Origin: Pirellulaceae bacterium
Lineage (GTDB): Bacteria; Planctomycetota; Planctomycetia; Pirellulales; Pirellulaceae
Direction of reading: 5' to 3'
NCBI GenBank assembly: GCA_026004775.1
Contig: BPJU01000020.1
Location: forward strand, 1 to 64,000
Length of the DNA stretch: 64,000 bases
Below the pieces are notes generated by a model. The model was not told the DNA's origin. It ran no database searches and saw only the letters and a program-made list of their open reading frames with translations. Positions 1 to 64,000 of the stretch are shown piece after piece (positions within the stretch are counted from its first letter, which is position 1; every line of letters begins with the position of its first letter). The position numbers and the translations under genes are program-made.

Positions 1-344
1 CTGAGCTGCGCAGCACGCGCTATGCACCGGCTTTAACCAGCGTCTTGGGTGACCCACACGGCCGGGACGGCCGTGCCACGTGTGGCACGGGCGTCTCGCC
101 CGTGGGGAGTTGACGTTCCATCCCGAGGCAGATTGAGCTGCGAAGCACGCGCTATGCACCGGCTTTAACCAGCATCTTGGGTGACCCACACGGCCGGGAC
201 GGCCGTGCCACGTGTGGCACGGGCGTCTCGCCCGTGGGGAGTTGACGTTCCATCCCGAGGCAGTCTGGCTGCGCAGCACGCGCTATGCACCGGCTTTAAC
301 CAGCATCTTGGGTGACCCACACGGCCGGGACGGCCGTGCCACGT
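1..344. repeat. Palindrome-rich tandem repeat, about 132-bp unit, left part
   Basis: Two full units and part of a third follow each other with a period of 131-132 bp; units begin near 3, 135 and 267. Each unit carries three nested palindromes: CACGGCC-gggac-GGCCGTG, GTGCCAC-gt-GTGGCAC and CACGGGCG-tct-CGCCCGTG. The third unit is cut at base 344 by the group II introns and resumes at 4261. Short open frames over this stretch give low-complexity peptides containing HGRDARAT, which I take to be spurious translation of the repeat. No protein-coding gene is supported here. Confidence 0.85.
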
Positions 345-388
345 ATAGGGGTAGGGAAGGCCCATTGGTTTGGGCCTCCCCTCCCTCC

Positions 389-421
389 GAACCGTACGTG
401 CGGGTCTCCCGCATACGGCTC
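389..421 (-). ncRNA. Group II intron domain V, copy A
   Basis: On the minus strand this 33-base element starts GAGCCGTATG, has a GAGA-type loop and ends ACGTACGGTTC. It carries the AGC catalytic triad and folds as the standard domain V hairpin. It lies between the maturase stop and domain VI, as required for an active ribozyme. Confidence 0.88.
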
Positions 422-435
422 TCCGGTTGGTGGTT

Positions 436-1782
436 TTACCTCCGAGAGGGTTGCCAGAGCTCGCTGTGGGCCGTCGTCAGGTCAAACAACCCATGCGCGC
501 TAAAGAAGGCGTTCGGCCAGCGAAGATGATCCCGTCCTCTGCCTCGTCCCTTGCCTTTCCTACGCCTGCGTAGTATTGATCGCAGGCGCATCCGTACCCA
601 CTGATCTATTTTCGGAAAGACCGTCTTCGTGCTGTGTTTGTAGTATTCAAACCAGCCACGTAATGTCCGGTTCACGTCGGCTATGATCTCCGTTAAGGGC
701 CGTCCGTCGGTGCGGCGCGTCTTCGCGCGAATCGTGTCGTAGACTTTCTTGAGACTCTTCTCTCGCGGGAACCGATAAGCTCGCTTTCCCAATCGGAAGT
801 GATACCCTAGAAAGTCGAAACCCTCTTCGTGCGTCGCGATCCGTGTCTTCGTCGGATGCAGCTGCAGGCCGGCTTCTTCGGTCCATTGTCGGACCAGTGC
901 CAGGGCCTGTTCCGCTTCCTCTCGAGTACGACACAGTATCACAAAATCGTCCGCGTAACGGACCATCTGGAACCCTTTTTCGGCCATCAGATGGTCGAGT
1001 GGGTCCAGATAGATGTTCGCTAGCAGTGGGCTGATGATCGCTCCTTGGGGTGTCCCCTCTTCCGGAGTCCACGTCGATAAGCCTTCCATCACCCCCTGCT
1101 CCAGAAACATCTTGATCAGCCCCAGGATGCGCCCGTCGCTGATCTTCTGGCCCACCCGAGCCAATAGTCGATCGTGTGGGATCGTGTCAAAGTAGCTTTT
1201 CAGGTCGGCATCTACGATGTACCTATAGCCTTCCTTCAGCAGCTTATCCACGCGCCGCAAGGCGTCTTTGGTGCTGCGTCCGGGACGGAAGCCGTAGCTG
1301 TGCTCGGCGAAGTCCCGCTCGAAGATCGGCTCGATCACGTATCGTAATGCCGCCTGCACTACGCGATCCCGAATCGTGGGTATGCCCAAGGGGCGCTTCT
1401 CCTGGCTGCCCGGCTTCGGGATGTAGACCCGTCGTATCGCTTGAGGTCGATACGTCCCGTCTTGCAACTGCTCTGCCAGCTTGTCTGTCTCTTCAGACAT
1501 CCGCTTCGCATATTGCTCCGGGGTTACATGGTCCACTCCCGCTGCTTTGTGTGGGTCACGAGTGACCCATCGGGCCGCTTCTTGAAGCGTCCTGGAGGCA
1601 TAGACTTTGTCGATCAAGCTGTACCATCGACCTCCTTTCACCCCCGTTTCGAGGGCCGACAACATGCGACCTTTCCAGATCCACGGTTTGGCCCATGCCC
1701 ACTTCTGCGGGCGTGGTGCCTCTCCGCTGCGTGTAGCCCCTTGGGGCACTGCCGGCGGTGGGTGTTCCGTGTTTCTGGTCAT
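436..1782 (-). CDS. ltrA: Group II intron reverse transcriptase/maturase, copy A
   Basis: A 448-residue intron-encoded protein. The RT fingers and palm carry the GTPQG motif near 243-247 and the catalytic YADD at 276-279. A maturase (domain X / GIIM) region follows at about 340-415, and the C-terminus has the RWPNAFFSAHGLF stretch common in these proteins. There is no HNH endonuclease domain, as expected for IIC elements. An AAGGTGG-type ribosome binding site lies upstream of the ATG. The protein would bind its own intron RNA, assist splicing and copy the intron into DNA at new sites. The frame is intact and identical in protein sequence to copy B, so both could be active. Confidence 0.95.
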   Translation of the reverse strand: MTRNTEHPPPAVPQGATRSGEAPRPQKWAWAKPWIWKGRMLSALETGVKGGRWYSLIDKVYASRTLQEAARWVTRDPHKAAGVDHVTPEQYAKRMSEETDKLAEQLQDGTYRPQAIRRVYIPKPGSQEKRPLGIPTIRDRVVQAALRYVIEPIFERDFAEHSYGFRPGRSTKDALRRVDKLLKEGYRYIVDADLKSYFDTIPHDRLLARVGQKISDGRILGLIKMFLEQGVMEGLSTWTPEEGTPQGAIISPLLANIYLDPLDHLMAEKGFQMVRYADDFVILCRTREEAEQALALVRQWTEEAGLQLHPTKTRIATHEEGFDFLGYHFRLGKRAYRFPREKSLKKVYDTIRAKTRRTDGRPLTEIIADVNRTLRGWFEYYKHSTKTVFPKIDQWVRMRLRSILRRRRKGKGRGRGRDHLRWPNAFFSAHGLFDLTTAHSELWQPSRR

Positions 1783-2346
1783 GCCTCATCCACCTTCCTG
1801 GACCCCTTCGCTCCACGGGCATTACCCCGCTTCCTCACTACTACGGGTCCTCTGACTCCTGCATGGGTGCTTTCCTCGGGTTTGCCGCTGAGTTCGCTCC
1901 TTCCGCCCGCGGCTCTCGGCGGAGGCCTGGGCCTATGAGTCACGCAGCGTCCCCCACTGCGAATCTGCCCGAGTTCCGCATCCTAACGCCCACGCAGGTC
2001 TCCCTCCTTCACGTCACCGAGCCTTCCGAGCGTTCCGTCCCCAAACACCCCCCGTTGCCTCAGGATCGGTCTGTTTTGTTCCTGAGCTGACCGCACCAGG
2101 CGGCATCTTGGGCTTCGCCCTTGCCACGCAGGCTCGCCGCAACGACAGGCCGAATCGGGTTCGTCATCCTACGGACCACTCGTTCACCTCCAGTTGCTTC
2201 CCACCTCTCCTCGCGGAGACGCAGTTACTTTCAGTTACAGAGCTCAGACCAAGCTCTGGCAGGGACTTCCACCCTGCTGACTCAGTGCGCTCGGAGGCGC
2301 ACATAGGGGTAGGGAAGGCCCATTGGTTTGGGCCTCCCCTCCCTCC

Positions 2347-2379
2347 GAACCGTACGTGCGGGTCTCCCGCATACGGCTC
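2347..2379 (-). ncRNA. Group II intron domain V, copy B
   Basis: Identical to the domain V of copy A and in the same place relative to the maturase stop and the intron 3' end. It keeps the AGC triad and the full hairpin. Confidence 0.88.
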
Positions 2380-2393
2380 TCCGGTTGGTGGTT

Positions 2394-3740
2394 TTACCTC
2401 CGAGAGGGTTGCCAGAGCTCGCTGTGGGCCGTCGTCAGGTCAAACAACCCATGCGCGCTAAAGAAGGCGTTCGGCCAGCGAAGATGATCCCGTCCTCTGC
2501 CTCGTCCCTTGCCTTTCCTACGCCTGCGTAGTATTGATCGCAGGCGCATCCGTACCCACTGATCTATTTTCGGAAAGACCGTCTTCGTGCTGTGTTTGTA
2601 GTATTCAAACCAGCCACGTAATGTCCGGTTCACGTCGGCTATGATCTCCGTTAAGGGCCGTCCGTCGGTGCGGCGCGTCTTCGCGCGAATCGTGTCGTAG
2701 ACTTTCTTGAGACTCTTCTCTCGCGGGAACCGATAAGCTCGCTTTCCCAATCGGAAGTGATACCCCAGAAAGTCGAAACCCTCTTCGTGCGTCGCGATCC
2801 GTGTCTTCGTCGGATGCAGCTGCAGGCCGGCTTCCTCGGTCCATTGTCGGACCAGTGCCAGGGCCTGTTCCGCTTCCTCTCGAGTACGACACAGTATCAC
2901 AAAATCGTCCGCGTAACGGACCATCTGGAACCCTTTTTCGGCCATCAGATGGTCGAGTGGGTCCAGATAGATGTTCGCTAGCAGTGGGCTGATGATCGCT
3001 CCTTGGGGTGTCCCCTCTTCCGGAGTCCACGTCGATAAGCCTTCCATCACCCCCTGCTCCAGAAACATCTTGATCAGCCCCAGGATGCGCCCGTCGCTGA
3101 TCTTCTGGCCCACCCGAGCCAATAGTCGATCGTGTGGGATCGTGTCAAAGTAGCTTTTCAGGTCGGCATCTACGATGTACCTATAGCCTTCCTTCAGCAG
3201 CTTATCCACGCGCCGCAAGGCGTCTTTGGTGCTGCGTCCGGGACGGAAGCCGTAGCTGTGCTCGGCGAAGTCCCGCTCGAAGATCGGCTCGATCACGTAT
3301 CGTAATGCCGCCTGCACTACGCGATCCCGAATCGTGGGTATGCCCAAGGGGCGCTTCTCCTGGCTGCCCGGCTTCGGGATGTAGACCCGTCGTATCGCTT
3401 GAGGTCGATACGTCCCGTCTTGCAACTGCTCTGCCAGCTTGTCTGTCTCTTCAGACATCCGCTTCGCATATTGCTCCGGGGTTACATGGTCCACTCCCGC
3501 TGCTTTGTGTGGGTCACGAGTGACCCATCGGGCCGCCTCTTGAAGCGTCCTGGAGGCATAGACTTTGTCGATCAAGCTGTACCATCGACCTCCTTTCACC
3601 CCCGTTTCGAGGGCCGACAACATGCGACCTTTCCAGATCCACGGTTTGGCCCATGCCCACTTCTGCGGGCGTGGTGCCTCTCCGCTGCGTGTAGCCCCTT
3701 GGGGCACTGCCGGCGGTGGGTGTTCCGTGTTTCTGGTCAT
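2394..3740 (-). CDS. ltrA: Group II intron reverse transcriptase/maturase, copy B
   Basis: 448 residues, identical at protein level to the copy at 436-1782, with GTPQG, YADD (276-279), the maturase domain and the same C-terminal RWPNAFF stretch. The three base differences between the copies fall inside this reading frame (in copy A near 807, 876 and 1577) and are all silent. This means either very recent duplication or a protein kept intact by selection. Confidence 0.95.
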   Translation of the reverse strand: MTRNTEHPPPAVPQGATRSGEAPRPQKWAWAKPWIWKGRMLSALETGVKGGRWYSLIDKVYASRTLQEAARWVTRDPHKAAGVDHVTPEQYAKRMSEETDKLAEQLQDGTYRPQAIRRVYIPKPGSQEKRPLGIPTIRDRVVQAALRYVIEPIFERDFAEHSYGFRPGRSTKDALRRVDKLLKEGYRYIVDADLKSYFDTIPHDRLLARVGQKISDGRILGLIKMFLEQGVMEGLSTWTPEEGTPQGAIISPLLANIYLDPLDHLMAEKGFQMVRYADDFVILCRTREEAEQALALVRQWTEEAGLQLHPTKTRIATHEEGFDFLGYHFRLGKRAYRFPREKSLKKVYDTIRAKTRRTDGRPLTEIIADVNRTLRGWFEYYKHSTKTVFPKIDQWVRMRLRSILRRRRKGKGRGRGRDHLRWPNAFFSAHGLFDLTTAHSELWQPSRR

Positions 3741-4260
3741 GCCTCATCCACCTTCCTGGACCCCTTCGCTCCACGGGCATTACCCCGCTTCCTCACTACT
3801 ACGGGTCCTCTGACTCCTGCATGGGTGCTTTCCTCGGGTTTGCCGCTGAGTTCGCTCCTTCCGCCCGCGGCTCTCGGCGGAGGCCTGGGCCTATGAGTCA
3901 CGCAGCGTCCCCCACTGCGAATCTGCCCGAGTTCCGCATCCTAACGCCCACGCAGGTCTCCCTCCTTCACGTCACCGAGCCTTCCGAGCGTTCCGTCCCC
4001 AAACACCCCCCGTTGCCTCAGGATCGGTCTGTTTTGTTCCTGAGCTGACCGCACCAGGCGGCATCTTGGGCTTCGCCCTTGCCACGCAGGCTCGCCGCAA
4101 CGACAGGCCGAATCGGGTTCGTCATCCTACGGACCACTCGTTCACCTCCAGTTGCTTCCCACCTCTCCTCGCGGAGACGCAGTTACTTTCAGTTACAGAG
4201 CTCAGACCAAGCTCTGGCAGGGACTTCCACCCTGCTGACTCAGTGCGCTCGGAGGCGCAC

Positions 4261-4392
4261 GTGGCACGGGCGTCTCGCCCGTGGGGAGTGACGTTCCATC
4301 CCGAGGCAGACTGGGCTACGCAGCACGCGCTATGCACCGGCTTTAACCAACGTCTTGGGTGACCCACACCGGCCGGGACGGCCGTGCCACGT
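4261..4392. repeat. Palindrome-rich tandem repeat, right part after the introns
   Basis: This completes the repeat unit interrupted at 344 and adds most of one further unit, ending at the GCCGTGCCACGT palindrome arm. Together with 1-344 it gives about three and a half units. The copies carry a few substitutions and a one-base length difference (gggagtgacg here, gggagttgacg in units one and two), so they are diverged rather than freshly amplified. Confidence 0.85.
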
Positions 4393-4569
4393 GCCAGCAG
4401 CTCTCTTACAAAATAACTTGACGTACCACCCTTCCCTGTGTCAGGCTGATATTATGGCAGGTGAGGTGCTTTGCCGCGCAGGCGTTAGCAGCAGCTTTGG
4501 ATATGTCCTGAACCGGCGTATCCCTACCTCAGTCATGTGCCACAGTCCCGGTCCGCGGAGCGAAAATCG

Positions 4570-6609
4570 ATGAAACGACAATTCACGCAACCGCCCGTTC
4601 CAAAACAGCACGTTTTTTTGTGGGTCTGTCGCGTCATCGTGCTGTCACTTCTTACCTTCGCGGGTTTTCAAACCGCCGCACAGCAGGTTCCTGACAAGCC
4701 AACTGTCGATGCGGCTCAATTGGAGAAGCTCGTGCAATTCGGTGAATTCTCGTTGGCCAAGCAACTGGCGAACCAGTTGCCGCCGGTTGAGCGGGACCGA
4801 TGGTTGGCGCAGATCAGCCGGCGCCAATGGGAAACCGGCGCCTATTGGGGCGCCGCCGATACGCTCGGTTCGATCGGCAATTCTCAGCTCCGCCGCTCGC
4901 TGGCCGATTCCATGCGTCAACCACCGCCAGGAGCACGCGGTGGCGTTACCGAAGATGACTTCCAACCGCTTATCGACCTTATTACCAATACTATCGCGCC
5001 GGATAGCTGGGATGTTAACGGCGGCAACGGTGCCATCATGCCGTTCGTTGCCGGCGTGTATGTCGACACGCAAGGAGTGCTGCGCCGCATCACAGATGCG
5101 GACAACACGAGACTGGAATGGTTGCGGCGCGAGGGGGCTTCGCGCCGCGCTGCGGCCGATGTCCGCCGCGCATCGCCGCTTCGCAAGGTTTCGCTGGTGG
5201 CCCTGGAACGAGCGGTCGAGATGCGTTGGGCACAGGGCCTGCCACCCGATGAATCGATGCGGCATCTGGCCGGACTTACCGATATCCAATACCTGTTCGT
5301 CTACCCGGAAATCGGCGATATCGTCATCGCTGGTCCGGCAGGCGGCTGGCGCGCCGGGCCGGACGGTGTGATGGTAAGTGAGGCCACAGGTGGGCCCGTG
5401 ATTCTGTTGGATGACCTGGTGACGATGTTGCGGCGGTTTCGTCAATCGTCCGCTCCGTTTGGATGTTCCATCAATCCGCGTCAGGAAAACCTGGAACGCG
5501 CCCAGCAGTTCCTGGCCGAGTCGTCGCGCCGCCCACTCCGCCCCGGTGAACAACGCACGTGGCTGGAACAGTTGCGAAAAATCGTCGGCCTGCAGGATAT
5601 CGAAGTATTCGGAGTCGATCCGCGAAGCCACGTGGCACGCGTTCTTGTCGAGGCCGATTATCGCATGAAACTGGTGGGGCTCGGCCTGGAAGAAGGGGTG
5701 CTCGGCGTGCCAAACTATCTGGATCTTTTGGCCGAACACGGCGCTCTACCGGATATGACCGTACTCCGCTGGTGGTTTGCCATGAAGTACGACGTGGTAC
5801 GAGCCAACGCGGATCGCACAGCCTTCGCCCTAGAAGGATCCGCAGTTCAGGTGCTCAGCGAAAACGAAATGCTCGCGGCTCGCGGCCAGCGCGTCCCCAC
5901 CGGCCGCTCCGACGAACCCAGCAGCCGCTTCGCTTCCTCCTTCACCCGACACTTCGACCAGTTGGCAGCCAAGTATCCTGTGTACGGTGAACTGCGCAAT
6001 GTTTTCCATTTGGCTCTGGTCGCTTCTTTGATCGAAACCCACGGTCTGGCCGACCAAATCGACTGGCCCATGTCCCACTTCCTGGATAATCAGGCTTATA
6101 TCATTCCGGTGGATTCCGTGCCGCGGTGCGTCGAATCGGTAGCCAACGGTCGCTCCTTCGGTAATCGCAAGTTCGTCGGCGTAGTCAGCGGCGGTGTGTG
6201 GGCCGAACCAATGCGCTGGGCTGCTCCCCAGGCACTGGCGAGCGACCAGAACGGTGAACTCGAGCGCGAGCGCAGCTACGCAGATCGCCAACAACCCACC
6301 GATCGATCCGTACCGCTGGTGGTGGGATTAAGGGTATGCCGGGCCGTTGACACGTGTGGGAGCATGCCGTCGACGGGCAGGTCGAAAGCGCTGGTAGTTC
6401 CGGTCACTTCCGCTAAGGTCATTCAGCGGTACGACAAGTTTACCAGCGGCGGTTGCTGGCGATGCAGGAACCAGCGATCCATCACCACATGCCGAGCAAA
6501 CCAACGTTGTTGGAGGAGCCATCGTGCCAGGCCGCATAACCACGAATCGGGCAGCCATCGGCGATTCGGCCGCGGGCGCCCGAATCGTTCGGTGATTCGT
6601 TCCGTGTAA
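4570..6609 (+). CDS. DUF1598-family planctomycete protein, probable 3' frameshift
   Basis: A 679-residue open frame from ATG 4570, the start giving a clear signal peptide (hydrophobic VIVLSLLTFAGF, then TAAQQ). An in-frame ATG at 4537 adds 11 charged residues and is less likely. The body matches what I know of DUF1598 proteins, with stretches such as YRMKLVGLGLEEG, VLRWWF, QVLSENEML and HFDQLAAKYP. The likely location is periplasmic or exported; the function is unknown. The last ~110 residues look unlike the family: they are Arg/Cys/Ser-rich and run 187 bases into the convergent reductase gene. The +1 frame ends at 6331 in a plausible terminus (see the frameshift feature), so the natural gene probably ended there. 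Confidence 0.85.
   Translation: MKRQFTQPPVPKQHVFLWVCRVIVLSLLTFAGFQTAAQQVPDKPTVDAAQLEKLVQFGEFSLAKQLANQLPPVERDRWLAQISRRQWETGAYWGAADTLGSIGNSQLRRSLADSMRQPPPGARGGVTEDDFQPLIDLITNTIAPDSWDVNGGNGAIMPFVAGVYVDTQGVLRRITDADNTRLEWLRREGASRRAAADVRRASPLRKVSLVALERAVEMRWAQGLPPDESMRHLAGLTDIQYLFVYPEIGDIVIAGPAGGWRAGPDGVMVSEATGGPVILLDDLVTMLRRFRQSSAPFGCSINPRQENLERAQQFLAESSRRPLRPGEQRTWLEQLRKIVGLQDIEVFGVDPRSHVARVLVEADYRMKLVGLGLEEGVLGVPNYLDLLAEHGALPDMTVLRWWFAMKYDVVRANADRTAFALEGSAVQVLSENEMLAARGQRVPTGRSDEPSSRFASSFTRHFDQLAAKYPVYGELRNVFHLALVASLIETHGLADQIDWPMSHFLDNQAYIIPVDSVPRCVESVANGRSFGNRKFVGVVSGGVWAEPMRWAAPQALASDQNGELERERSYADRQQPTDRSVPLVVGLRVCRAVDTCGSMPSTGRSKALVVPVTSAKVIQRYDKFTSGGCWRCRNQRSITTCRANQRCWRSHRARPHNHESGSHRRFGRGRPNRSVIRSV
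6185..6331 (+). other. Suspected frameshift zone and natural end of the DUF1598 gene
   Basis: In the +1 frame relative to the gene, 6185-6331 is open and ends ...NNPPIDPYRWWWD followed by TAA at 6329-6331. The annotated frame remains protein-like up to roughly WAAPQALASDQ and then becomes Arg-rich. Using the +1 frame from around 6250-6290 would give a stop 92 bp short of the convergent gene instead of a 187-bp overlap. A one-base insertion or sequencing error fits. Confidence 0.55.
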
Positions 6610-7556
6610 GCCTCGAGATTCTTCGCCGAAAAATCGCCCTGGCACTCCATAATCGTCCTGGCGGCAAGCAGTCCCGACTCTACGGCCGGACGTATTCCTT
6701 CCCCACTGCGACCGTATGCCAACCCCGCTGCATCTCCCACCAGCACCACCCCTTCATCGACCAATCGCGGCGCCACCTGTTCGTAGACGACATAGGCGTG
6801 GCCTCGGAAGGCTACCGGGAACGAAGCCGGGACTTTACCGCGCTTGGCCAGTTCCTGGCAGAACTCTGAGACATGGGCCGGCAGATGCTGTGCGTCGAGC
6901 CGCCCTAATCCCACATTGAAAAAGAGTTCCTTACGAAAACACCAGCCGTAGCCTTTGAGATCCTGGCAAAAGAAGATCTCCGGCATGTCCGGCTCCACCT
7001 GTGACTGCTCTGCCACTTCGGGCGGCGCGCGATACTCGACTTCTTGAGCGGTCACCAGCGGGCGGCACGAGCGGCGGGCATCCAGCTGCCTGGCAACCGG
7101 ACAGAAATGGCCACCGGCTCCCACCAGCATCGGAGCGGTCCACTGCTCGTTGATCACCCATCGTGTCCCGTGTCGTTCCAGCCGCCGCACCGGGCAGTTG
7201 AGCACCAGCCGTGCACCGCTTCGCTGCAACAAATACGTATCAAACTCGCAGCGACGGATACCGAAACTGATCGGTTCTTGATACCGAACGGCGATTTCTG
7301 GGCCACCGATCATACCGCATCGGAAACCATACACCGGCTGCCATACCCGACCCTGGCGGTATTGCTCGACGTCCAGCTCAACAGCGGTGACGATCTGAGG
7401 CGTAATCCAACCGGCACACGGTTTGTCTCGTGGAAAGGATGCTTTGTCCAAAACCGTAACCCGCAGTCCGGCACGCACCAGCGCCCAGGCACAGGAAGAG
7501 CCTGCGGGGCCGCCACCCACGATCAGCACATCCGCATCGTGCAGGCCGGCGGTCAT
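6423..7556 (-). CDS. Geranylgeranyl reductase family FAD-dependent oxidoreductase
   Basis: 377 residues. The N-terminus has the Rossmann motif GGGPAG (14-19), and the family signature FPRDKPCAGWITP follows near 41-53. A second FAD motif, GDAAG followed by GRSGEGI, lies near 275-290. The family reduces isoprenoid or other polyunsaturated chains with FAD and NAD(P)H or ferredoxin; some members act on archaeal or bacterial membrane lipids or quinone side chains. The start ATG overlaps the stop of the upstream cyclopropane synthase (ATGA), so the two are translationally coupled. That pairing suggests a substrate in membrane lipid acyl or isoprenoid chains, which is inference. Confidence 0.9.
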   Translation of the reverse strand: MTAGLHDADVLIVGGGPAGSSCAWALVRAGLRVTVLDKASFPRDKPCAGWITPQIVTAVELDVEQYRQGRVWQPVYGFRCGMIGGPEIAVRYQEPISFGIRRCEFDTYLLQRSGARLVLNCPVRRLERHGTRWVINEQWTAPMLVGAGGHFCPVARQLDARRSCRPLVTAQEVEYRAPPEVAEQSQVEPDMPEIFFCQDLKGYGWCFRKELFFNVGLGRLDAQHLPAHVSEFCQELAKRGKVPASFPVAFRGHAYVVYEQVAPRLVDEGVVLVGDAAGLAYGRSGEGIRPAVESGLLAARTIMECQGDFSAKNLEAYTERITERFGRPRPNRRWLPDSWLCGLARWLLQQRWFARHVVMDRWFLHRQQPPLVNLSYR

Positions 7557-8932
7557 GCATCAACTCCTTGCTCCGATGCGGACCTCGCCTTATCCGCCGT
7601 AAGGGCCGCTCTTCGGTAAATGTCCTCACGAGTCTGCGGAATGGAGTTGTTTGAGCCGTGAGCAAATACGACCTGGAACAGTTGAAGTCCGCCGGTCTGG
7701 AAGGCCGCTTGCGAGCAACACAGGTAAAAACGCCACATTCGAGCAAACGTTTCGCCGAATTGCTGTACGACCTCGTCCCACACCTTCTCAAATCGCTTCC
7801 GCCAGTGCTGCAACGTTTCGGCGTAATGAAGGCGAATGTTCTCGACGTCCAAAATCGAAAAATTGAAAGGTTCGAAAATTGCCGTCATTTCTCGCAAACT
7901 GGGAGCATATCCACCCGGAAAGATATACTTTCGGATCCACGCGTTGACAGGTGCCGCATAATTGCGGCCGATCGAGTGGATAAGTCCCAGACCGTTCGAC
8001 TTCAAGCAACAGGCTACTACTTTTCCTAATAGCCGGTAGTTCGGCGGTCCTACGTGTTCGAGCATACCGACCGACACAAATCGGTCAAAACTGCCGCGCA
8101 TGTTCCGCCAATCGTCGTCCACAAACGTCACCCGATCGGCCAGCCCTTCGCGCCGGGCACGCTCCCGGGCAAAGGCGATCTGTTCCCGCGAAACGTTATA
8201 GGCGGTCACGTGGACTCCGTAGTGGCGGGCCATGTGCAGCGCAAGGGCTCCCCACCCGCAACCGGCCTCCAGCACCGTCATGCCCGGCGCAAGCCGCAAC
8301 TTACGGCAGACATGTTCCATCTTGGCCACCTGAGCTTCCTCGATGGTCATCCCAGGCCGCGGAAAATAGGCGCACGTATAGACCATCTGGTCATCGAGCC
8401 ACTTGCGGTAGAAATCGTTACCCAGGTCGTAATGATGAGCAGCATTGGCACGCGAGCGGGTCAATGTGTTCACCGGTTGCAACAGCCACCGCCACCCCAT
8501 TCGCCCCGGGTGAAACCGCTTCTCCAGGCCCCGGAAGACCCGTTCCAGCACATCCGCCAGATCCCCTTCCGTCTCCAACCTGCCGTGCATATAAAGCTCG
8601 CCGAATTGAAACAGGGGATCCACAAACAGTTTCCATAATGCAGGGCGGTCCTTGATGTGGATCGCCGGTACGGCTTCCTTGGCCGGTGGGGTAACGGAAT
8701 GTCCACCGAAAAGCTTGACGGCCACCGGAGGGCTTCCGGCCCACTGCCAAAGGCGTCTTACCAACCAGCGTTCCCAGTGCCAGGCACGCCGGCCGGCTTT
8801 GCCCTCCGCAGCCGGGGCTGCATGGGCACCAGGACGAAGAACCGCATCGCCGGCCGGCAGGCTGGAGCCGGCCGGCCCCTGTGTCTGCGTTGTTTGCCAC
8901 TGGCCGGACACATCGTATTCGTCGCGCAACAT
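7553..8932 (-). CDS. cfa: Cyclopropane-fatty-acyl-phospholipid synthase family methyltransferase
   Basis: 459 residues, longer than the ~380 of E. coli Cfa because of an N-terminal extension of about 60 residues rich in Pro/Ala. The SAM site is VLEAGCGWGALA. Residues matching the E. coli active site are visible: Cys in YTCAYF, Glu in GMLEHVGP, His in LIHSIGRN and Tyr in LHYAETLQHW. The enzyme adds a methylene bridge (or in some homologues a methyl group) to double bonds of membrane lipid acyl chains. It is the first gene of a two-gene unit with the reductase downstream. Together they could make methylated, saturated branched chains, as proposed for tuberculostearate-like lipids elsewhere; this is inference. 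Confidence 0.92.
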   Translation of the reverse strand: MLRDEYDVSGQWQTTQTQGPAGSSLPAGDAVLRPGAHAAPAAEGKAGRRAWHWERWLVRRLWQWAGSPPVAVKLFGGHSVTPPAKEAVPAIHIKDRPALWKLFVDPLFQFGELYMHGRLETEGDLADVLERVFRGLEKRFHPGRMGWRWLLQPVNTLTRSRANAAHHYDLGNDFYRKWLDDQMVYTCAYFPRPGMTIEEAQVAKMEHVCRKLRLAPGMTVLEAGCGWGALALHMARHYGVHVTAYNVSREQIAFARERARREGLADRVTFVDDDWRNMRGSFDRFVSVGMLEHVGPPNYRLLGKVVACCLKSNGLGLIHSIGRNYAAPVNAWIRKYIFPGGYAPSLREMTAIFEPFNFSILDVENIRLHYAETLQHWRKRFEKVWDEVVQQFGETFARMWRFYLCCSQAAFQTGGLQLFQVVFAHGSNNSIPQTREDIYRRAALTADKARSASEQGVDA

Positions 8933-9322
8933 GGAAAGTCGGTTACCCTATACCAATCGGTTGGATTCAGCTAATACGTAACCCCGCTCCGTCCAACCGT
9001 ACCTGTCGCGGACGGCCCGCGGCACCGAACTATGCCGTGCACTAGAACGCGGCTACCAGTTCGCTGCACAATTCCGTGGCTTCCACCGGTCGTGAGCCTT
9101 GCTCGATAATTTAGGCGCATATTCGACCCTAGTAAAGCGTCGATCGGAGGTCCCTTGGACGAGCCGTACACGCTCAGCCCCAACGTTGGCAGCAGCGACC
9201 ACTTCCCCTTACTTCCGGTTACATGGCGATACGTATGGCGTAGATGCCGCAAAACGACGAATGTTCCGCCAAGGTGTTCATGGGCTCTCGATCCGTTTTT
9301 GCGGTCCATGGGCACAGGCACG
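8933..9322. other. Intergenic stretch between cfa and the MFS gene
   Basis: About 390 bp upstream of cfa and downstream of the transporter, which is also on the minus strand. Short plus-strand frames here are remnants of high-GC shadow reading. I see no RNA gene, repeat or convincing promoter; a TATAGG hexamer lies about 15 bases before the cfa start but has no good partner. Confidence 0.4.
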
Positions 9323-10606
9323 TCAGCCGGCCGGATGCACATTGGCATCATGGGACTCATGGCGGGCCGTCAGCCAGAAAACGAAGGCCGAAGCAGCCAG
9401 CAGCGAAGCCACTACCGAAAAGGCCACTTCGTAGGCCGGCCATTGCATGCGCCGTCCCCAGTTGACCAGGGTTCCGACGAGCGGTTGTCCGATGAGCGCT
9501 CCCAGGTCGAACATCGCCAGCGTCAGCATCACCGCCACACCTCGATATCGCGGCGGAAACGACCGGGTTCCTCCGGAAACCACGGCGGGAAAAAGCAACG
9601 CATGTCCCAGGCCGGCGGCGGCGGCCGGCAGGGCCCACTGCCAATCGCTTCGTACGGCCAGTTGCAGCACCATGCTGGCTGCCAGAGCCGCCAGGCCGCC
9701 GATGATGCCCCACCGCGGTCCGCGCCGGTCGGTCCAGTGGCGGGTGGCCCAACGAGCCACGAAGGCCGTGGCGGCGTACATCAGAAAAAACGTGCGGATG
9801 CCCGCCAGTCCGATCTCGGCTCCGTATGCGCGCACGAAAATGTGCGGCATCTGCAACCCCATCCCCATCGCTGCTGCCGCCAGCAGGATCGAGCCCGGAT
9901 GATAGCGCCAGATGATGGCCCACACCGGCGGCAATCGCCGCAGAGCGGGCCGCGGCGCACCGCGGGTGGCCAGCACCACGCAAACAGCCGATACCAACAC
10001 CAACAGTGCGCTGGTGAAGAACATGCGTTGGATCTGATCACTGAGCTTTCCGAAGCTGAACAACCAGTCGCCCAAGACCGGTCCGATCGCCATACCCACG
10101 AAGCCGGAACTTCCCAAGATACCGATCATTTCGGCCATGCGTCCTGGCGGTGCGCGGAGCGAGACAAACGTGGTCGACGCGCCGAACGCACCGGCTACGC
10201 CCATCATGTACACCAGCCGCAGCAGGTAGACGGTCACGGTGTCCACGCGCCGCACCAGCGTATGTCCCAACACGCTCGCCACAATGGCCGCCAGCGAAAC
10301 CAACCACACCAGCCGCGTTCCCCACCGATCCATGGCACCGCCTTGAAAGTAGCGCACCCAAATGGCCCCGGCCATCCCCATCCCCACGATCCAACCAAGG
10401 TCCTGTTCCGAGCCGCCGCACCAGCGGACAAAGTCAGCATAGCGGAACAGAAGCGAAATGGCCGTCATCAGCAGCGTGTTGGCGGCATAACAGGCGAGAA
10501 ATACGCTGTCATAGGCTGCGCCGGTTCGATGCGAACGGTCAGCGGCCAAGGGCATCGCGACAACGGGCAATTTCATCGGTGTGTTTCGATCGGCATGGCG
10601 AGGCAC
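9323..10606 (-). CDS. Major facilitator superfamily transporter
   Basis: 427 residues with about twelve hydrophobic segments in two halves and a charged middle loop (near residues 200-230). The first half has the family-A-like loop motif region (GGAMDRWGTRLVWL). It is an inner-membrane secondary transporter; the substrate cannot be read from the sequence. The frame starts at GTG 10606; an ATG ten codons in (10576) is an equally good start because neither has a strong ribosome binding site. It lies 39 bp downstream of the histidine kinase on the same strand, so the two could be cotranscribed. Confidence 0.88.
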   Translation of the reverse strand: MPRHADRNTPMKLPVVAMPLAADRSHRTGAAYDSVFLACYAANTLLMTAISLLFRYADFVRWCGGSEQDLGWIVGMGMAGAIWVRYFQGGAMDRWGTRLVWLVSLAAIVASVLGHTLVRRVDTVTVYLLRLVYMMGVAGAFGASTTFVSLRAPPGRMAEMIGILGSSGFVGMAIGPVLGDWLFSFGKLSDQIQRMFFTSALLVLVSAVCVVLATRGAPRPALRRLPPVWAIIWRYHPGSILLAAAAMGMGLQMPHIFVRAYGAEIGLAGIRTFFLMYAATAFVARWATRHWTDRRGPRWGIIGGLAALAASMVLQLAVRSDWQWALPAAAAGLGHALLFPAVVSGGTRSFPPRYRGVAVMLTLAMFDLGALIGQPLVGTLVNWGRRMQWPAYEVAFSVVASLLAASAFVFWLTARHESHDANVHPAG

Positions 10607-10645
10607 CGGCGCTGTCTAGAGTAAAGCCGGACAAAATGATCCGTA

Positions 10646-12451
10646 TCACGCAGAGTCGGATGTCATCGAAGGGGCATCCGAATCCGAACATCCCGCCGTA
10701 TCGGTGTCCGGCGGATGCGGCCACCGGCGCGTGCCCGGCTCGTCCCAAGCCTCAATGTCCGGCGGCTGCGCGGAGCCGTGGCTCGACTGGTCGGAAACTT
10801 GCGGTTGTTCCTCGGTGAAGGCCGGGAAAACCAGCGCGAATGTGCTACCCCTGCCCGGCTGGCTTTCGACCGTCACGTCACCTCCATGTTCTCGTAGAAT
10901 CTTGCGGCTCACCGGCAAACCCAGTCCCGTACCGCGCGCCCCTTTGCGCGATTCGAATACGGAGAAGATTTTCTCTTGATCCTCCAGCGGGATCCCTTCG
11001 CCATTATCTTTCACCAGGATACGGCAAACGTGTTGCTGGGGATCAAGCTGCGTCAGCACGACGACGCGGCCTCCCTCCACCTTCTCACAGGCGTCGATTG
11101 CGTTGGTAACCACATTCAAAACAGCCCGGTGCATCGCTTCCGGATCGAACCGGAGCAAAGGCATTTCTTGATACGGCTCGAATTCCAATGCCACCCCCGC
11201 CTCTTTCGCTCGCAACTGCATCAGCTCGACCACATCCGCCACCACATCATTGATCTGAGCCAGCACCAGCTCCGGCTTGCGGGGCTTGCTGTACGTCAGC
11301 ATATCCATCACCAGGTTAGAAATACGTTCCTGGTTTTTTTCCACTATGGCCCATCCTTTGCGTATGATTTCCGGGTCATTGGCTTTCAAACCTTCTTCTA
11401 TCAGAAAACTACCACCGCGGATACCCTGAAGAATGTTTTTGATATGGTGGGACAGGGTGGCAATTGTCTGGCCGACGGCCGCCAGCCGCTCGGCCTGGAG
11501 CAAAGCCGAATAGTAGAAGGTATCCTCGATAGCCAGCGCGGCCTGGTGGGCAATGGCCACCATCAGTTTCAGGTGATCCTGATTGAAACGGGTGGCGCCG
11601 GGTTCGAGCAGAGCCCGCCCGGGCGGTGTGTAGGTATCGATATAGATCACACCCACCACACCATAGCGGCCTTGCATCGGTACGCAGATCGCCTCGTGAA
11701 CCCCTTGCGACACGATGCTGGCAGCCGGATCCCACCGCTCATCCAGACCCGCATTACTCGTCAACACGCCTTCATGGTGCTCCAGAACGTAATCCAAAAT
11801 CGTGCGGCTGATAGCCAGAGCATCCTGCCCGGTACCCGTTCGGTCTTTCCGGGCAGCGGGCCGCAACTGCTCCGTCTGCGGATCCAGCAGCATGATGCAC
11901 CCTCGATCCGCCCTCACCCACTCGAAGATCAGATCCAGGATCCTTTGGAGCAGTTCGTCGATGTCCAGTGTGTGGCTCACCGCCAAAGCCACCCGATACA
12001 TGATTTCCAGGCTGCCGTGCGCCTGGACCAGCCAATTCGGGTCGCCGTGGCGCAACGCCGACTGCTCGCCCAGTGTCGAGACGATCCGCGATTGGCTCAG
12101 CGCAGCGTGATCAGCCTGAGAAACGATGTCGACCGCCGTGGTGGCGATGGCCGAGGCGGGTTGTTCCGGGGCCGTATAGACGATCAGCGTCCGGCCGATC
12201 TGAAGGCGGTCGCCACTTTTCAGGAGCTGGCGCTCCACGCGCTGGCCATTGACGAACGTACCGTTGGAACTGCCCAGGTCGACGATCCAGTAGTGCCCTT
12301 CCTGGCAATGGATTTCCGCATGGCGGCGGGAGACTTCCGAATCGTGGAGTTGCACGGAGTTACTGCTGTCGCGACCGATGGTAATGCAGTCGCGATCCAG
12401 TTCGAAACGTTTCCCCTGATCCCTCCCTCGGATAACAAACAGTGACGCCAT
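10646..12451 (-). CDS. FHA-GAF sensor histidine kinase
   Basis: 601 residues with no membrane segment, so cytoplasmic. An N-terminal FHA domain (about 1-95) has the phosphothreonine-binding signature IGRDSSNS, SRRHAEIH and DLGSSNGTFVNG. A GAF domain follows (about 150-315). The HisKA dimerisation helix has SHHIKN with H335 as the likely phospho-acceptor. The HATPase has the N box NVVTNAID, G1 VKDNGEGIP and G2 GTGLGLPVS (to about 550). A Pro/Ser/Asp-rich tail follows. Fusion of FHA to a kinase suggests docking to Ser/Thr-phosphorylated partners. A degenerate receiver gene lies 51 bp upstream on the same strand. Confidence 0.93.
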   Translation of the reverse strand: MASLFVIRGRDQGKRFELDRDCITIGRDSSNSVQLHDSEVSRRHAEIHCQEGHYWIVDLGSSNGTFVNGQRVERQLLKSGDRLQIGRTLIVYTAPEQPASAIATTAVDIVSQADHAALSQSRIVSTLGEQSALRHGDPNWLVQAHGSLEIMYRVALAVSHTLDIDELLQRILDLIFEWVRADRGCIMLLDPQTEQLRPAARKDRTGTGQDALAISRTILDYVLEHHEGVLTSNAGLDERWDPAASIVSQGVHEAICVPMQGRYGVVGVIYIDTYTPPGRALLEPGATRFNQDHLKLMVAIAHQAALAIEDTFYYSALLQAERLAAVGQTIATLSHHIKNILQGIRGGSFLIEEGLKANDPEIIRKGWAIVEKNQERISNLVMDMLTYSKPRKPELVLAQINDVVADVVELMQLRAKEAGVALEFEPYQEMPLLRFDPEAMHRAVLNVVTNAIDACEKVEGGRVVVLTQLDPQQHVCRILVKDNGEGIPLEDQEKIFSVFESRKGARGTGLGLPVSRKILREHGGDVTVESQPGRGSTFALVFPAFTEEQPQVSDQSSHGSAQPPDIEAWDEPGTRRWPHPPDTDTAGCSDSDAPSMTSDSA

Positions 12452-12502
12452 AGTGATCCCTGGGCCCTGGGCATCGCGGTCGTTCGCGATCGATGCCTTC
12501 GG

Positions 12503-12913
12503 TCAGTCGTGGCGGCCGTCCGGCGACGCATCATCACAAAGTACTTCAATTCTACGAAGCACAGCCGCATAGTGATAGGGCTTCTCCAGAGTTTGCCACA
12601 ACAGACGCCCGTCGGGGGAGACTTTTCCCAGCCACAACAGATCCTGCTCGGCCGGCTCGGTTGAAACAGCCTCGTTCGGGTCGAGTTGCCGGAGATCGGG
12701 AGGTATCGAGCGGTGATTGTCGACGAGAACTACTCGAGCAACACACCGCTCCACCCAGGGCCAGGCTTCCTGGACCGTGCGGGTCACAATGGCCGAATAG
12801 CCGCGGCGTTCCAACGCCGTCTGCCACACCTGACGGGACTCGCTGGAAGTATCCACCACCAGCACCACGGCCTGGCGGCCTTGCCGAAGAAGGTCTTGCT
12901 GGGTTGAGGTCAT
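12503..12913 (-). CDS. Degenerate response-regulator receiver-like protein
   Basis: 136 residues from ATG 12913, chosen because GGAGG lies seven to eight bases upstream; the longer open frame starts at 12976. The fold pattern resembles a receiver: VVLVVD strand, a helix, VVLVDN with a candidate Asp, and the end EKPYHYAAVLRRIEVL with the conserved Lys. The acidic pair after strand one is reduced to a single Asp (VVDTSS), and the region between the phospho-site and the Lys is shortened. It may be a pseudo-receiver working with the FHA-GAF kinase encoded just downstream. This is inferred from pattern only. Confidence 0.6.
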   Translation of the reverse strand: MTSTQQDLLRQGRQAVVLVVDTSSESRQVWQTALERRGYSAIVTRTVQEAWPWVERCVARVVLVDNHRSIPPDLRQLDPNEAVSTEPAEQDLLWLGKVSPDGRLLWQTLEKPYHYAAVLRRIEVLCDDASPDGRHD

Positions 12914-13076
12914 ATGCGGCGCCTCCGTGCACCGTACCCTGTCCGCGAGCTTCTGGTACACGCCTCCGTGCGGCACCGGATCGTCCCGCGGGAAGGAACA
13001 ATAGCGGCCTGCACCCAGCGTGTCAAACCGAGTTGTGCGTCACTTGTGAAGTTTTAGATCGAGGCTACGGCAGTCT

Positions 13077-14324
13077 TTACAAACTCACCTCACTCATCAC
13101 ATGCCGGTCCTGCCTCGATAATTCGTACATGTCGCGTATCAACTGGATGTCACAAGGCCTTTGTACTACACGCCGCCGCTGGAACATCCGCTGCTGAGTG
13201 GCGATCATCACTTCCGGAGGCACTTCGGTCACCTGCCCGAACAACCGAGCATACGTCACAAAACTCGGTACGTTCGTCGTCACAAACCCATACAGCATGC
13301 TACAGACACCGATCGTCTTGCCGGTGAAGATGCCGGTGTTGATCGCCGTTTTCGAATAGTCACCCATGATGCATCCGACAAACTGCCTGCCCGTCGCCAC
13401 TCGACCAAACGGGTAGTCCATGTTGATCAGACCATAGGTGTTCTTGAGGTCGCTGTTGCAGGTGCCGGCTCCCAAGTTGATCCAACTGCCCAGGTAACTG
13501 TGACCGAGAAATCCGTAGTGCTGCTTGTTGGTGTACGGCTCGATGATCGATGCCTCTACTTCCCCACCGATTTTCACCGTGTGTCCGATGCTCACCGCAT
13601 CCTTGACCGAAGCGTGTTCGATCAGTTTCGACTGCCGGCCGACATAGACGGGCCCCGCCAAATAGCTGAACGGCCCGACGCTCACCTCCTCGTCCAACAC
13701 GATGGGGCCCTGCCGAGTATTGAAAACCACCGGCTCTTCCCAACGCACGCGTTCGGCCACAAACACTCCATCAGCCACCTCCCGATAGTGCCCCCTGCTC
13801 AACCGATACTCGAGGTTTTCCTGGATGGTTCGCTGATTGGCATCAATCAACTCGTGCGAATAGCGCAACAGCTCGAGATGCGCCTCGCGCACCGGCAGTG
13901 CCTCCAGCCACGGTTGCTCCAGATACTGCTGCATAGCCTGATATTCGAGTTGCTCAAGCTGCGGATCCGTTGGCCGCGGGCAGAAGGCCGCAATGCCGGC
14001 CTCCGTTCGCACCAGTCCCGGCTGTGGATCGGCTACCCACGACCGCAACGCTTCGAACGCCGTACGACAAGGAATCAAGCGAGCGTTTACATATAAAACG
14101 GCGTCACCGGGTGCTCCCGGCCAATCCTGCGAACAAAGCGGAAAATCCAACTGCTGGATTTCTTCCAGGTGAGGGCGTACCACGCCATAGACGCGTACCG
14201 AAAGCTCCGCCAGCCAATCGATCAACCGGAAAGCCCCGCACGTGATGGCATAGCCCGGCCGGGCCAGCGATACCGGGTACAGCCCGTCTATTTGGCTATC
14301 TTCGAATACAACAACGCTGGTCAT
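13077..14324 (-). CDS. Putative sugar nucleotidyltransferase / GlmU-like acyltransferase
   Basis: 415 residues. The N-terminal half (VVVFEDSQIDGLYPVSLARP) resembles the divergent nucleotidyltransferase domain of the alternative bacterial GlmU group (TIGR03991 type). The C-terminal half, from about residue 190, has hexapeptide-like repeats of a left-handed beta helix (PIVLDEEVSVGPFSYLAG, KIGGEVEASIIEP, FGRVATGRQFVGCIMGD). In that group the enzyme makes UDP-GlcNAc from glucosamine-1-phosphate, feeding peptidoglycan and LPS synthesis. The classic GlmU pyrophosphorylase signature LAAGxGTRM is absent, as usual for this group, so the exact reaction is uncertain. Confidence 0.8.
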   Translation of the reverse strand: MTSVVVFEDSQIDGLYPVSLARPGYAITCGAFRLIDWLAELSVRVYGVVRPHLEEIQQLDFPLCSQDWPGAPGDAVLYVNARLIPCRTAFEALRSWVADPQPGLVRTEAGIAAFCPRPTDPQLEQLEYQAMQQYLEQPWLEALPVREAHLELLRYSHELIDANQRTIQENLEYRLSRGHYREVADGVFVAERVRWEEPVVFNTRQGPIVLDEEVSVGPFSYLAGPVYVGRQSKLIEHASVKDAVSIGHTVKIGGEVEASIIEPYTNKQHYGFLGHSYLGSWINLGAGTCNSDLKNTYGLINMDYPFGRVATGRQFVGCIMGDYSKTAINTGIFTGKTIGVCSMLYGFVTTNVPSFVTYARLFGQVTEVPPEVMIATQQRMFQRRRVVQRPCDIQLIRDMYELSRQDRHVMSEVSL

Positions 14325-14655
14325 ACACCATTCCCGCCATCATGTTGCCGCGTTCCCGCCCCTATCCGTCTGGTAATCAAGCGTAGAATACGCCCTCCGG
14401 AAAGGTCAGGTAACTACCCGATTTTCGAAGGGAACGCCGTGCCTGTCTGTTGCGTCTAAACAACACCCGTTGCCCTGAGTAGACACCTTTGCCGTTGACA
14501 TCGACTGCGGTGCCGATTCATAAGTCTCTATCTGAAAACGAGTTATCTCGATATCGCCTCTATGGCCCCGGTGAATGGCCCGGCGGCTGCATCCGGTGTA
14601 TACCCGTCGAGCTTCTCGTAGCGTGACGGTCTTACCGCTATAGGAGAGTGCAGCC
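14325..14655. other. Divergent intergenic region upstream of rpoD-like gene
   Basis: 331 bp between the GlmU-like gene and the sigma factor gene, transcribed away from each other. It should hold promoters for both. One candidate sigma-70 promoter for the sigma gene is listed separately. No RNA gene or open frame of note is seen. Confidence 0.5.
14495..14524 (+). promoter_or_regulatory. Candidate sigma-70 promoter upstream of the sigma factor gene
   Basis: A perfect TTGACA at 14495-14500 is followed after 18 bases by CATAAG (four of six matches to TATAAT). It would give a leader of about 125 bases before the GTG start at 14656. Only sequence resemblance supports it. Confidence 0.35.
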
Positions 14656-16320
14656 GTGGCCAAGATGATTCGCCGTTCGAGCAACTCGCGCACGTCCCAA
14701 GGCAAGCCTGTTTCCACTGTGCATTGCAACGGCACGCCGGTCAAGAGCAATCCTGGCAGGGCTGGGCGTTCCTGGCGGCGTTCCCGTGTCTCGCGGAACG
14801 ACCCGGATGGGGACGACGATCCGCGGCAGTACGGGGACGATCCGGAAATAGGCGACGAAGAGGACGAATTGCGCGAAGAGGAGCACGAGGACGAAGGCTG
14901 GACGGCGACCGACGACCCGGTCCGGATGTACCTTACTCAGATGGGCCAAATTCCGTTGATGACTCGGGCCCAAGAGATCCAGGCAGCCAAGAACATCGAG
15001 CGCGCTCGCCGCCGCTATCGCTACTGGATGCTCGCCACGGACTTCATGATTCAGGGAGCCCTGCACTTTCTGGAGCAGGTGCGGGACGGCAAACTGCGTC
15101 TGGACCGCACCATCGAAGTTTCGGTGACCAACCTGGCCGAAAAGAAACGGATCATGAAGCGGATCGTCCCCAACACGGCAACTTTGCGGGGCATTCTGGA
15201 ACGGAATCGCACCGATTTCCTGATCGCCATCAACCGCAGCCGGTCGTTACAGGAGCGGCGTGAAGCGTGGCGGCGTCTGGTACGGCGGCGAGCCAGGGCG
15301 GTGCGAATCATCGAAGAGATGGATCTGCGTACGAACCGTATCCAGCCGCTGTTCAAGAAACTGGAATTGCTCCAGCAGCGGATGCAGAGCCTTTATGGCC
15401 AACTGCGCGAGGCTCGAGAAACCGGTTTCTCCGCAGGCCGCTCCTGCCAGGAATTGCGGCGAGAACTGTGGGCACTGGTGCGTTTGACCCAGGAATCTCC
15501 CGCCACGCTTGCGCGACGCATCAGCCGCACCTATACCTACCGCGAGCAGTACGATGCGGCCAAGCGAGTGCTCTCGGCGGCAAATCTGCGGCTGGTTGTC
15601 TCCATCGCCAAAAAGTACCGCAATCGCGGATTGAGCTTCTTGGACCTGATTCAAGAAGGCAATACGGGGCTGATGCGAGCGGTGGACAAGTTTCAGTACC
15701 GCCGCGGGTTCAAGTTCTCGACCTACGCTACCTGGTGGATCCGCCAGGCGATCACGCGGGCCATTGCCGACCAAAGTCGTACCATCCGCGTTCCCGTGCA
15801 CATGATCGATTCGATGAGCAAGATTCGGGAAGTTTCGCGCCAACTGTATCAGGAGCTGGGACGCGAGCCGTCACCCGAGGAGGTGGCCCAGCGCACCGGG
15901 CTGTCCTTGGAAGAGACCTGTTGCATTCTGAAAATGGCCCGCCAGCCACTGTCCCTGGATCAGCCGGTAGGCGAGCACGAGGACAGTTTCTTCGGTGAGT
16001 TCCTGGAAGATCCCCGCGAAGACGATCCTCTCTATGAAACGAACCAGCAAGCACTCAAGGCACGTATCGAGGAGGCGATGCAGACGCTGAATTATCGCGA
16101 ACGCGAAATCCTGCGTCTCCGCTACGGCCTGACCGACGGATACGCCTATACGCTGGAAGAGGTGGGAAAGATCTTCGCCGTAACACGCGAACGGGTGCGG
16201 CAAATCGAGTCGAAAGCGGTTCGCAAGCTCCAGCAACCGTATCGCAGCCGCGGTCTATTGAGCTTTCTGGATTCGGTTCCTCGCCCGGGAAAACCCAAAA
16301 AGGACCAACCCCAAAAGTAA
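14656..16320 (+). CDS. rpoD: RNA polymerase primary sigma factor (RpoD/SigA)
   Basis: 554 residues from GTG 14656 with GGAG just upstream. After a basic then acidic N-terminal tail (about 1-85), region 1.2 appears ([18 protein letters not shown]). Regions 2.1-2.4 contain [29 protein letters not shown] and [13 protein letters not shown]; region 3 has RTIRVPVHM. Region 4.2 ends with a helix-turn-helix ([20 protein letters not shown]). A ~170-residue non-conserved segment lies between 1.2 and 2.1, rich in Arg and coiled-coil-like. The presence of region 1.2 and the full RPVHM-type region 3 mark it as the housekeeping or a closely related group 1/2 factor. Confidence 0.95.
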
Positions 16321-16378
16321 CCTGGCAACGGCCCAGCCGCAGCCTGCCCCCGAACCGGAACTGCAACCGAACCGAGTG

Positions 16379-16792
16379 CTACCGCTTGGAAAATTGCGTG
16401 CCGCGGCGAGCCCCGTGCAATCCGTACTTCTTCCGCTCTTTCATGCGCGAATCGCGCGTCAGGTAGCCGCCGTCGCGCATGGCAGGAAACAAATCCGGGT
16501 TGTAACTGACGAGAGCTCGAGCGATACCCATACGGCAGGCCCCAGCTTGGCCCGTCAAACCGCCCCCCGATGCGCGGATTCGGATGTCAACCGCTTCGCG
16601 CATCTGCACTACTTCCAGCGGCTCAAGAAGCCATCGCCGATCGCGCTCGTTGGGGAAATAGTCTTCCAAATTCCGTCCGTTGATGGTGATCTGGCCCGAA
16701 CCGGGGCGCAGTCGCACTCGCGCCACAGCCGTCTTCCGCCGGCCGGTCCCCAGCGCCTCACCCGTGATTTTGTCTTTTTTTACCATCACCAT
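16379..16792 (-). CDS. rpsI: 30S ribosomal protein S9
   Basis: 137 residues. It has the family core GTGRRKTAVARVRL near the start, GGGLTGQAGA in the middle and the basic C-terminal tail ending QFSKR that reaches the ribosomal P site. It follows rplM after 86 bp on the same strand, the conserved L13-S9 pair. Confidence 0.97.
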   Translation of the reverse strand: MVMVKKDKITGEALGTGRRKTAVARVRLRPGSGQITINGRNLEDYFPNERDRRWLLEPLEVVQMREAVDIRIRASGGGLTGQAGACRMGIARALVSYNPDLFPAMRDGGYLTRDSRMKERKKYGLHGARRGTQFSKR

Positions 16793-16878
16793 AGGGTCAA
16801 CCGTCCTGTTGCTTGACTCTGAACGAAATCTGCGTGGTTCCCGAACATCTGCCGGCCGGGCCTGAACTGACCAGCCGG

Positions 16879-17328
16879 TTACTTCGTACCGAGTTCGACC
16901 AGTTCGGGCTGCTGCGCCTGATGGGGATGCTCATTGCCGGTATAAATCTTGAGTTTAGCCAGCATTTTGCGGCCCAATTTGTTCTTGGGCAGCATCCGCC
17001 GCACGGCTTCTCTCAAAATCAATTCCGGGTGCTTCTTCAGCCGCTCTTCGGCGGTTTCGACGCGCAAGCCCGTGTAACCGGTAAACCAAGTGTATTGCTT
17101 CTTGGACCATTTCTTGCCGGTAAATACAACCTTGTCCGCGTTGATGACGATCACATAGTCGCCCGTGTCGACATGCGGGGTGTATTCCGGGCGGTGTTTG
17201 CCCATCAAGTACATGGCGATATCGCTGGCCAGACGGCCGACCACTTTTCCCGATGCATCGACCAGCCACCATCGCGGCTTGATCTCGCCCGGCTTGGCCA
17301 TATAGGTACGTTGTGCAATCGTTGCCAT
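16879..17328 (-). CDS. rplM: 50S ribosomal protein L13
   Basis: 149 residues from ATG 17328; the longer frame from 17364 adds 12 residues that L13 proteins lack, and GGAAGG lies upstream of the chosen ATG. Family motifs include WWLVDASGKVVGRLAS, GDYVIVINADKV, FTGKKW and AVRRMLPKNKLGRKML. The C-terminus is slightly extended (HPHQAQQPELVELGTK). It is the first gene of the L13-S9 unit. Confidence 0.97.
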   Translation of the reverse strand: MATIAQRTYMAKPGEIKPRWWLVDASGKVVGRLASDIAMYLMGKHRPEYTPHVDTGDYVIVINADKVVFTGKKWSKKQYTWFTGYTGLRVETAEERLKKHPELILREAVRRMLPKNKLGRKMLAKLKIYTGNEHPHQAQQPELVELGTK

Positions 17329-17516
17329 GGATATGCTGCCTTCCGGAAAACCGCCCATTTCCAACCGCTACGCGGCTGGACAGGTGAATGCTTTCATCCT
17401 GGTTGGAAACTCTGAGTCTATCCAGGAAGCGTTGGGCAGGCAAGAGGGAGCGCTTCAGGAAGCGCAACTCGCCGCTGGCAAGGACGCTCGTGCCGGGCAC
17501 CAGCAGCACAAGAGCT

Positions 17517-18587
17517 CTACGCCAGACCGGACGCCGCACCAGGAACCTGAGCTAGTTGCCCGCATGCCGCCCGAATATCAGCTCCCTGCGAATAGCGAAT
17601 CGTGGTCAAGTATCCCGCTTCGCGCAGCACAGCAGCAAAGGCGTTGCGGACCTCCCGCGGCGACGGGGCAAAATCCGAAGGGCCATCGTCTATGGGATTG
17701 TAGGGAATCAGGTTCACGTGGACCCACAAGCCCTTGAGGAATTCGACCAGCCGCAGGGCGTCGTGGCGTGAATCGTTCAAACCGTTGACCATCAGGTATT
17801 CGATCATCAGCGGGCGTTGTTGAAGACGGTTGACGATATGCAGCACTTCCCGCAACCTGTCCAAAGAACAATGCCGCGCCAAGGGAATCCATTGCCGCCG
17901 CTGATTCTCGACCGTCGAATGCAGGCTCACCGCCAGCCCCACCAGCGGAAACCGCTTGGCGAATCGGACCATTTGTTCCGGGACCCCCACCGTCGAAACC
18001 AAGATGCGGCGGGGTGAGATGCCGCATTTTCGAGGATCGCACAGCACCTGTAACGATTCGCATACCGCTTCAAAATTGTGAAGCGGCTCGCCCATGCCCA
18101 TATACACTACGTTGCGGATCGGCCGTCCGGCGGCTCCCAGCCACCGGCGAGCCTCCACGTACTGCCCGATGATTTCTCCCGCCGACAAATTGCGCAGCAG
18201 CCCCATGCGCGCTGTGGCGCAGAATATACAATTGGCCGCGCACCCCACCTGGCTCGATACGCAGAGGCTCATTCGGCCGCTGGCCGAACAGATCAGCACG
18301 GTTTCGATCCGGAGCTGGTCGCGAGTCTGAAGGACCAGTTTCGCGGAGCGATCCAGGGACGAGGTTCGGGCTTCGATACAGACGAGCGGTCGCAATTCGA
18401 TGCACGTCTCCAACCGAGTCCGAATCTGGGCCGGTAGCTCGGCCAGCACCTCCTCCATCACCCGTCCCTCGCCGAACACCAGGTACCACAATCGGCGCAA
18501 GCGTTGCGGGTCAAATCCGTTTTCCCGCCACCAACGCTCCACACCCCGCACATCGTAGATGGACAACAGATGATCCTTTGTCGGCAT
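17517..18587 (-). CDS. rlmN: RlmN/Cfr-family 23S rRNA A2503 methyltransferase
   Basis: 356 residues from ATG 18587 (a TTG at 18626 adds 13 residues and cannot be excluded). The radical-SAM cluster motif is CAANCIFC. Both catalytic cysteines of RlmN are present: the one in LCVSSQ seven residues before the cluster, and the one in RAACGQL near the C-terminus. MGMGEPLHNF and GLAVSLHS are also family motifs. It methylates C2 of A2503 in 23S rRNA and of A37 in some tRNAs. The N-terminal domain is less conserved than in E. coli RlmN, so it may be a planctomycete paralogue. It is upstream of rplM on the same strand, about 190 bp away. Confidence 0.88.
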   Translation of the reverse strand: MPTKDHLLSIYDVRGVERWWRENGFDPQRLRRLWYLVFGEGRVMEEVLAELPAQIRTRLETCIELRPLVCIEARTSSLDRSAKLVLQTRDQLRIETVLICSASGRMSLCVSSQVGCAANCIFCATARMGLLRNLSAGEIIGQYVEARRWLGAAGRPIRNVVYMGMGEPLHNFEAVCESLQVLCDPRKCGISPRRILVSTVGVPEQMVRFAKRFPLVGLAVSLHSTVENQRRQWIPLARHCSLDRLREVLHIVNRLQQRPLMIEYLMVNGLNDSRHDALRLVEFLKGLWVHVNLIPYNPIDDGPSDFAPSPREVRNAFAAVLREAGYLTTIRYSQGADIRAACGQLAQVPGAASGLA

Positions 18588-18813
18588 CGATCTGGGCCAA
18601 AAAAGTCGTTTATCTTGATCGGTCAACCGGCAACCGTCGCCCTTCTGTGGATTTTAGGTGGACAGGGCCATATCGGAAAATAGGTAAAATGGCACATGTC
18701 CAATTCAAGGCTTGCGCCGAGCAAGCGTTGCGCAGTTTGTCAAAATGGCGCTGTCCCAATAGCTGAGCCTGCGGACGTTTCGCAGAGGCAGTGGGCGCGG
18801 TTCGTCTTCCAGC

Positions 18814-21708
18814 TTATGGACGCGTACTGCCCGTTGTTATGGGGCCGAAATCGATCCCGCGTATCCCCTCACTTTGCAGGCGGCGCGATCGAGGCCAAAC
18901 CCGGATGACGCGCGCTTGTGCATTGCCACTGCCCCAGGTGGTTTGGATCACCGCCGGAGAACGCGCCGTGCCTTCCAGCACCATCAGGTCTTTGGCGTCG
19001 TCATAGGAGAGCCTTTCGCCGCCGGCGGTAAACGATTCACCTCGTGCCCGCACATTTCCCGTGGCCAGAAACTCAAGATGCGGTGCCATCCGCCCGCCGG
19101 AAGGCATTTGCGCGATCCACAGGCGGTCGGTCATCAGTTCCAAACCGTCCGGTCCCAACCGCCCCCGCCCCGGCTCGTATCGGCTATCCCAATCCGGCAC
19201 CGGCACATAGGCGGCTTGCACGTCTCCGCGGAACTCCACCTGTTGCTGCTGGACGTTTCCGGCAATCGCTTCCTGGAATTGAACCCGGATGTGCACCAGC
19301 TTTTCCGGGGATTCTCCAGTAGGCATGGTCGCGGCATCGCCCAGCGAGGTGAAGCGAACCAGGCGCAACGAGCTAAGAACGCCTGGCCCGGCGGCGTGGA
19401 AATCCCCCGTTCGGTATTCCCACTGGAAGGCGCCGGCTGTGAGTTCTTCAAATGCCACCTTCTGGCCTTCGCCACGCAGTTGTTGGTGTTCGGCTCGAAT
19501 CGGTCCGGAAAGCCACACGGTACGCAACTGGCTTCCGGTTGCCGGCCGAGCGGCGGCATGGTCGAATTCCAGCGGCTGCTCCAGTTGGGCCCGAAGATTC
19601 TGCCCCTGAATCACCAACTGGTGCTGCTCGCCCGCCTCCGCTCCCTGCTGCGCCAGAATCGATACGTTTCCTCGAAGCTGCAAAGTCTGGCCGTCGAACT
19701 CCAGCCCCTCGGTCCAAAGAAACACAACCGGTACACCTGTGGCCACTCCGGAAAGGGGAGCGGCAGGAACAAGCATTTTACCGGAGCCTGCCAGCCAGAG
19801 CCGACGCAGCTTGGCGTCCACCACCACTTGCGAACCTTCCAACAATAACCCGTTCACACCCGCAGTGGCGGGGCGTCCCTGCACCTGAAATCGCGGATGG
19901 GGAGTCGCCAGCCGGCTGGCCTGAAGCAACTCCCCGCGCAACAAAAACGCCGGCTGTTCGCTTGGCCCCGCACCGCGAGCGATCTCCACCGAACCGGCAA
20001 CGGTAATGTCGTCCAACAGATAGCCGTCTTGCTCCAGAATCCGTGCTTCCACCAGGTCACCCTGAAACCATATCGGTTGTGTGGGCGGCGGCGTCTTCGG
20101 AAGCGACACCGGCTGTGTGCGAGGCGGTGCAGGGACAGCCGGCTGTCCTGCCGCCGCCGTTGGCTCGGCCGGCAGCGCTTCGGCCGGTACGAACCAAACG
20201 CGCAGTTCCTGAGCCGGCCGGCGGCTGGAAATCCAAGGCGAGTCGACCGCAACCTGGCCGGTCGCTACCAATCGATCCGGAGCGAACTGAGCAGTCGGTG
20301 AACCTTTCGACGAGGCCGCCGCACGCAAGAAAACGTAAAGCTGTTGGGATGCAAACGTCGCAACATGCTCAACCTGGCAACGAACTTGACCGGACACCGT
20401 CAGTAAATACTGGCCTTCGTACGGACGTATCGAAAAAGAGTCGTTCCAGGTTACCAGCAGTGATTGGGAAGGCTGAGGCCCGGCCAATCCGCGTACCGTT
20501 CCCGGACCGTCGACAAGAAATTCTCCAATCTGCCTTGCCGACTTATCTGGAGGAAATCGGTATTCGATGCGCTTGGCCTGAATAGCTGTTGCACCGTACT
20601 GGACCTGCGCCCCCTGAGTACTTTCGACCGTCACCTGTCCCCGCTCGCTGTCCCACACCAGCAGTTCGGCCTCGGCACGGAGCTGCTCGGAGGGGAAGTC
20701 CAGTTGCACGGGCTTGCCGCGAGCCTGTACGCGGCGCACAGCCGGAACGGTCAGTTCTCCCACCGCCGACGTCTCTTTTAGTTGGACCTCGATCGCCTCA
20801 CAGTGCAATCGGTCCACCCGTCCATCCGGGAACCGCCGCACCAGCTCGACCTGGTCCGACAACACCAGATGTTGTTCCGGTACGAAAAACCGAAACGGAC
20901 CAGCGGCTTTCAGTTCCAGCCAGACGGGTGCGGCAGCCGGTGGCTGCTGGCCGGCAGACACTTGGCTCGCAGTCGGCTGTGGAGCATCCAACCGCAAGGT
21001 GATGTGGTCCAAGTGCACCAACTCTACTTGCCGTACCACCTGAGCCAGTTGCGCCATGCCGGGAGCCGGGCTATGGGCCTCCTGAAGATAGATGCGCAAA
21101 TCCTTGCCACGGCCTCGGTGCGGGCCAAGGCGGAATTCGACTTCGTTGGGGGTCCACAGCCGGTGCCGCGCCAATTGGACGTTTCGCGCGGTTATCAGCA
21201 GCTCATCCTGACGGTCCGGGTGCGACCGGGGACGGCGGATCGTTACCGTGCCGCGAAGCCGCCCGGCCAGCGGCCGGCCAAGCTCTCCCCGCGCCAAGTT
21301 AATAGGGCGATCCGATTCCAGTACCGCGCCACCTGGGGCTTGAACGATGAGCGGCACGGGCGAACTGTTCGAATCATGTTGAGGGAAGTAAAGCAGCGTG
21401 ACAGGCTCTAACTCCAACGTGCCATCCGGATGGGGCTGGTAGTCGCCAAACAACAGCATCCCGTAGGCGGTTTCCAAGATTTTGGGCCGACCTCGCTCCC
21501 AAGCCTCAGCCGGAAAATAGGGTGCCAAATCGATGGTGGTCCGGCGAGCGGGCGCGGGAAGCCCGTCGTTAGGACGGCGGCGTACTACGGGCGGTTCGAT
21601 GAGCGGGACAATCAGCCAGACATAGAGAACGTAGGCGGCCAGCGTTACCATGCCGGCAACCAGGCTCACCAACATCCGACTCGGCGTCCCGTCAACGGCT
21701 CGTGCCAT
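18814..21708 (-). CDS. Very large LptC/OstA-like envelope protein
   Basis: 964 residues. An N-terminal membrane anchor lies at about 12-37, followed by an extracytoplasmic region rich in beta-strand patterns. The OstA/LptA-type theme recurs: VTLLYFPQ and LRGTVTIRRPR early, then repeats such as VQLDFPSEQLRAEAELLVWD, LRVWFVPAEAL and LEFDGQTLQLRGNVSIL. Known LptC is ~190 residues and LptA ~185, so this is several jellyroll units long and could replace both. Its place directly downstream of kdsD and kdsC matches the E. coli kdsD-kdsC-lptC-lptA order. The role, bridging lipopolysaccharide-like glycolipid to the outer membrane, is inferred from topology and synteny. Confidence 0.75.
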   Translation of the reverse strand: MARAVDGTPSRMLVSLVAGMVTLAAYVLYVWLIVPLIEPPVVRRRPNDGLPAPARRTTIDLAPYFPAEAWERGRPKILETAYGMLLFGDYQPHPDGTLELEPVTLLYFPQHDSNSSPVPLIVQAPGGAVLESDRPINLARGELGRPLAGRLRGTVTIRRPRSHPDRQDELLITARNVQLARHRLWTPNEVEFRLGPHRGRGKDLRIYLQEAHSPAPGMAQLAQVVRQVELVHLDHITLRLDAPQPTASQVSAGQQPPAAAPVWLELKAAGPFRFFVPEQHLVLSDQVELVRRFPDGRVDRLHCEAIEVQLKETSAVGELTVPAVRRVQARGKPVQLDFPSEQLRAEAELLVWDSERGQVTVESTQGAQVQYGATAIQAKRIEYRFPPDKSARQIGEFLVDGPGTVRGLAGPQPSQSLLVTWNDSFSIRPYEGQYLLTVSGQVRCQVEHVATFASQQLYVFLRAAASSKGSPTAQFAPDRLVATGQVAVDSPWISSRRPAQELRVWFVPAEALPAEPTAAAGQPAVPAPPRTQPVSLPKTPPPTQPIWFQGDLVEARILEQDGYLLDDITVAGSVEIARGAGPSEQPAFLLRGELLQASRLATPHPRFQVQGRPATAGVNGLLLEGSQVVVDAKLRRLWLAGSGKMLVPAAPLSGVATGVPVVFLWTEGLEFDGQTLQLRGNVSILAQQGAEAGEQHQLVIQGQNLRAQLEQPLEFDHAAARPATGSQLRTVWLSGPIRAEHQQLRGEGQKVAFEELTAGAFQWEYRTGDFHAAGPGVLSSLRLVRFTSLGDAATMPTGESPEKLVHIRVQFQEAIAGNVQQQQVEFRGDVQAAYVPVPDWDSRYEPGRGRLGPDGLELMTDRLWIAQMPSGGRMAPHLEFLATGNVRARGESFTAGGERLSYDDAKDLMVLEGTARSPAVIQTTWGSGNAQARVIRVWPRSRRLQSEGIRGIDFGPITTGSTRP

Positions 21709-21779
21709 CCGTGTTTATCCGTCGGCCCAATACTGCGGGTGCCAGCCGCTGGCGCAACTCACTGCATCACCACCGGTAA

Positions 21780-22298
21780 TTATTCCAGGTATTGCGCGAT
21801 CACGTCGCCCCAAAGCGACTTGGCCTTCAAGAGCATCTCGACCACCTCGCGCACCGCACCTCGGCCGCCAGGCGATCGTGTCACGTAGGCGGCGCGGTCG
21901 CGCACGTCTTTTTCGGCGTCGGCGACCGCCACGGGGAACCCGACACGCCGCATCACCGGGATGTCGGGCAGGTCATCGCCAATAAAGCAGACTCGCTCAG
22001 GCAACACGCCACACTCGGCCATCACCTCCAAGGCCTTCGCCAACTTGTCTTCGGAACCCTGGCGTACGATATCGATTCCCAACTCCGCGGCACGAACCTT
22101 GACAATGTGCGACGTCCGCGAGGTGATCAATCCGAAACGGAATCCCGCACGTTTCCACAACTGAATGGCCAGCCCGTCCCGCACATGAAAGCTTTTCGTT
22201 TCAATGCCCTGGTTGTTGTAGACGATCGCTCCGTCCGTCAACACACCGTCCACATCCGACAGAATAAGCTCGATTTGCTGGGGGATGCCCGATTTCAT
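21780..22298 (-). CDS. kdsC: 3-deoxy-manno-octulosonate-8-phosphatase (HAD family)
   Basis: 172 residues from ATG 22298, eight bases after the kdsD stop. An in-frame start at 22448 would overlap kdsD by 140 bases and add an unrelated basic stretch. HAD motifs: DVDGVLTDG (catalytic Asp pair), ITSR, and GDDLPDIPVM. The size and lack of a cap domain fit KdsC, which removes phosphate from Kdo-8-phosphate in lipid A core synthesis. The tetrameric C0 HAD type is expected. The neighbour kdsD supports the assignment. Confidence 0.92.
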   Translation of the reverse strand: MKSGIPQQIELILSDVDGVLTDGAIVYNNQGIETKSFHVRDGLAIQLWKRAGFRFGLITSRTSHIVKVRAAELGIDIVRQGSEDKLAKALEVMAECGVLPERVCFIGDDLPDIPVMRRVGFPVAVADAEKDVRDRAAYVTRSPGGRGAVREVVEMLLKAKSLWGDVIAQYLE

Positions 22299-22305
22299 GC
22301 CACGA

Positions 22306-23559
22306 TTACCCGTTCCCGGCATTCTCTTCGCAGTGCACCTGCGGGCGATGGATTTTGAGCGGACCGGTCGTTTGGGGCAGTCCGAGGATGTCGGTAATGT
22401 CGATGATTCCCACCGGCCTGCCTTCGGAATCCACAACCGGCAACTCACTTATTTTATGCTCTTGAAGCAGTTGCAGCGCCAATTGTACGGGGCGTCCCGA
22501 AGGCACAACGATGGGTGACCGGGTCATGACATGGAAGATCGGGCGGTCCAGGGCAACGTCCTGAGCCGAGGCGATCAGGCGGGCTAGATCGCTGTCGGTA
22601 AAAATACCCGACAAACGGCCCTTTTCGTCGACCAGCATTACCGCACCGGTTCGCCGTCCCGGTCGATCGTGGGCCGTGAATACCTGGCGTACGGTGCACG
22701 AATCGGAGGCGACGCGGCATTCGGGAAGCGGACGCATCAGCTCGTCGACACACGTCAAGCGCCTTCCCAGACTGCCGCCCGGATGATAGCGAAGGAAATC
22801 CCGCTCGGTAAAACCGCGCCTGTGGCTTACCGCCAAGGCCAGCGCGTCCCCCAACGCCGCCATCAACGTGGTGCTCGTCGTGGGAGCCAACCCCAAGGGG
22901 CATGCTTCCTGAACCGGCCCAAGTTCCACTACGATGTGGGCCGACTGCCCGAGCGTGCTGGTAGCTCGAGCCGTCACGGCCAGCAGGGCAACCGACATCC
23001 GCACCAGACACGACACCAGGCGCAGTATCTCTTCCGTCTCGCCACTCAACGACAACACCGCTACTACGTCGTCGGTCCGCACACAGCCCAAGTCGCCGTG
23101 AAGGGCTTCGGCCGGATGCAGGAATTGGCTCGGTGTACCGGTCGAGCTGAAGGTGGCCACCCATTTTCGAGCGATCAAGCCTGCCTTGCCGATCCCACAA
23201 ACCACCAGCTTACCGCGACAACCGTAGATCAGCTCCACGGCCTGCTGGAGCGAATCGTCGCTCAGTCGCTCAGCCAGCCCCAAGACGGCCTGGCCCTCTT
23301 GTCGCAAGATCGAACGGGCCAACTGGATTGCCGCGGCCACGTCGGCCGTCCATCCTTGCACCTGATTTTTTGCCGCAAATGCCCCCACGCGTCGCCACCT
23401 CCGTCCATGGCGCGTTCGTACCGACTGCCGGCTTACCCAAGAATGGCCACCTGTCGTGGCGGGCGAATTGTAACCCGTTTGCCGATATACCGGCAACACA
23501 AAATTTTCGTTTGCCGGCAATCGGGCAATCGGGCGACGCGGCACATTGGCCCGGCTCAC
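22306..23559 (-). CDS. kdsD: Arabinose-5-phosphate isomerase, SIS plus two CBS domains
   Basis: 417 residues in the open frame, against ~330 for E. coli KdsD. The first ~65 residues are basic and not family-like, so the true start may be internal, near the VGAFAAKNQ segment. The SIS domain has VVCGIGKAGLIARK, STGTPSQFLHPAEALHGDLG and LSLSGETEEI. Two CBS domains follow (about 275-400) with GIFTDSDLAR and VGIIDITDILG. It converts ribulose-5-phosphate to arabinose-5-phosphate, the first step to Kdo. It heads the kdsD-kdsC-lptC-like unit. Confidence 0.92.
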   Translation of the reverse strand: MSRANVPRRPIARLPANENFVLPVYRQTGYNSPATTGGHSWVSRQSVRTRHGRRWRRVGAFAAKNQVQGWTADVAAAIQLARSILRQEGQAVLGLAERLSDDSLQQAVELIYGCRGKLVVCGIGKAGLIARKWVATFSSTGTPSQFLHPAEALHGDLGCVRTDDVVAVLSLSGETEEILRLVSCLVRMSVALLAVTARATSTLGQSAHIVVELGPVQEACPLGLAPTTSTTLMAALGDALALAVSHRRGFTERDFLRYHPGGSLGRRLTCVDELMRPLPECRVASDSCTVRQVFTAHDRPGRRTGAVMLVDEKGRLSGIFTDSDLARLIASAQDVALDRPIFHVMTRSPIVVPSGRPVQLALQLLQEHKISELPVVDSEGRPVGIIDITDILGLPQTTGPLKIHRPQVHCEENAGNG

Positions 23560-23653
23560 CTACCATCCAACGGCGGGCCGGGCAAAAGCCGATCTCGGCG
23601 CAGGATGCATGGCCGTGCGTGGGGCGACAGCACCTTTGCCCGATGCAGGCAAA

Positions 23654-24700
23654 CTAGCTCCTGGCAGGAGGCGTGAAGATCTGTTTGTCGGTCAATCGGC
23701 GGCGCAGGTCGGCGGCCTTGCCGGCCTGTCCGAAAGCCACCATGCGTTCGATACAGACCTTCTTCATCGCTTCGCGCGCGGGTTTGAGGTATTCGCGAGG
23801 GTCGAATTTCTCGGGCGACTCAGCGAGCACTTTGCGGATAGCCGCGGTGATAGCCAGCCGGTTGTCCGTGTCAACGTTGATCTTCCGCACGCCGTGCTGG
23901 ATGCCGCGCTGGATCTCCTCGATCGGGACTCCCCACGTGGGTTTTAGCTGGCCGCCGTATTTTCGGAAAAGCTCCTGAAGCTCTTCAGGTACCGATGAGC
24001 TTCCATGCATCACCAGATGCGTGTTGGGAATGCGCTTATGGATCTCTTCGATCCGCGACATGGCCAGAATCTCGCCGTCAGGCTTGCGAGAAAATTTGTA
24101 CGCGCCGTGGCTGGTGCCAATGGCTACTGCCAGGGCATCCACCTGTGTTTCTTTGACAAATTCGGCTGCCTGATCCGGGTCGGTCAGAAGCTGCTCGCGT
24201 GACAAGGTTCCCTCGGCGCCGTGCCCGTCTTCTTTGTCTCCCTTGCCGGTTTCCAACGACCCAAGACAGCCCAATTCTCCTTCCACCGACACATCGAGCA
24301 TGTGGGCGAACCGCACCACCTCCGCAGTCACGCGCACATTGTAGTCATACGGGGCAGGTGTCTTGCCATCTTCCATGAGCGACCCATCCATCATCACCGA
24401 CGTAAAGCCGTTCTTTATGGCGCTCAGGCACGTTGCCACGCTGTTGCCGTGATCCTGATGCATCACTACGGGAATGTGCGGATAGAGCTCGGCGGCGGCC
24501 AGCATCAAATGCTTCAAGTAAAGGTCTTGGCTGTATTGGCGAGCTCCACGAGAGGCCTGAACGATGACGGGCGAGTCGGTCTGGTGGGCTGCCTCCATGA
24601 TCGCCTGGATCTGTTCCATGTTATTGACATTGAAAGCGGCTACGCCGTAGTTATTTTCCGCGGCATGATCTAACACAACCCGCAAATTGACCAGTGGCAT
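23654..24700 (-). CDS. fba: Class II fructose-bisphosphate aldolase
   Basis: 348 residues. Zinc and substrate motifs are visible: [27 protein letters not shown] and INVDTDNR. The subclass resembles the Calvin-type enzyme ([27 protein letters not shown]). It cleaves fructose-1,6-bisphosphate to dihydroxyacetone phosphate and glyceraldehyde-3-phosphate in glycolysis, or the reverse. A GAGAGGG ribosome binding site lies just upstream of the ATG, and a candidate promoter is about 90 bases upstream. Confidence 0.96.
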
Positions 24701-24789
24701 ATCGACCCTCTCTTTCGGAGAAAAAACTATGGCTTATCCGTTGCCCCGAGCCTGAAATCCCCGTCGCGCAGGCGAATATCCCCACGGCA

Positions 24790-24818
24790 ATTATCCAGCA
24801 CACGTCGAAAATATACAA
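24790..24818 (-). promoter_or_regulatory. Candidate promoter of the aldolase gene
   Basis: On the minus strand TTGTAT (24818-24813) and GATAAT (24795-24790, five of six matches) are separated by 17 bases. The site is about 90 bases before the fba start in a locally AT-rich patch. Confidence 0.4.
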
Positions 24819-24913
24819 TGCCCGAGTTTGCAGCGGACCCGTCGCGCGGCGAGGCGTGGAAACGAAAAACGAAACCGATCGTTGGGGCAATCGATTCTGC
24901 CGAAACAGAAATC

Positions 24914-25771
24914 TTATGGAGCCGAATTTTCCATAGCGGGTGGTGGGGCTGTAGTCGCTCCGAACAATTCATCCTGTTGCACTTGAGCCACACGCAGGAA
25001 GACCCAAACCGTCTCGCCCGCCTTGCGCTGGAAGAACACCTTTCCCAAACCGGCCGGCTCGTCCGTAGCAGTCATCGCCAGGATTTCTCCGGGCGCAAGG
25101 TCGGCGTTCAGGGCGAGCCAATCGAAACGGTGCTTGTCCTTGCCGTATTCGATGTGCCAAACGCCGTCGCCTCCGACGGGACGGCCACGCGGTGTGCCGT
25201 GTTCGATCATGGGCAGCAATTGCACAGCTACGTGGCCGTCGTCTTTCGGATAGCAGACCACCGACAGAGCCGCGTGAGCGTCGCTGAACGTTTCCCCTCG
25301 CCACGCCTCGCCATCCGTCCACAGAGCCGTGAGCGACTCGGAAGCCTGGCTAAGCTGGATGGTGGCGGGTTGGCCTTTTCGCATCTGGAGGCGGTACTGT
25401 TTGGCGGTCACATCCGCCGCGGCTTCTGCACCGGGGCCGTTGAAGGTGCCGTGGGTCTGCATCTGGGCCTCGATCATATCGTCGAGCCAGCCGGGGACCG
25501 GCTGGCTGACGATGCCGCAGCGTATCCCGTTGGCAGCCAACCGCCGCCGGACCTGCGGATCCAGCCTCTGCTCGTCGATCCCCTTCCAGATCTCGGTCAA
25601 CTGGCCGGCGATCCCCGGCCGAACTCGCCCGAAGGCCACCTCCAAGACCACTGCGTCCGGTGGTAACCGCGGGCTGGGCAACTGCCACGCGGCTGCCCGC
25701 GTGCTCTCGGAAAAGTCCCACCGCGCACATCCGGCGAGCATCACCAGCAAGGCCAAAGCTAATATCCCCAC
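24914..25771 (-). CDS. Hypothetical lipoprotein
   Basis: 285 residues from GTG 25771, with GGAG eight bases upstream. A short signal peptide ends in the lipobox LAGC at residues 12-15, so it is a predicted lipoprotein. The body has no motif I can name; it contains TLVL-type beta segments and stretches such as GDGVWHIEYGKDKHRF and VWVFLRVAQV. Similar lipoproteins of unknown role are common in planctomycetes. It is divergent from rimO. Confidence 0.75.
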   Translation of the reverse strand: MGILALALLVMLAGCARWDFSESTRAAAWQLPSPRLPPDAVVLEVAFGRVRPGIAGQLTEIWKGIDEQRLDPQVRRRLAANGIRCGIVSQPVPGWLDDMIEAQMQTHGTFNGPGAEAAADVTAKQYRLQMRKGQPATIQLSQASESLTALWTDGEAWRGETFSDAHAALSVVCYPKDDGHVAVQLLPMIEHGTPRGRPVGGDGVWHIEYGKDKHRFDWLALNADLAPGEILAMTATDEPAGLGKVFFQRKAGETVWVFLRVAQVQQDELFGATTAPPPAMENSAP

Positions 25772-25930
25772 TTGTATCTTCTCCTGGCGCGGTCGCTGGA
25801 TCGATAGGCTTGCCCTTGAATCGATTCAGAAAAAGGCACAAGACGCTAGCAATTCGGTATCCGGGCGTCAAGATGGATGCGTGGCAAATGGGATGGTGGC
25901 TAGTCCAAGCGGCCTCCTCTGTTCCTGCAA

Positions 25931-25959
25931 TTCCCAAGGTGAGGGTCGCAAGATAGAAT
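25931..25959 (+). promoter_or_regulatory. Candidate promoter of rimO
   Basis: TTCCCA (four of six matches) and TAGAAT (five of six) are 17 bases apart, giving a leader of about 85 bases before the start at 26051. It lies in the divergent region between the lipoprotein gene and rimO. Confidence 0.4.
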
Positions 25960-26050
25960 AAATAGTTTGTGGGTTGTCGCTTGGCAATCGGGCGAGTTGC
26001 TATTGGCCACAGTCGCCGACCGATGTGCACTGTAGGAAAAGTTTGGCAGA

Positions 26051-27430
26051 ATGCGAGCGGTTTCTGACACGGCTGCCTCCAAGGGAACGTATGCGTTCGT
26101 AAGCCTGGGCTGTCCGAAAAATCTGGTCGACACCGAACGTATGCTGGGGCGGCTCCAGTTGGACGGTTACCAGTTGGTCCAGTCGCCCGACGGTGCTGAC
26201 CTGGTGATTGTCAATACGTGTGGCTTTATTGAACAAGCTCGCCAGGAGTCGTTTTCGGCCATTGATGAAGCTTTGCGGTTGAAACGCCAGGGACGCACGC
26301 GCGGCGTGATCGTGTGTGGTTGTCTGGCGGAACGGCAAAAAGAGCGTCTGTTGGAAGAGCGTCCGGAGATCGACGGGCTGGTAGGCGTTTTCGCTCGTGA
26401 TGAAGTCACCCGCGTAGCGGATCGGGTTCTGGGACACCTGCAAGAACAGCGAACCGTGTTTCGGCCGGCACCGATCCGGGCGCTGGATGACCAAGGTCGC
26501 TTTCGCGTTACGCCCCGGCATTTTGCTTATCTGAAGATCTCCGAAGGCTGCGACCGGCTCTGTACTTTCTGTGCCATCCCACGGATGCGGGGCAAACACG
26601 TCTCGAAACCGATGGAACAGGTCGTTCGCGAGGCACAGCAATTAGCTGACGACGGTGTGCGAGAATTGATTCTGGTGGCCCAAGATACCACCTATTACGG
26701 CATCGACTTGTACGGCAAGCCGCAACTGGTGCCGCTGCTGGAACAGCTTGTGCGGATCCCATCGATCCGCTGGATCCGGCTGATGTATCTCTACCCAATG
26801 TACATTGACGACTCATTGATCCAAATGATCGCGTCATCCGACAAGATCGTTCCGTATTTGGACATTCCGTTGCAACATATCAATGATGTGATGCTGCGGC
26901 GCATGGCACGCCGTGTGACGCGGAAGGAGACCGAACAGCTATTGGAACGTCTGCGAAACGGCATTCCCGACCTGGTGCTTCGCACCACGTTCATCACGGG
27001 CTTTCCGGGCGAAACCGAAGAGCAGTTCCAGGAATTGATGGAGTTTGTGGAACGGCAACGGTTTGAGCGGGTGGGGGTGTTTACGTATTCTCTGGAGCCG
27101 GATACGCCGGCGGCGCTGCTACCGGAGCAATTGCCGGAATCGATCAAGCATGAGCGCCGCGCACGGCTCATGGAAGTGCAGCAGCGGGTGGCATTCCAAT
27201 GGAACGAGTCACGGTTGGGGCGGCAGGTGGATGTGCTTCTGGATCGCCCCGTGGAAGGCGAGCGGAACGTGTTCATGGGGCGGACCCCGTGGGACGCTCC
27301 CGACGTCGACGCCGTAGTGTATGTCACCGGCCAACGGCAGCCCTTGCGCCCCGGCCAGTTTGTCCGCTGTGAGATCGTCGGTTACCGAGATTACGATTTG
27401 ATCGCTGTGGCCATAGGCGCACCCGGCTAG
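26051..27430 (+). CDS. rimO: Ribosomal protein S12 methylthiotransferase
   Basis: 459 residues. The N-terminal MTTase domain has its three cluster cysteines in SLGCPKN, NTCGFIE and VCGCLAE. The radical-SAM motif CDRLCTFC follows, then FITGFPGETEEQF. A C-terminal TRAM domain ends the protein. The YAYLKISEGCDR and RMRGKHVSKP region favours RimO over MiaB. It adds a methylthio group to the conserved Asp of ribosomal protein S12. pgsA follows on the same strand after about 180 bp. Confidence 0.95.
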   Translation: MRAVSDTAASKGTYAFVSLGCPKNLVDTERMLGRLQLDGYQLVQSPDGADLVIVNTCGFIEQARQESFSAIDEALRLKRQGRTRGVIVCGCLAERQKERLLEERPEIDGLVGVFARDEVTRVADRVLGHLQEQRTVFRPAPIRALDDQGRFRVTPRHFAYLKISEGCDRLCTFCAIPRMRGKHVSKPMEQVVREAQQLADDGVRELILVAQDTTYYGIDLYGKPQLVPLLEQLVRIPSIRWIRLMYLYPMYIDDSLIQMIASSDKIVPYLDIPLQHINDVMLRRMARRVTRKETEQLLERLRNGIPDLVLRTTFITGFPGETEEQFQELMEFVERQRFERVGVFTYSLEPDTPAALLPEQLPESIKHERRARLMEVQQRVAFQWNESRLGRQVDVLLDRPVEGERNVFMGRTPWDAPDVDAVVYVTGQRQPLRPGQFVRCEIVGYRDYDLIAVAIGAPG

Positions 27431-27609
27431 CCGGTGATTTGCCGGCATCACTAGCGGTTCTTCCCGTTGGCGCAATACGCGCGCGGGGCGCTCCATTCCG
27501 TTACGGGTTACCTGTTTCCCCTGTGCAGTTTTTCCGGTTAGGATAGGCTGCCTGTTTGGTATTCCAGGAAGCGCGAAGCGCGGGACACGGAAAAAGCAAA
27601 GGTCAACTT

Positions 27610-28200
27610 ATGACATCTCCAGCCGCCGTCGTGGAAAGTTCCTGGTGGAACGTTCCTAACCAGATAACCTTGGGGCGACTGCTGCTGTCGCTGATCATAT
27701 TCTTGACGCTGGAACTCCAGTGGTATTGGGTGGCGGCGGTGCTGTTCGTCCTTGCTGCGGGTACGGACTGGGTGGACGGCTATTGGGCTCGTCGTTACGG
27801 GCAAGTAACTCGATTGGGACGCATCCTGGATCCGTTCGTCGACAAGTTCTTGATCTGCGGTGTGTTCATCTATTTGGCCGCTATTCCTGAAGCGCGGGTG
27901 TATGGTTGGGTTGCCGTGATCATCACCGCTCGTGAATTATTGGTTACCGCATTGCGGGGTGAAATAGAAGGACGCGGCGGTGATTTTTCCGCCCGCTGGT
28001 CGGGCAAGTGGAAAATGGCGCTTCAGTGTGTCGCCGCCGGAATGGTGCTCGGTGGCCTGGCCGTGTGGGGCGAGGATGCACCCGCCGGGTGGCGTTGGGC
28101 CGTAACAGCCGGCGTAACTCTGGCTGTGCTCATTACGATCCACTCCGGCTACGACTATGTGGTGGCTGCCATGCGGTTGCTGCGGCAGCCGCAGGCGTAA
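27610..28200 (+). CDS. pgsA: CDP-diacylglycerol--glycerol-3-phosphate 3-phosphatidyltransferase
   Basis: 196 residues from ATG 27610; an upstream in-frame ATG at 27556 adds a polar stretch that PgsA lacks. The CDP-alcohol phosphotransferase signature DG-x2-AR-x8-G-x3-D-x3-D is complete (starts DGYWAR, ends DPFVDK). There are about five membrane segments. It makes phosphatidylglycerol phosphate, the committed step to phosphatidylglycerol and cardiolipin. The stop is 13 bases before the CPBP gene, so the two are probably cotranscribed. Confidence 0.94.
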   Translation: MTSPAAVVESSWWNVPNQITLGRLLLSLIIFLTLELQWYWVAAVLFVLAAGTDWVDGYWARRYGQVTRLGRILDPFVDKFLICGVFIYLAAIPEARVYGWVAVIITARELLVTALRGEIEGRGGDFSARWSGKWKMALQCVAAGMVLGGLAVWGEDAPAGWRWAVTAGVTLAVLITIHSGYDYVVAAMRLLRQPQA

Positions 28201-28213
28201 ACATCGAAAACGT

Positions 28214-29044
28214 ATGATCCGGGAGCTACTCGCCTGGAGCCTGATCGCCGCCGTGCTGTTGGCCAGCGGAGCAGCATGGTGGCGATTCGCCCGCACGGGC
28301 CCGCCGTTGCTTCGAGATGTTGAGCGGGCCGTGCGGCCCGTTCCCTGGTTTTTCCTGGACCTGTGCGTGGCGCTTCTGATGTTGCTGAGTGCCGTGCACT
28401 GGGTCGGGCCGCCACCCGAGGACCCGCAGCCCGCCTTGTGGACCGGGTTTCTGTTGCGCGACACGCTGGCCCAGCTTTTGTGGCCGGCCTGCATGGTTGC
28501 GGTGTTGACCGCCGTGCGCCATGCCCGGCTAGAGGACTTCGGTTACTGGCGTCAAGGGCGACTCCGGGACGTTCTATTAGGTGCGCAACTGTTTGCCATG
28601 GCGGCTCCGGCCCTGTATGGCCTCCAGTGGGTACTGGTCAACTGGTGGCCGAAGCAGCACCCGTTGATGGAGTTACTAGCGCAGGTCGACGACCGCCGGT
28701 TGTGGTTGGTGGCATTTGTCCGCGTGGTCCTGGCAGCACCGATCAGCGAAGAGTTTACCTTCCGCGTGCTGGTGCAGGGGTGGCTGGAAAAAATTTTTTA
28801 TCGGGCAGCATGGCTCTCCGGCCGTTGGACAAGGCACTGGGGGCCGGTCCTGATCAGTTCGGTTCTCTTTTCCGCCGCGCATGCCGGCCACGGCCCCGCC
28901 TGGATCTCGATTTTTTTTCTCGCCCTCTTACTGGGATACGTCTATCGCAAAACACACAGTGTGCTTCCCTGCCTGGTGATCCACGGGTTGCTGAATGCCG
29001 TGAGTTTCGTGCTCTTGATGTTGGTCGGAACGGGTGCAAAATAA
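28214..29044 (+). CDS. CPBP-family intramembrane metalloprotease
   Basis: 276 residues from ATG 28214 (the frame from 28157 would overlap pgsA). About seven or eight membrane segments. The family motifs are present: SEEFTFR (motif 1, Glu-Glu and Arg), FSAAHAG (motif 2 His) and HGLLNAV (motif 3 His/Asn). The relatives include Rce1 prenyl-endopeptidases and bacteriocin immunity proteins; the substrate here is not known. It lies 13 bp downstream of pgsA. Confidence 0.9.
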   Translation: MIRELLAWSLIAAVLLASGAAWWRFARTGPPLLRDVERAVRPVPWFFLDLCVALLMLLSAVHWVGPPPEDPQPALWTGFLLRDTLAQLLWPACMVAVLTAVRHARLEDFGYWRQGRLRDVLLGAQLFAMAAPALYGLQWVLVNWWPKQHPLMELLAQVDDRRLWLVAFVRVVLAAPISEEFTFRVLVQGWLEKIFYRAAWLSGRWTRHWGPVLISSVLFSAAHAGHGPAWISIFFLALLLGYVYRKTHSVLPCLVIHGLLNAVSFVLLMLVGTGAK

Positions 29045-29149
29045 GGGCCGGTAAACCGGCCCGCACCGCCGCGGTGCACCAGTGAGGGGAAGGTGCAGGC
29101 CCCTGGCAAGAAAAAGAACGATTCCGGGCAGTTTTTCGAGGAGCCATTT

Positions 29150-30244
29150 ATGGCGATCGGTTTCGGAGTGATCGGATGCGGGATGATTGCCGGCTTTCAT
29201 GCTCGAGCCATTGCCGAACTGCGCGGCGCTCGTCTGATCGGCGGCTATGACGCGGTGCCGGCGGCTGCCGACCGCTTTGCCCAGACGTACAACTGTCGAG
29301 CCTATCGCGAGCTGGACCAATTGCTGGCCGATCCTGCCATCCAGATCGTCACGATCTGTACGCCCAGCGGCGCCCACATGGAACCGGCGGTACGGGCAGC
29401 AGAAGCCGGCAAACACGTGATTGTGGAAAAACCGCTGGAAATCACGCTGGCTCGATGCGACCGCATTATCCAGGCCTGCCAGAAGGCCGGTGTGCAGTTG
29501 GCTACCATTTTTCCGTCCCGTTTTCATGCCCCCGCTCAATTGCTCAAGAAAGCCATCGATCAGGGGCGTTTCGGCCGGCTGACGCTGGGAGACGCCTATG
29601 TCAAATGGTTTCGCACGCAACAGTACTACGACAGCGGTGCCTGGCGAGGCACCTGGAAATGGGACGGGGGTGGAGCCTTGATGAACCAAGGTATCCACAG
29701 CGTCGATTTGTTGACTTGGTTCATGGGGCCGGTAAAAGAGATCGTGGCCGTCACCGATACGTTGGCCCATGAACGCATCGAAGTGGAGGATGTGGCGGTG
29801 GCGGCGCTGCGCTTCGCCAATGGAGCTCTGGGCACTATCGAAGCCTCCACAGCCGTGTATCCGGGCTTTCTGAAACGCATCGAAATACATGGTTCGGAAG
29901 GTACCGCGGTGCTGGAAGAAGAGGATTTGAAAGTCTGGCAGTTCGCCAAGTCCTCGCGTCGCGATGAACAGATCCGCCAGGAGATGGCCCATCGCACGAA
30001 GACCGGCGGTGGAGCCGCCGATCCGGCTGCCATCGGGCATCACGGCCATCTGGCGCTTTTCAAACAATTCCTTCAGGCGCTCAAGACCGGTGACAAACCG
30101 CTGGTCGACGGCCACGAAGGGCGTCGCAGTGTCGAAATTATCCTGGCCATATACAAGGCGGCCGAAACGGGGCGGGCCGTGCAACTGCCGTTGAAAAGCG
30201 ATCCGGCCCTCAAGGCACGCCGTGCCGCCCAGAAGGCCGGCTAG
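29150..30244 (+). CDS. Gfo/Idh/MocA-family oxidoreductase
   Basis: 364 residues from ATG 29150, preceded by GAGGAG; the frame from 29093 adds 19 unrelated residues. The N-terminal Rossmann fold has GVIGCGMIAGFHA. The family motif VEKPLEITLARCD provides the catalytic-site Lys-Pro, and WKWDGGGALMNQGIHSVD is the second conserved patch. It should oxidise or reduce a sugar or polyol using NAD(P). The substrate cannot be deduced; planctomycetes carry many such paralogues. Confidence 0.92.
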   Translation: MAIGFGVIGCGMIAGFHARAIAELRGARLIGGYDAVPAAADRFAQTYNCRAYRELDQLLADPAIQIVTICTPSGAHMEPAVRAAEAGKHVIVEKPLEITLARCDRIIQACQKAGVQLATIFPSRFHAPAQLLKKAIDQGRFGRLTLGDAYVKWFRTQQYYDSGAWRGTWKWDGGGALMNQGIHSVDLLTWFMGPVKEIVAVTDTLAHERIEVEDVAVAALRFANGALGTIEASTAVYPGFLKRIEIHGSEGTAVLEEEDLKVWQFAKSSRRDEQIRQEMAHRTKTGGGAADPAAIGHHGHLALFKQFLQALKTGDKPLVDGHEGRRSVEIILAIYKAAETGRAVQLPLKSDPALKARRAAQKAG

Positions 30245-30371
30245 TACCGGCGGCGAGCCTCCCGGCTCGTTACCGATCGCCGGTCAGGCAGGCACCGTGC
30301 GATCCTAATCGGGCCGTCTAGCCGAGTGGGCAGCACGACCTGTTTTGCGAACCCACAGGAGCACCAACGCC

Positions 30372-32498
30372 ATGCAACGTCCGCTAAATCGCGCGTGCCG
30401 TCAAGAACCGCATGTCGATAAGTCGGCTGGAAGCAACCGGGTACAAACTCGAACCGACCGGCGAAGGTGGCTGGGCTGTGCTGCATCTGCTGTGGTGTTT
30501 GGTCCCCGCCTTTTGTTGGCCCAGACGGCCGGCCGCTTTGAGCCTTTGAACCGTTATCCGCGGATGGTGCACGAGTGGTTCGTGCAGCAGGTGAGGCAGG
30601 CCGAGGCGCGACATTTGGCTGAGCTGGATCAATTACGAACGGATGCGGACGCCCGGCAATATGTGGAGCTGATGCGAACACGTATCCGCGCGTCGTTTGG
30701 TGCTGAACCGCCGCGTACGCCGCTGGAACCTCGCGTTACCGGCAAGCTCGAACGCGACGCCTACATTGTCGAAAAAGTGATATTTTTCAGCCGTCCGAAT
30801 TTTCCTGTCACGGCCAATCTCTACATCCCGAAGAACCGTTCAGGCCCGTTGCCGGCCGTGGTGGGTACGTGCGGGCATAGTGTACTGGGAAAGGCCGAGC
30901 CGGCTTATCAAAGTTTTGCGCAAGCGCTGGCCCGTCTCGGATTTGTATGCCTGATATATGATCCCATCGGGCAGGGTGAACGCTTGCAGTATACGACGGA
31001 CGAACTCACATCCGAAATCGGCGCCGGGGTCAACGAGCATCTGCTGGCCGGCAACCAGCAGTTTCTGGTCGGCGAATTCCTGGGGATGTGGCGTGCCTGG
31101 GACGGCATCCGCGCGTTGGACTATCTGTTGACGCGTCCGGAGGTGGATGCGCGTCGGGTGGGCGTTACCGGCAATTCCGGCGGCGGCACCATGACCACGT
31201 GGTTGTGTGGATTGGAAACGCGGTGGGCAATGGCGGCACCTTCGTGCTTTGTCACCACATTTCGGCGGAATCTGGAAAACGAGTTGCCAGCCGACACCGA
31301 ACAATGTCCGCCACGAGCCTTGGCGCTGGGATTGGACCATGCCGACTTCCTGGCCGTGCAAGCGCCTAAGCCGGTGATCGTGCTGGCCAAGGAACGCGAT
31401 TACTTCGATGTGCGAGGCACGGAGGAAGCGTTCGCACGTTTGCAACGTATCTACCGGCTCCTGGGAGCCGAACAAAATGTGGAGCTGTTTGTCGGCCCGA
31501 CAACTCATGGTTACTCACAGGAAAACCGTGAGGCGATGTACCGCTTTTTCTCGAAAGCAGTAGGAAGCGAGCCGCCGGCAGCCGAGCCGCCCCTACAGAT
31601 CGAGCCGCCGGAAGAGCTGTGGTGTACCCCTCGCGGACAGGTCGCGGCGCTAGAAGATAATCGGCCCATCTACCGCTTCACGGCCGAAAAAGCCGAGCAG
31701 TTGGCAGCTGACCGTGGGCACGTGGACGAGGCCGAGCTGGCCCACCGACTGCGGCAACTGCTGCGGCTGCCTGGCCGGGATCCGACTCCCCCCGAGTATT
31801 CCATCTGGAGGTATCTCGGATCGCGCGGTTACCGGTCACGCAGTGCCATTGCCTATTCGGTCGTAACCGAGCCGGGGATTGTGGCCGTGGTTTACCGGCT
31901 GACGGAGGAACCGTGGTATTCCCGGCCCCCGCGGGACAGTCGCCCCGCCGTGCTGTATGTATCGGACATTTCCAGCGACGAGGAACTGCGTAACGAACCT
32001 TTGATTGCCCAGCTTCGAGAGCGGCACCCTGATCTGGCTTTCTATACGTGTGACGTGCGCGGCACGGGCGAATCGCAACCGGATACCTGTGGCGAGCGGT
32101 CGTTCTTTCGGCCGTACGGCTGCGACTATTTCTATACGATCCACAGCTTCATGTTGGATCGGCCCTATATCGGCCAGAAGACGCACGACGTGCTGCGCGT
32201 CATCGACTGGTTAGTGGGATTAGGCCACGAGGCCGTGCATCTGGCGGCACGGGGACGCGGAACGCTTCCGGCTACCTTCGCCGCCGTGTTGCACGGGGCC
32301 GTCCAACGGGTGACTCTCAAGTACCCTCTGCGATCCTACCACGAAATTGCCCAAGCAAGACGCTACTCGTGGCCCGTCTCCAGCTTCCTGCCTGACGTGC
32401 TGGCGCATTTCGATCTGCCGGATTGCTACCGTGCCCTTCGCTCGAAAGGCTTGGAGATGATCGAACCCGTCGGAGCCAACGACGAACGGATTCGCTGA
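30372..32498 (+). CDS. Large exported alpha/beta hydrolase (acetylxylan esterase-like)
   Basis: 708 residues from ATG 30372, with AGGAG ten bases upstream. A Tat-like N-terminus carries RTDRRRWLG followed by a hydrophobic stretch and an LLLAQ end (about 40-60). The hydrolase core has GTCGHSVLGK, the nucleophile elbow GNSGGGT and VFVGPTTHGYS. A second half (about 430-700) looks like a degenerate second hydrolase domain (FYTCDVRGTGES). It probably acts on polysaccharide esters in the periplasm; the family is expanded in planctomycetes. It follows the Gfo/Idh/MocA gene on the same strand after about 130 bp, perhaps forming a carbohydrate unit. Confidence 0.82.
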   Translation: MQRPLNRACRQEPHVDKSAGSNRVQTRTDRRRWLGCAASAVVFGPRLLLAQTAGRFEPLNRYPRMVHEWFVQQVRQAEARHLAELDQLRTDADARQYVELMRTRIRASFGAEPPRTPLEPRVTGKLERDAYIVEKVIFFSRPNFPVTANLYIPKNRSGPLPAVVGTCGHSVLGKAEPAYQSFAQALARLGFVCLIYDPIGQGERLQYTTDELTSEIGAGVNEHLLAGNQQFLVGEFLGMWRAWDGIRALDYLLTRPEVDARRVGVTGNSGGGTMTTWLCGLETRWAMAAPSCFVTTFRRNLENELPADTEQCPPRALALGLDHADFLAVQAPKPVIVLAKERDYFDVRGTEEAFARLQRIYRLLGAEQNVELFVGPTTHGYSQENREAMYRFFSKAVGSEPPAAEPPLQIEPPEELWCTPRGQVAALEDNRPIYRFTAEKAEQLAADRGHVDEAELAHRLRQLLRLPGRDPTPPEYSIWRYLGSRGYRSRSAIAYSVVTEPGIVAVVYRLTEEPWYSRPPRDSRPAVLYVSDISSDEELRNEPLIAQLRERHPDLAFYTCDVRGTGESQPDTCGERSFFRPYGCDYFYTIHSFMLDRPYIGQKTHDVLRVIDWLVGLGHEAVHLAARGRGTLPATFAAVLHGAVQRVTLKYPLRSYHEIAQARRYSWPVSSFLPDVLAHFDLPDCYRALRSKGLEMIEPVGANDERIR

Positions 32499-32513
32499 AT
32501 TTCAACAGCTCGA

Positions 32514-32969
32514 CTATTCTTTCGTATATTCTTTCAAATAGCCGCGAAATTGTATCAAGTGCTCCTCTTCGGCCGCCAACAGCCGAATACAAAGATCCTG
32601 GGTAACATAATCCACTCCGTCGGTTTTCTTGATGATCTGTTGATAGTGAGCGCATGCCTCTTCTTCCGCCTCGATCACGGCGCGGATCACATACACGACG
32701 TCGGTAGTATCTTCAGGAGGTTGTTTCTGGTGACCCAAGGCTACTCCAGCCGATCCGGGTACCAGCCCGCCCAGTTGCTTGATACGCATCGCCAGTTGCT
32801 GGGCATGGCTCAGCTCTTCGGTTATGTCTGCCGCCAGAGATTTCTTGATCTCCTCGGCCCGTACCCCATCCAGATTTACACTGTTGGCCAAATAATTCAT
32901 CACCGTTTCTAATTCCATACAGTAAGCTTTTTCCAACATTTGGATGATTTCCGTCCGGTCTTCCGACAT
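32514..32969 (-). CDS. Ferritin-like / bacterioferritin-type diiron protein
   Basis: 151 residues, all-helical, convergent with the hydrolase gene 15 bp away. Four ligand-bearing helices are visible: MELETVMNY, EELSHAQQLAMRI, EAEEEACAHYQQI and LAAEEEHLIQF, giving the ExxH-type diiron pattern. It could store iron or detoxify peroxide. A good AAAGGAAAC ribosome binding site precedes the ATG. Whether it belongs to bacterioferritin, DUF2383-type or rubrerythrin-like ferritins is not certain. Confidence 0.85.
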   Translation of the reverse strand: MSEDRTEIIQMLEKAYCMELETVMNYLANSVNLDGVRAEEIKKSLAADITEELSHAQQLAMRIKQLGGLVPGSAGVALGHQKQPPEDTTDVVYVIRAVIEAEEEACAHYQQIIKKTDGVDYVTQDLCIRLLAAEEEHLIQFRGYLKEYTKE

Positions 32970-33121
32970 TGCTGTTTCCTTTCCCGGTTCGATGGAATGA
33001 ATCAGATTCGATACTCCGGTCGTCCGTCTTTAACCTATCCAGGTTTTCATGATGGCCGATATCCGGTAGCATGTCTAGTAGGCGGATGGTCGGGCCGGTG
33101 GCCCTTCAGGCGGGCTGGGTT

Positions 33122-35158
33122 ATGAGCAGTCTTCGCGTCAATTGCCCTCATTGCCAGCGACCGATCAAGGTGCGCGCCGGGGCCGTTGACGAAATTGTGG
33201 AATGTCCCGGTTGCGGGAAGCGATTTGTGGTGAGTGAGTGCTTGCCGGGGCAGATGCGGCCGCCGAGCCCGCTTCAGCCATCGGTTGGGTCCGCTACCCG
33301 TGCGGGCAATCGAGCCGGCTCGCGCCGTGCCTCGAAACCGATCCCAGCCGCGCCGCCCGTCTCCAGCGATCCCGTGCCGTCTTCGCCGGCCTCACGGCCG
33401 CGCGCCGACTCGCCCTCAAGCCACAGGACAGAGAGCCGCGGCGGCGAGCGTCCCCAAGCCGAAGCATCACCGGCTCCGAAGCGCACCTGGTTCTCGTTTT
33501 CGTGCCCGGTATGCGACACGCGCCTGGTGGCGGCCGTGGAGGAACAGCGCGCGGCGATCACTTGCCCGGACTGCGGCACTGAGGTACCGGTGCCCTCCAA
33601 CCAGCCGCCTTCTGAAGCGCGGGCTCGACAAGCTGTGTTGCCCTCGCAAAAGGACGATGATCTTTGGCAGGCCGACGATTACCGGCTGGAGCAGCCGGCC
33701 GTCACTCGACCGTTGTTACCGCCTCTGTTCGATGTGAGCGAGCAGGAGTTGTTCGGAACCGCCGAACGGCCTGCCGATCGACCGCCGGAGGCTGCCAACG
33801 CCGTGCAGCCACAGGCTTTCCACAATACAGACCACGACCGGGCGTCCTCCAGCGTCCCGCCATCGAATCATCCCGCCGTAAACTCGCAGGCGGAAGCATC
33901 CGATCGCTATCAGGCGGCCTATCGAGTAGGTTGTCCGCTGTGCGATACGCGGGTGATGGTGTGGCCCGAACAGGCAGGGCAAACCGTCGCATGCCCTGAT
34001 TGCCATACACCGTTCACCGTACCGCGCCCCACCTTGACGAAACGCAAAAAGCCGCCGCAGCCGGACGAGGGCGACGAAATCCGCTTGCTGGATGACAACC
34101 GGGCGCCAGAGACACCGGGGCGGGAACCGTCCAGGCGCCGGCTGCCAACCGGCTCGCCACCTCCCGCCGCTTCCGCCGCGGGGGAAAAACCGGAGCCGGG
34201 AACTCCCCGAGGCGCGGCGAACGTACAGCGCCGCCCACCCCAGCGCCGGCCAAGCAATACTGAAGCGCCGCTCGCCAAACCCGACAGTGTCCGCCGGCCG
34301 CCGTGTTCTCGATCCGAGGAGGACAAGCTGCTTGGGAGCGTTGCCCCGGAGGATACGCCGGACTGGTGGCAACGCCATCAGCAATTCTTGCGGCAACCGT
34401 ACGTGACGCGGTTGCTGCGCGTGTTGAAGGTGCCTCGTCTCTGGGCGAGCGGCGTGGGACTGGCCGTGTGGTTCACCGTTTTGCAGGGACTGATCGCACT
34501 GAGCCAGGATAATGCAGGGCTGCTGCTAGTGATTGTAGTATTGCCCCTGATGATATTTTCGGGAATATTATTGTCAGCTTTGGCAGTTTCTACCTGGATG
34601 ACCATAGTAGAATCAGCGGCAAATGCAGAAGATTTCGCAAAAGGTGGTTTCTTCACTGACGTGGCCACCACAATACTCAATCAACTTCTGCTCTGGTTAT
34701 GGTATGTATTGAGCTGGCTCCCGGGGGCAGTACTGGTATTGGCGCTCTCATCGGTGCCGTTCTTGACTTTCGGCTGGTTGTTAGCGGGATGTTTATTACT
34801 AAGCCAATCAATATTTTTTCCTATCATCACACTATCACAAATGTCCAGCGAGCACGCTTTCGACTTTTTCAATGCTGACGTCACCGGTGCACTCGTAGGA
34901 TACAAGTCGGGATGGATTCGCTACGGATTGGTAACGGCGCTTGCATGGATCGTTTGTGCTGCTGTGTTGCCGCTTGTTACCATTCGGTACGGATGGGGAC
35001 TGTTCACGTTCATTTGGACTTTGGCATGGATGGTCACCGGACGGGCTTTGGGGATATTGGCTCTGGAGACGGCGATGCCGATCGGGCCGCATCGCCGGCA
35101 GCGACGCTCTCGGCCACGCGAACGGAAAACTGTGGGCGTTTCCGGCACCGCCAGGTGA
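33122..35158 (+). CDS. Zinc-ribbon (MJ0042-type) planctomycete membrane protein
   Basis: 678 residues from ATG 33122 (an in-frame ATG at 33071 adds 17 residues). Three Cys4 zinc ribbons appear in series: CPHC...CPGC (about 7-35), CPVC...CPDC (about 120-150) and CPLC...CPDC (about 265-300). Between them are long Pro/Ser/Arg-rich linkers. The C-terminal third, after about residue 430, has four or five hydrophobic segments. The role is unknown; such ribbons may bind nucleic acid or protein on the cytoplasmic side. Codon use changes sharply in the membrane part: 34500-34900 is visibly AT-richer than the rest. Confidence 0.82.
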   Translation: MSSLRVNCPHCQRPIKVRAGAVDEIVECPGCGKRFVVSECLPGQMRPPSPLQPSVGSATRAGNRAGSRRASKPIPAAPPVSSDPVPSSPASRPRADSPSSHRTESRGGERPQAEASPAPKRTWFSFSCPVCDTRLVAAVEEQRAAITCPDCGTEVPVPSNQPPSEARARQAVLPSQKDDDLWQADDYRLEQPAVTRPLLPPLFDVSEQELFGTAERPADRPPEAANAVQPQAFHNTDHDRASSSVPPSNHPAVNSQAEASDRYQAAYRVGCPLCDTRVMVWPEQAGQTVACPDCHTPFTVPRPTLTKRKKPPQPDEGDEIRLLDDNRAPETPGREPSRRRLPTGSPPPAASAAGEKPEPGTPRGAANVQRRPPQRRPSNTEAPLAKPDSVRRPPCSRSEEDKLLGSVAPEDTPDWWQRHQQFLRQPYVTRLLRVLKVPRLWASGVGLAVWFTVLQGLIALSQDNAGLLLVIVVLPLMIFSGILLSALAVSTWMTIVESAANAEDFAKGGFFTDVATTILNQLLLWLWYVLSWLPGAVLVLALSSVPFLTFGWLLAGCLLLSQSIFFPIITLSQMSSEHAFDFFNADVTGALVGYKSGWIRYGLVTALAWIVCAAVLPLVTIRYGWGLFTFIWTLAWMVTGRALGILALETAMPIGPHRRQRRSRPRERKTVGVSGTAR

Positions 35159-35570
35159 TTCTCGCGACAAGTCCACTGCCACGCTCGCAACAAGCGGTCC
35201 CGTGCGCGCAGCAGAACGAACTCTAAGTTATTGACCTGTAAATAGTTGCGACTTCCAGTGCGGCAATGCTCCCGTTGTGGCCGGTGGGCGCTTTCAGTAT
35301 AGTGGGCGTTTGAGGTAGTGGGGGCTTGCCGGGGCTGACGAGAAGTCGAACCGAAGGCGGCCTTCCGCGGTGGGTCTGGCATTGAAAGCCAGAGTGGCCC
35401 GAAGCAGGAGCAAAGGGCAAAGATGCCAGCCTGCCAGAGCTCTGGATGCAGCAAGAGCATTTGATAGCGCCATCGACCTTGCGCATCGCAGTTGACGCGT
35501 TTCTGGTTGGCGGCGTGTTTCGGGAGAACGCAGGTAGGGTTGGGGGATTCGCTGAGAAAGGGAAGTTTCC
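35159..35570. other. Intergenic leader upstream of gyrA
   Basis: About 410 bp between the zinc-ribbon gene and gyrA on the same strand. It includes a candidate promoter and otherwise no open frame of note. Confidence 0.4.
35275..35303 (+). promoter_or_regulatory. Candidate gyrA promoter
   Basis: TTGTGG (three of six) and TATAGT (five of six) are 17 bases apart; it would give a leader of about 265 bases. The spacing is right but the -35 match is weak. Confidence 0.25.
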
Positions 35571-38219
35571 TTGTCCACGGATCGAGAGTTACCGGAGGAA
35601 CCGGCTGGCGGGATGGAAGGTGGCAATGGTGGTGATCCGCACGGCGGTCACCTCATCATGCAGCCGATCGAGGAGGAGTTGAAGGAAAGCTACCTGACGT
35701 ACGCGATGAGCGTGATCGTCAGCCGTGCCTTGCCGGACGTGCGGGATGGCTTGAAACCGTCACAGCGACGGATTCTGGTGGCGATGCACGATTTGAACCT
35801 CGGCCCCAACGCCCAGCGCGTCAAATGCGCCAAGATCTCGGGTGATACCAGCGGCAACTACCATCCCCACGGAGAAACCGTGATCTATCCGACCCTGGTC
35901 CGCATGGCCCAGGAATGGAACATGCGGTATGTGCTGATCGACAAGCAGGGGAATTTCGGTTCGATTGCGGGGCTGCCGCCGGCCGCCATGCGTTATACCG
36001 AAGCGCGGCTCAGTCCCATCGCCGCGATGATGCTGGAAGACTTGGACCTGGACACGGTCGACTTTGTGCCGACGTACGACGAGCGCAATCAAGAGCCGAC
36101 CGTTTTGCCGTGCAAATTTCCCAATTTGCTCGTCAACGGGGCGATGGGGATCGCGGTCGGCATGGCCACCTCGATTCCGCCTCACAATTTGTGCGAGATC
36201 TGTGACGCGCTGGTACGCGTGATCGATGACCCGGATGTGACCGTGGACGAGTTGTTGGAGATTGTACCCGGACCAGACTTTCCCACGGGCGGGATAATCT
36301 GCGGCCGCAGCGGCATACTGCGCGGGTACCGCACCGGCCGGGGAACGATTGTCGTCAGGGCTCGAGCCCGGGTGGAGACCAACGAGCGGGGCCGAAGTCG
36401 CATCATTGTGTCGGAGATCCCGTATCAGCAGTTCCGTGACCGGGTGTTGGAGCGGATCGCCGAATTGGTGAACGAGGAGCGCATCCAGGGGATCAGCGAC
36501 ATCCGCGACGAGAGTGATCTGAATGAGCCGGTACGGCTGGTGATTGAATTGAAGCGGGATGCCGATCCGGACGTGGTTTTGAATCAGCTTTACCAGTTTT
36601 CGCCGCTCCAGCAGTCGTTCTCGCTGATATTTCTGGCTCTGGTCGACGGCAAGCCTCGCGAATTGAATTTCAAGGAACTGCTTCAGGAGTTTGTGCGGCA
36701 TCGCGTGACGGTGATTCGCCGCCGCACGCAGTTTTTGCTCCAGCGTGCCCGAAGGCGCAAGCACACCATCGAGGGGCAATTGCTGGCGCTGGCGAATCTG
36801 GACGAGATCATTCGGTTGATCCGGCAGTCGCGCACGCAGGCCGAAGCCAAGGCGGCGCTGATGGCCGTATCGTGTCCGGCTTCCATGTTGCGCCGCGCTT
36901 TGGGCGAAGAAGGCTTCGCCACGTTCCAGCAGGAGCGGGGAGTGGCCGAAGCCTACAGCTTGACCGCCGTGCAGGCCGAAGCGATTATCCGCATGACATT
37001 GGGGCAATTGGTGAATCTGGAGCAGGAGCGGTTGGCCGAAGAGCACCGGCAGTTGCTGGACGAAATCCGCGAATATTTGCGGATCTTGTCCGATCAGCGC
37101 AACATCCTGGAGATCATCAAGAGCGATCTGGCGGAGATCCGCCGCAAGTTCGGGGACGAACGGCGCACCGAAATAAGTGACGAAGAGGTGGGGCCGATCG
37201 ACATGGAGGATCTGATCCCCGAGGAGACGATGGTGGTGACGCTGACGCATCAGGGCTACATCAAGCGCACGCCGGCCAGCCTCTATCGGGCGCAGCGCCG
37301 GGGCGGCAAGGGCCTGACCGGTGCTCGAGCCGACGAAGATGACCCGGTGGCTCAGATCTATGTGGCCAGCACGCATGATTACTTGCTGTTTTTCACCAAT
37401 TTGGGCAAGGTCCATTGGCTGAAAGTGTATGACATTCCTCAGTTGGGGCGGGACAGCCGTGGCCGGGCCGTGGTGAACCTGTTGTCGCTGCAAGAGGGTG
37501 AGAAGGTGGCGGACTGCCGGCCGGTGCGGGACTTCGACCAGCCCGAGCACTATCTGGTGATGGCGACGCGGCGCGGCCTGGTGAAGAAAACGCCCCTGAA
37601 AGCCTACAGCCGCCCGAAGCGAGGCGGCATCATTGCCGTCAAGCTCCGAGAGGGTGACGAGCTGGTGGACGTGGCGGTCGTGGCTGCCGGCCAGGAGCTG
37701 CTGCTGGTCACGGCCAACGGTATGGCGATCCGGTTTCCCGAGTCGGATGTGCGGCCCATGGGTCGGAATGCCTCGGGCGTGCGCGGCATCACGCTGCGCG
37801 AGTCGGACCGGGTGGTTTCGATGGTAGTGGTGGATCCGGAGGCGACGCTGCTGACGGTGTGCGAGAACGGCTATGGCAAGCGAACCCCCTTCGGCCCACC
37901 GGATGACGCGGAGCCCGAAGACGAAGTGTCGTCGGCCAATCGGTACCGCAGCCAGAGGCGCGGGGGAAAGGGGTTGCGCGACATCAAGACCACCCGCCGC
38001 AACGGCAAGGTGATCGGAGCGGTGCGCGTCACGGACGACGATGAAGTGATCATGATCACCTCGCACGGCAAACTCCAGCGTATTCGTGCTGGGGATGTCA
38101 GTATCATCGGCCGCAACACGCAGGGCGTGCGCATCATGACGCTCGAAGAGGGCGACAGCCTGGTCGCCATCGTCCGCGTTCCTCGCGAAGAACAAGAAGC
38201 CGCCGAGAACACCCCTTAG
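35571..38219 (+). CDS. gyrA: DNA gyrase subunit A
   Basis: 882 residues from TTG 35571, with AAAGGGAAG upstream; ATG 35658 is an alternative that trims a 29-residue tail. The catalytic tyrosine is Y142 in [11 protein letters not shown]. The region matching the quinolone-determining loop reads [10 protein letters not shown], so E. coli S83 and D87 become Thr and Pro. The C-terminal beta-pinwheel carries two QRRGGKG boxes, the hallmark of gyrase rather than topoisomerase IV. It introduces negative supercoils with GyrB, which is not in this window. gmd follows after 17 bases. Confidence 0.96.
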
Positions 38220-38236
38220 AGACCCGCGGTTCGGAT

Positions 38237-39211
38237 ATGGCGCGTCGAGCACTGGTTACCGGGGCCACGGGTCAAGATGGCGTCTATCTGGCCCATCGGC
38301 TGCTTGCCTGTGGCTACCAAGTGGCAGGAGCGTCTCGCCGCCCGACCCCCGAGCGCCTGGCCCGATTGGGGCCGATCCACCGGCGGCTGTACTGGCTGCA
38401 TTACGATGGTTCGAGTGTGGCGAGTTGGGCCGAGTTGCTCAAAAAGGCCGAGCCGCACGAAATCTACCATTTGGCTGGCCCTTCGTTTGTGCCGGATTCG
38501 CTGGACGATCCAGTTTCAGCGGCCGAACAATTGGCGATGCCCGTGGTGCATCTGTTGGAGGCGGTGCGGCGTTATTGCCCGCAGGCGCGGGTATGGATCG
38601 CCGGCAGCAGCGAGGTGTTCGGCGCGGTGGAGCAGAGCCCTCAGAGCGAATCGACCCCGTTCCGGCCTCGCAACCCCTACGGCGTCAGCAAAGTATTTGC
38701 CCACGGCATGGTCAGTTTCTATCGGCGCCATTACGGTCTGTTTGCCTGCTTCGGTATCCTTTATAACCACGAATCGCCCCGCCGCGGCGAACGGTTCGTC
38801 ACCCGCAAAATCAGCTTGGGAGCGGCCCGCATTCGTGCCGGCTTGCAAGATCGGCTGGTTCTGGGAAATCTCGACGCGCGGCGCGATTGGGGCTTTGCGG
38901 GCGACTACGTACGGGCGATGCACCAGATGCTGCTGGCTGCCGAGCCGCTCGATCTGGTGATCGCCACGGGAAAGCAACACTCGGTCCGCGATTTTTGTAA
39001 AATCGCGTTCGACTACGTGGGATTGGACTATCGCCACTATGTGGTGTCCGATCCAGCACTGGTGCGGCCCGACGACTCGGCCCTGCTGTGTGGTGATGCG
39101 TCGCTGGCTAAGATACGCCTGGGATGGGAACCGCGAATTTCCTTCGACGAACTGGTGCGGCTTATGGTAAGATGCGATCTGGACCGCTTGCAGCGGTCCT
39201 GCGGGTGTTGA
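38237..39211 (+). CDS. gmd: GDP-mannose 4,6-dehydratase
   Basis: 324 residues, short-chain dehydrogenase fold. The NAD(P) motif GATGQDG (9-15) is the one typical of Gmd. The active site has SSE (GSSEVFG) and the YxxxK pair (YGVSK). It removes water from GDP-mannose to give GDP-4-keto-6-deoxy-mannose, used for fucose, rhamnose and perosamine in surface glycans. It starts 17 bases after gyrA and precedes ugd by about 160 bases. Confidence 0.92.
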   Translation: MARRALVTGATGQDGVYLAHRLLACGYQVAGASRRPTPERLARLGPIHRRLYWLHYDGSSVASWAELLKKAEPHEIYHLAGPSFVPDSLDDPVSAAEQLAMPVVHLLEAVRRYCPQARVWIAGSSEVFGAVEQSPQSESTPFRPRNPYGVSKVFAHGMVSFYRRHYGLFACFGILYNHESPRRGERFVTRKISLGAARIRAGLQDRLVLGNLDARRDWGFAGDYVRAMHQMLLAAEPLDLVIATGKQHSVRDFCKIAFDYVGLDYRHYVVSDPALVRPDDSALLCGDASLAKIRLGWEPRISFDELVRLMVRCDLDRLQRSCGC

Positions 39212-39371
39212 CGGCTGGAAGGAGCAAGTTTTGGATTACCACTTCTGGGTAAAATCCGTCGCAAAAATTTTGGGCTAGGATGCTGGTAGGTAAAGATTCA
39301 GCTTCCCACCATTCCCCTTACCCTTATGTTGCAGCAAGTGCAACGGATCGAGGGTCCGCGGAGAACCCATC

Positions 39372-40628
39372 ATGAACATCGCCATGATTGGTACTGGGTA
39401 TGTCGGCTTGGTGACAGGAACCTGTTTTGCCGACAGCGGCAATGATGTAACCTGCGTCGACATCGACGAAGCGAAAATAGCGGCACTCAAACGCGGCGAA
39501 GTGCCTATCTACGAACCGGGCTTGCAGGAGATGATCCAACGCAACGTCAAGGCAGGCAGGCTGCGGTTCACGACCAATGTCGCCGAAGCCGTGCGCCCCG
39601 CTGAACTGGTGTTTCTGGCCGTCGGTACCCCTCAGGCCGAGGACGGAGCCGCCGATATGCGCTTCTTCTGGAGCGCCGTCGAGCAGATTGCCCCTCACCT
39701 CAATCCATCGGCCATCGTGGTCATTAAGAGCACCGTTCCGGTAGGAACCAATGCCGAAACCTATGTACGGTTAATGGAGTTGACCGGGCGGGAAGTGGAA
39801 GTGGCCAGTAACCCGGAGTTCCTCAAAGAAGGGGCCGCCATTCAGGACTTTACCCTGCCGGATCGAGTGGTGGTGGGAGTACACAAGCCCGAAACGGCTG
39901 AGATACTGCGCCGGCTGTATGAGCCGTACTTGCGAACGGACCACCCGTTCCTGGTGATGTCACCTTCCAGTGCCGAGCTTACCAAGTATGTGGCCAATGC
40001 GATGTTGGCGACGAAAATCAGCTTCATCAATGAGATGGCCAACTTGTGCGAACGGTTAGGGGCGGATATCAACGATGTGCGTCGGGGTATCGGGCACGAC
40101 CGCCGTATCGGTTTCGCATTCTTGTTTCCCGGCGTCGGTTACGGGGGGAGCTGCTTCCCCAAAGACGTGCGTGCCCTGGCCGCTACGGCTCGCCGCGTCG
40201 GCCTGGAAACGCTCATGCTTCAGGCTGTGGATGAAACCAACAATCGGCAAAAGAGAGTACTGATCCAAAAAATCCAGAAACACTTCGGGGACGACATCTC
40301 CGGCCGCCGTTTCGCCGTATGGGGCATCTCCTTCAAACCGCGCACCGACGATATCCGCGAAGCCCCAGCTTTGGTTCTGATCGACTGGTTGCTCGAACAC
40401 GGTGCCACCGTCGCCGTGCACGATCCGGAAGCCATGCCCAACGCTCGGCGAATGTACCAGGAGCGTTTGCTCTACTGCGAGCGTTCGCTGGATGCCCTTG
40501 ACCAGGCGGACGCCCTGGCGATCAATACCGAATGGAGCGAATTCCGGCACCCGAACTTCCGCGAAATGCGCGCCCGTATGAAATCCCCGGTGATTTTCGA
40601 TGGCCGAAACTGTACGATCCTCGGGTAA
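39372..40628 (+). CDS. ugd: UDP-glucose 6-dehydrogenase
   Basis: 418 residues. Rossmann motif [10 protein letters not shown] at the N-terminus, central dimer helix ([21 protein letters not shown]) and the catalytic Cys261 in GGSCFPKD. It oxidises UDP-glucose to UDP-glucuronate with two NAD+, a precursor of acidic surface polysaccharide. GGAG precedes the ATG. It sits after gmd on the same strand, together suggesting surface-sugar synthesis. Confidence 0.96.
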
Positions 40629-40768
40629 TGCGGGAATTGGGATTCACCTACTATTCGATCGGCCGCGTTTCGATTCGGCCTGATTAGTCCAAACGGCACT
40701 ACGCCACCGGCAACTCCCAGCCCTGTCGCCTTCCAGCCGCCGGGCTGAAAAAACGAGGAGGATGGACC

Positions 40769-41089
40769 GTGGACTTGATCGCCATCATCACCACCACGTC
40801 GACCAAAGAAGAAGCCGAACGGCTGGCCAGAAAACTGGTGGAAGAGCGTCTGGCAGCGTGTGTACAGGTTTCCGGCCCGATAGTCAGTTTTTATCGGTGG
40901 CAGGGAGCCTTACAGCAGGATACCGAATATCGCTGCTGGATCAAAACCCGAAAGCAACTGTATCCCCGTGTCGAGGCATTGCTCAAGGCGGAACATTCCT
41001 ACCAGGAGCCGCAGATAATTGCTGTGCCGATTTGTGATGCCAGTCCGGGTTACTCAGCCTGGCTGGCAGCAGAAACGGTGGAACCCTGA
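40769..41089 (+). CDS. cutA: Divalent-cation tolerance protein CutA
   Basis: 106 residues from GTG 40769, chosen because AGGAGG lies ten bases upstream and the ATG at 40762 is in another frame. The family pattern is clear: ITTTSTKEEAERLARKLVEERLAACVQ, then FYRWQG, and HSYQEPQIIAVPI. It is a small trimeric protein linked to copper tolerance or signal-like regulation; the function is not fully known even in E. coli. Confidence 0.93.
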   Translation: MDLIAIITTTSTKEEAERLARKLVEERLAACVQVSGPIVSFYRWQGALQQDTEYRCWIKTRKQLYPRVEALLKAEHSYQEPQIIAVPICDASPGYSAWLAAETVEP

Positions 41090-41117
41090 CCCGGGCGCCC
41101 GAAGGGGAACGCCGGCC

Positions 41118-41588
41118 ATGGCGTGGCATGTTTTTCACGGGCTGCTTCACCCGCATCCCGACTTCCCGGCGTACGACGTGGCACGCTGGATCCGGGGAGC
41201 CCTGGTTCAGCCGGTGGTGCTTACGGCGGAACAGCAAACCAAGCACTTCGCTCTTTCGTTTCATGAACTGCTTACTCGCTGGCAGACGCTGCCGCACGCT
41301 TTGATAGAACCGGACGGTTCCTTCGGCTGGTCGGCCAAAGCCGGCGCATCGAGAGGCTGGCAGCGGCCAAGCCGCATCAGCGGCGTCTTCTATGAAAGAG
41401 AGGACTCGCTTTACTACGCGGAGTTTTTCGGGGAAGCGGTAACCGAAGAACTGGCCCACTGGCTGAAAGACGTCGGCCTATCCGACGATCAGGTGATTGT
41501 GCAACTTCCCGAGCTGGGGCTGTTTGTCACCTGGGGTGATTTCCTTAAGGTTACGGCAACCGATGATGCTGCGCAAGCCGAACGGTGA
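41118..41588 (+). CDS. Hypothetical protein
   Basis: 156 residues from ATG 41118, 28 bases after cutA on the same strand; the open frame to 41019 overlaps cutA. Aromatic and acidic with repeated short helices and strands; ends WGDFLKVTATDD. No family recognised. It may be cotranscribed with cutA. Confidence 0.65.
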   Translation: MAWHVFHGLLHPHPDFPAYDVARWIRGALVQPVVLTAEQQTKHFALSFHELLTRWQTLPHALIEPDGSFGWSAKAGASRGWQRPSRISGVFYEREDSLYYAEFFGEAVTEELAHWLKDVGLSDDQVIVQLPELGLFVTWGDFLKVTATDDAAQAER

Positions 41589-41651
41589 TCGGGCGGCTGG
41601 CTGAGACGATCGTGCACGGAAGACTTTGTGAGAGGAGTCAGGCTCGATCGC

Positions 41652-41693
41652 AAAAAGGCACAAGGCTCGATACGCATCGCGTACCGAGCCTTG
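41652..41693 (-). terminator. Rho-independent terminator of the BBP7 gene
   Basis: The stem CAAGGCTCG pairs with CGAGCCTTG (41661-41693), with a second inner stem (TACGC/GCGTA) and a three-base loop, separated by one mismatch. On the minus strand it is followed after four bases by TTTTT. It lies about 70 bases past the BBP7 stop at 41764. Confidence 0.85.
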
Positions 41694-41763
41694 TTCGGCA
41701 CTTTGGTCAAAACGAGAACGGGCTCGATTGACCGTGTTCGGCGGTCGCCTTTGCGTGCCTCCA

Positions 41764-43161
41764 TCAGTAATTGATGGAAACGCCAGCGAAGGCTCCGTGG
41801 AGTATCAGGCTGCCGTTGGAATCGACGTTGCGTACACTGTCGACCGTCCAGATGTTGTCCAGCGGGATCTGGTTCGTGGAGAGTGCGACACCTGTGAGGG
41901 CCACGGCGCGATAGCCGCCGGTGAGGCTGATGGCCCGTGTCAGTTGGTAGTTGCCTCCCAGAGCCAATTCCCCGAGGATCGCTACATCGTCCTTGCTGCT
42001 GCGGATGTCGATCACTTCGCCGTCGAACGGACCACCCGGGTTGTTCACCACGGCAAACCCGTTGCTGCCGCCGATCGACGAGCGGTGCCGGATATGGTTG
42101 CCGAAAAGTCCCAGTTTGGCATCCGCGAACAGATTGAACCAGCTGGCCGGTTGATACGTGACGCGGCCGCCGATCTGGGCTCCGACCAGATGGTTGACTA
42201 CGTCGATCGTATACGCCATTTCTTCCGGATCTCCGGTAAACTCTTCATCGACGCGGTCCGAAGCGAATTGCAGCCCTTCATCAAATCGGAAGTAGCGAAC
42301 CCCCAGAGCCGTGGAGTACCGCCAGCAGGAATCCTGAAGCGGCCACACGAAATGGAGCAGATTCACTTCCACATTTTGGAATTGGAAGCTGCGCAGTAGC
42401 CGGTGTCGCTCGACGTCGTTGAAGAAATCGTCCACAGGCTCATTACCTGTTCCGGGGTCATAAACCAGATTGTCGAACCGGATCCAGGTGCGCAGGTCTC
42501 CCACCAAGCCGCAATCGCAGGCGTTCGCCTGGCGCACATTCGGAAACAGACCCCAGTAGACCAGTTCCCAGGCATTCTGGCGGCAATTGAAGTATCGCCC
42601 CAGACGCGTCTCGAAGCCCCCCGCCCAGTCCATATCGGCGTGGCGGCTGGCCAGGAGTTTGTAATCGGGGAAAGCCGAGTCGTAGCTGAGCCACACGTCG
42701 TTTTCGTTATCGCGAGTCATGATCAGGCCGTAGACCCCGCCGAACCAGTCGCTGCACAATCCGTCCGCACACCACGCGCCGACAAGATCGGCATGTTTAC
42801 CCGGCTGGCTGGCCGATTCGCCGGACTCAGGGGCCGGCATCGGCGGAGGGCCATACAACGACACCACCGAATGGGGTTCCGTGTGGTTGGGCACCATCGA
42901 CGTGCGCACACCAGCCCCGTACACCGGCGCTGCCGGGTTTTGCCACGCCGGTGGAGAATTGGGGTTCGTGTGGACCGGTACCAGCGGGTCCTGGCCAGCC
43001 GGCATCAGAGCCGGCGGCACCGCCGGAAGCTGGTAATCCACCACGGCGCCCGGGCCGTACGGTGCCGTTCCAGCGGGCACCGCATACTGGGCGGAAGCCT
43101 CCAGCACCACCCCGAAGGTGGCTAGAAGCCATACTGCCATCTGCCGCTTGCTCGCTAACAT
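41764..43161 (-). CDS. BBP7-type outer-membrane beta-barrel protein
   Basis: 465 residues from ATG 43161, chosen because AGAAGG and GGAG lie upstream and a signal peptide follows (KRQMAVWLLATFGVV...SAQ). The open frame extends to 43311 without protein-like sequence. A Pro-rich linker (about 25-120) leads to a domain with alternating aromatic strands (VWLSYDSAFPDYKLL, WELVYWGLFPN) ending in a strand with terminal aromatic Tyr (AFAGVSINY), as in outer-membrane barrels. This matches the planctomycete BBP7 family. A strong terminator follows. Confidence 0.82.
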   Translation of the reverse strand: MLASKRQMAVWLLATFGVVLEASAQYAVPAGTAPYGPGAVVDYQLPAVPPALMPAGQDPLVPVHTNPNSPPAWQNPAAPVYGAGVRTSMVPNHTEPHSVVSLYGPPPMPAPESGESASQPGKHADLVGAWCADGLCSDWFGGVYGLIMTRDNENDVWLSYDSAFPDYKLLASRHADMDWAGGFETRLGRYFNCRQNAWELVYWGLFPNVRQANACDCGLVGDLRTWIRFDNLVYDPGTGNEPVDDFFNDVERHRLLRSFQFQNVEVNLLHFVWPLQDSCWRYSTALGVRYFRFDEGLQFASDRVDEEFTGDPEEMAYTIDVVNHLVGAQIGGRVTYQPASWFNLFADAKLGLFGNHIRHRSSIGGSNGFAVVNNPGGPFDGEVIDIRSSKDDVAILGELALGGNYQLTRAISLTGGYRAVALTGVALSTNQIPLDNIWTVDSVRNVDSNGSLILHGAFAGVSINY

Positions 43162-43672
43162 CCTTCTTGCTCCTTCCAAACAATTCCTTCCAGCCCGGCA
43201 AGGACGAACAATCCGCGGTCGTGCCGTGACCAATCGCCTTGTTTCCGGACCATCCTGCTGGCGGCATCCGTTCAACGGCTCGGGGCCTCCTGCCCATCCG
43301 TTTTCTGCCATCGACGATCGTCACGTCGTTTCATGCGGATTTGTGCCCTGCGGAACGATTTCCCTCCGCAGGGACCATACCTGAAAGGAGCTAAAGAAAT
43401 AACCGACACGCAGGGAAGAGTTTTTCTTATCCGGCAGAGTGCGGTCGGTCACGCATCCCAATCGTTTCAAGCAGTACACACTCCGGGCACCAGGCAGCTA
43501 CAACCGGCAAAGAAGGCACGTGCGGTGAATTCCGAACAGAAGGCATTTCAAAAATAGTTTCTCAAAAAAGTTCTGAGCCCATCCTGCCCAAGACCAGCTT
43601 GGCAGGCAATTCGCAAGTAGTAGAGCTGGGAAACTTCTCGTTAGCGGCCACGGTTGTGGATTGGGTGTGGTC
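43162..43672. other. Long intergenic region upstream of the BBP7 gene
   Basis: About 510 bp between the TPR gene stop and the BBP7 start, both on the minus strand, so it should hold the BBP7 promoter. It contains an eight-base inverted repeat (CCCTGCGG/CCGCAGGG, 43346-43373) that could form a leader hairpin, and a possible terminator for the upstream gene. I see no gene. Confidence 0.45.
43564..43606 (-). terminator. Possible terminator after the TPR gene
   Basis: CCTGCC-CAAG and CTTG-GCAGG (43583-43606) form a nine-pair stem with one bulge, but the TTTTTT run is about 13 bases beyond it, so terminator function is uncertain. Confidence 0.35.
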
Positions 43673-45031
43673 TTAACGCAACAGCCCAAGAGCGAACTGG
43701 GCCCGGCCGTGATGAGGTACCAACAGCAGACATTTTTGATAGGCTTCGCGAGCCACCGACGGTTGGGCGTTGCAGCGAGCGGCTTCTGCCAGGAGGTACC
43801 AGGCTTGAGGATCGCCGGGCGCAAGCTCGGTGGCTTTGCGCAGGGCACCCGCGGCATCCTGGAATTCACCGCGAGCGAGGCGGATACGTCCCTCGGCCAG
43901 CCAGCGAGCGGCATCGTACTGTTTTCCCCGCACCACCTCGCCGCGGCCCTCGGCTTTCAGCATCACATAGGTGAGAAACTGGTCTAACTCCCGGTCGCCA
44001 CGCCCGACGACTGCGGCCTGCTCCCACACGTCCCAGGCTTCTTCAAATCGTCCGGTATCGAATAGCAGATCGCCCAGCCGCCACAGCAAATGCAAGGTGG
44101 CTCCTTGACGCTGGATCGCATCCCGCAACACCTGTTCGGCCTGAGCCACCCGCCCTTCGCGAGTAGCCCATTCGGCCATCAAGTCCGCCGCCTCCACCGA
44201 CCATTCCGCCTCGAGCAACCGCTCCAAATGGGCATGCAGCTCGTCCAGTTTTCCGTCCGATAACAACTGATGAGCATACCGGAGTCCCTGGCGATACGGT
44301 GTATTCTCCAACCGGCGTGACAGCTCATCATGCTGATCGTCAAACGGAGATCGCAGGGGGTAAGCCAGGCTCAGCCACTCCAGTGCGGCTCGACGCTCTT
44401 CATCCTCATCGCCCAACAATTGTGCGGCACGCAGGTGCACGAAGAACGGAGCGTAATGGAATCGGAAGGAGCGCGTCAGTGGTTCAATTATGCGTCGGGC
44501 CTGCTCGGGTTGGCCCAGCTTGTTGTACAGGCGAGCCAGTTCATACGTGGCGGCCGGCAATAGTTCCGCCCGCCGCAGCGCCACCTTCGCTTCTTCTGCA
44601 TTTTCCTGCCGGAGTTGATTCTGTGCCACGAAGAACCAGACAATTTCCGGGTCCTTGTATCCCTCGGCAATTGCTCGCTCCAGATACTGCACGGCCTGGT
44701 CGGCACGGCCCAGTTGTCCCGAGTAGAAACCGCATTCGAACAGCCACTCCGGAGCTGCCCTCCAAGCCTGCCGGCATGCCTGCTCATAGCAGGCCACCGC
44801 CTCAGGCCAAAACCCCCAGGCAGCGTAGCTGCGGGCAAGCTCGATCCAGTCCGAAGCCCAACCACGACAGGCATTCTGGTACTGCCGGCGCAGGGCGGCC
44901 TCGTCCAAACGGTTCAAGCCGTGCTGAGCTGGCCAGGGCGGCAACGGCTGTCGGCTGCGCAGGTACAGCCCTCCTGCTCCCAGCAGACATTCCACGATGA
45001 CAACCGACGCCAAGACTACGGTCCGGCGCAT
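43673..45031 (-). CDS. Membrane-anchored TPR protein
   Basis: 452 residues. One N-terminal membrane anchor (RRTVVLASVVIVECLLGAGGLYL), then a chain of tetratricopeptide repeats covering nearly the rest (for example YAAWGFWPEAVACYEQA, GQLGRADQAVQYLERAI, GDLLFDTGRFEEAWDVW, PGDPQAWYLLAEAARC). It should act as a protein-binding scaffold on the periplasmic side. Its start overlaps the stop of the FG-GAP gene by one base (TGATG), so it is translationally coupled. Confidence 0.85.
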   Translation of the reverse strand: MRRTVVLASVVIVECLLGAGGLYLRSRQPLPPWPAQHGLNRLDEAALRRQYQNACRGWASDWIELARSYAAWGFWPEAVACYEQACRQAWRAAPEWLFECGFYSGQLGRADQAVQYLERAIAEGYKDPEIVWFFVAQNQLRQENAEEAKVALRRAELLPAATYELARLYNKLGQPEQARRIIEPLTRSFRFHYAPFFVHLRAAQLLGDEDEERRAALEWLSLAYPLRSPFDDQHDELSRRLENTPYRQGLRYAHQLLSDGKLDELHAHLERLLEAEWSVEAADLMAEWATREGRVAQAEQVLRDAIQRQGATLHLLWRLGDLLFDTGRFEEAWDVWEQAAVVGRGDRELDQFLTYVMLKAEGRGEVVRGKQYDAARWLAEGRIRLARGEFQDAAGALRKATELAPGDPQAWYLLAEAARCNAQPSVAREAYQKCLLLVPHHGRAQFALGLLR

Positions 45032-46473
45032 CAGCGTCCCGCTCCTGTGGTCGTTGGCCCGCCTTCTGCACGCCAGAGCAGCAGATGGGCCAGCGGCTCA
45101 TTCGGCTTGGTGATGTGCGCCCCTCCCACAACAAACTCGGCTCGTCCGTCGCCATCGACATCGGCACAATCGACCGTGGCCAACTGGATCGGGTGACTGC
45201 TGATCTGCCACGGGACGAATCGGCCGCCCCCCGCGTTCTGCAACCAGATGATGCTGGCCGCCTGTCGGTCTCTCCAATTGTTGAACATGCTTACCAACAC
45301 CACGTCGGGCAAACCGTTGCCGTCCAGATCGCCGACCGCTGCCCCGTAAGTACCGCCGAATGTTACCAGCCGGCGCGACGAAAAGTTCCAATTCCCCTCG
45401 TTTCGCAACCAAACACATCCGTGACTTGGCTGCGGATGGTGACTCAAAAGTTCGTAATTGTCCCCGGCTACCCACAGCATATCGGGCCGGCCGTCCAGGT
45501 CCAGATCGCAGCGTACCAGGCCTACACCGCCGAAGTCGAAGTTGATGGTGGAAGCGAGCAACCTTCGCTGGAATTGGCCGCCTCCGAGATTCTCAAATCC
45601 CCAGACTTCTTCCTCATTCTGCGTAACGACGGCAGCAAAATCCGGATCCCCATCGCCGTCCCAGTCAGCCACCGGTACGTGAACTGTACCGGGCACAGCC
45701 ATCAGGAGCCGGTCGCGGAATCGGCCTTCTCCCAGGTTTTCCATCCAAAAGATCGAACCCCGATGGTAGCCAAATTCCGCTACGACCAGGTCCAGGTCTC
45801 GGTCGTTGTCGAAGTCTGCCGCCTGTACGTCGGTAACTCGCCGCAAGTCTTGCAACAACAGGTGGGGAACAAAACGCTGGTTGTCGACATTCTCCAGCCA
45901 TGCCACGCTTCCCACAGCATCATCCGTCGGCCACAAACTCCCCAACCCGGCTACCAAAATGTCCAAATCCCCGTCGCGATCCAGATCGATCGCTTCGGCA
46001 TGCCCGGGAGCCAACACCGATCGCTCCGTTCCCACCACACGCTCTTCCCAGCGGTTCGATGGTCCTTGCCGGATCCACAGGACGCGGTGGGCAAAGGCGT
46101 CGCACACCAGAACATCCATCAAGCCGTCTTGATCGAGGTCACAAAACCGAACATGGGTGATCCGCGGATCGCCTGTCAGCGACGGAGCCAAGGACCTGGA
46201 GGTGAACGGAATCGTGGAGGGATCGAAGCGTGAGGCATCCAGTTTCACCGGCACGGGCTGCCGGCCCAACGGCAGGAAGTAATATGCCAACCCGAACAGA
46301 AGTGGCAGGACCAACGCGCCGGCCAGCAGAAGCCGGTCCTGCCATCCCCAGCGGCCGGTACGCGGTTCGGTTGTCGACACGGGGCGATCGGTCCTATTCA
46401 CTTTTTTCGGGCACTTCTCTGGTTGTCTGCCGTCCAACGAAGCGAACCATGATGCGACGGCATCAATCTCCAT
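45031..46473 (-). CDS. Membrane-anchored FG-GAP/VCBS beta-propeller protein
   Basis: 480 residues from ATG 46473 (the open frame reaches 46542 but then overlaps the upstream gene by 80 bases). A membrane anchor lies around 47-69 (LLLAGALVLPLLFGLAYYFLPL region). The outer part has seven Asp-rich calcium motifs of the type DxDxDGxxD (DLDQDGLMD, DLDRDGDLD, DFDNDRDLD, DWDGDGDPD, DLDLDGRPD, DLDGNGLPD, DVDGDGRAE), enough for one seven-bladed propeller. It is between the thioredoxin-like and TPR genes with overlaps on both sides. Confidence 0.87.
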   Translation of the reverse strand: MEIDAVASWFASLDGRQPEKCPKKVNRTDRPVSTTEPRTGRWGWQDRLLLAGALVLPLLFGLAYYFLPLGRQPVPVKLDASRFDPSTIPFTSRSLAPSLTGDPRITHVRFCDLDQDGLMDVLVCDAFAHRVLWIRQGPSNRWEERVVGTERSVLAPGHAEAIDLDRDGDLDILVAGLGSLWPTDDAVGSVAWLENVDNQRFVPHLLLQDLRRVTDVQAADFDNDRDLDLVVAEFGYHRGSIFWMENLGEGRFRDRLLMAVPGTVHVPVADWDGDGDPDFAAVVTQNEEEVWGFENLGGGQFQRRLLASTINFDFGGVGLVRCDLDLDGRPDMLWVAGDNYELLSHHPQPSHGCVWLRNEGNWNFSSRRLVTFGGTYGAAVGDLDGNGLPDVVLVSMFNNWRDRQAASIIWLQNAGGGRFVPWQISSHPIQLATVDCADVDGDGRAEFVVGGAHITKPNEPLAHLLLWRAEGGPTTTGAGR

Positions 46474-47020
46474 GTTTGCTGCGCAATCGTGGAGAGGTTC
46501 GCAAAATCCACTGATGCCTTTCGAATTCGTCGAGCCAGTCATCGGTTACGGCAGCCAACAGTTCGTGATCCGTCACTAAACCTGTCGGGCAGGCCGCGCC
46601 GTCGCACTGAGCCGCAAGTTGGCGGTACTTGGCCAAAGTCCGGTCGCCGTACCAGCCGGTGAGGAAATCGTCTTCGCTGAGGAAAATCACCACCGGCACG
46701 CGTTTTCCACCGCAAATCGACACATATTCGGAAAGTTCGGGGTGTTCGTCGCGGTCCAGAAATCGCAGATCGATTTGCGGGCAGTGGCTCGCGAAGGCTG
46801 CCAAGATCGGACACTGCTCGGCGCAATCCCCACACCATACCCCGGCCAGGCACAGCACGTGCATCTGGCGGCGGAACATCTGAAGCCGGCGGATCTGCTC
46901 GGCCGACAGGCTGACTTGTCGGCCAACCTCACGCCACCGCTGCCGCTCGGCCGCCGTTCCGTAGCGCTCCAGAAACTGGTCGTACCGAACACCCTTCTGG
47001 AATAGATCGCGCCAATTCAT
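46463..47020 (-). CDS. Thioredoxin-like protein (Thioredoxin_9 type)
   Basis: 185 residues from ATG 47020, with AGAAG upstream; the open frame from 47089 adds 23 residues. The core matches the Thioredoxin_9 group: AGVWCGDCAEQCPILAAF with a CGDC active site, LRFLDRDEHPEL, and KRVPVVIFLSED before the cis-Pro region. No signal peptide, so likely cytoplasmic. Its stop overlaps the FG-GAP start by 11 bases. It would act as a disulphide reductase or peroxide-related factor. Confidence 0.85.
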   Translation of the reverse strand: MNWRDLFQKGVRYDQFLERYGTAAERQRWREVGRQVSLSAEQIRRLQMFRRQMHVLCLAGVWCGDCAEQCPILAAFASHCPQIDLRFLDRDEHPELSEYVSICGGKRVPVVIFLSEDDFLTGWYGDRTLAKYRQLAAQCDGAACPTGLVTDHELLAAVTDDWLDEFERHQWILRTSPRLRSKHGD

Positions 47021-47256
47021 AGCTTCTCTTCGTAGGCGTTTGCCCCAAGGGATTCCCAGCCTGCCCTGGACTTCGGCCCGGGGGATCATGCGAGCCCATG
47101 CCGGGACGGCCCAGTGCCGGCCGCCGCGACGCGTGCTCAGGCGGAGCGGCCACCCCGCCGCCCGATCTTCCCCGCGGTGCTCAGCAGGCGTTCAACCAGT
47201 ATCATGAGAAAATTACGAGGCGAAAAGTAGCCGGGATCGGTGAGGAGGAGGGCCGA

Positions 47257-48438
47257 ATGGCGGTTCGGATCGGTTATTGCACGAACGTGCATCCTGCCAC
47301 GGACACCGGCCAGATGCTCGAGCAATGGAAACGCTATGCGCTACCGGTACGCCGCGGCTGGCCGGCCGACGAGCCGATGGGTTTGGGGCTGTGGCTGCCG
47401 GCGGAGGTCGTGCGCCAGTTGTCGCGCGATCCGGAACTGAGCCGCCGCGTTCGGCAGTTTCTCGACGAAAACCAGTTGCTCCCCTTTACTGCCAATGGTT
47501 TCCCGTACGGAGATTTCCACTCGCCGATTGTCAAACACAACGTCTATTTTCCCACGTGGTGGGATCCGCGACGGGCCGACTATACGATGCGGATTGCGGA
47601 TATTCTGGACAGTTGGTTGCCGGAGGGTGAGCCGGCCAGCATCTCGACGCTCCCGATCAGTTGGGGCTGTCCGCCGCCGGATGACGAGGAGTTGAAGCTC
47701 GCCGCCCGGCACCTGCTGTCGGTTGCCCGCCACTTGGCTGACCTGGAAGCGAGAACCGGCCGCCGCATCGTACTGGCTCTGGAACCGGAACCCGGCTGTG
47801 CCCTCCAAAGAAGCGGCGATGTGACGGCTTTTTTCGAGCGTTATCTTTGGCCGATCGATCGCTCGCTTTGCCACGCGCACCTTGGCGTCTGCCATGACAT
47901 CTGCCACGCGGCAGTGATGAACGAGCAGCAGACGCACGTTCTGGAGCTTTACCGCCAGGCCGGCATCGCCATCGGCAAACTCCAGATCTCGTCGGCTGTC
48001 CGTATGGTCCTGTCGGGGAAAGCCCCCGATGAGCGTGCTCGGGCCTTCGAACAACTCAGCTCTTTTAATGAGCCGAAATATCTGCATCAAACCACGGTGC
48101 GTCAGGAAGGCATAACCGATCGGTTTTTCGAAGACCTGCCGCTGGCGCTGGGCTATTACCCGGAAGTTCCTGCCGGCGGGATCTGGCACGTGCATTTCCA
48201 CGTGCCGGTCTATCTAAAAACTTTCGGGGCGTTGCAGGCCACGGACGACGCTCTGCGGGAGTGCCTCCGTTGGATATGCCGCACCTCCGGTACTTTCCAC
48301 TGGGAAGTCGAAACGTACGCCTGGAATGTGCTGCCGGCGCACTTGAAGCAACCGTCACTGGCCGATGGTATCCGGCATGAATTGGAGCACGTGCTGGCCC
48401 TGCGCAAGCAGTTTCTTGCAGCCGATGACGGCTCCTAG
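47257..48438 (+). CDS. EboE-like xylose-isomerase-type TIM barrel protein
   Basis: 393 residues from ATG 47257, with GGAGG upstream; the open frame starts at 47098 with an unrelated Arg/Pro tail. The pattern matches EboE of the ebo metabolite-export clusters: RIGYCTNVHPATD, NGFPYGDFH, ALEPEPGC and HLGVCHDICHAAVMNE, with conserved His, Glu and Asp positioned for metal binding. In known clusters EboE acts with EboA-D in moving a prenylated precursor to the periplasm. Here no other ebo gene is nearby, so its partners must be elsewhere or absent. Confidence 0.7.
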   Translation: MAVRIGYCTNVHPATDTGQMLEQWKRYALPVRRGWPADEPMGLGLWLPAEVVRQLSRDPELSRRVRQFLDENQLLPFTANGFPYGDFHSPIVKHNVYFPTWWDPRRADYTMRIADILDSWLPEGEPASISTLPISWGCPPPDDEELKLAARHLLSVARHLADLEARTGRRIVLALEPEPGCALQRSGDVTAFFERYLWPIDRSLCHAHLGVCHDICHAAVMNEQQTHVLELYRQAGIAIGKLQISSAVRMVLSGKAPDERARAFEQLSSFNEPKYLHQTTVRQEGITDRFFEDLPLALGYYPEVPAGGIWHVHFHVPVYLKTFGALQATDDALRECLRWICRTSGTFHWEVETYAWNVLPAHLKQPSLADGIRHELEHVLALRKQFLAADDGS

Positions 48439-48625
48439 CGCTACGGCCTTCGTGGCGGCCCGGCTCAAATTGGGGTAAAACGGCCATTGGCAGTGGAGCG
48501 ATTCGTTCTGCGCCGGCCGAGAGTCTTCGACCAGCCGCCGCCGGTCGTGATACCCGACGCAATTGGTCTTGGGAACCCAATCGGCGGCGCCAAACGGCTT
48601 CTGGCTCAGGCGCTGCCTTCGGGCC

Positions 48626-49135
48626 TCAGGAGCGTGAATCGGTCTTTCGCACGAAGCGCATGACTCCTAGATTGCTCAACTGGGTAGGAGGCAGCATTTC
48701 GAACTGGTTTTCCCCACGAAAATAAAGCGTCACCTCCTCCGGTTCGCTGTCGCCCTCCTGAGTTCGCACCACGTACTGGTCGTTTTGGTGGCTGACCAGC
48801 GTCCATTTGCCCTGCGTTTCGTTCGACTGGGTGCCGATTTCCGGCAATTGGATGGAGGCGGCAATCGACATAGTGCCATCGGCACGAAAGGTGATGCGGA
48901 TCTGCATCGACTTGCAGGCTTCGACCGTCGCCGGATCAAAGGCCTCCGGATCGGCGTCCTTGTGCATCACGAATTGTCCGTTCCAAGTGCCTATGAGCCT
49001 CGCCTGGGCGGATTGTGCGTTGGGATCACCGGAGGATATGCTTAGCGTCGGAGCATGAGACCCACCACACCCGGCAGCCAGCCCCACCACGAAAAACCAT
49101 CCAGCCATTCTCAACGTTCGACCTGATGTCAACAT
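48626..49135 (-). CDS. Hypothetical lipoprotein, paralogue 1
   Basis: 169 residues from ATG 49135, with AAGGAGGG just upstream. The signal peptide ends with the lipobox LAAGC. The body has a pattern LIGTWNG...TFRADG...LPEIGT...W that repeats in the next gene. It lies 62 bases after that gene on the same strand. Function unknown; likely a lipocalin- or beta-sandwich-like envelope protein. Confidence 0.75.
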   Translation of the reverse strand: MLTSGRTLRMAGWFFVVGLAAGCGGSHAPTLSISSGDPNAQSAQARLIGTWNGQFVMHKDADPEAFDPATVEACKSMQIRITFRADGTMSIAASIQLPEIGTQSNETQGKWTLVSHQNDQYVVRTQEGDSEPEEVTLYFRGENQFEMLPPTQLSNLGVMRFVRKTDSRS

Positions 49136-49196
49136 GCGATTCCCTCCTTGGACTCCTGCCACGAAGCGACGGATTCCTGTGAGCTTGCCACCGCCA

Positions 49197-49628
49197 TTAC
49201 CCGGCTTCGCGAACGAAGCGGACCGGGGTATCGAGCGGCTTGATAGGCGGAACAAACTCGATTGTGCGTTCGTCCACCTGCGTGACCACCAACCTTGTCG
49301 GCGCCGATCGGTCTGTCCATACCAACTCCAACTCGATCCGCGAGCCGTCGGAACGGACGTACCGCCAAGTGGCTTCTTTGCTGACTGTGCCTAGCACAGG
49401 AAGCGTCAAGTGAACGGCGAACTTTCCGTCGGCGCGGAACTCGACACTCAACGCCCCGCGTTCCAAGAGAGACCCGACCACCGAATCGCCGTCGGGTTTC
49501 CACCGGCCAAGCAGCCGCGTAGTTGGCTGCGGTTGGCAGCCCACCACCGCCGCAAGCAGCAGTGCCACCCACCGAGACCAAAACCGCGCCGGACCAGGTA
49601 GTTTCTTTGGTGTAAAGCAATTAACCAT
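49197..49628 (-). CDS. Hypothetical lipoprotein, paralogue 2
   Basis: 143 residues from ATG 49628 (the open frame starts at 49724). Lipobox AVVGC in the signal region. The body shares LLGRWK, EFRADGKF, LPVLGT, W and a C-terminal VRFVREAG with paralogue 1 (LIGTWN, TFRADGTM, LPEIGT, MRFVRK). The two form a tandem pair and probably arose by duplication. Upstream, on the other strand, is rpsA. Confidence 0.72.
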   Translation of the reverse strand: MVNCFTPKKLPGPARFWSRWVALLLAAVVGCQPQPTTRLLGRWKPDGDSVVGSLLERGALSVEFRADGKFAVHLTLPVLGTVSKEATWRYVRSDGSRIELELVWTDRSAPTRLVVTQVDERTIEFVPPIKPLDTPVRFVREAG

Positions 49629-49878
49629 TGTGTGGTATATCCTTCTTTCCGATGCTACGCAATTCCGGCCGTGCTGTCCAGGGCAATTCCTGGGTTGTTC
49701 CGGTTGGCGGGAACAAGCCCGCACTTGATGAACGGTAAGCGGCGTGGTAACTTTTGGTGTTTCTCCCGGAGTGGTGGAGTGCTAGCCGGAGCTTGCTTGT
49801 TGCGCGGCCGGGCATGGCTCGCCCCCGGTAGGTGTTCAGTTGGGTATAGGGCACCACGTCACAACGAGTGGGAAGGAC

Positions 49879-51615
49879 ATGGTCAACTACAATCTGATTC
49901 GAGAAATCAACGACTCGCAGATCGACGAGCTGGTCAAGCAGTTGGATGCGTCGGTCGAACAGTTCGAAGAGCACATCGAACAGGGGCCGGAAGTAGACAT
50001 CAACAAGATCGTTCAGGGGAAGATTGTACGGGTCGAAAGCGATTTTGTGGTGGTGGACGTCGGCTTTAAGGCCGAGGGCCGGGTGCCGCGCAGTGAGTGG
50101 TCCGAGGATGAGGATCCACCCGAAGTGGGGCAGACGATCGACGTTCTGGTCGAAAATGTGGACGACGAGCTGGGGATGATCGAGCCGTTCGGCATGGTGG
50201 AGCTCAGCAAGCGCAAGGCCCAGAAGATCAAGACCTGGGACGCCATCATGCGGACGGTCAAAGAGGGGCAGGTGGTGACCGGGACGGTCACCCGCAAGAT
50301 CAAAGGCGGACTGCTGGTCGACATTGGGGTGCCGGTTTTCTTGCCGGCCAGCCAGGTGGATATCCGCCGTCCGGCCGAAATCGGCGACTACATTGGACGT
50401 GTGGTGCAGTGTGAGGTGTTGAAGATCGACGAGTCGCGTCGCAACATTGTGGTCAGCCGGCGCGTGTTGATCGAAAAACAGCGGCAGGAGGACCGCGAAC
50501 AGTTGTTACGCGAATTGGAAGTTGGACAAGTACGCCGCGGGGTGGTGAAAAACATCGCCGATTTTGGAGCGTTTATCGATTTGGGGGGCATCGACGGGCT
50601 GCTGCATATTACGGACATGAGCTGGGAACGGATCGATCATCCCTCCCAGTTGCTCTCCGTGGATCAGGAAGTGGAAGTGGTGGTGCTGGAGATCGATCGG
50701 CAACGCGAAAAGATCGCGCTGGGCCTCAAACAACGACAGCGCAACCCGTGGGACGATGTGGAGCGCAAGTACCCGGTCGGCAGCAAGGTAAAGGGCACCG
50801 TCGTCAACGTTATGCCTTATGGCGTTTTTGTAAAGCTGGAACCGGGGATCGAGGGGCTGGTCCATGTCAGCGAGATGTCGTGGACCAAACGTGTACAGCA
50901 TCCCACTGAACTAGTCGAACAGGGGGATGAGATCGAGGTGGTGGTGCTGGAGATCGACAAGGAACGCCACCAGTTGAGCCTGGGCATGAAGCAGGCGACG
51001 CCGAATCCTTGGGATGAAGCAGAAACCAAGTATCCGGTCGGCTCAATCGTCACCGGCAAGGTGCGCAACTTGACGAGCTTCGGCGCGTTTATCGAACTGG
51101 AGGAGGGAATCGACGGCCTGTTACACGTGTCGGACATGTCCTGGACGCGGAAGGTGAGCCACCCGACTGAAATCGTCTCGAAAGGCCAGGAGGTCCGTTG
51201 CATGGTGTTGAACGTCGATCGGGAGCGGCGGCGGATCGCGCTGGGACTCAAACAACTGGAAGAGGACCCCTGGAAAGACACGATCCCCAACAAGTATCAG
51301 CCCGGCCAAGTGGTCAAGGGTAAAGTTACCAAGATCACCAATTTCGGCGTATTCGTCGGCCTGGAAGACGGTCTAGAGGGTTTGTTGCACATTTCGGAGT
51401 TGGCGGACCACAAGGTGGAGAATCCCGAGGAAGTGGTGAAGGTGGGCGAGGAAATCGAGGTGAAGGTATTGCGCGTGGATGCCGAGGAGCGCAAGATCGG
51501 GCTTTCTCGGCGGCGCGTCGAGTGGACGGAGGACGCGGGCTCGGCCGAAAAAGAGAAAAAACCCCAACAAGAACTGCGGGGCGGTGTGGGCGAATCGGGC
51601 CCGCTGATCAAATAG
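49879..51615 (+). CDS. rpsA: 30S ribosomal protein S1
   Basis: 578 residues from ATG 49879, with GGAAGG upstream; an in-frame ATG at 49840 is less likely. Six S1 (OB-fold) repeats can be traced, starting near GKIVRVESDFVVVDVGFKAEG, GTVTRKIKGGLLVDIG, GVVKNIADFGAFIDLGG, GTVVNVMPYGVFVKLEPG, GKVRNLTSFGAFIELEEG and GKVTKITNFGVFVGLEDG. It binds mRNA leaders for initiation. Confidence 0.95.
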   Translation: MVNYNLIREINDSQIDELVKQLDASVEQFEEHIEQGPEVDINKIVQGKIVRVESDFVVVDVGFKAEGRVPRSEWSEDEDPPEVGQTIDVLVENVDDELGMIEPFGMVELSKRKAQKIKTWDAIMRTVKEGQVVTGTVTRKIKGGLLVDIGVPVFLPASQVDIRRPAEIGDYIGRVVQCEVLKIDESRRNIVVSRRVLIEKQRQEDREQLLRELEVGQVRRGVVKNIADFGAFIDLGGIDGLLHITDMSWERIDHPSQLLSVDQEVEVVVLEIDRQREKIALGLKQRQRNPWDDVERKYPVGSKVKGTVVNVMPYGVFVKLEPGIEGLVHVSEMSWTKRVQHPTELVEQGDEIEVVVLEIDKERHQLSLGMKQATPNPWDEAETKYPVGSIVTGKVRNLTSFGAFIELEEGIDGLLHVSDMSWTRKVSHPTEIVSKGQEVRCMVLNVDRERRRIALGLKQLEEDPWKDTIPNKYQPGQVVKGKVTKITNFGVFVGLEDGLEGLLHISELADHKVENPEEVVKVGEEIEVKVLRVDAEERKIGLSRRRVEWTEDAGSAEKEKKPQQELRGGVGESGPLIK

Positions 51616-51709
51616 CGTGCGCCAAAGGCCTCTGCGTCTTGCGCCGGCAGTGGTTCGTGCCGGGGTGCACCGGTTTCGAGCGACTTAGGGTACGGACGTA
51701 CGGCCTACG

Positions 51710-52402
51710 TTACCTCGGGTTCGGTACGTTCTGAGACGAGGCCCGTTTGGCTGCTGACACGATCCGGAACGCGTGCCGCAGGAACTCCCGCATCTGGGAC
51801 GGGTTGACACGCCGTCCCAGGCGATATATGAGCATCTTCCCCGCTCGGGCTTCACACGTCACACTTGGGTCGTCCATCATCACTTCCACGAATTCTCGTG
51901 TTATCCACCGGGGAATACCTTGTTCGTCCCCGCGGACAAGAAAACTCTTGCTGAACTCCGGGTAGTCCGGCAGTTCCACGTCTTGCATACCGAGAACCTT
52001 ACCCAAAGAGTGATACCAGCGTTGCCGCGCAAGAAACAGAACGGGAACCGCCAATTGAGGCGAATCGAACCCAACCACCGTCTGCTTGACCGTGTGGCGC
52101 TCTTTTCCTGAACCCACCACGTAATCCAAATCGAACACGATCAGCCGTTCGTTGTCCGCATCGCTCCACATGACGTTGTAGATTTTATGGCTGGTACGCT
52201 TCGCCGTTTGCAGCAGTTGGAATTGGTTGAATCTCTGTACTTCGGCGGCATCGGTGCCATCGAACTGCATGCTGAGCGTTTCGGCCACCAGGGATAATTC
52301 TTCCGTGCGCCGTTTTTCGCGCTGCCAATTCCAATACGCGATTATGCCGACAAGCGCCACACCAAGAGCGATGAACAACACGACGCCGAGCACGTCGAAC
52401 AT
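51710..52402 (-). CDS. Hypothetical membrane-anchored protein
   Basis: 230 residues from ATG 52402, with GGGGAGA upstream; the open frame to 52588 is not family-like. One N-terminal membrane helix (FDVLGVVLFIALGVALVGIIAYWNW), then a soluble domain of alternating strands and helices (LIVFDLDYVVGSG, LAVPVLFLARQRWYHSL). It shows no motif I can assign. It is divergent from the DUF1501 gene. Confidence 0.7.
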   Translation of the reverse strand: MFDVLGVVLFIALGVALVGIIAYWNWQREKRRTEELSLVAETLSMQFDGTDAAEVQRFNQFQLLQTAKRTSHKIYNVMWSDADNERLIVFDLDYVVGSGKERHTVKQTVVGFDSPQLAVPVLFLARQRWYHSLGKVLGMQDVELPDYPEFSKSFLVRGDEQGIPRWITREFVEVMMDDPSVTCEARAGKMLIYRLGRRVNPSQMREFLRHAFRIVSAAKRASSQNVPNPR

Positions 52403-52551
52403 GATCGTGTCTCCCCGGTGGAACGAGCGGCAAATGTAGCATTGTCGGCGGTGCGCGGCTACAATGGCCTCAGTAATTTTATTGTGAGACTGCCGGCAGC
52501 GATGGGCAACCGGGAAGGAGGGCTCGATCAGAGAGATTGGAGGTAGAGCCA

Positions 52552-54006
52552 ATGGCGCAGCACGGCACGGAACACCGCCGACATGCATTCGAGTGGATGC
52601 GTGCGCGTCAGCGCGAGGGGTTGGTGGTGTGGGATCGGCGCGGGATGCTGAAAGTGTCGCTGGCGGGCCTGGCGGGTTTGAGTTTACCCGAGTTGTTACG
52701 GCGGCGGGCCGAGGCCCAAGCAGCCCGCAAACCCATGCCCACCGAACGCAGCGTGATTCTCCTTTGGATGGCAGGAGGTCCCAGTCATATCGACACGTTC
52801 GATCCGAAACCCGATCGACCTTATGAGAACCGGGGGCCGTTCGGTGTCACCGCCACTCGATTGCCGGGGGTGTTTCTCTGCGAACATCTGCCCAGGCATG
52901 CAGCGATGCTGGACCGCATGACGCTTCTGCGAGGCGTGGATGCTCGACGCAGTAACCACGAACCCAATAAAGTTTTCCAGACCGGTAACCTGGCTGCCGA
53001 ACCTCGTACGAATCCCGAAGCGGAGAAATATCCGGCCATCGCGTCGGTCGTGGCCAAACACCACGGTGCCAACCGCCCTGGTATGCCGCCTTATGTGGCG
53101 TTCATGAAGTCGCGAAGCCACATCGCATTTGCCGGATATCTGGGACAGCAGTATGATCCGTTCATTGCCGAACGCGCAGCGCGCCTGCCCGTCTATACTC
53201 TGGTGGGCGAGGATACGGGAAAAGTTTCCGGCGGCGATCTTTTCCGCTTGCCCGAAGGGCTGGATTTCCAGCGCCTGCAAGATCGACGATCGCTACTGGA
53301 ACAATTCGACCGCCTCCACAAGAGTCTGGATCAGGAAGGACGCATGGAAGCTTTTGATGCATTCCGCCAGCAGGCGATCGAGATGGTGGCGGGGCCTCGG
53401 GCCCGAGAAGCCTTCGACCTTTCTCGTGAGCCTGAGCGGGTGCGGGACCGCTACGGCAAGCACCTCTGGTGCCAACAGGCTCTCCTGGCACGGCGGCTGG
53501 TCGAAGCCGGTGTGGCATTCGTCACCATCGACCTCAGCTACCACACGGCCAGTGGTACATGGGACACCCATGGCGACAACATACCGCCCTACGGTGGCAT
53601 CCGCAAAGGTTTGGGACCGCTGCTGCCGCTGTTCGATCACCTGCACACGACCTTGGTTCAGGACCTGGAAGAACGCGGTCTATCCGATCACGTGCTGGTG
53701 ATTGCCATGGGCGAGTTCGGTCGCACGCCGCGGATCGGCACGCAAGGCAGTAGCGATGGCCGCGACCATTGGCCGTATGTCATGTCGATGGTCATGTCGG
53801 GCGGCGGGCTGCGCCACGGGCAAGTGATCGGTGCCTCGGATCGCGAAGGGGCCCAAATCGCGTCACGCCCCGTAACTCCCGGCGACCTGGCGGCCACGAT
53901 CTACCGGTTCTTCGGCATCCCGCTGGACACAACGTATCTGGATTCCCGAGGCCGGCCTCGACACGTCGTTGAAAACGGCAAACCGATCGAAGAGCTTTTC
54001 GCGTAG
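52552..54006 (+). CDS. DUF1501-domain protein
   Basis: 484 residues from ATG 52552, with GGAGG upstream. The N-terminus carries a Tat-like motif (DRRGMLKVSLAGLAGL). The DUF1501 body has MAGGPSHIDTFDPKP, WDTHGDN, MGEFGRTP, GRDHWP and the ending RRHVVENGKPIEELFA-like region. It belongs to the alkaline-phosphatase/sulfatase-like fold and is abundant in planctomycetes, often paired with DUF1553 genes, absent here. Its substrate is unknown. Confidence 0.9.
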   Translation: MAQHGTEHRRHAFEWMRARQREGLVVWDRRGMLKVSLAGLAGLSLPELLRRRAEAQAARKPMPTERSVILLWMAGGPSHIDTFDPKPDRPYENRGPFGVTATRLPGVFLCEHLPRHAAMLDRMTLLRGVDARRSNHEPNKVFQTGNLAAEPRTNPEAEKYPAIASVVAKHHGANRPGMPPYVAFMKSRSHIAFAGYLGQQYDPFIAERAARLPVYTLVGEDTGKVSGGDLFRLPEGLDFQRLQDRRSLLEQFDRLHKSLDQEGRMEAFDAFRQQAIEMVAGPRAREAFDLSREPERVRDRYGKHLWCQQALLARRLVEAGVAFVTIDLSYHTASGTWDTHGDNIPPYGGIRKGLGPLLPLFDHLHTTLVQDLEERGLSDHVLVIAMGEFGRTPRIGTQGSSDGRDHWPYVMSMVMSGGGLRHGQVIGASDREGAQIASRPVTPGDLAATIYRFFGIPLDTTYLDSRGRPRHVVENGKPIEELFA

Positions 54007-54051
54007 CCGCAGCCGCTTCGGGCGCGGCCAATGCTTCTCTCCCAGGACCTT

Positions 54052-54798
54052 TCAGCCCGGGGGGCCGCCGGGCGACTTGCGCCCCACAAAGATGTAGTAG
54101 GGAGACCGGGCGAAAGGAAGATAGGGAACCTTGCCGCGACGTTCGTCGAAGCGCACCGGAGTAAAATGCCGGTGCAGATAGGGCACGTGGTCCGGTGACA
54201 AAAAAACGTTGTCGATCCCGAACCAAAACGGCCAGAAAGCGCGTGTCCACCAGCCATGCCGCTTTAATCCGTCGGGTGGATATTTTCGCGAGATGTAGAA
54301 ATCCACCACACCGATCACGCCCCCAGGACGCAACAATCTCTTGGCGTTGTCGATGGCGGCAAACCAGTCGGGGATCATCGTCAGCGAGTACGAAAAAGTG
54401 ACTACGTCCACCTGTTCTTCCGGAGGCTGGAAACACGTGGCATCCGCCTCCACCGCTTCGACGTTGTTCCAACCCCGCTGTTCGGCTCGCCTGCGACAAA
54501 CCTTCAGCAACGAAGGCGACAGGTCGACCACGTAAACTTTCGAAAGGTCGGTGATCCGTTCGGCAATGAACTCCAGATTGGCCCCGGTGCCACCCCCCAT
54601 ATCGACCCACACGGCTCGAGGGGGAGGATCGATCCAAGAAACCATTTCCTGGCGGCCGTGCAGAAACCGCCGGCGGAAGTCATCATAGGCTTCCGCCTGC
54701 CCGGCGTAGAAGCTCTCCAACCGAGCGGCATGATCTTTGCCGCGGATCGGCTTGAGAACCATGTGGTAGAGAATCTTCAGGTCTGACAAAAAACCCAT
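54052..54798 (-). CDS. btaB: BtaB-like SAM-dependent methyltransferase
   Basis: 248 residues from ATG 54798 (TTG 54816 is an in-frame alternative). The SAM site is WVDMGGGTGANLEF; further motifs are VVDLSPSLL and FSYSLTMIPDWFAA. It resembles the BtaB N-methyltransferases that add three methyl groups to the homoserine head group of betaine lipid DGTS. It is 30 bases downstream of the BtaA-like gene on the same strand, which supports the role. The C-terminus ends RKSPGGPPG. Confidence 0.75.
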   Translation of the reverse strand: MGFLSDLKILYHMVLKPIRGKDHAARLESFYAGQAEAYDDFRRRFLHGRQEMVSWIDPPPRAVWVDMGGGTGANLEFIAERITDLSKVYVVDLSPSLLKVCRRRAEQRGWNNVEAVEADATCFQPPEEQVDVVTFSYSLTMIPDWFAAIDNAKRLLRPGGVIGVVDFYISRKYPPDGLKRHGWWTRAFWPFWFGIDNVFLSPDHVPYLHRHFTPVRFDERRGKVPYLPFARSPYYIFVGRKSPGGPPG

Positions 54799-54828
54799 CG
54801 TTTCTGGTTTTCCCAAACACCGGTGGCA

Positions 54829-55401
54829 CTATACCGCCAGCTCGGCGATGTAAAAACTACCATACGTGTGCACACGATCTTGCCTATGCAACTGCTCAGC
54901 CAACTGGCGATCATATACAAGAAGTTCGTTGATCGGTGTCCGCTGGCCTCGGAATACTACATGGACTCGATCCAAAAAGTCGGTGCGCAGGCCCCCGGAA
55001 CGCCAGATAAGTCGACTACCGGGAACGGCCCGATCGACAATCGCCTGCCACTCCGCCTCCAACAGCGGGAAGAAGCGATCCGATAACCAGTCCATGTGAT
55101 CCAGCAGCACGAAACGCGAGATGCGGACATCGTTTTTTTCCAGAAAGCCCTGCACCGAATCGGTATGGACGCTGATGCGATCCAATCCGTCACGCCGCAA
55201 TCGCTCGAAATTCTCTTCCTTCAGATACTCCGGACAACACTCCGGCGTATAACTTCCCGTAATATACACACGCCAGAAGTAGTTGTCTTTCAAAGGAATC
55301 TCACTGCATACCGCGTCCAGGCAGTCTTCGATAAACTGGAGGACACCGCCTTGGTATTGGGTTTCAATCTGGCGGCGCTGGGCGGGAGGAACCCCCAGCA
55401 T
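54829..55401 (-). CDS. btaA: BtaA-like DUF3419 protein, C-terminal part (after frameshift)
   Basis: 190 residues from the first in-frame ATG of the second part of a split gene. It contains LGVPPAQRRQIE, FIEDCLDAVC, NYFWRVYITGSYTPECCPEYLK, LLDHMDWL and IWRSGGLRTDFLD, all typical of DUF3419. Read in this frame back to about 55481, the sequence runs without stop (KIYFDEIRPRLW...) and joins the N-terminal part. The join is one base off the N-terminal frame. With both parts the protein is about 396 residues, close to usual BtaA length. Confidence 0.8.
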   Translation of the reverse strand: MLGVPPAQRRQIETQYQGGVLQFIEDCLDAVCSEIPLKDNYFWRVYITGSYTPECCPEYLKEENFERLRRDGLDRISVHTDSVQGFLEKNDVRISRFVLLDHMDWLSDRFFPLLEAEWQAIVDRAVPGSRLIWRSGGLRTDFLDRVHVVFRGQRTPINELLVYDRQLAEQLHRQDRVHTYGSFYIAELAV

Positions 55402-56020
55402 GGCCAGGGTGGTATTGCGGTTGAGCGCAAAGCGGATGGTTCGCGTCCAGAGACGAGGCCGGATTTCGTCGAAATAGATCTTTGCGTTGCTCTTCCAGCG
55501 ACGGGGCCTCGATCAGCCGCTGGACCGCCTCATAGACCTTGACCACACGTTCCAGATAAAACCGCAGCCACCGGGCGAACGCCCCGGAAGTACCGCGATA
55601 ATAAAACGACCGGCGCGGGTTGTCGAAAAAACCGATATAGCGATCCCAATAGTCCTGGGCCCACGGACTTAAATCGGCCCGCAACCGGTCGCGATAAGCC
55701 GCCTGCACCTGCGGCCAGTACCCCCGGCCAAACATGGAAAAAAAATCGGGGTATTCCAGCCGCCGGATCGCTGCCATTTTTAGCTCCAGCAGCGCATTTT
55801 GTCGCGGATTCATGTCCACCGCATAAACGTGCGCCGGGCCGACCAGGGCGTAATCCAGCGCATTGCAACCGGCTGAAGTGATGACCAGAATCGAGTCGGT
55901 TGGCCCGATCTGCAGAGCCACCCTGTCCAGGCGGGGGTCTTCCCAGCAGGTGTTGTACACCAGATTGTGTCCGTGGACGAAATGAAAAACCCGCCCGCTC
56001 AACCAATTCCATATCGCCAT
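55364..56020 (-). CDS. btaA: BtaA-like DUF3419 protein, N-terminal part (before frameshift)
   Basis: 218 residues from ATG 56020, preceded by GGGAG. It contains the substrate and SAM region: LVYNTCWEDPRLDRVAL, SAGCNALDYAL and AVDMNPRQNALLELK. In BtaA this domain transfers the 3-amino-3-carboxypropyl group of SAM to diacylglycerol. At LEEQRKDLF the frame leaves the family sequence; the +1 frame continues it. The open frame extends upstream to 56224, but that part is not protein-like. Confidence 0.8.
   Translation of the reverse strand: MAIWNWLSGRVFHFVHGHNLVYNTCWEDPRLDRVALQIGPTDSILVITSAGCNALDYALVGPAHVYAVDMNPRQNALLELKMAAIRRLEYPDFFSMFGRGYWPQVQAAYRDRLRADLSPWAQDYWDRYIGFFDNPRRSFYYRGTSGAFARWLRFYLERVVKVYEAVQRLIEAPSLEEQRKDLFRRNPASSLDANHPLCAQPQYHPGHAGGSSRPAPPD
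55478..55486 (-). other. Frameshift point inside btaA
   Basis: On the minus strand the sequence around CGCAAAGATC at these bases changes reading frame by one base; skipping one A of the AAA run (55481-55483) joins EEQR to KIYFDEIRPRLW and restores one DUF3419 frame. It is a real mutation, a sequencing error in a homopolymer or, less likely, programmed shifting. Confidence 0.75.
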
Positions 56021-56341
56021 GCGCTTCGCCAAGCTCCCTTCAAAAATTGTCCCACCGCCATGCCACCGCTCGGCGTGTGTTCCGCTCGACACCGTGGATC
56101 GGAAAGCCCAAGACACTTGAAAACCGCAGGCGCGGTGCGCAACCCGTCGGGCAAGACAAGCTCCCAGGCCTCCCTCCAATGCCCCCTTCGCACGGCATCC
56201 CCAAAACCGGCACAGCGCGTACATCCGGGTCGTCGGGGAATGTGCACGGTCGCGTTTGGGCTCCGGTTCGACCGGCGGCTGATCAACGACTGGCGATATT
56301 CTACCGCAGGCAGCCGCAGCTACAATGCGGCAGCCGCAGCA
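56021..56341. other. Intergenic region upstream of btaA
   Basis: About 320 bp between the sialidase-like gene stop and the btaA start on the minus strand. It holds a TAGAAT -10-like hexamer on the minus strand (plus 56298-56303) and a 12-base direct repeat GGCAGCCGCAGC at 56309-56320 and 56329-56340, at a 20-base period. No gene is supported. Confidence 0.4.
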
Positions 56342-57400
56342 TTACGGCTCGCCGAGAATCTCGCCGGGTTGCCATTTTTGCGGATCGAGCACCACATGAG
56401 CAATTCGCTGGCGTTTCCAGGTGTAACTGACGTGCACCAGGCCGTCCGAGGTTTGGATGACGGCCGGATAAGAAAACTCGCCCGGTTCCGATTCTAGCCG
56501 CGCCACGCGCCGCCATTGCCGCCCATCGGCGGAGATGGCTGCATCCAGGGGCGAACGGCCGCGGATTGTCGGGTTGTAGACCAACACGTGCGTGCCATCG
56601 GCAAGCGTCACGGCATCGATACCGGAATTCGGATTGGGGAGGACCGTCGGCGCCAGATCACTCCAGTGCCGGCCGCCGTCCTGCGACCATGCCTCCAAAA
56701 TACGTCCCGCTCGACGAGCCCGGCACAGAATCTGCAAAACCTCCGGCGAATGCACCAGTATCGCCGGCTGGATCGCCTCCGGTGCATCGCCGGGATTGAG
56801 CACCTGCGTCTTGTGCCAATCGCTTCCCAGGTTCTCAGTCCATTCCATGTGCACCCGCCAGCCGTCGTGCTCGGTGCTGGAACCGCTCAACATCCGCCCG
56901 CCGGCCAACCAGATCGGTTTGTTCTTGATAGGCCCCAGGATGCCGTCGGGCAGTCGCACCGGCTCGGACCAGTTCTTGCCGTTGTCCGACGACCGCCGCC
57001 ACATGCCCCACCAACTGCTGGGTCGGGGACCGACCTTATAGAAAAGCCACACTTCGCCACCGGGAGTCCGCGTCAGCACCGGATTCCAGCAGGGAAAACG
57101 GGTTCCATCCGGCTGAGCGCCATCGGCCACAGGTTCCGGTGCGGTCCAGCCTTGCGGTCCGCGCCGTGCCAGCCAGATCCTCACGTCCGGATGCCCTTCG
57201 CGCGTGCCTCCGAACCAGGCGGCCAGCAGTCCCTCCGGAGTCTCCAGCAACGTCGACGCATGACACTCCGGGAACGGCGCAACGGTGAACACGAACTCTT
57301 TCAGCACCATGCCCGCCTCCTGGGCTACCACTGCTGGCAAGCTCACGAGCACCGCTACGCACATCGCAACTGCTCGAAGGGCCAAACGCGAACCTGCCAT
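56342..57400 (-). CDS. Exported sialidase/BNR-repeat protein
   Basis: 352 residues from ATG 57400, chosen because AAGGAG lies eight bases upstream; the open frame goes to 57760 through the coding region of another gene. A signal peptide (ALRAVAMCVAVLVSLPAVVAQ) leads to a six-bladed propeller-like domain with Asp-box motifs (SSDNGKNW, SQDGGRHW, SADGRQW). Similar proteins are called exo-alpha-sialidase, but many planctomycete members probably hydrolyse other sugars or only bind them. It is the last gene of the same-strand run after the pseudopilus genes. Confidence 0.8.
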   Translation of the reverse strand: MAGSRLALRAVAMCVAVLVSLPAVVAQEAGMVLKEFVFTVAPFPECHASTLLETPEGLLAAWFGGTREGHPDVRIWLARRGPQGWTAPEPVADGAQPDGTRFPCWNPVLTRTPGGEVWLFYKVGPRPSSWWGMWRRSSDNGKNWSEPVRLPDGILGPIKNKPIWLAGGRMLSGSSTEHDGWRVHMEWTENLGSDWHKTQVLNPGDAPEAIQPAILVHSPEVLQILCRARRAGRILEAWSQDGGRHWSDLAPTVLPNPNSGIDAVTLADGTHVLVYNPTIRGRSPLDAAISADGRQWRRVARLESEPGEFSYPAVIQTSDGLVHVSYTWKRQRIAHVVLDPQKWQPGEILGEP

Positions 57401-57435
57401 AGACGACTCCTTTAATTCTTTTCGCTTCATATTCC

Positions 57436-58788
57436 TCATGAATAGCTCCAGCTTTCCGCCACTTCGGCAAAAATCACCAAATATCTGAATATAATCACTC
57501 CCATCGTCCCGACCACCGCGGCTACCATGAAAACCATGGTTATGGAGACTGCGTGATGAACGAGCGCGAGGCGGGTGAGAAATTGCTGGCGGAGTTGGAT
57601 CGCCAATCGCCGCAACCGCGCCGCCAGGAGTGCTTGCGTCCGGACGCCCCCCAAGCTCCTCGTTTCCTTCACACTCAGTATTTTGGCTTGGCCAAGCGCC
57701 TGCGGCAGCGACATACCGGCCGCGACCGCACGCTGCGCCTTCTGCAACCGATATTGCCATGATCGCTTCGGATATACTTCAGCCAGAGCCGTCAAATAAT
57801 CCAGCTCCGACCAGCCACTCTGCATTCCCGTTCCCATATGATCAATGATTCTGGCCGCGTCTAACGGCCTGGTGAACCAATCCCACAAACCGCTATAACC
57901 CTTGATTATTCCCCAATGATAGAGCAGTGCAAAAACAGTAATAAATCCGAAAGGCACAACCGACACTAACATGACCGGGAGCACCACGAAGTGAATGTAC
58001 CATAATAGTACCAACTCTCCCGATTGGTCCACGACTGTTGGCTCCGCTTCACGAATCGCATCAATTATAAAAACTAAGAAGTGCACTTGCGCTGAAACGA
58101 TAATGCCTGAGGCGGCGATTATCCCACTAGCATACCAGATGGTGCGGACGATCGAATCGACAACGTTCGGAATGGAGGTATCGGAGGGCGTCAGATGCGA
58201 CATGGTGTGTTGGAGATTTCCCATCCGAATGCCAAGAGCGATTGCCAGGTCGCCGTCGACTGTGGTACGTCCCCAGGCGGCACGAAGAGCACGATCGGGA
58301 GAGTAGCCCGCTTCGAGCAACCGTGCCAATCGCCGGCTCCGCCGCCGAAGCCGTCCGGACGTGTCCCTACTGAGGCTTTGGAAAGCCGCCGCCAAAGGTG
58401 AACCGGAGAGTACCGCTTGGCGCAGGGTCCAAAGTAATAAACGCTCCGGCCGGCCGTTCGCTAGCGACCAGATGGTAAACACTCCCGCCAGCAACACTCC
58501 GCCGGCAATAACCGCGAACCCAGCCAACTCGCGCACAATCAGCGGTGCAGCCGGCGTGCTCAGATATCCTGACAGGGCAAATCGGTAGTACGAGTCGGCC
58601 AAAATACCTGCTTGTGCATAAATCCACGCAACCAACAGCAGGTAGCCCATCGCCCGAAGTACAGCCACGCGGAACCCGACGCGGTGGTGCCGGATTTGGA
58701 TACCCCGAGCGGTCCACAGCAGTCCTGCTCCTGCCAGTCCAATGGTACAACATATTACTGCTATTAGCAGAGAGGCCACGACCGGCAC
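57436..58788 (-). CDS. Type II secretion F-family membrane protein, long form, copy 1
   Basis: 450 residues from GTG 58788. Several membrane segments lie in the first ~100 residues and again in the middle and at the end. Two F-type cytoplasmic domains are recognisable (about 110-205 with LLLWTLRQAVLSGSPLAAAF and GRTTVDGD, and about 310-410). Clearly paralogous along its whole length to the gene at 62475. Spacing of ten bases to the shorter F-type gene upstream indicates one operon. It would form part of the inner-membrane platform of a type II/IV pilus-like machine. Confidence 0.85.
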   Translation of the reverse strand: MPVVASLLIAVICCTIGLAGAGLLWTARGIQIRHHRVGFRVAVLRAMGYLLLVAWIYAQAGILADSYYRFALSGYLSTPAAPLIVRELAGFAVIAGGVLLAGVFTIWSLANGRPERLLLWTLRQAVLSGSPLAAAFQSLSRDTSGRLRRRSRRLARLLEAGYSPDRALRAAWGRTTVDGDLAIALGIRMGNLQHTMSHLTPSDTSIPNVVDSIVRTIWYASGIIAASGIIVSAQVHFLVFIIDAIREAEPTVVDQSGELVLLWYIHFVVLPVMLVSVVPFGFITVFALLYHWGIIKGYSGLWDWFTRPLDAARIIDHMGTGMQSGWSELDYLTALAEVYPKRSWQYRLQKAQRAVAAGMSLPQALGQAKILSVKETRSLGGVRTQALLAARLRRLAIQLRQQFLTRLALVHHAVSITMVFMVAAVVGTMGVIIFRYLVIFAEVAESWSYS

Positions 58789-58798
58789 CCACCTTCTA

Positions 58799-59932
58799 CT
58801 ACGCCATAGTTGCGATAAAAGACATCAAAAGCAATACGGTGTGCAGCACCGCAATGGCGGCCAGCGCCAGTGCGATCGGGGCCACGATAACCGGCACACG
58901 CCGGGCTGCCAATTCGACTTTCCCCGTCAAATAATTTGCCGCATGAATGAAACCTTGCTCAAGGCAGTGCCTTTCTTCCGACCAACGGATAAACGTAAGC
59001 ACCGTGCGGGGTAGGGCATAACATTGAGAAAGCGCCTCACCCAGCGGCATACCTCGTCGCACGCTCTGGATACACGGCTCGATATTGGCTTCCAATATCC
59101 CGCTTCCCGATAACTGCCCAGCCGTGCGGATTGCCTGGTCGGCAGGCAGGCCGGCTTGAACCAGTGTCGCCATCATGCGCAGCCACGGAACAAACAACGC
59201 GCCTTCGTATATTTCCCCAAACACAGGGCTGCTCAATACCAACCACTCCCAGGCCGAACGCCTCAGTGTTCCGCGCAATAGTACAAGAACTCCGCACGTC
59301 AAAATGAACGACGTGGATTGCACCAGCAGCACCTGCAAAGGCATGCTGCGCGCCGCACTGATCTCCAGGAATCGCATCCAGGCATCAAGAGTCGCCACAA
59401 TAATGACAGTAAGAAACGTTACCACCAGAAGTGATAACAGCGGATAGGCCAGTGCCGCGAGCAACTGGCGGCGCAGGCGCTGCCGCCAGACCAGGCCGCT
59501 GAGAAGTTCCAGAAAAACTTCGGCAGGTTGAGGTGTTTCGAGTGCTGCAACAAGGTAAGCTCGATAGCGCGCAGGCATCCGCACGCCGGTAAGGACCTGG
59601 CCGAGCGGAGTGCCTTGGCGGCAATCCTCCGCGGCTCGCTTCAGCACGGCCGCCAGCCGGGCATCCGACACAGCACATGCCGCCGCCTCCAAAACCTGGT
59701 CCGCCGGCAGCCGAGCGGCTTGACCAGCCGCCAGCTCCGATACAAGCTGGTGGCTCTGCCAACTACTCAACTGGTCTGGCCCCGGTCTCAACTCTTCCAG
59801 TTTTTGAATACACAGTACCTCGTCCCACCTTTCGGCCAAACGGCTGCGCAAGTCGTGCTCATCGATCGCCTCCAATTCCAGCTCAACCGTCCGCCCGTCA
59901 GGCGTGCGCAGCGAACAACGGTAGTACGCCAA
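58799..59932 (-). CDS. gspF: Type II secretion F-family membrane protein, short form, copy 1
   Basis: 377 residues if the start is TTG 59932, which has GGAGGAG about eight bases upstream; the open frame begins at TTG 59953. Two F-type domains with GspF/PilC patterns (QLVSELAAGQAARLPADQVLEAAA and WLRMMATLVQAGLPADQAI), each followed by membrane segments, and a final pair of helices. It acts as the polytopic inner-membrane protein coupling the ATPase to the pseudopilus. The C-terminus closely resembles the partial gene at the window edge. Confidence 0.87.
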   Translation of the reverse strand: MAYYRCSLRTPDGRTVELELEAIDEHDLRSRLAERWDEVLCIQKLEELRPGPDQLSSWQSHQLVSELAAGQAARLPADQVLEAAACAVSDARLAAVLKRAAEDCRQGTPLGQVLTGVRMPARYRAYLVAALETPQPAEVFLELLSGLVWRQRLRRQLLAALAYPLLSLLVVTFLTVIIVATLDAWMRFLEISAARSMPLQVLLVQSTSFILTCGVLVLLRGTLRRSAWEWLVLSSPVFGEIYEGALFVPWLRMMATLVQAGLPADQAIRTAGQLSGSGILEANIEPCIQSVRRGMPLGEALSQCYALPRTVLTFIRWSEERHCLEQGFIHAANYLTGKVELAARRVPVIVAPIALALAAIAVLHTVLLLMSFIATMA

Positions 59933-60135
59933 GCCGCCACTCCTCCCACCCAAGCGACGTTACCGTATGGCAGCATTCGCTGCCACTCCACGCACTACAC
60001 AGTCCCCTCGTTCCCAGCGCCGACATGGCAAACCATTACCGGAAAAGGGAGCCTGGTCAGCATCAAAAGCAATCTTTCTTCCACAACCAAATATCCGGCG
60101 TATTTGTCGACGATTCGCCTGCTGAATCCGCGAGG

Positions 60136-61044
60136 TCAAAAATCTTTGTCACGTGGCAATTCGCCGTCGGCTCGATTAGCCAGTTGCTGCCACACAGCCG
60201 CATCTACATTCGTAGACAGGCCGTTGACGCTCCCGTCTCCTCTGGCGATATTCACTAACCCTTTGTGGACCATTTGTAAGCCGCCGGGTTTCAGGGCGGC
60301 TCCAGCCGCGAGTTCCTCTTTTGCCTTCGGATCGTCAAACGAGACAACCTGTCCCGCCGGTATCACCAAGGGATGACTTATAGCCAACCCAGGCATACAG
60401 CGCAGGGTGGCACGCGTCCCCGACATCCACCGCAGACCGATCATCTCGTCCAACTGTGCGTCGTTTATCTCCCCGAAAAACGCCGTGTGGGACAATCCGT
60501 CCTGGAAGTCGCGAGTGGTAAGGAACTTATTGAGAATAAACGCCCCGTTGTTGGTTTCGTCAATCGGAGCCGGCTGATCGTGGTGAATTCCCGCATAGTT
60601 ATGAGCATTACTGACACTCGACGGGCAATGGATCAACACAAAGTCGTAAGCATACACTTGTGCGTTATTGGCATGATAAACGCCTACACTAAAGTCGATT
60701 CTATCGTATGCATTGTATTGCTCGATATACGGCAGGAGCCGCACCAGCCAGTTGTGATGATAGCCCTGCGGCACGCTGCGGATGGGCCCTTTTTCGTCCA
60801 CCGTTCCGGCAGGGAAACACCGGTAGGCCAGTTCATAGTTATGCACGGCAATGATCAGACTCATCAAATTGTGCTGGCACCTCACGCGGCGTGCAGCGTC
60901 GCGCGCGGCCTGCACAGCCGGTAGCAAAAGCGCAACCAATATGCTGATGATGGCCAAGACCACAAGCAGCTCAACCAGCGTGAAGCCGGCTGCTTTTTTC
61001 GGTGTCCACCAGCCGAAAGAGTGGCACCTCTGCCGGTATGTCAT
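60136..61044 (-). CDS. DUF1559 prepilin-type protein (major pseudopilin)
   Basis: 302 residues. The N-terminal prepilin cleavage site is AAG|FTLVELL with Glu at +5, followed by a long helix (VVLAIISILVALLLPAVQAARDAARR). The C-terminal DUF1559 domain has HHNWLVRLLPYIEQYN, NYAGIHH and SVNGLSTNVDAAVWQQL. The ATG is preceded by AAAGGAG. Such proteins are very numerous in planctomycetes. It directly follows the K-like minor pseudopilin. Confidence 0.93.
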   Translation of the reverse strand: MTYRQRCHSFGWWTPKKAAGFTLVELLVVLAIISILVALLLPAVQAARDAARRVRCQHNLMSLIIAVHNYELAYRCFPAGTVDEKGPIRSVPQGYHHNWLVRLLPYIEQYNAYDRIDFSVGVYHANNAQVYAYDFVLIHCPSSVSNAHNYAGIHHDQPAPIDETNNGAFILNKFLTTRDFQDGLSHTAFFGEINDAQLDEMIGLRWMSGTRATLRCMPGLAISHPLVIPAGQVVSFDDPKAKEELAAGAALKPGGLQMVHKGLVNIARGDGSVNGLSTNVDAAVWQQLANRADGELPRDKDF

Positions 61045-61046
61045 CT

Positions 61047-61481
61047 TTATGGCTCCTTTTTCTGCTCGCTGCTTTCAGCCCGTTTATGCGGCGACGTTAA
61101 AATCGGTAGGGAAAACTTGCGGTGGGCAAAGTCCGATACGAATTCAGCTCCTTCGAACTCAATAGTGACTTGCCTGGCGGAATCCGAAGCCGGAACGTGT
61201 ATCCGGAGTTTGATGCCCGACAAACCCGATTCGGTTAGCACCGGCGGTTGCCAGATCTCCCCCGCATATCCCGGGTCGCGCTCCAGACGCGACGCAGCGC
61301 GTTCCGCAGCGGCCCGCACCAGCCAATATTGCTGGCGCTCATCGACCCACACGCGCCGCTGCCGCAATAACTTGAGCTGTTGCCAGGAGGTGGCCCCCGC
61401 AATGGCACCGAACACGGCCAGGAATACAATCACCATCACGGTCAGTGAGCCGTGGTGGTTTATTCGTGATGGTCGCTTCAT
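61047..61481 (-). CDS. GspK/PilX-like minor pseudopilin
   Basis: 144 residues from ATG 61481, with GGAAGG upstream; it overlaps the J-like gene by four bases. The cleavage region HHG|SLTVM lacks Glu at +5, as is known for GspK, which caps the tip. A hydrophobic helix follows (VMVIVFLAVFGAIAG). The rest has no GspK alpha-domain that I can see, so it is shorter than usual GspK (about 300 residues). Confidence 0.65.
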   Translation of the reverse strand: MKRPSRINHHGSLTVMVIVFLAVFGAIAGATSWQQLKLLRQRRVWVDERQQYWLVRAAAERAASRLERDPGYAGEIWQPPVLTESGLSGIKLRIHVPASDSARQVTIEFEGAEFVSDFAHRKFSLPILTSPHKRAESSEQKKEP

Positions 61482-62083
61482 GGAGTAGTCCTTCCGGGTA
61501 GTTCGCTGGTTGCCTGATCGGTCGCTTGCCGTGCAGCCGTGCGGAGGCATATTACCCATAACCGATCGCCGGTTCCGAAGGTCAATTCTCCCGTGCCGTC
61601 CTCAAACGCTCTCCAAGAAAATGTTTCCGCAGGAACATGGAAACTATCTGTCACTGTAGTAGATTGTGGGGCTGCCTGCGAGTCGGCTGTTTCACGTCGC
61701 CTTATATCGTGCGGCCCCGGTTCATATTCGACACGCAGGGGTGGGCCTGCGGGCTGGTCGAATAGCAATACAAGCCTGCCGGATTCAAACGACACCCTGC
61801 CTCCTTGCAAAACGTCGTCGCGAATGGTGCGGACAAAGCGCAGCAGCTCATGCTGCGACGCGTAGAGTTGTTCGAGTCGCTGCGTGTCCTGAAATACCCG
61901 GTGGAACATCATGGCGAGAAGTGCCAGGAACACAGCCGATCCGGAAATGTAGACCAGGCTATGAACCAAGGTATAGCCACAGCGCCAATGACGGTGGCCG
62001 CCGGCCGTCTTCCGGCAGCATGTGACAGGAGCGAGCCGCGACTGGTTCGGCTGGTAATTCTGTTCGCCTGCGACGCGCATCAT
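61478..62083 (-). CDS. GspJ-like minor pseudopilin
   Basis: 201 residues from ATG 62083, which overlaps the I-like stop as ATGA; a GTG at 62092 is an alternative. After a basic Cys/His-rich leader comes CG|YTLVHSLVYISGSAVFLALL. The cleavage Gly is present but Glu at +5 is replaced by His. The C-terminal domain has beta strands (GRLVLLFDQPAG, TGELTFGTGDRLWVICL). Order I-J-K on the same strand supports the assignment. Confidence 0.65.
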   Translation of the reverse strand: MMRVAGEQNYQPNQSRLAPVTCCRKTAGGHRHWRCGYTLVHSLVYISGSAVFLALLAMMFHRVFQDTQRLEQLYASQHELLRFVRTIRDDVLQGGRVSFESGRLVLLFDQPAGPPLRVEYEPGPHDIRRRETADSQAAPQSTTVTDSFHVPAETFSWRAFEDGTGELTFGTGDRLWVICLRTAARQATDQATSELPGRTTP

Positions 62084-62478
62084 CGAGCACACCTCCAGGC
62101 GGAAAGGCGTATCACCGCATCACCGGTTCCCGGCGCATCCACGGGGACGCTTACATCGATGCGTTTGACGCCGGGCGCGCTCTGGTCGGTCACAACGCTC
62201 ACGTGCACTTGCGACACGTCCCAAGCTGGAAGGCGGTGAGCAAGGTATCGGGAGGCCGGTTCGGGGTGGAGGGAGTCCCAGGGCATCGCCGAGAGTAGTT
62301 CCAAAGCATTTTCGGCCGCCATCAATGCCCGGAGTTCCGCCAGGCTGAGCCGCTCCATGCGACGTACCTGGATACTCCAACTACCGACCAGTCCCAGCAC
62401 GGCGCCGAGCAGACTCAACGCCACGAGCAACTCCAGAAGCAAATCCGCGCGCCGGCCTCCGTATTGGTGCCTTTTCAT
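62080..62478 (-). CDS. GspI-like minor pseudopilin
   Basis: 132 residues; the ATG overlaps the stop of the long F-family gene (ATGA). The N-terminus RRA|DLLLELLVALSLLGAV aligns to GspI (FTLLEVLVAL) with Glu at +5, but with Ala instead of Gly at -1 and Asp at +1. Then a short periplasmic domain. Minor pseudopilins I, J and K form the tip complex in known systems; the assignment rests on order and N-terminal pattern. Confidence 0.65.
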   Translation of the reverse strand: MKRHQYGGRRADLLLELLVALSLLGAVLGLVGSWSIQVRRMERLSLAELRALMAAENALELLSAMPWDSLHPEPASRYLAHRLPAWDVSQVHVSVVTDQSAPGVKRIDVSVPVDAPGTGDAVIRLSAWRCAR

Positions 62479-63821
62479 ACCGGACCCCAGCTCGATACCG
62501 CCTTGTCAAGAACCGCGAGAAACTGGAAAAGCATCACTCCCATTGTACCGACTACGAATCCTACCACAAAAACCGTGGTTACCAAAATGGCTTGACGAAA
62601 CCATGCGATCCGAGCGACAAATTGCTGGCGCATCCGGATAGCTAATTGCCGCAGATGCACAGCCAGAACTGTGCCTTGATCGATGGCAGCGAATCGTGCT
62701 GCTTGTGGTCGCGTCAACAGTCTGCCCTGGCCCAGAGCCTCGGCAAGCGGAGCGCCCGCGGCGGCTGCCCGGCCGGCTCGCTTCAGTCGCCGGCGCCAAG
62801 CGCGTTTCGGGTACACCTCGGACATGGCCTGGAGGTATTCCTGCACCGGCCATCCGCGCTCCATTCCGGCCGCCAATTGCTCCAATATCCTGGCCCGGTC
62901 CAGCGGTCTGGCAAGCCAATTCCAGAATCCGGTGCGTCCTCGAATCAGCCCCCAGTGATACGACAGCACCAACAAGGTCACGACGACGAACACCAGGATG
63001 CACGCGACCGGCGGTATTGAGATAAACGGCTCTATTTGCCCAAACACGGTGAGCAGATTAGCCAACGGGTCGCCGGCGGGCGGGTTTGGGTCACGGAACT
63101 CTATCAACGCTGCGGTCAACGAACGAAGCAGATTCGGCATCAGGAGAGCTGCCCCGGCTATCACGCCGACCGCATACCAGACGTTGCTGATGATAGCGTC
63201 TACAGCATCGGGAATGGATGTGTCCGTGGCGTCGACCAGCGACAGCGTTTGTTGCAGATTTCCAGAGCGGCTGCCCAGGGCTACCGCGAAGTCGCCATCC
63301 ACTGTGGTCCGGCCCCATCCGATACGCAGCGCGCGGTCGAGCGGCCACCCCAAATTGATAAGTCGTACCACGCGTGCGGCGCGCCGGCGGAGTCGGCCCG
63401 CCGCGTCTTGACTCAAACTTTCCAGTGCCAATGACAAAGGTACGCCGCGGCTCGCGGCTTGCCGCAATACCCACAACACCAGGTGGTGAGGGCGGTTGGT
63501 CCCTCGTGACCATGCGGTGATCACGGCAACAAGCAACGCTGTCCCTCCTACCACCCCCGTTGCGACTAATCGGGACAGCGTCAGCGGAGGAGTGAATCCG
63601 ACGGCGGTTTGAGCGGCAATGACTTGCTGATACGAAGCAAACAGGATCGTCGGTTGCAGGAACAGCCACGCCAACAGGAGGAGAAAAGCAGCGGCTCGAA
63701 ACAGCGCCACCCGAAATCCACCTCGCCGATGCCGCAGCGATATGCCTCTTGCCGTCCAGAGCATTATCAACCCGGCCAAACCCGTGCCACCGGTAATTCC
63801 CGCGATCCAGATATGCATCAC
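62475..63821 (-). CDS. Type II secretion F-family membrane protein, long form, copy 2
   Basis: 448 residues from GTG 63821 (ATG is the next codon), with GGGAG upstream. It matches the copy at 57436 along its length: LMLWTARGI-RHRRGGFRVALFR, GRTTVDGD, FVVALGSRSGNLQ-type patch and VVGTMGV near the end. Two F-type domains and about seven membrane segments. The gene lies 16 bases after the partial short-form gene and is joined by ATGA to the I-like pseudopilin. Its presence twice suggests duplicated or specialised platforms. Confidence 0.85.
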   Translation of the reverse strand: MMHIWIAGITGGTGLAGLIMLWTARGISLRHRRGGFRVALFRAAAFLLLLAWLFLQPTILFASYQQVIAAQTAVGFTPPLTLSRLVATGVVGGTALLVAVITAWSRGTNRPHHLVLWVLRQAASRGVPLSLALESLSQDAAGRLRRRAARVVRLINLGWPLDRALRIGWGRTTVDGDFAVALGSRSGNLQQTLSLVDATDTSIPDAVDAIISNVWYAVGVIAGAALLMPNLLRSLTAALIEFRDPNPPAGDPLANLLTVFGQIEPFISIPPVACILVFVVVTLLVLSYHWGLIRGRTGFWNWLARPLDRARILEQLAAGMERGWPVQEYLQAMSEVYPKRAWRRRLKRAGRAAAAGAPLAEALGQGRLLTRPQAARFAAIDQGTVLAVHLRQLAIRMRQQFVARIAWFRQAILVTTVFVVGFVVGTMGVMLFQFLAVLDKAVSSWGPV

Positions 63822-63837
63822 GAAGTGGCTCCCGTGA

Positions 63838-64000
63838 CTACCAGAAAACGGCCTTAAGCGCCGGCCTCAACATCAAAAATGTGTGCAACACGGCCATGGC
63901 GACGAGAACCAGGGCGATTGGCGTGACGATCACCGGCACTCGTTTGGCCGCCAATTCGACTTTTCCCGTCAAACACACAGCCGCCTGTAAAAAGCCCTCG
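63838..64000 (-). CDS. gspF: Type II secretion F-family membrane protein, short form, copy 2, partial
   Basis: Only the last 53 codons lie in the window; the gene continues past 64000 and has no start here. The minus-strand frame reads EGFLQAAVCLTGKVELAAKR, then VPVIVTPIALVLVAMAVLH and ends at TAG 63838-63840. This closely matches the end of the gene at 58799 (QGFIHAANYLTGKVELAARR, VPVIVAPIALALAAIAVLH). It would be the partner of the long form at 62475, as in copy 1. Confidence 0.85.
   Translation of the reverse strand, partial: EGFLQAAVCLTGKVELAAKRVPVIVTPIALVLVAMAVLHTFLMLRPALKAVFW

Follow-up and report, generated by a model that had tools for sequence, protein, structure and literature searches.

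Two group IIC-like introns in a zero-spacer head-to-tail tandem in a Pirellulaceae bacterium

Group IIC introns, among them GsI-IIC and Ta.it.I1 of bacterial class C, are described in the cited parts of two accounts as targeting a stem-loop plus a short IBS1 (PMC7161350, PMC3898094). Other described systems place a pair of group II introns at a single site, as in the bacterial twintrons (Thermosynechococcus, Trichodesmium, Methanosarcina), which need ordered splicing according to excerpts of the sources (PMC2882425, PMC4649490), or rearrange the intron itself, as in circularly permuted group II introns, where domains V-VI stand ahead of domain I (PMC8637638, in excerpt).

Within a 64,000-nt stretch of a Pirellulaceae genome (the window; contig BPJU01000020.1), two complete, active-looking group IIC introns form, as judged from their sequence, a genuine head-to-tail tandem. 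The locus resembles the twintrons in that a pair of group II introns shares a single site and would need ordered splicing; however, twintrons are nested, one intron within another, whereas each copy here is uninterrupted across 1,958 bp, and a nested twintron was therefore ruled out. A circularly permuted intron was likewise ruled out: domains V-VI of copy B do come before domain I of copy A at the junction, but both copies are complete, their domain order is normal, and no exon lies between them to circularise. Of the proteins with solved structures, the GsI-IIC enzyme is the one closest to the RT/maturase, and the target is a stem-loop with a short IBS1, as in group IIC introns, a likeness read from protein and target rather than from RNA. 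Unlike GsI-IIC and Ta.it.I1, the copies abut directly and the hairpin lies in a dispersed host repeat, not a demonstrated terminator. None of the titles and abstract openings among the literature matches listed described bacterial group II introns in zero-spacer tandem, which fits the original prediction that such tandems are rarely described; the arrangement is not unique, though, with two further cases in plasmids recorded as complete.

Anatomy and boundaries of the tandem

The introns are encoded on the minus strand, and the order in the transcript is therefore 5′ exon, copy B, copy A, 3′ exon (Table 1). The predicted coordinates, 1,958-bp lengths, zero spacer, and 5′ GTGCGCC and 3′ CCCCTAT ends were borne out for both copies, as were domains V and VI with a bulged A (single in the predicted fold, 8 nt from the 3′ end) and an intact maturase in each. 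The description of the tandem as "perfect" holds for the seamless junction, with nothing between the copies, but not for the copies themselves, which differ at three positions (808/2766, 877/2835, and 1579/3537 in A/B), each T versus C on the plus strand and all synonymous.

Table 1. Features of the tandem and its flanks, in window coordinates.
Feature	Coordinates	Strand	Details
Array of 132-bp host repeat	1-344		2.6 copies; 3′ exon side of introns
Intron copy A	345-2302	minus	1,958 bp; downstream member in transcript
Domains V + VI, copy A	345-423	minus	RF00029 58.5 bits (cut-off 40); predicted branch A at 352, same sequence
Intron-encoded protein, copy A	436-1782	minus	448 aa; amino-acid sequence same as copy B's
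EBS1, copy A	2123-2127	minus	GTGGC, same intron position as in copy B
Head-to-tail junction	2302-2303		CCCCTAT/GTGCGCC on minus strand; spacer zero; outer junctions share no microhomology with it
Intron copy B	2303-4260	minus	1,958 bp; upstream member in transcript; full-length match to copy A, 3 differences
Domains V + VI, copy B	2303-2381	minus	RF00029 58.5 bits (cut-off 40); predicted branch A at 2310
Intron-encoded protein, copy B	2394-3740	minus	448 aa; RVT_1 + GIIM; TIGR04416
Domain I region, copy B	4029-4178	minus	group-II-D1D4-3 (RF02001) 26.5 bits, under curated cut-off 32
EBS1, copy B	4081-4085	minus	GTGGC, intron 176-180; intron-exon covariation
IBS1	4261-4265	minus	GCCAC, in 5′ exon
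Target hairpin + IBS1	4261-4282	minus	ACGGGCGAGACGCCCGTGCCAC; within dispersed host repeat
Host repeat, 5′ exon side	4261-4393

The intron-encoded protein scored 398.4 bits against TIGR04416 (cut-off 300), and a Pfam scan returned RVT_1 and GIIM, plus a weak RdRP_1 under its cut-off, with no DNA endonuclease domain found. Among solved structures, 6ar1 (GsI-IIC; 1.7e-66) ranked first, followed by 7uim (1.3e-64), 6me0 (1.5e-52), and 5g2x (LtrA; 5.5e-44), which we take to be IIC, IIB, and IIA for the last three, respectively. The predicted group IIC-like character is thus supported by the closest solved protein, by the hairpin with its short IBS1, and by the Pfam result on the endonuclease domain.

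Joining the outer flanks restores an intact host repeat, as had been claimed, exact over 63 bp across the junction, with one T absent from the right flank just beyond. The boundaries cannot slide, because the 5′ exon ends in C and the intron in T, while the intron starts with G and the 3′ exon with A. The tandem junction itself coincides exactly with both intron ends, without microhomology. Duplication of a single intron at the DNA level, via slippage or unequal recombination, would fit the near identity of the copies and a host site that is itself a tandem repeat; yet the duplicated unit starts and stops exactly at the intron ends, and both plasmid tandems likewise break at intron ends, the breakpoint of one being ambiguous by 1 bp. 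Since the breakpoints share no sequence, we regard such a duplication as quite improbable.

The tandem starts 345 bp from the start of its contig (C20), one of 30 in the host draft, and adjoins a tandem repeat, a position in which an assembly error could arise. Against this, a junction of such specific sequence would be expected to derive from actual reads, the two copies can be told apart at three positions, joining the flanks regenerates the host repeat, and two plasmids recorded as complete carry the same arrangement; an artefact near the contig end is therefore very unlikely.

The pair are the sole full-length copies in the host genome assembly, which holds no second tandem. Two ORF-less copies with both ends are also present (C7:301637-302480 and C13:17228-18071), giving four copies with both ends at three sites, each preceded by the hairpin and GCCAC except copy A, which is preceded by copy B. 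The ORF-less copies at separate sites suggest past mobility, and from these sequences we infer an element capable of retromobility and self-splicing. Allowing up to 3 mismatches, at least 101 hairpin sites exist in the host genome.

Target recognition and expected splicing

Across 15 introns, EBS1 and the flanking DNA covary, with 68 of 75 pairs Watson-Crick, against a mean of 24 and a maximum of 55 in shuffles (0 of 100,000 as high), although this comparison overestimates how many of the changes are independent, because some rows are near relatives (e.g., L089 and L101). In this set, the EBS1 letters were taken by eye from the alignment and the 5′ ends by eye from 14 of the 29 related loci, L086 having been left out beforehand for its single exon base on the contig. 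A stem was predicted close to the junction in all 15 introns (a raw count with no shuffle control), and the predicted 5′ exon stem in the window stops 4 nt short of the intron junction.

The two possible insertion sites differ in their fit to EBS1. The EBS1/IBS1 duplex is calculated (RNA parameters) at -6.9 kcal/mol with the hairpin exon versus -0.8 kcal/mol with the 3′ end of copy B, where the EBS1 of copy A faces CCTAT and forms 2 Watson-Crick and 2 wobble pairs out of 5. A hairpin, that of domain VI, also stands before CCTAT at the end of B. The first 3′-exon base in relatives is C in 19 of 21, whereas copy B precedes G.

The earlier expectation that splicing could yield either copy alone, both, or a chimera is too even, since in place a fully matching IBS1 is available to copy B alone. 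From this, splicing of B and then A, or excision of the dimer, is predicted; copy B would splice first unless the dimer is excised, and once B is spliced out copy A would regain its IBS1. A tandem transcript could release a 3.9-kb dimer via the outer splice sites, both intact, and a dimeric two-intron RNA from an older tandem could have moved in as a unit. With no second tandem in the host assembly, and with the question of origin merely displaced, we consider this source highly improbable.

Tandems in other genomes and plasmids

Searching sixty related genomes with the intron DNA gave matches in 21, the best outside its own genome being 69% over about 490 bases, and no close full-length relative was found among them. 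Within the 29 related loci, those self-compared (L047-L103) held no intron-length direct repeat (longest 475 nt), and RF00029 matched once per locus where found, except for two matches on opposite strands in L093; as a survey of tandems this is weak, because many contigs stop near the intron.

Across 392 genomes of the phylum, the pattern GTACGGTTC...AYGTGYG matched 30 times in 30 genomes, the window among them; one further match (G326, locus L128) looks like a genuine 3′ end, but no second GTACGGTTC occurs within the 1,864 bp of its locus, and the remaining 28 were taken as chance by eye, not one by one. The pattern CGGTTCGGAGG...CCCTAY with G at +5 matched 27 times in 14 genomes, of which we left out one (G337) as not intron-like by eye. 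The tandem accounts for one of the 26 comparable intron 3′ ends, the window junction, five of the 26 coming from the host genome. Further sets of 6, 7, and 247 genomes yielded 5, 1, and 5 matches to this pattern (G455 and its match fall in the last two sets), none in tandem, and viral contigs yielded two, neither intron-like by eye. The viral contigs also hold one relative of the intron-encoded protein (61% identity). In a search of the 392 genomes with that protein, 41 had a match at 1e-60, and an adjacent pair was seen in the window alone, with up to 4 candidates scored in nearly all genomes.

In plasmids, 138 records matched; among the 60 listed, 13 had matches in at least two places, and 2 of these 13, which are not independent as several come from one species, carry a zero-spacer tandem. 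Both are head-to-tail and full-length, splice-end to splice-end, as in the window, and lie in plasmids recorded as complete: pBs1S1a of Bradyrhizobium septentrionale 1S1 (NZ_CP088284.1) and pBN3 of Paraburkholderia aromaticivorans (NZ_CP022993.1). The element itself is thus of a known kind, and its tandem arrangement is rare but recurs. Unlike the window introns, the Bradyrhizobium intron has a domain I of type RF02003 and adjoins an IS110-family gene; no hairpin is demonstrated before it, and simple complements of its exon end revealed no EBS1. The Paraburkholderia intron passes the RF02001 cut-off, but its domain V is under the RF00029 cut-off. Its EBS1 (ACTAA) can form all 5 pairs with the outer IBS1 (TTAGT) but 1 of 5 with CCTAT, so this tandem follows the same logic as that in the window. 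An E. coli intron that we examined has another domain I type and an unclear 5′ end, and for the latter reason gives no denominator for tandem frequency.

Proposed origin and implications

We lean, with little more than even confidence, towards a second insertion at the occupied site. Copy A would have entered first, 3′ of the hairpin and IBS1 (GCCAC) in the dispersed host repeat. As the hairpin and IBS1 stay intact upstream after insertion, a second copy can land without a spacer: another intron ribonucleoprotein would reverse-splice at that same junction, directly after IBS1 and ahead of the first nucleotide of copy A, and the inserted copy B would be converted to DNA via target-primed reverse transcription, giving the spacerless order 5′ exon, B, A, 3′ exon. 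The opposite order, A inserting after B, is disfavoured by the weak EBS1 pairing with CCTAT. SNP polarity would be weak evidence of insertion order: an older copy fragment (C20:75030) covers two of the three differing sites and copy B has its base at both, and in the Bradyrhizobium tandem each copy has one private change.

Several observations count against re-insertion, among them the G that follows copy B where relatives usually have C, and the setting of the Bradyrhizobium tandem beside an IS110-family gene. In addition, the only two full copies share one site despite the at least 101 hairpin sites, which free choice would give in about 1 in 100 cases, an estimate qualified by the tandem having been noticed precisely for being tandem; and a same-class genome (G445) carries 11 copies of a relative, no two of them in tandem. 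The shared site, along with full-length copies and zero spacer, is what one would expect had there been a single insertion event in which the intron-encoded RT, on reaching the 5′ end of a first RNA at the target, jumped to the 3′ end of another intron RNA, so that two cDNAs became linked end to end. For the GsI-IIC enzyme, seamless template switching onto another strand's 3′ end has been described; this enzyme is the closest solved relative of the protein here, although the cited parts of these accounts concern purified enzyme, not cells (PMC5566474, PMC3898094). Such an event would also require that the 5′ exon become joined to the end of the second cDNA. Furthermore, B. septentrionale 162S2 has one copy at the site where 1S1 has two, and the flanks are identical for 1,408 bp on the upstream side and 1,757 bp on the downstream side, which suggests a stepwise path to the tandem, or later loss, as 162S2 could have lost one copy through recombination. 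Taken with these points, template switching is possible, if somewhat unlikely, and stepwise re-insertion remains our preferred reading.

Models of intron spread, such as the saturation model, count a homing site as spent once it is occupied, in the cited part of the source (PMC3522654). A broader and decidedly speculative view, which we think unlikely, is that group II mobility regularly produces zero-spacer tandems because the introns confer no immunity on their site, and that the arrays then behave as composite units, in which the upstream intron must splice first and dimers are excised and re-inserted, and serve as natural precursors of circularly permuted group II introns. The EBS1/IBS1 rule should allow targets to be predicted from sequence for this group IIC-type intron family, and B. 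septentrionale 1S1 and 162S2 offer a natural strain pair for testing stacking. If the 5′ half-site stays live after insertion, introns could stack at one locus while keeping the ability to splice, which would provide a simple way for intron arrays, intron multimers, and permuted introns to arise.

Anatomy of the tandem and related intron copies

The draft genome (6.14 Mb, 30 contigs) contains 16 matches to the intron, of which only the two copies in the window (the first 64 kb of the 116,720-bp contig C20) are full-length. As originally noted, these adjoin directly in a head-to-tail arrangement, each carrying domains V and VI (RF00029, 58.5 bits each) and a bulged A placed by the predicted fold 8 nt before the 3′ end. 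Each also encodes a 448-aa protein that combines reverse transcriptase and maturase domains; its nearest solved structure is GsI-IIC (6ar1), followed by 7uim. The missing spacer was confirmed. The copies are not identical and differ at three sites, all synonymous. Given a chance of 0.045 that three of three random G-to-A changes on G sites of the ORF are all synonymous, this hints at past selection on the intron protein. The outer flanks, once joined, restore the intact host repeat exactly (63 bp spanning the junction), as had been claimed.

Location of the intron copies and plasmid loci (C, contigs of this genome; L, extracted loci)
Feature	Location	Description
Copy A	window 345-2302, minus strand	1,958 bp
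Copy B	window 2303-4260, minus strand	1,958 bp
ORF-less derivative (L005)	C7:301637-302480	844 nt
ORF-less derivative (L004)	C13:17228-18071	844 nt
5′-truncated fragment	C20:75030-75909	3′ end kept or nearly
5′-truncated fragment	C1:432092-432693	3′ end kept or nearly
5′-truncated fragment	C18:26147-26806	3′ end kept or nearly
5′-truncated fragment	C25:11598-11801	3′ end kept or nearly
5′-truncated fragment	C9:221305-221504	3′ end kept or nearly
Bradyrhizobium septentrionale 1S1 pBs1S1a tandem	L177 1409-5244 (NZ_CP088284.1)	two abutting 1,918-bp copies, 2 differences
B. septentrionale 162S2, same site	L178 1464-3381 (NZ_CP088289.1)	one copy
Paraburkholderia aromaticivorans BN5 pBN3 tandem	NZ_CP022993.1	two abutting 1,859-bp copies, identical
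Lactobacillaceae plasmid	W06 (NZ_CP014926.1) 39925-45065	two same-strand maturase copies

The introns have inserted into a partly palindromic repeat of ~131 bp found at dispersed sites. This hairpin-bearing family, represented by window 1-344 plus 4261-4393, has many copies across the genome and forms the intron landing site; window 1-344 has at least 45 matches (best 40 of 99 candidates scored), and the hairpin motif ACGGGCGAGACGCCCGTGCCAC has 101 (≤3 mismatches), compared to 0 for its reversed control. A planctomycete host is probable: a gene with DUF1598, typical of planctomycetes, neighbours the tandem, and planctomycete MAGs (by record title) account for 15 of the 29 loci that carry a related protein.

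The tandem and both ORF-less derivatives are preceded by the hairpin and GCCAC. Both derivatives fuse intron positions 1-676 to 1785-1958 at a 6-bp near-repeat through the same deletion. As they have two changes in common and retain both intron ends and EBS1 at differing target sites, both sites appear to have received one and the same ORF-less intron, presumably mobilised by protein supplied in trans. The pattern of the five truncated fragments (two with internal gaps) is that expected of incomplete reverse transcription.

Exon recognition and predicted splicing

At the same aligned position in relatives, a five-base stretch of domain I varies in step with the DNA preceding each intron. Across 15 introns (the tandem's intron, 13 relatives, and the Paraburkholderia intron, some being near relatives), 68 of 75 EBS1/IBS1 pairs are Watson-Crick, a count reached by none of 100,000 shuffles (mean 24, maximum 55). 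This covariation assigns EBS1 to intron positions 176-180 and IBS1 to the last five exon bases, and also supports the assigned 5′ ends. The EBS1 of both copies (GTGGC) pairs at the 5′ junction (GCCAC, 4261-4265) with -6.9 kcal/mol, versus -0.8 kcal/mol with the intron 3′ end (CCTAT), to which it could still form two Watson-Crick and two wobble pairs.

With copy B lying first in the transcript, this pairing logic suggests that copy B can splice first, and that copy A would then meet the hairpin exon and splice next. The reverse order is disfavoured on the same sequence grounds, while excision of a dimer through the outer sites is possible. Of 21 3′ ends from other genomes, 19 have C as the first 3′-exon base, but it is A or G for the full and ORF-less copies here, so this preference seems not to be strict in this genome.

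Origin of the tandem and its recurrence on plasmids

Insertion keeps the hairpin and IBS1 unchanged 5′ of the new intron and, given the stronger pairing at the 5′ junction, a second copy would be expected upstream, flush against the first. DNA duplication of a single intron is argued against by the tandem junction, which lacks microhomology to either outer junction. Both copies may instead derive from a single event of reverse transcriptase template switching, as described for the purified GsI-IIC enzyme in PMC5566474, or from two separate insertions. That the full copies occupy the same site, out of at least 101, speaks for a linked process or a cis preference; B. septentrionale strains with one versus two copies favour two steps, or later loss. 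No tandem occurred in a genome carrying 11 copies of a relative. Copy B has the same base as an older copy at two of the three differing sites, weakly supporting a later change in copy A.

Zero-spacer tandems recurred in two of 13 plasmid records with at least two places for the protein, among the matches listed. The pBs1S1a tandem adjoins an annotated IS110-family transposase gene, probably interrupted by the introns. Strain 162S2 has one copy there between flanks that are identical for 1,408 bp on the upstream side and 1,757 bp on the downstream side, a natural two-copy/one-copy group II intron polymorphism at one plasmid site, and each pBs1S1a copy has one private change, absent from the single copy and four other copies compared. 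All five bases of the Paraburkholderia EBS1 (ACTAA) pair with the outer IBS1 (TTAGT), compared with one of the five for CCTAT; domain I of this intron matches RF02001 above cut-off, and its domain V falls below that of RF00029. The 200-base junction of each plasmid tandem was covered end to end in its own record alone, out of 16 matching plasmid records for one tandem and 4 for the other. The W06 maturase pair was rejected as a zero-spacer tandem, its copies lying 4.1 kb apart.

Within the phylum, a pattern search of 392 genomes found a tandem at one of 26 comparable 3′ ends, that of the window, using a pattern whose G at +5 retains such tandems but should retain only ~1/4 of other ends. The window likewise held the only adjacent protein pair in the 41 genomes where the protein was matched (best few candidates per genome scored). 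Such tandem counts are biased, both by the +5 G of the pattern and by draft assemblies breaking at repeats. Among the open-access papers listed, titles and abstract openings covered nested twintrons and permuted introns and yielded no zero-spacer tandem of bacterial group II introns, which does not prove absence. The element itself is of a known kind; the novelty lies in the zero-spacer placement of its copies, in the recurrence of this placement and in the proposed half-site explanation.
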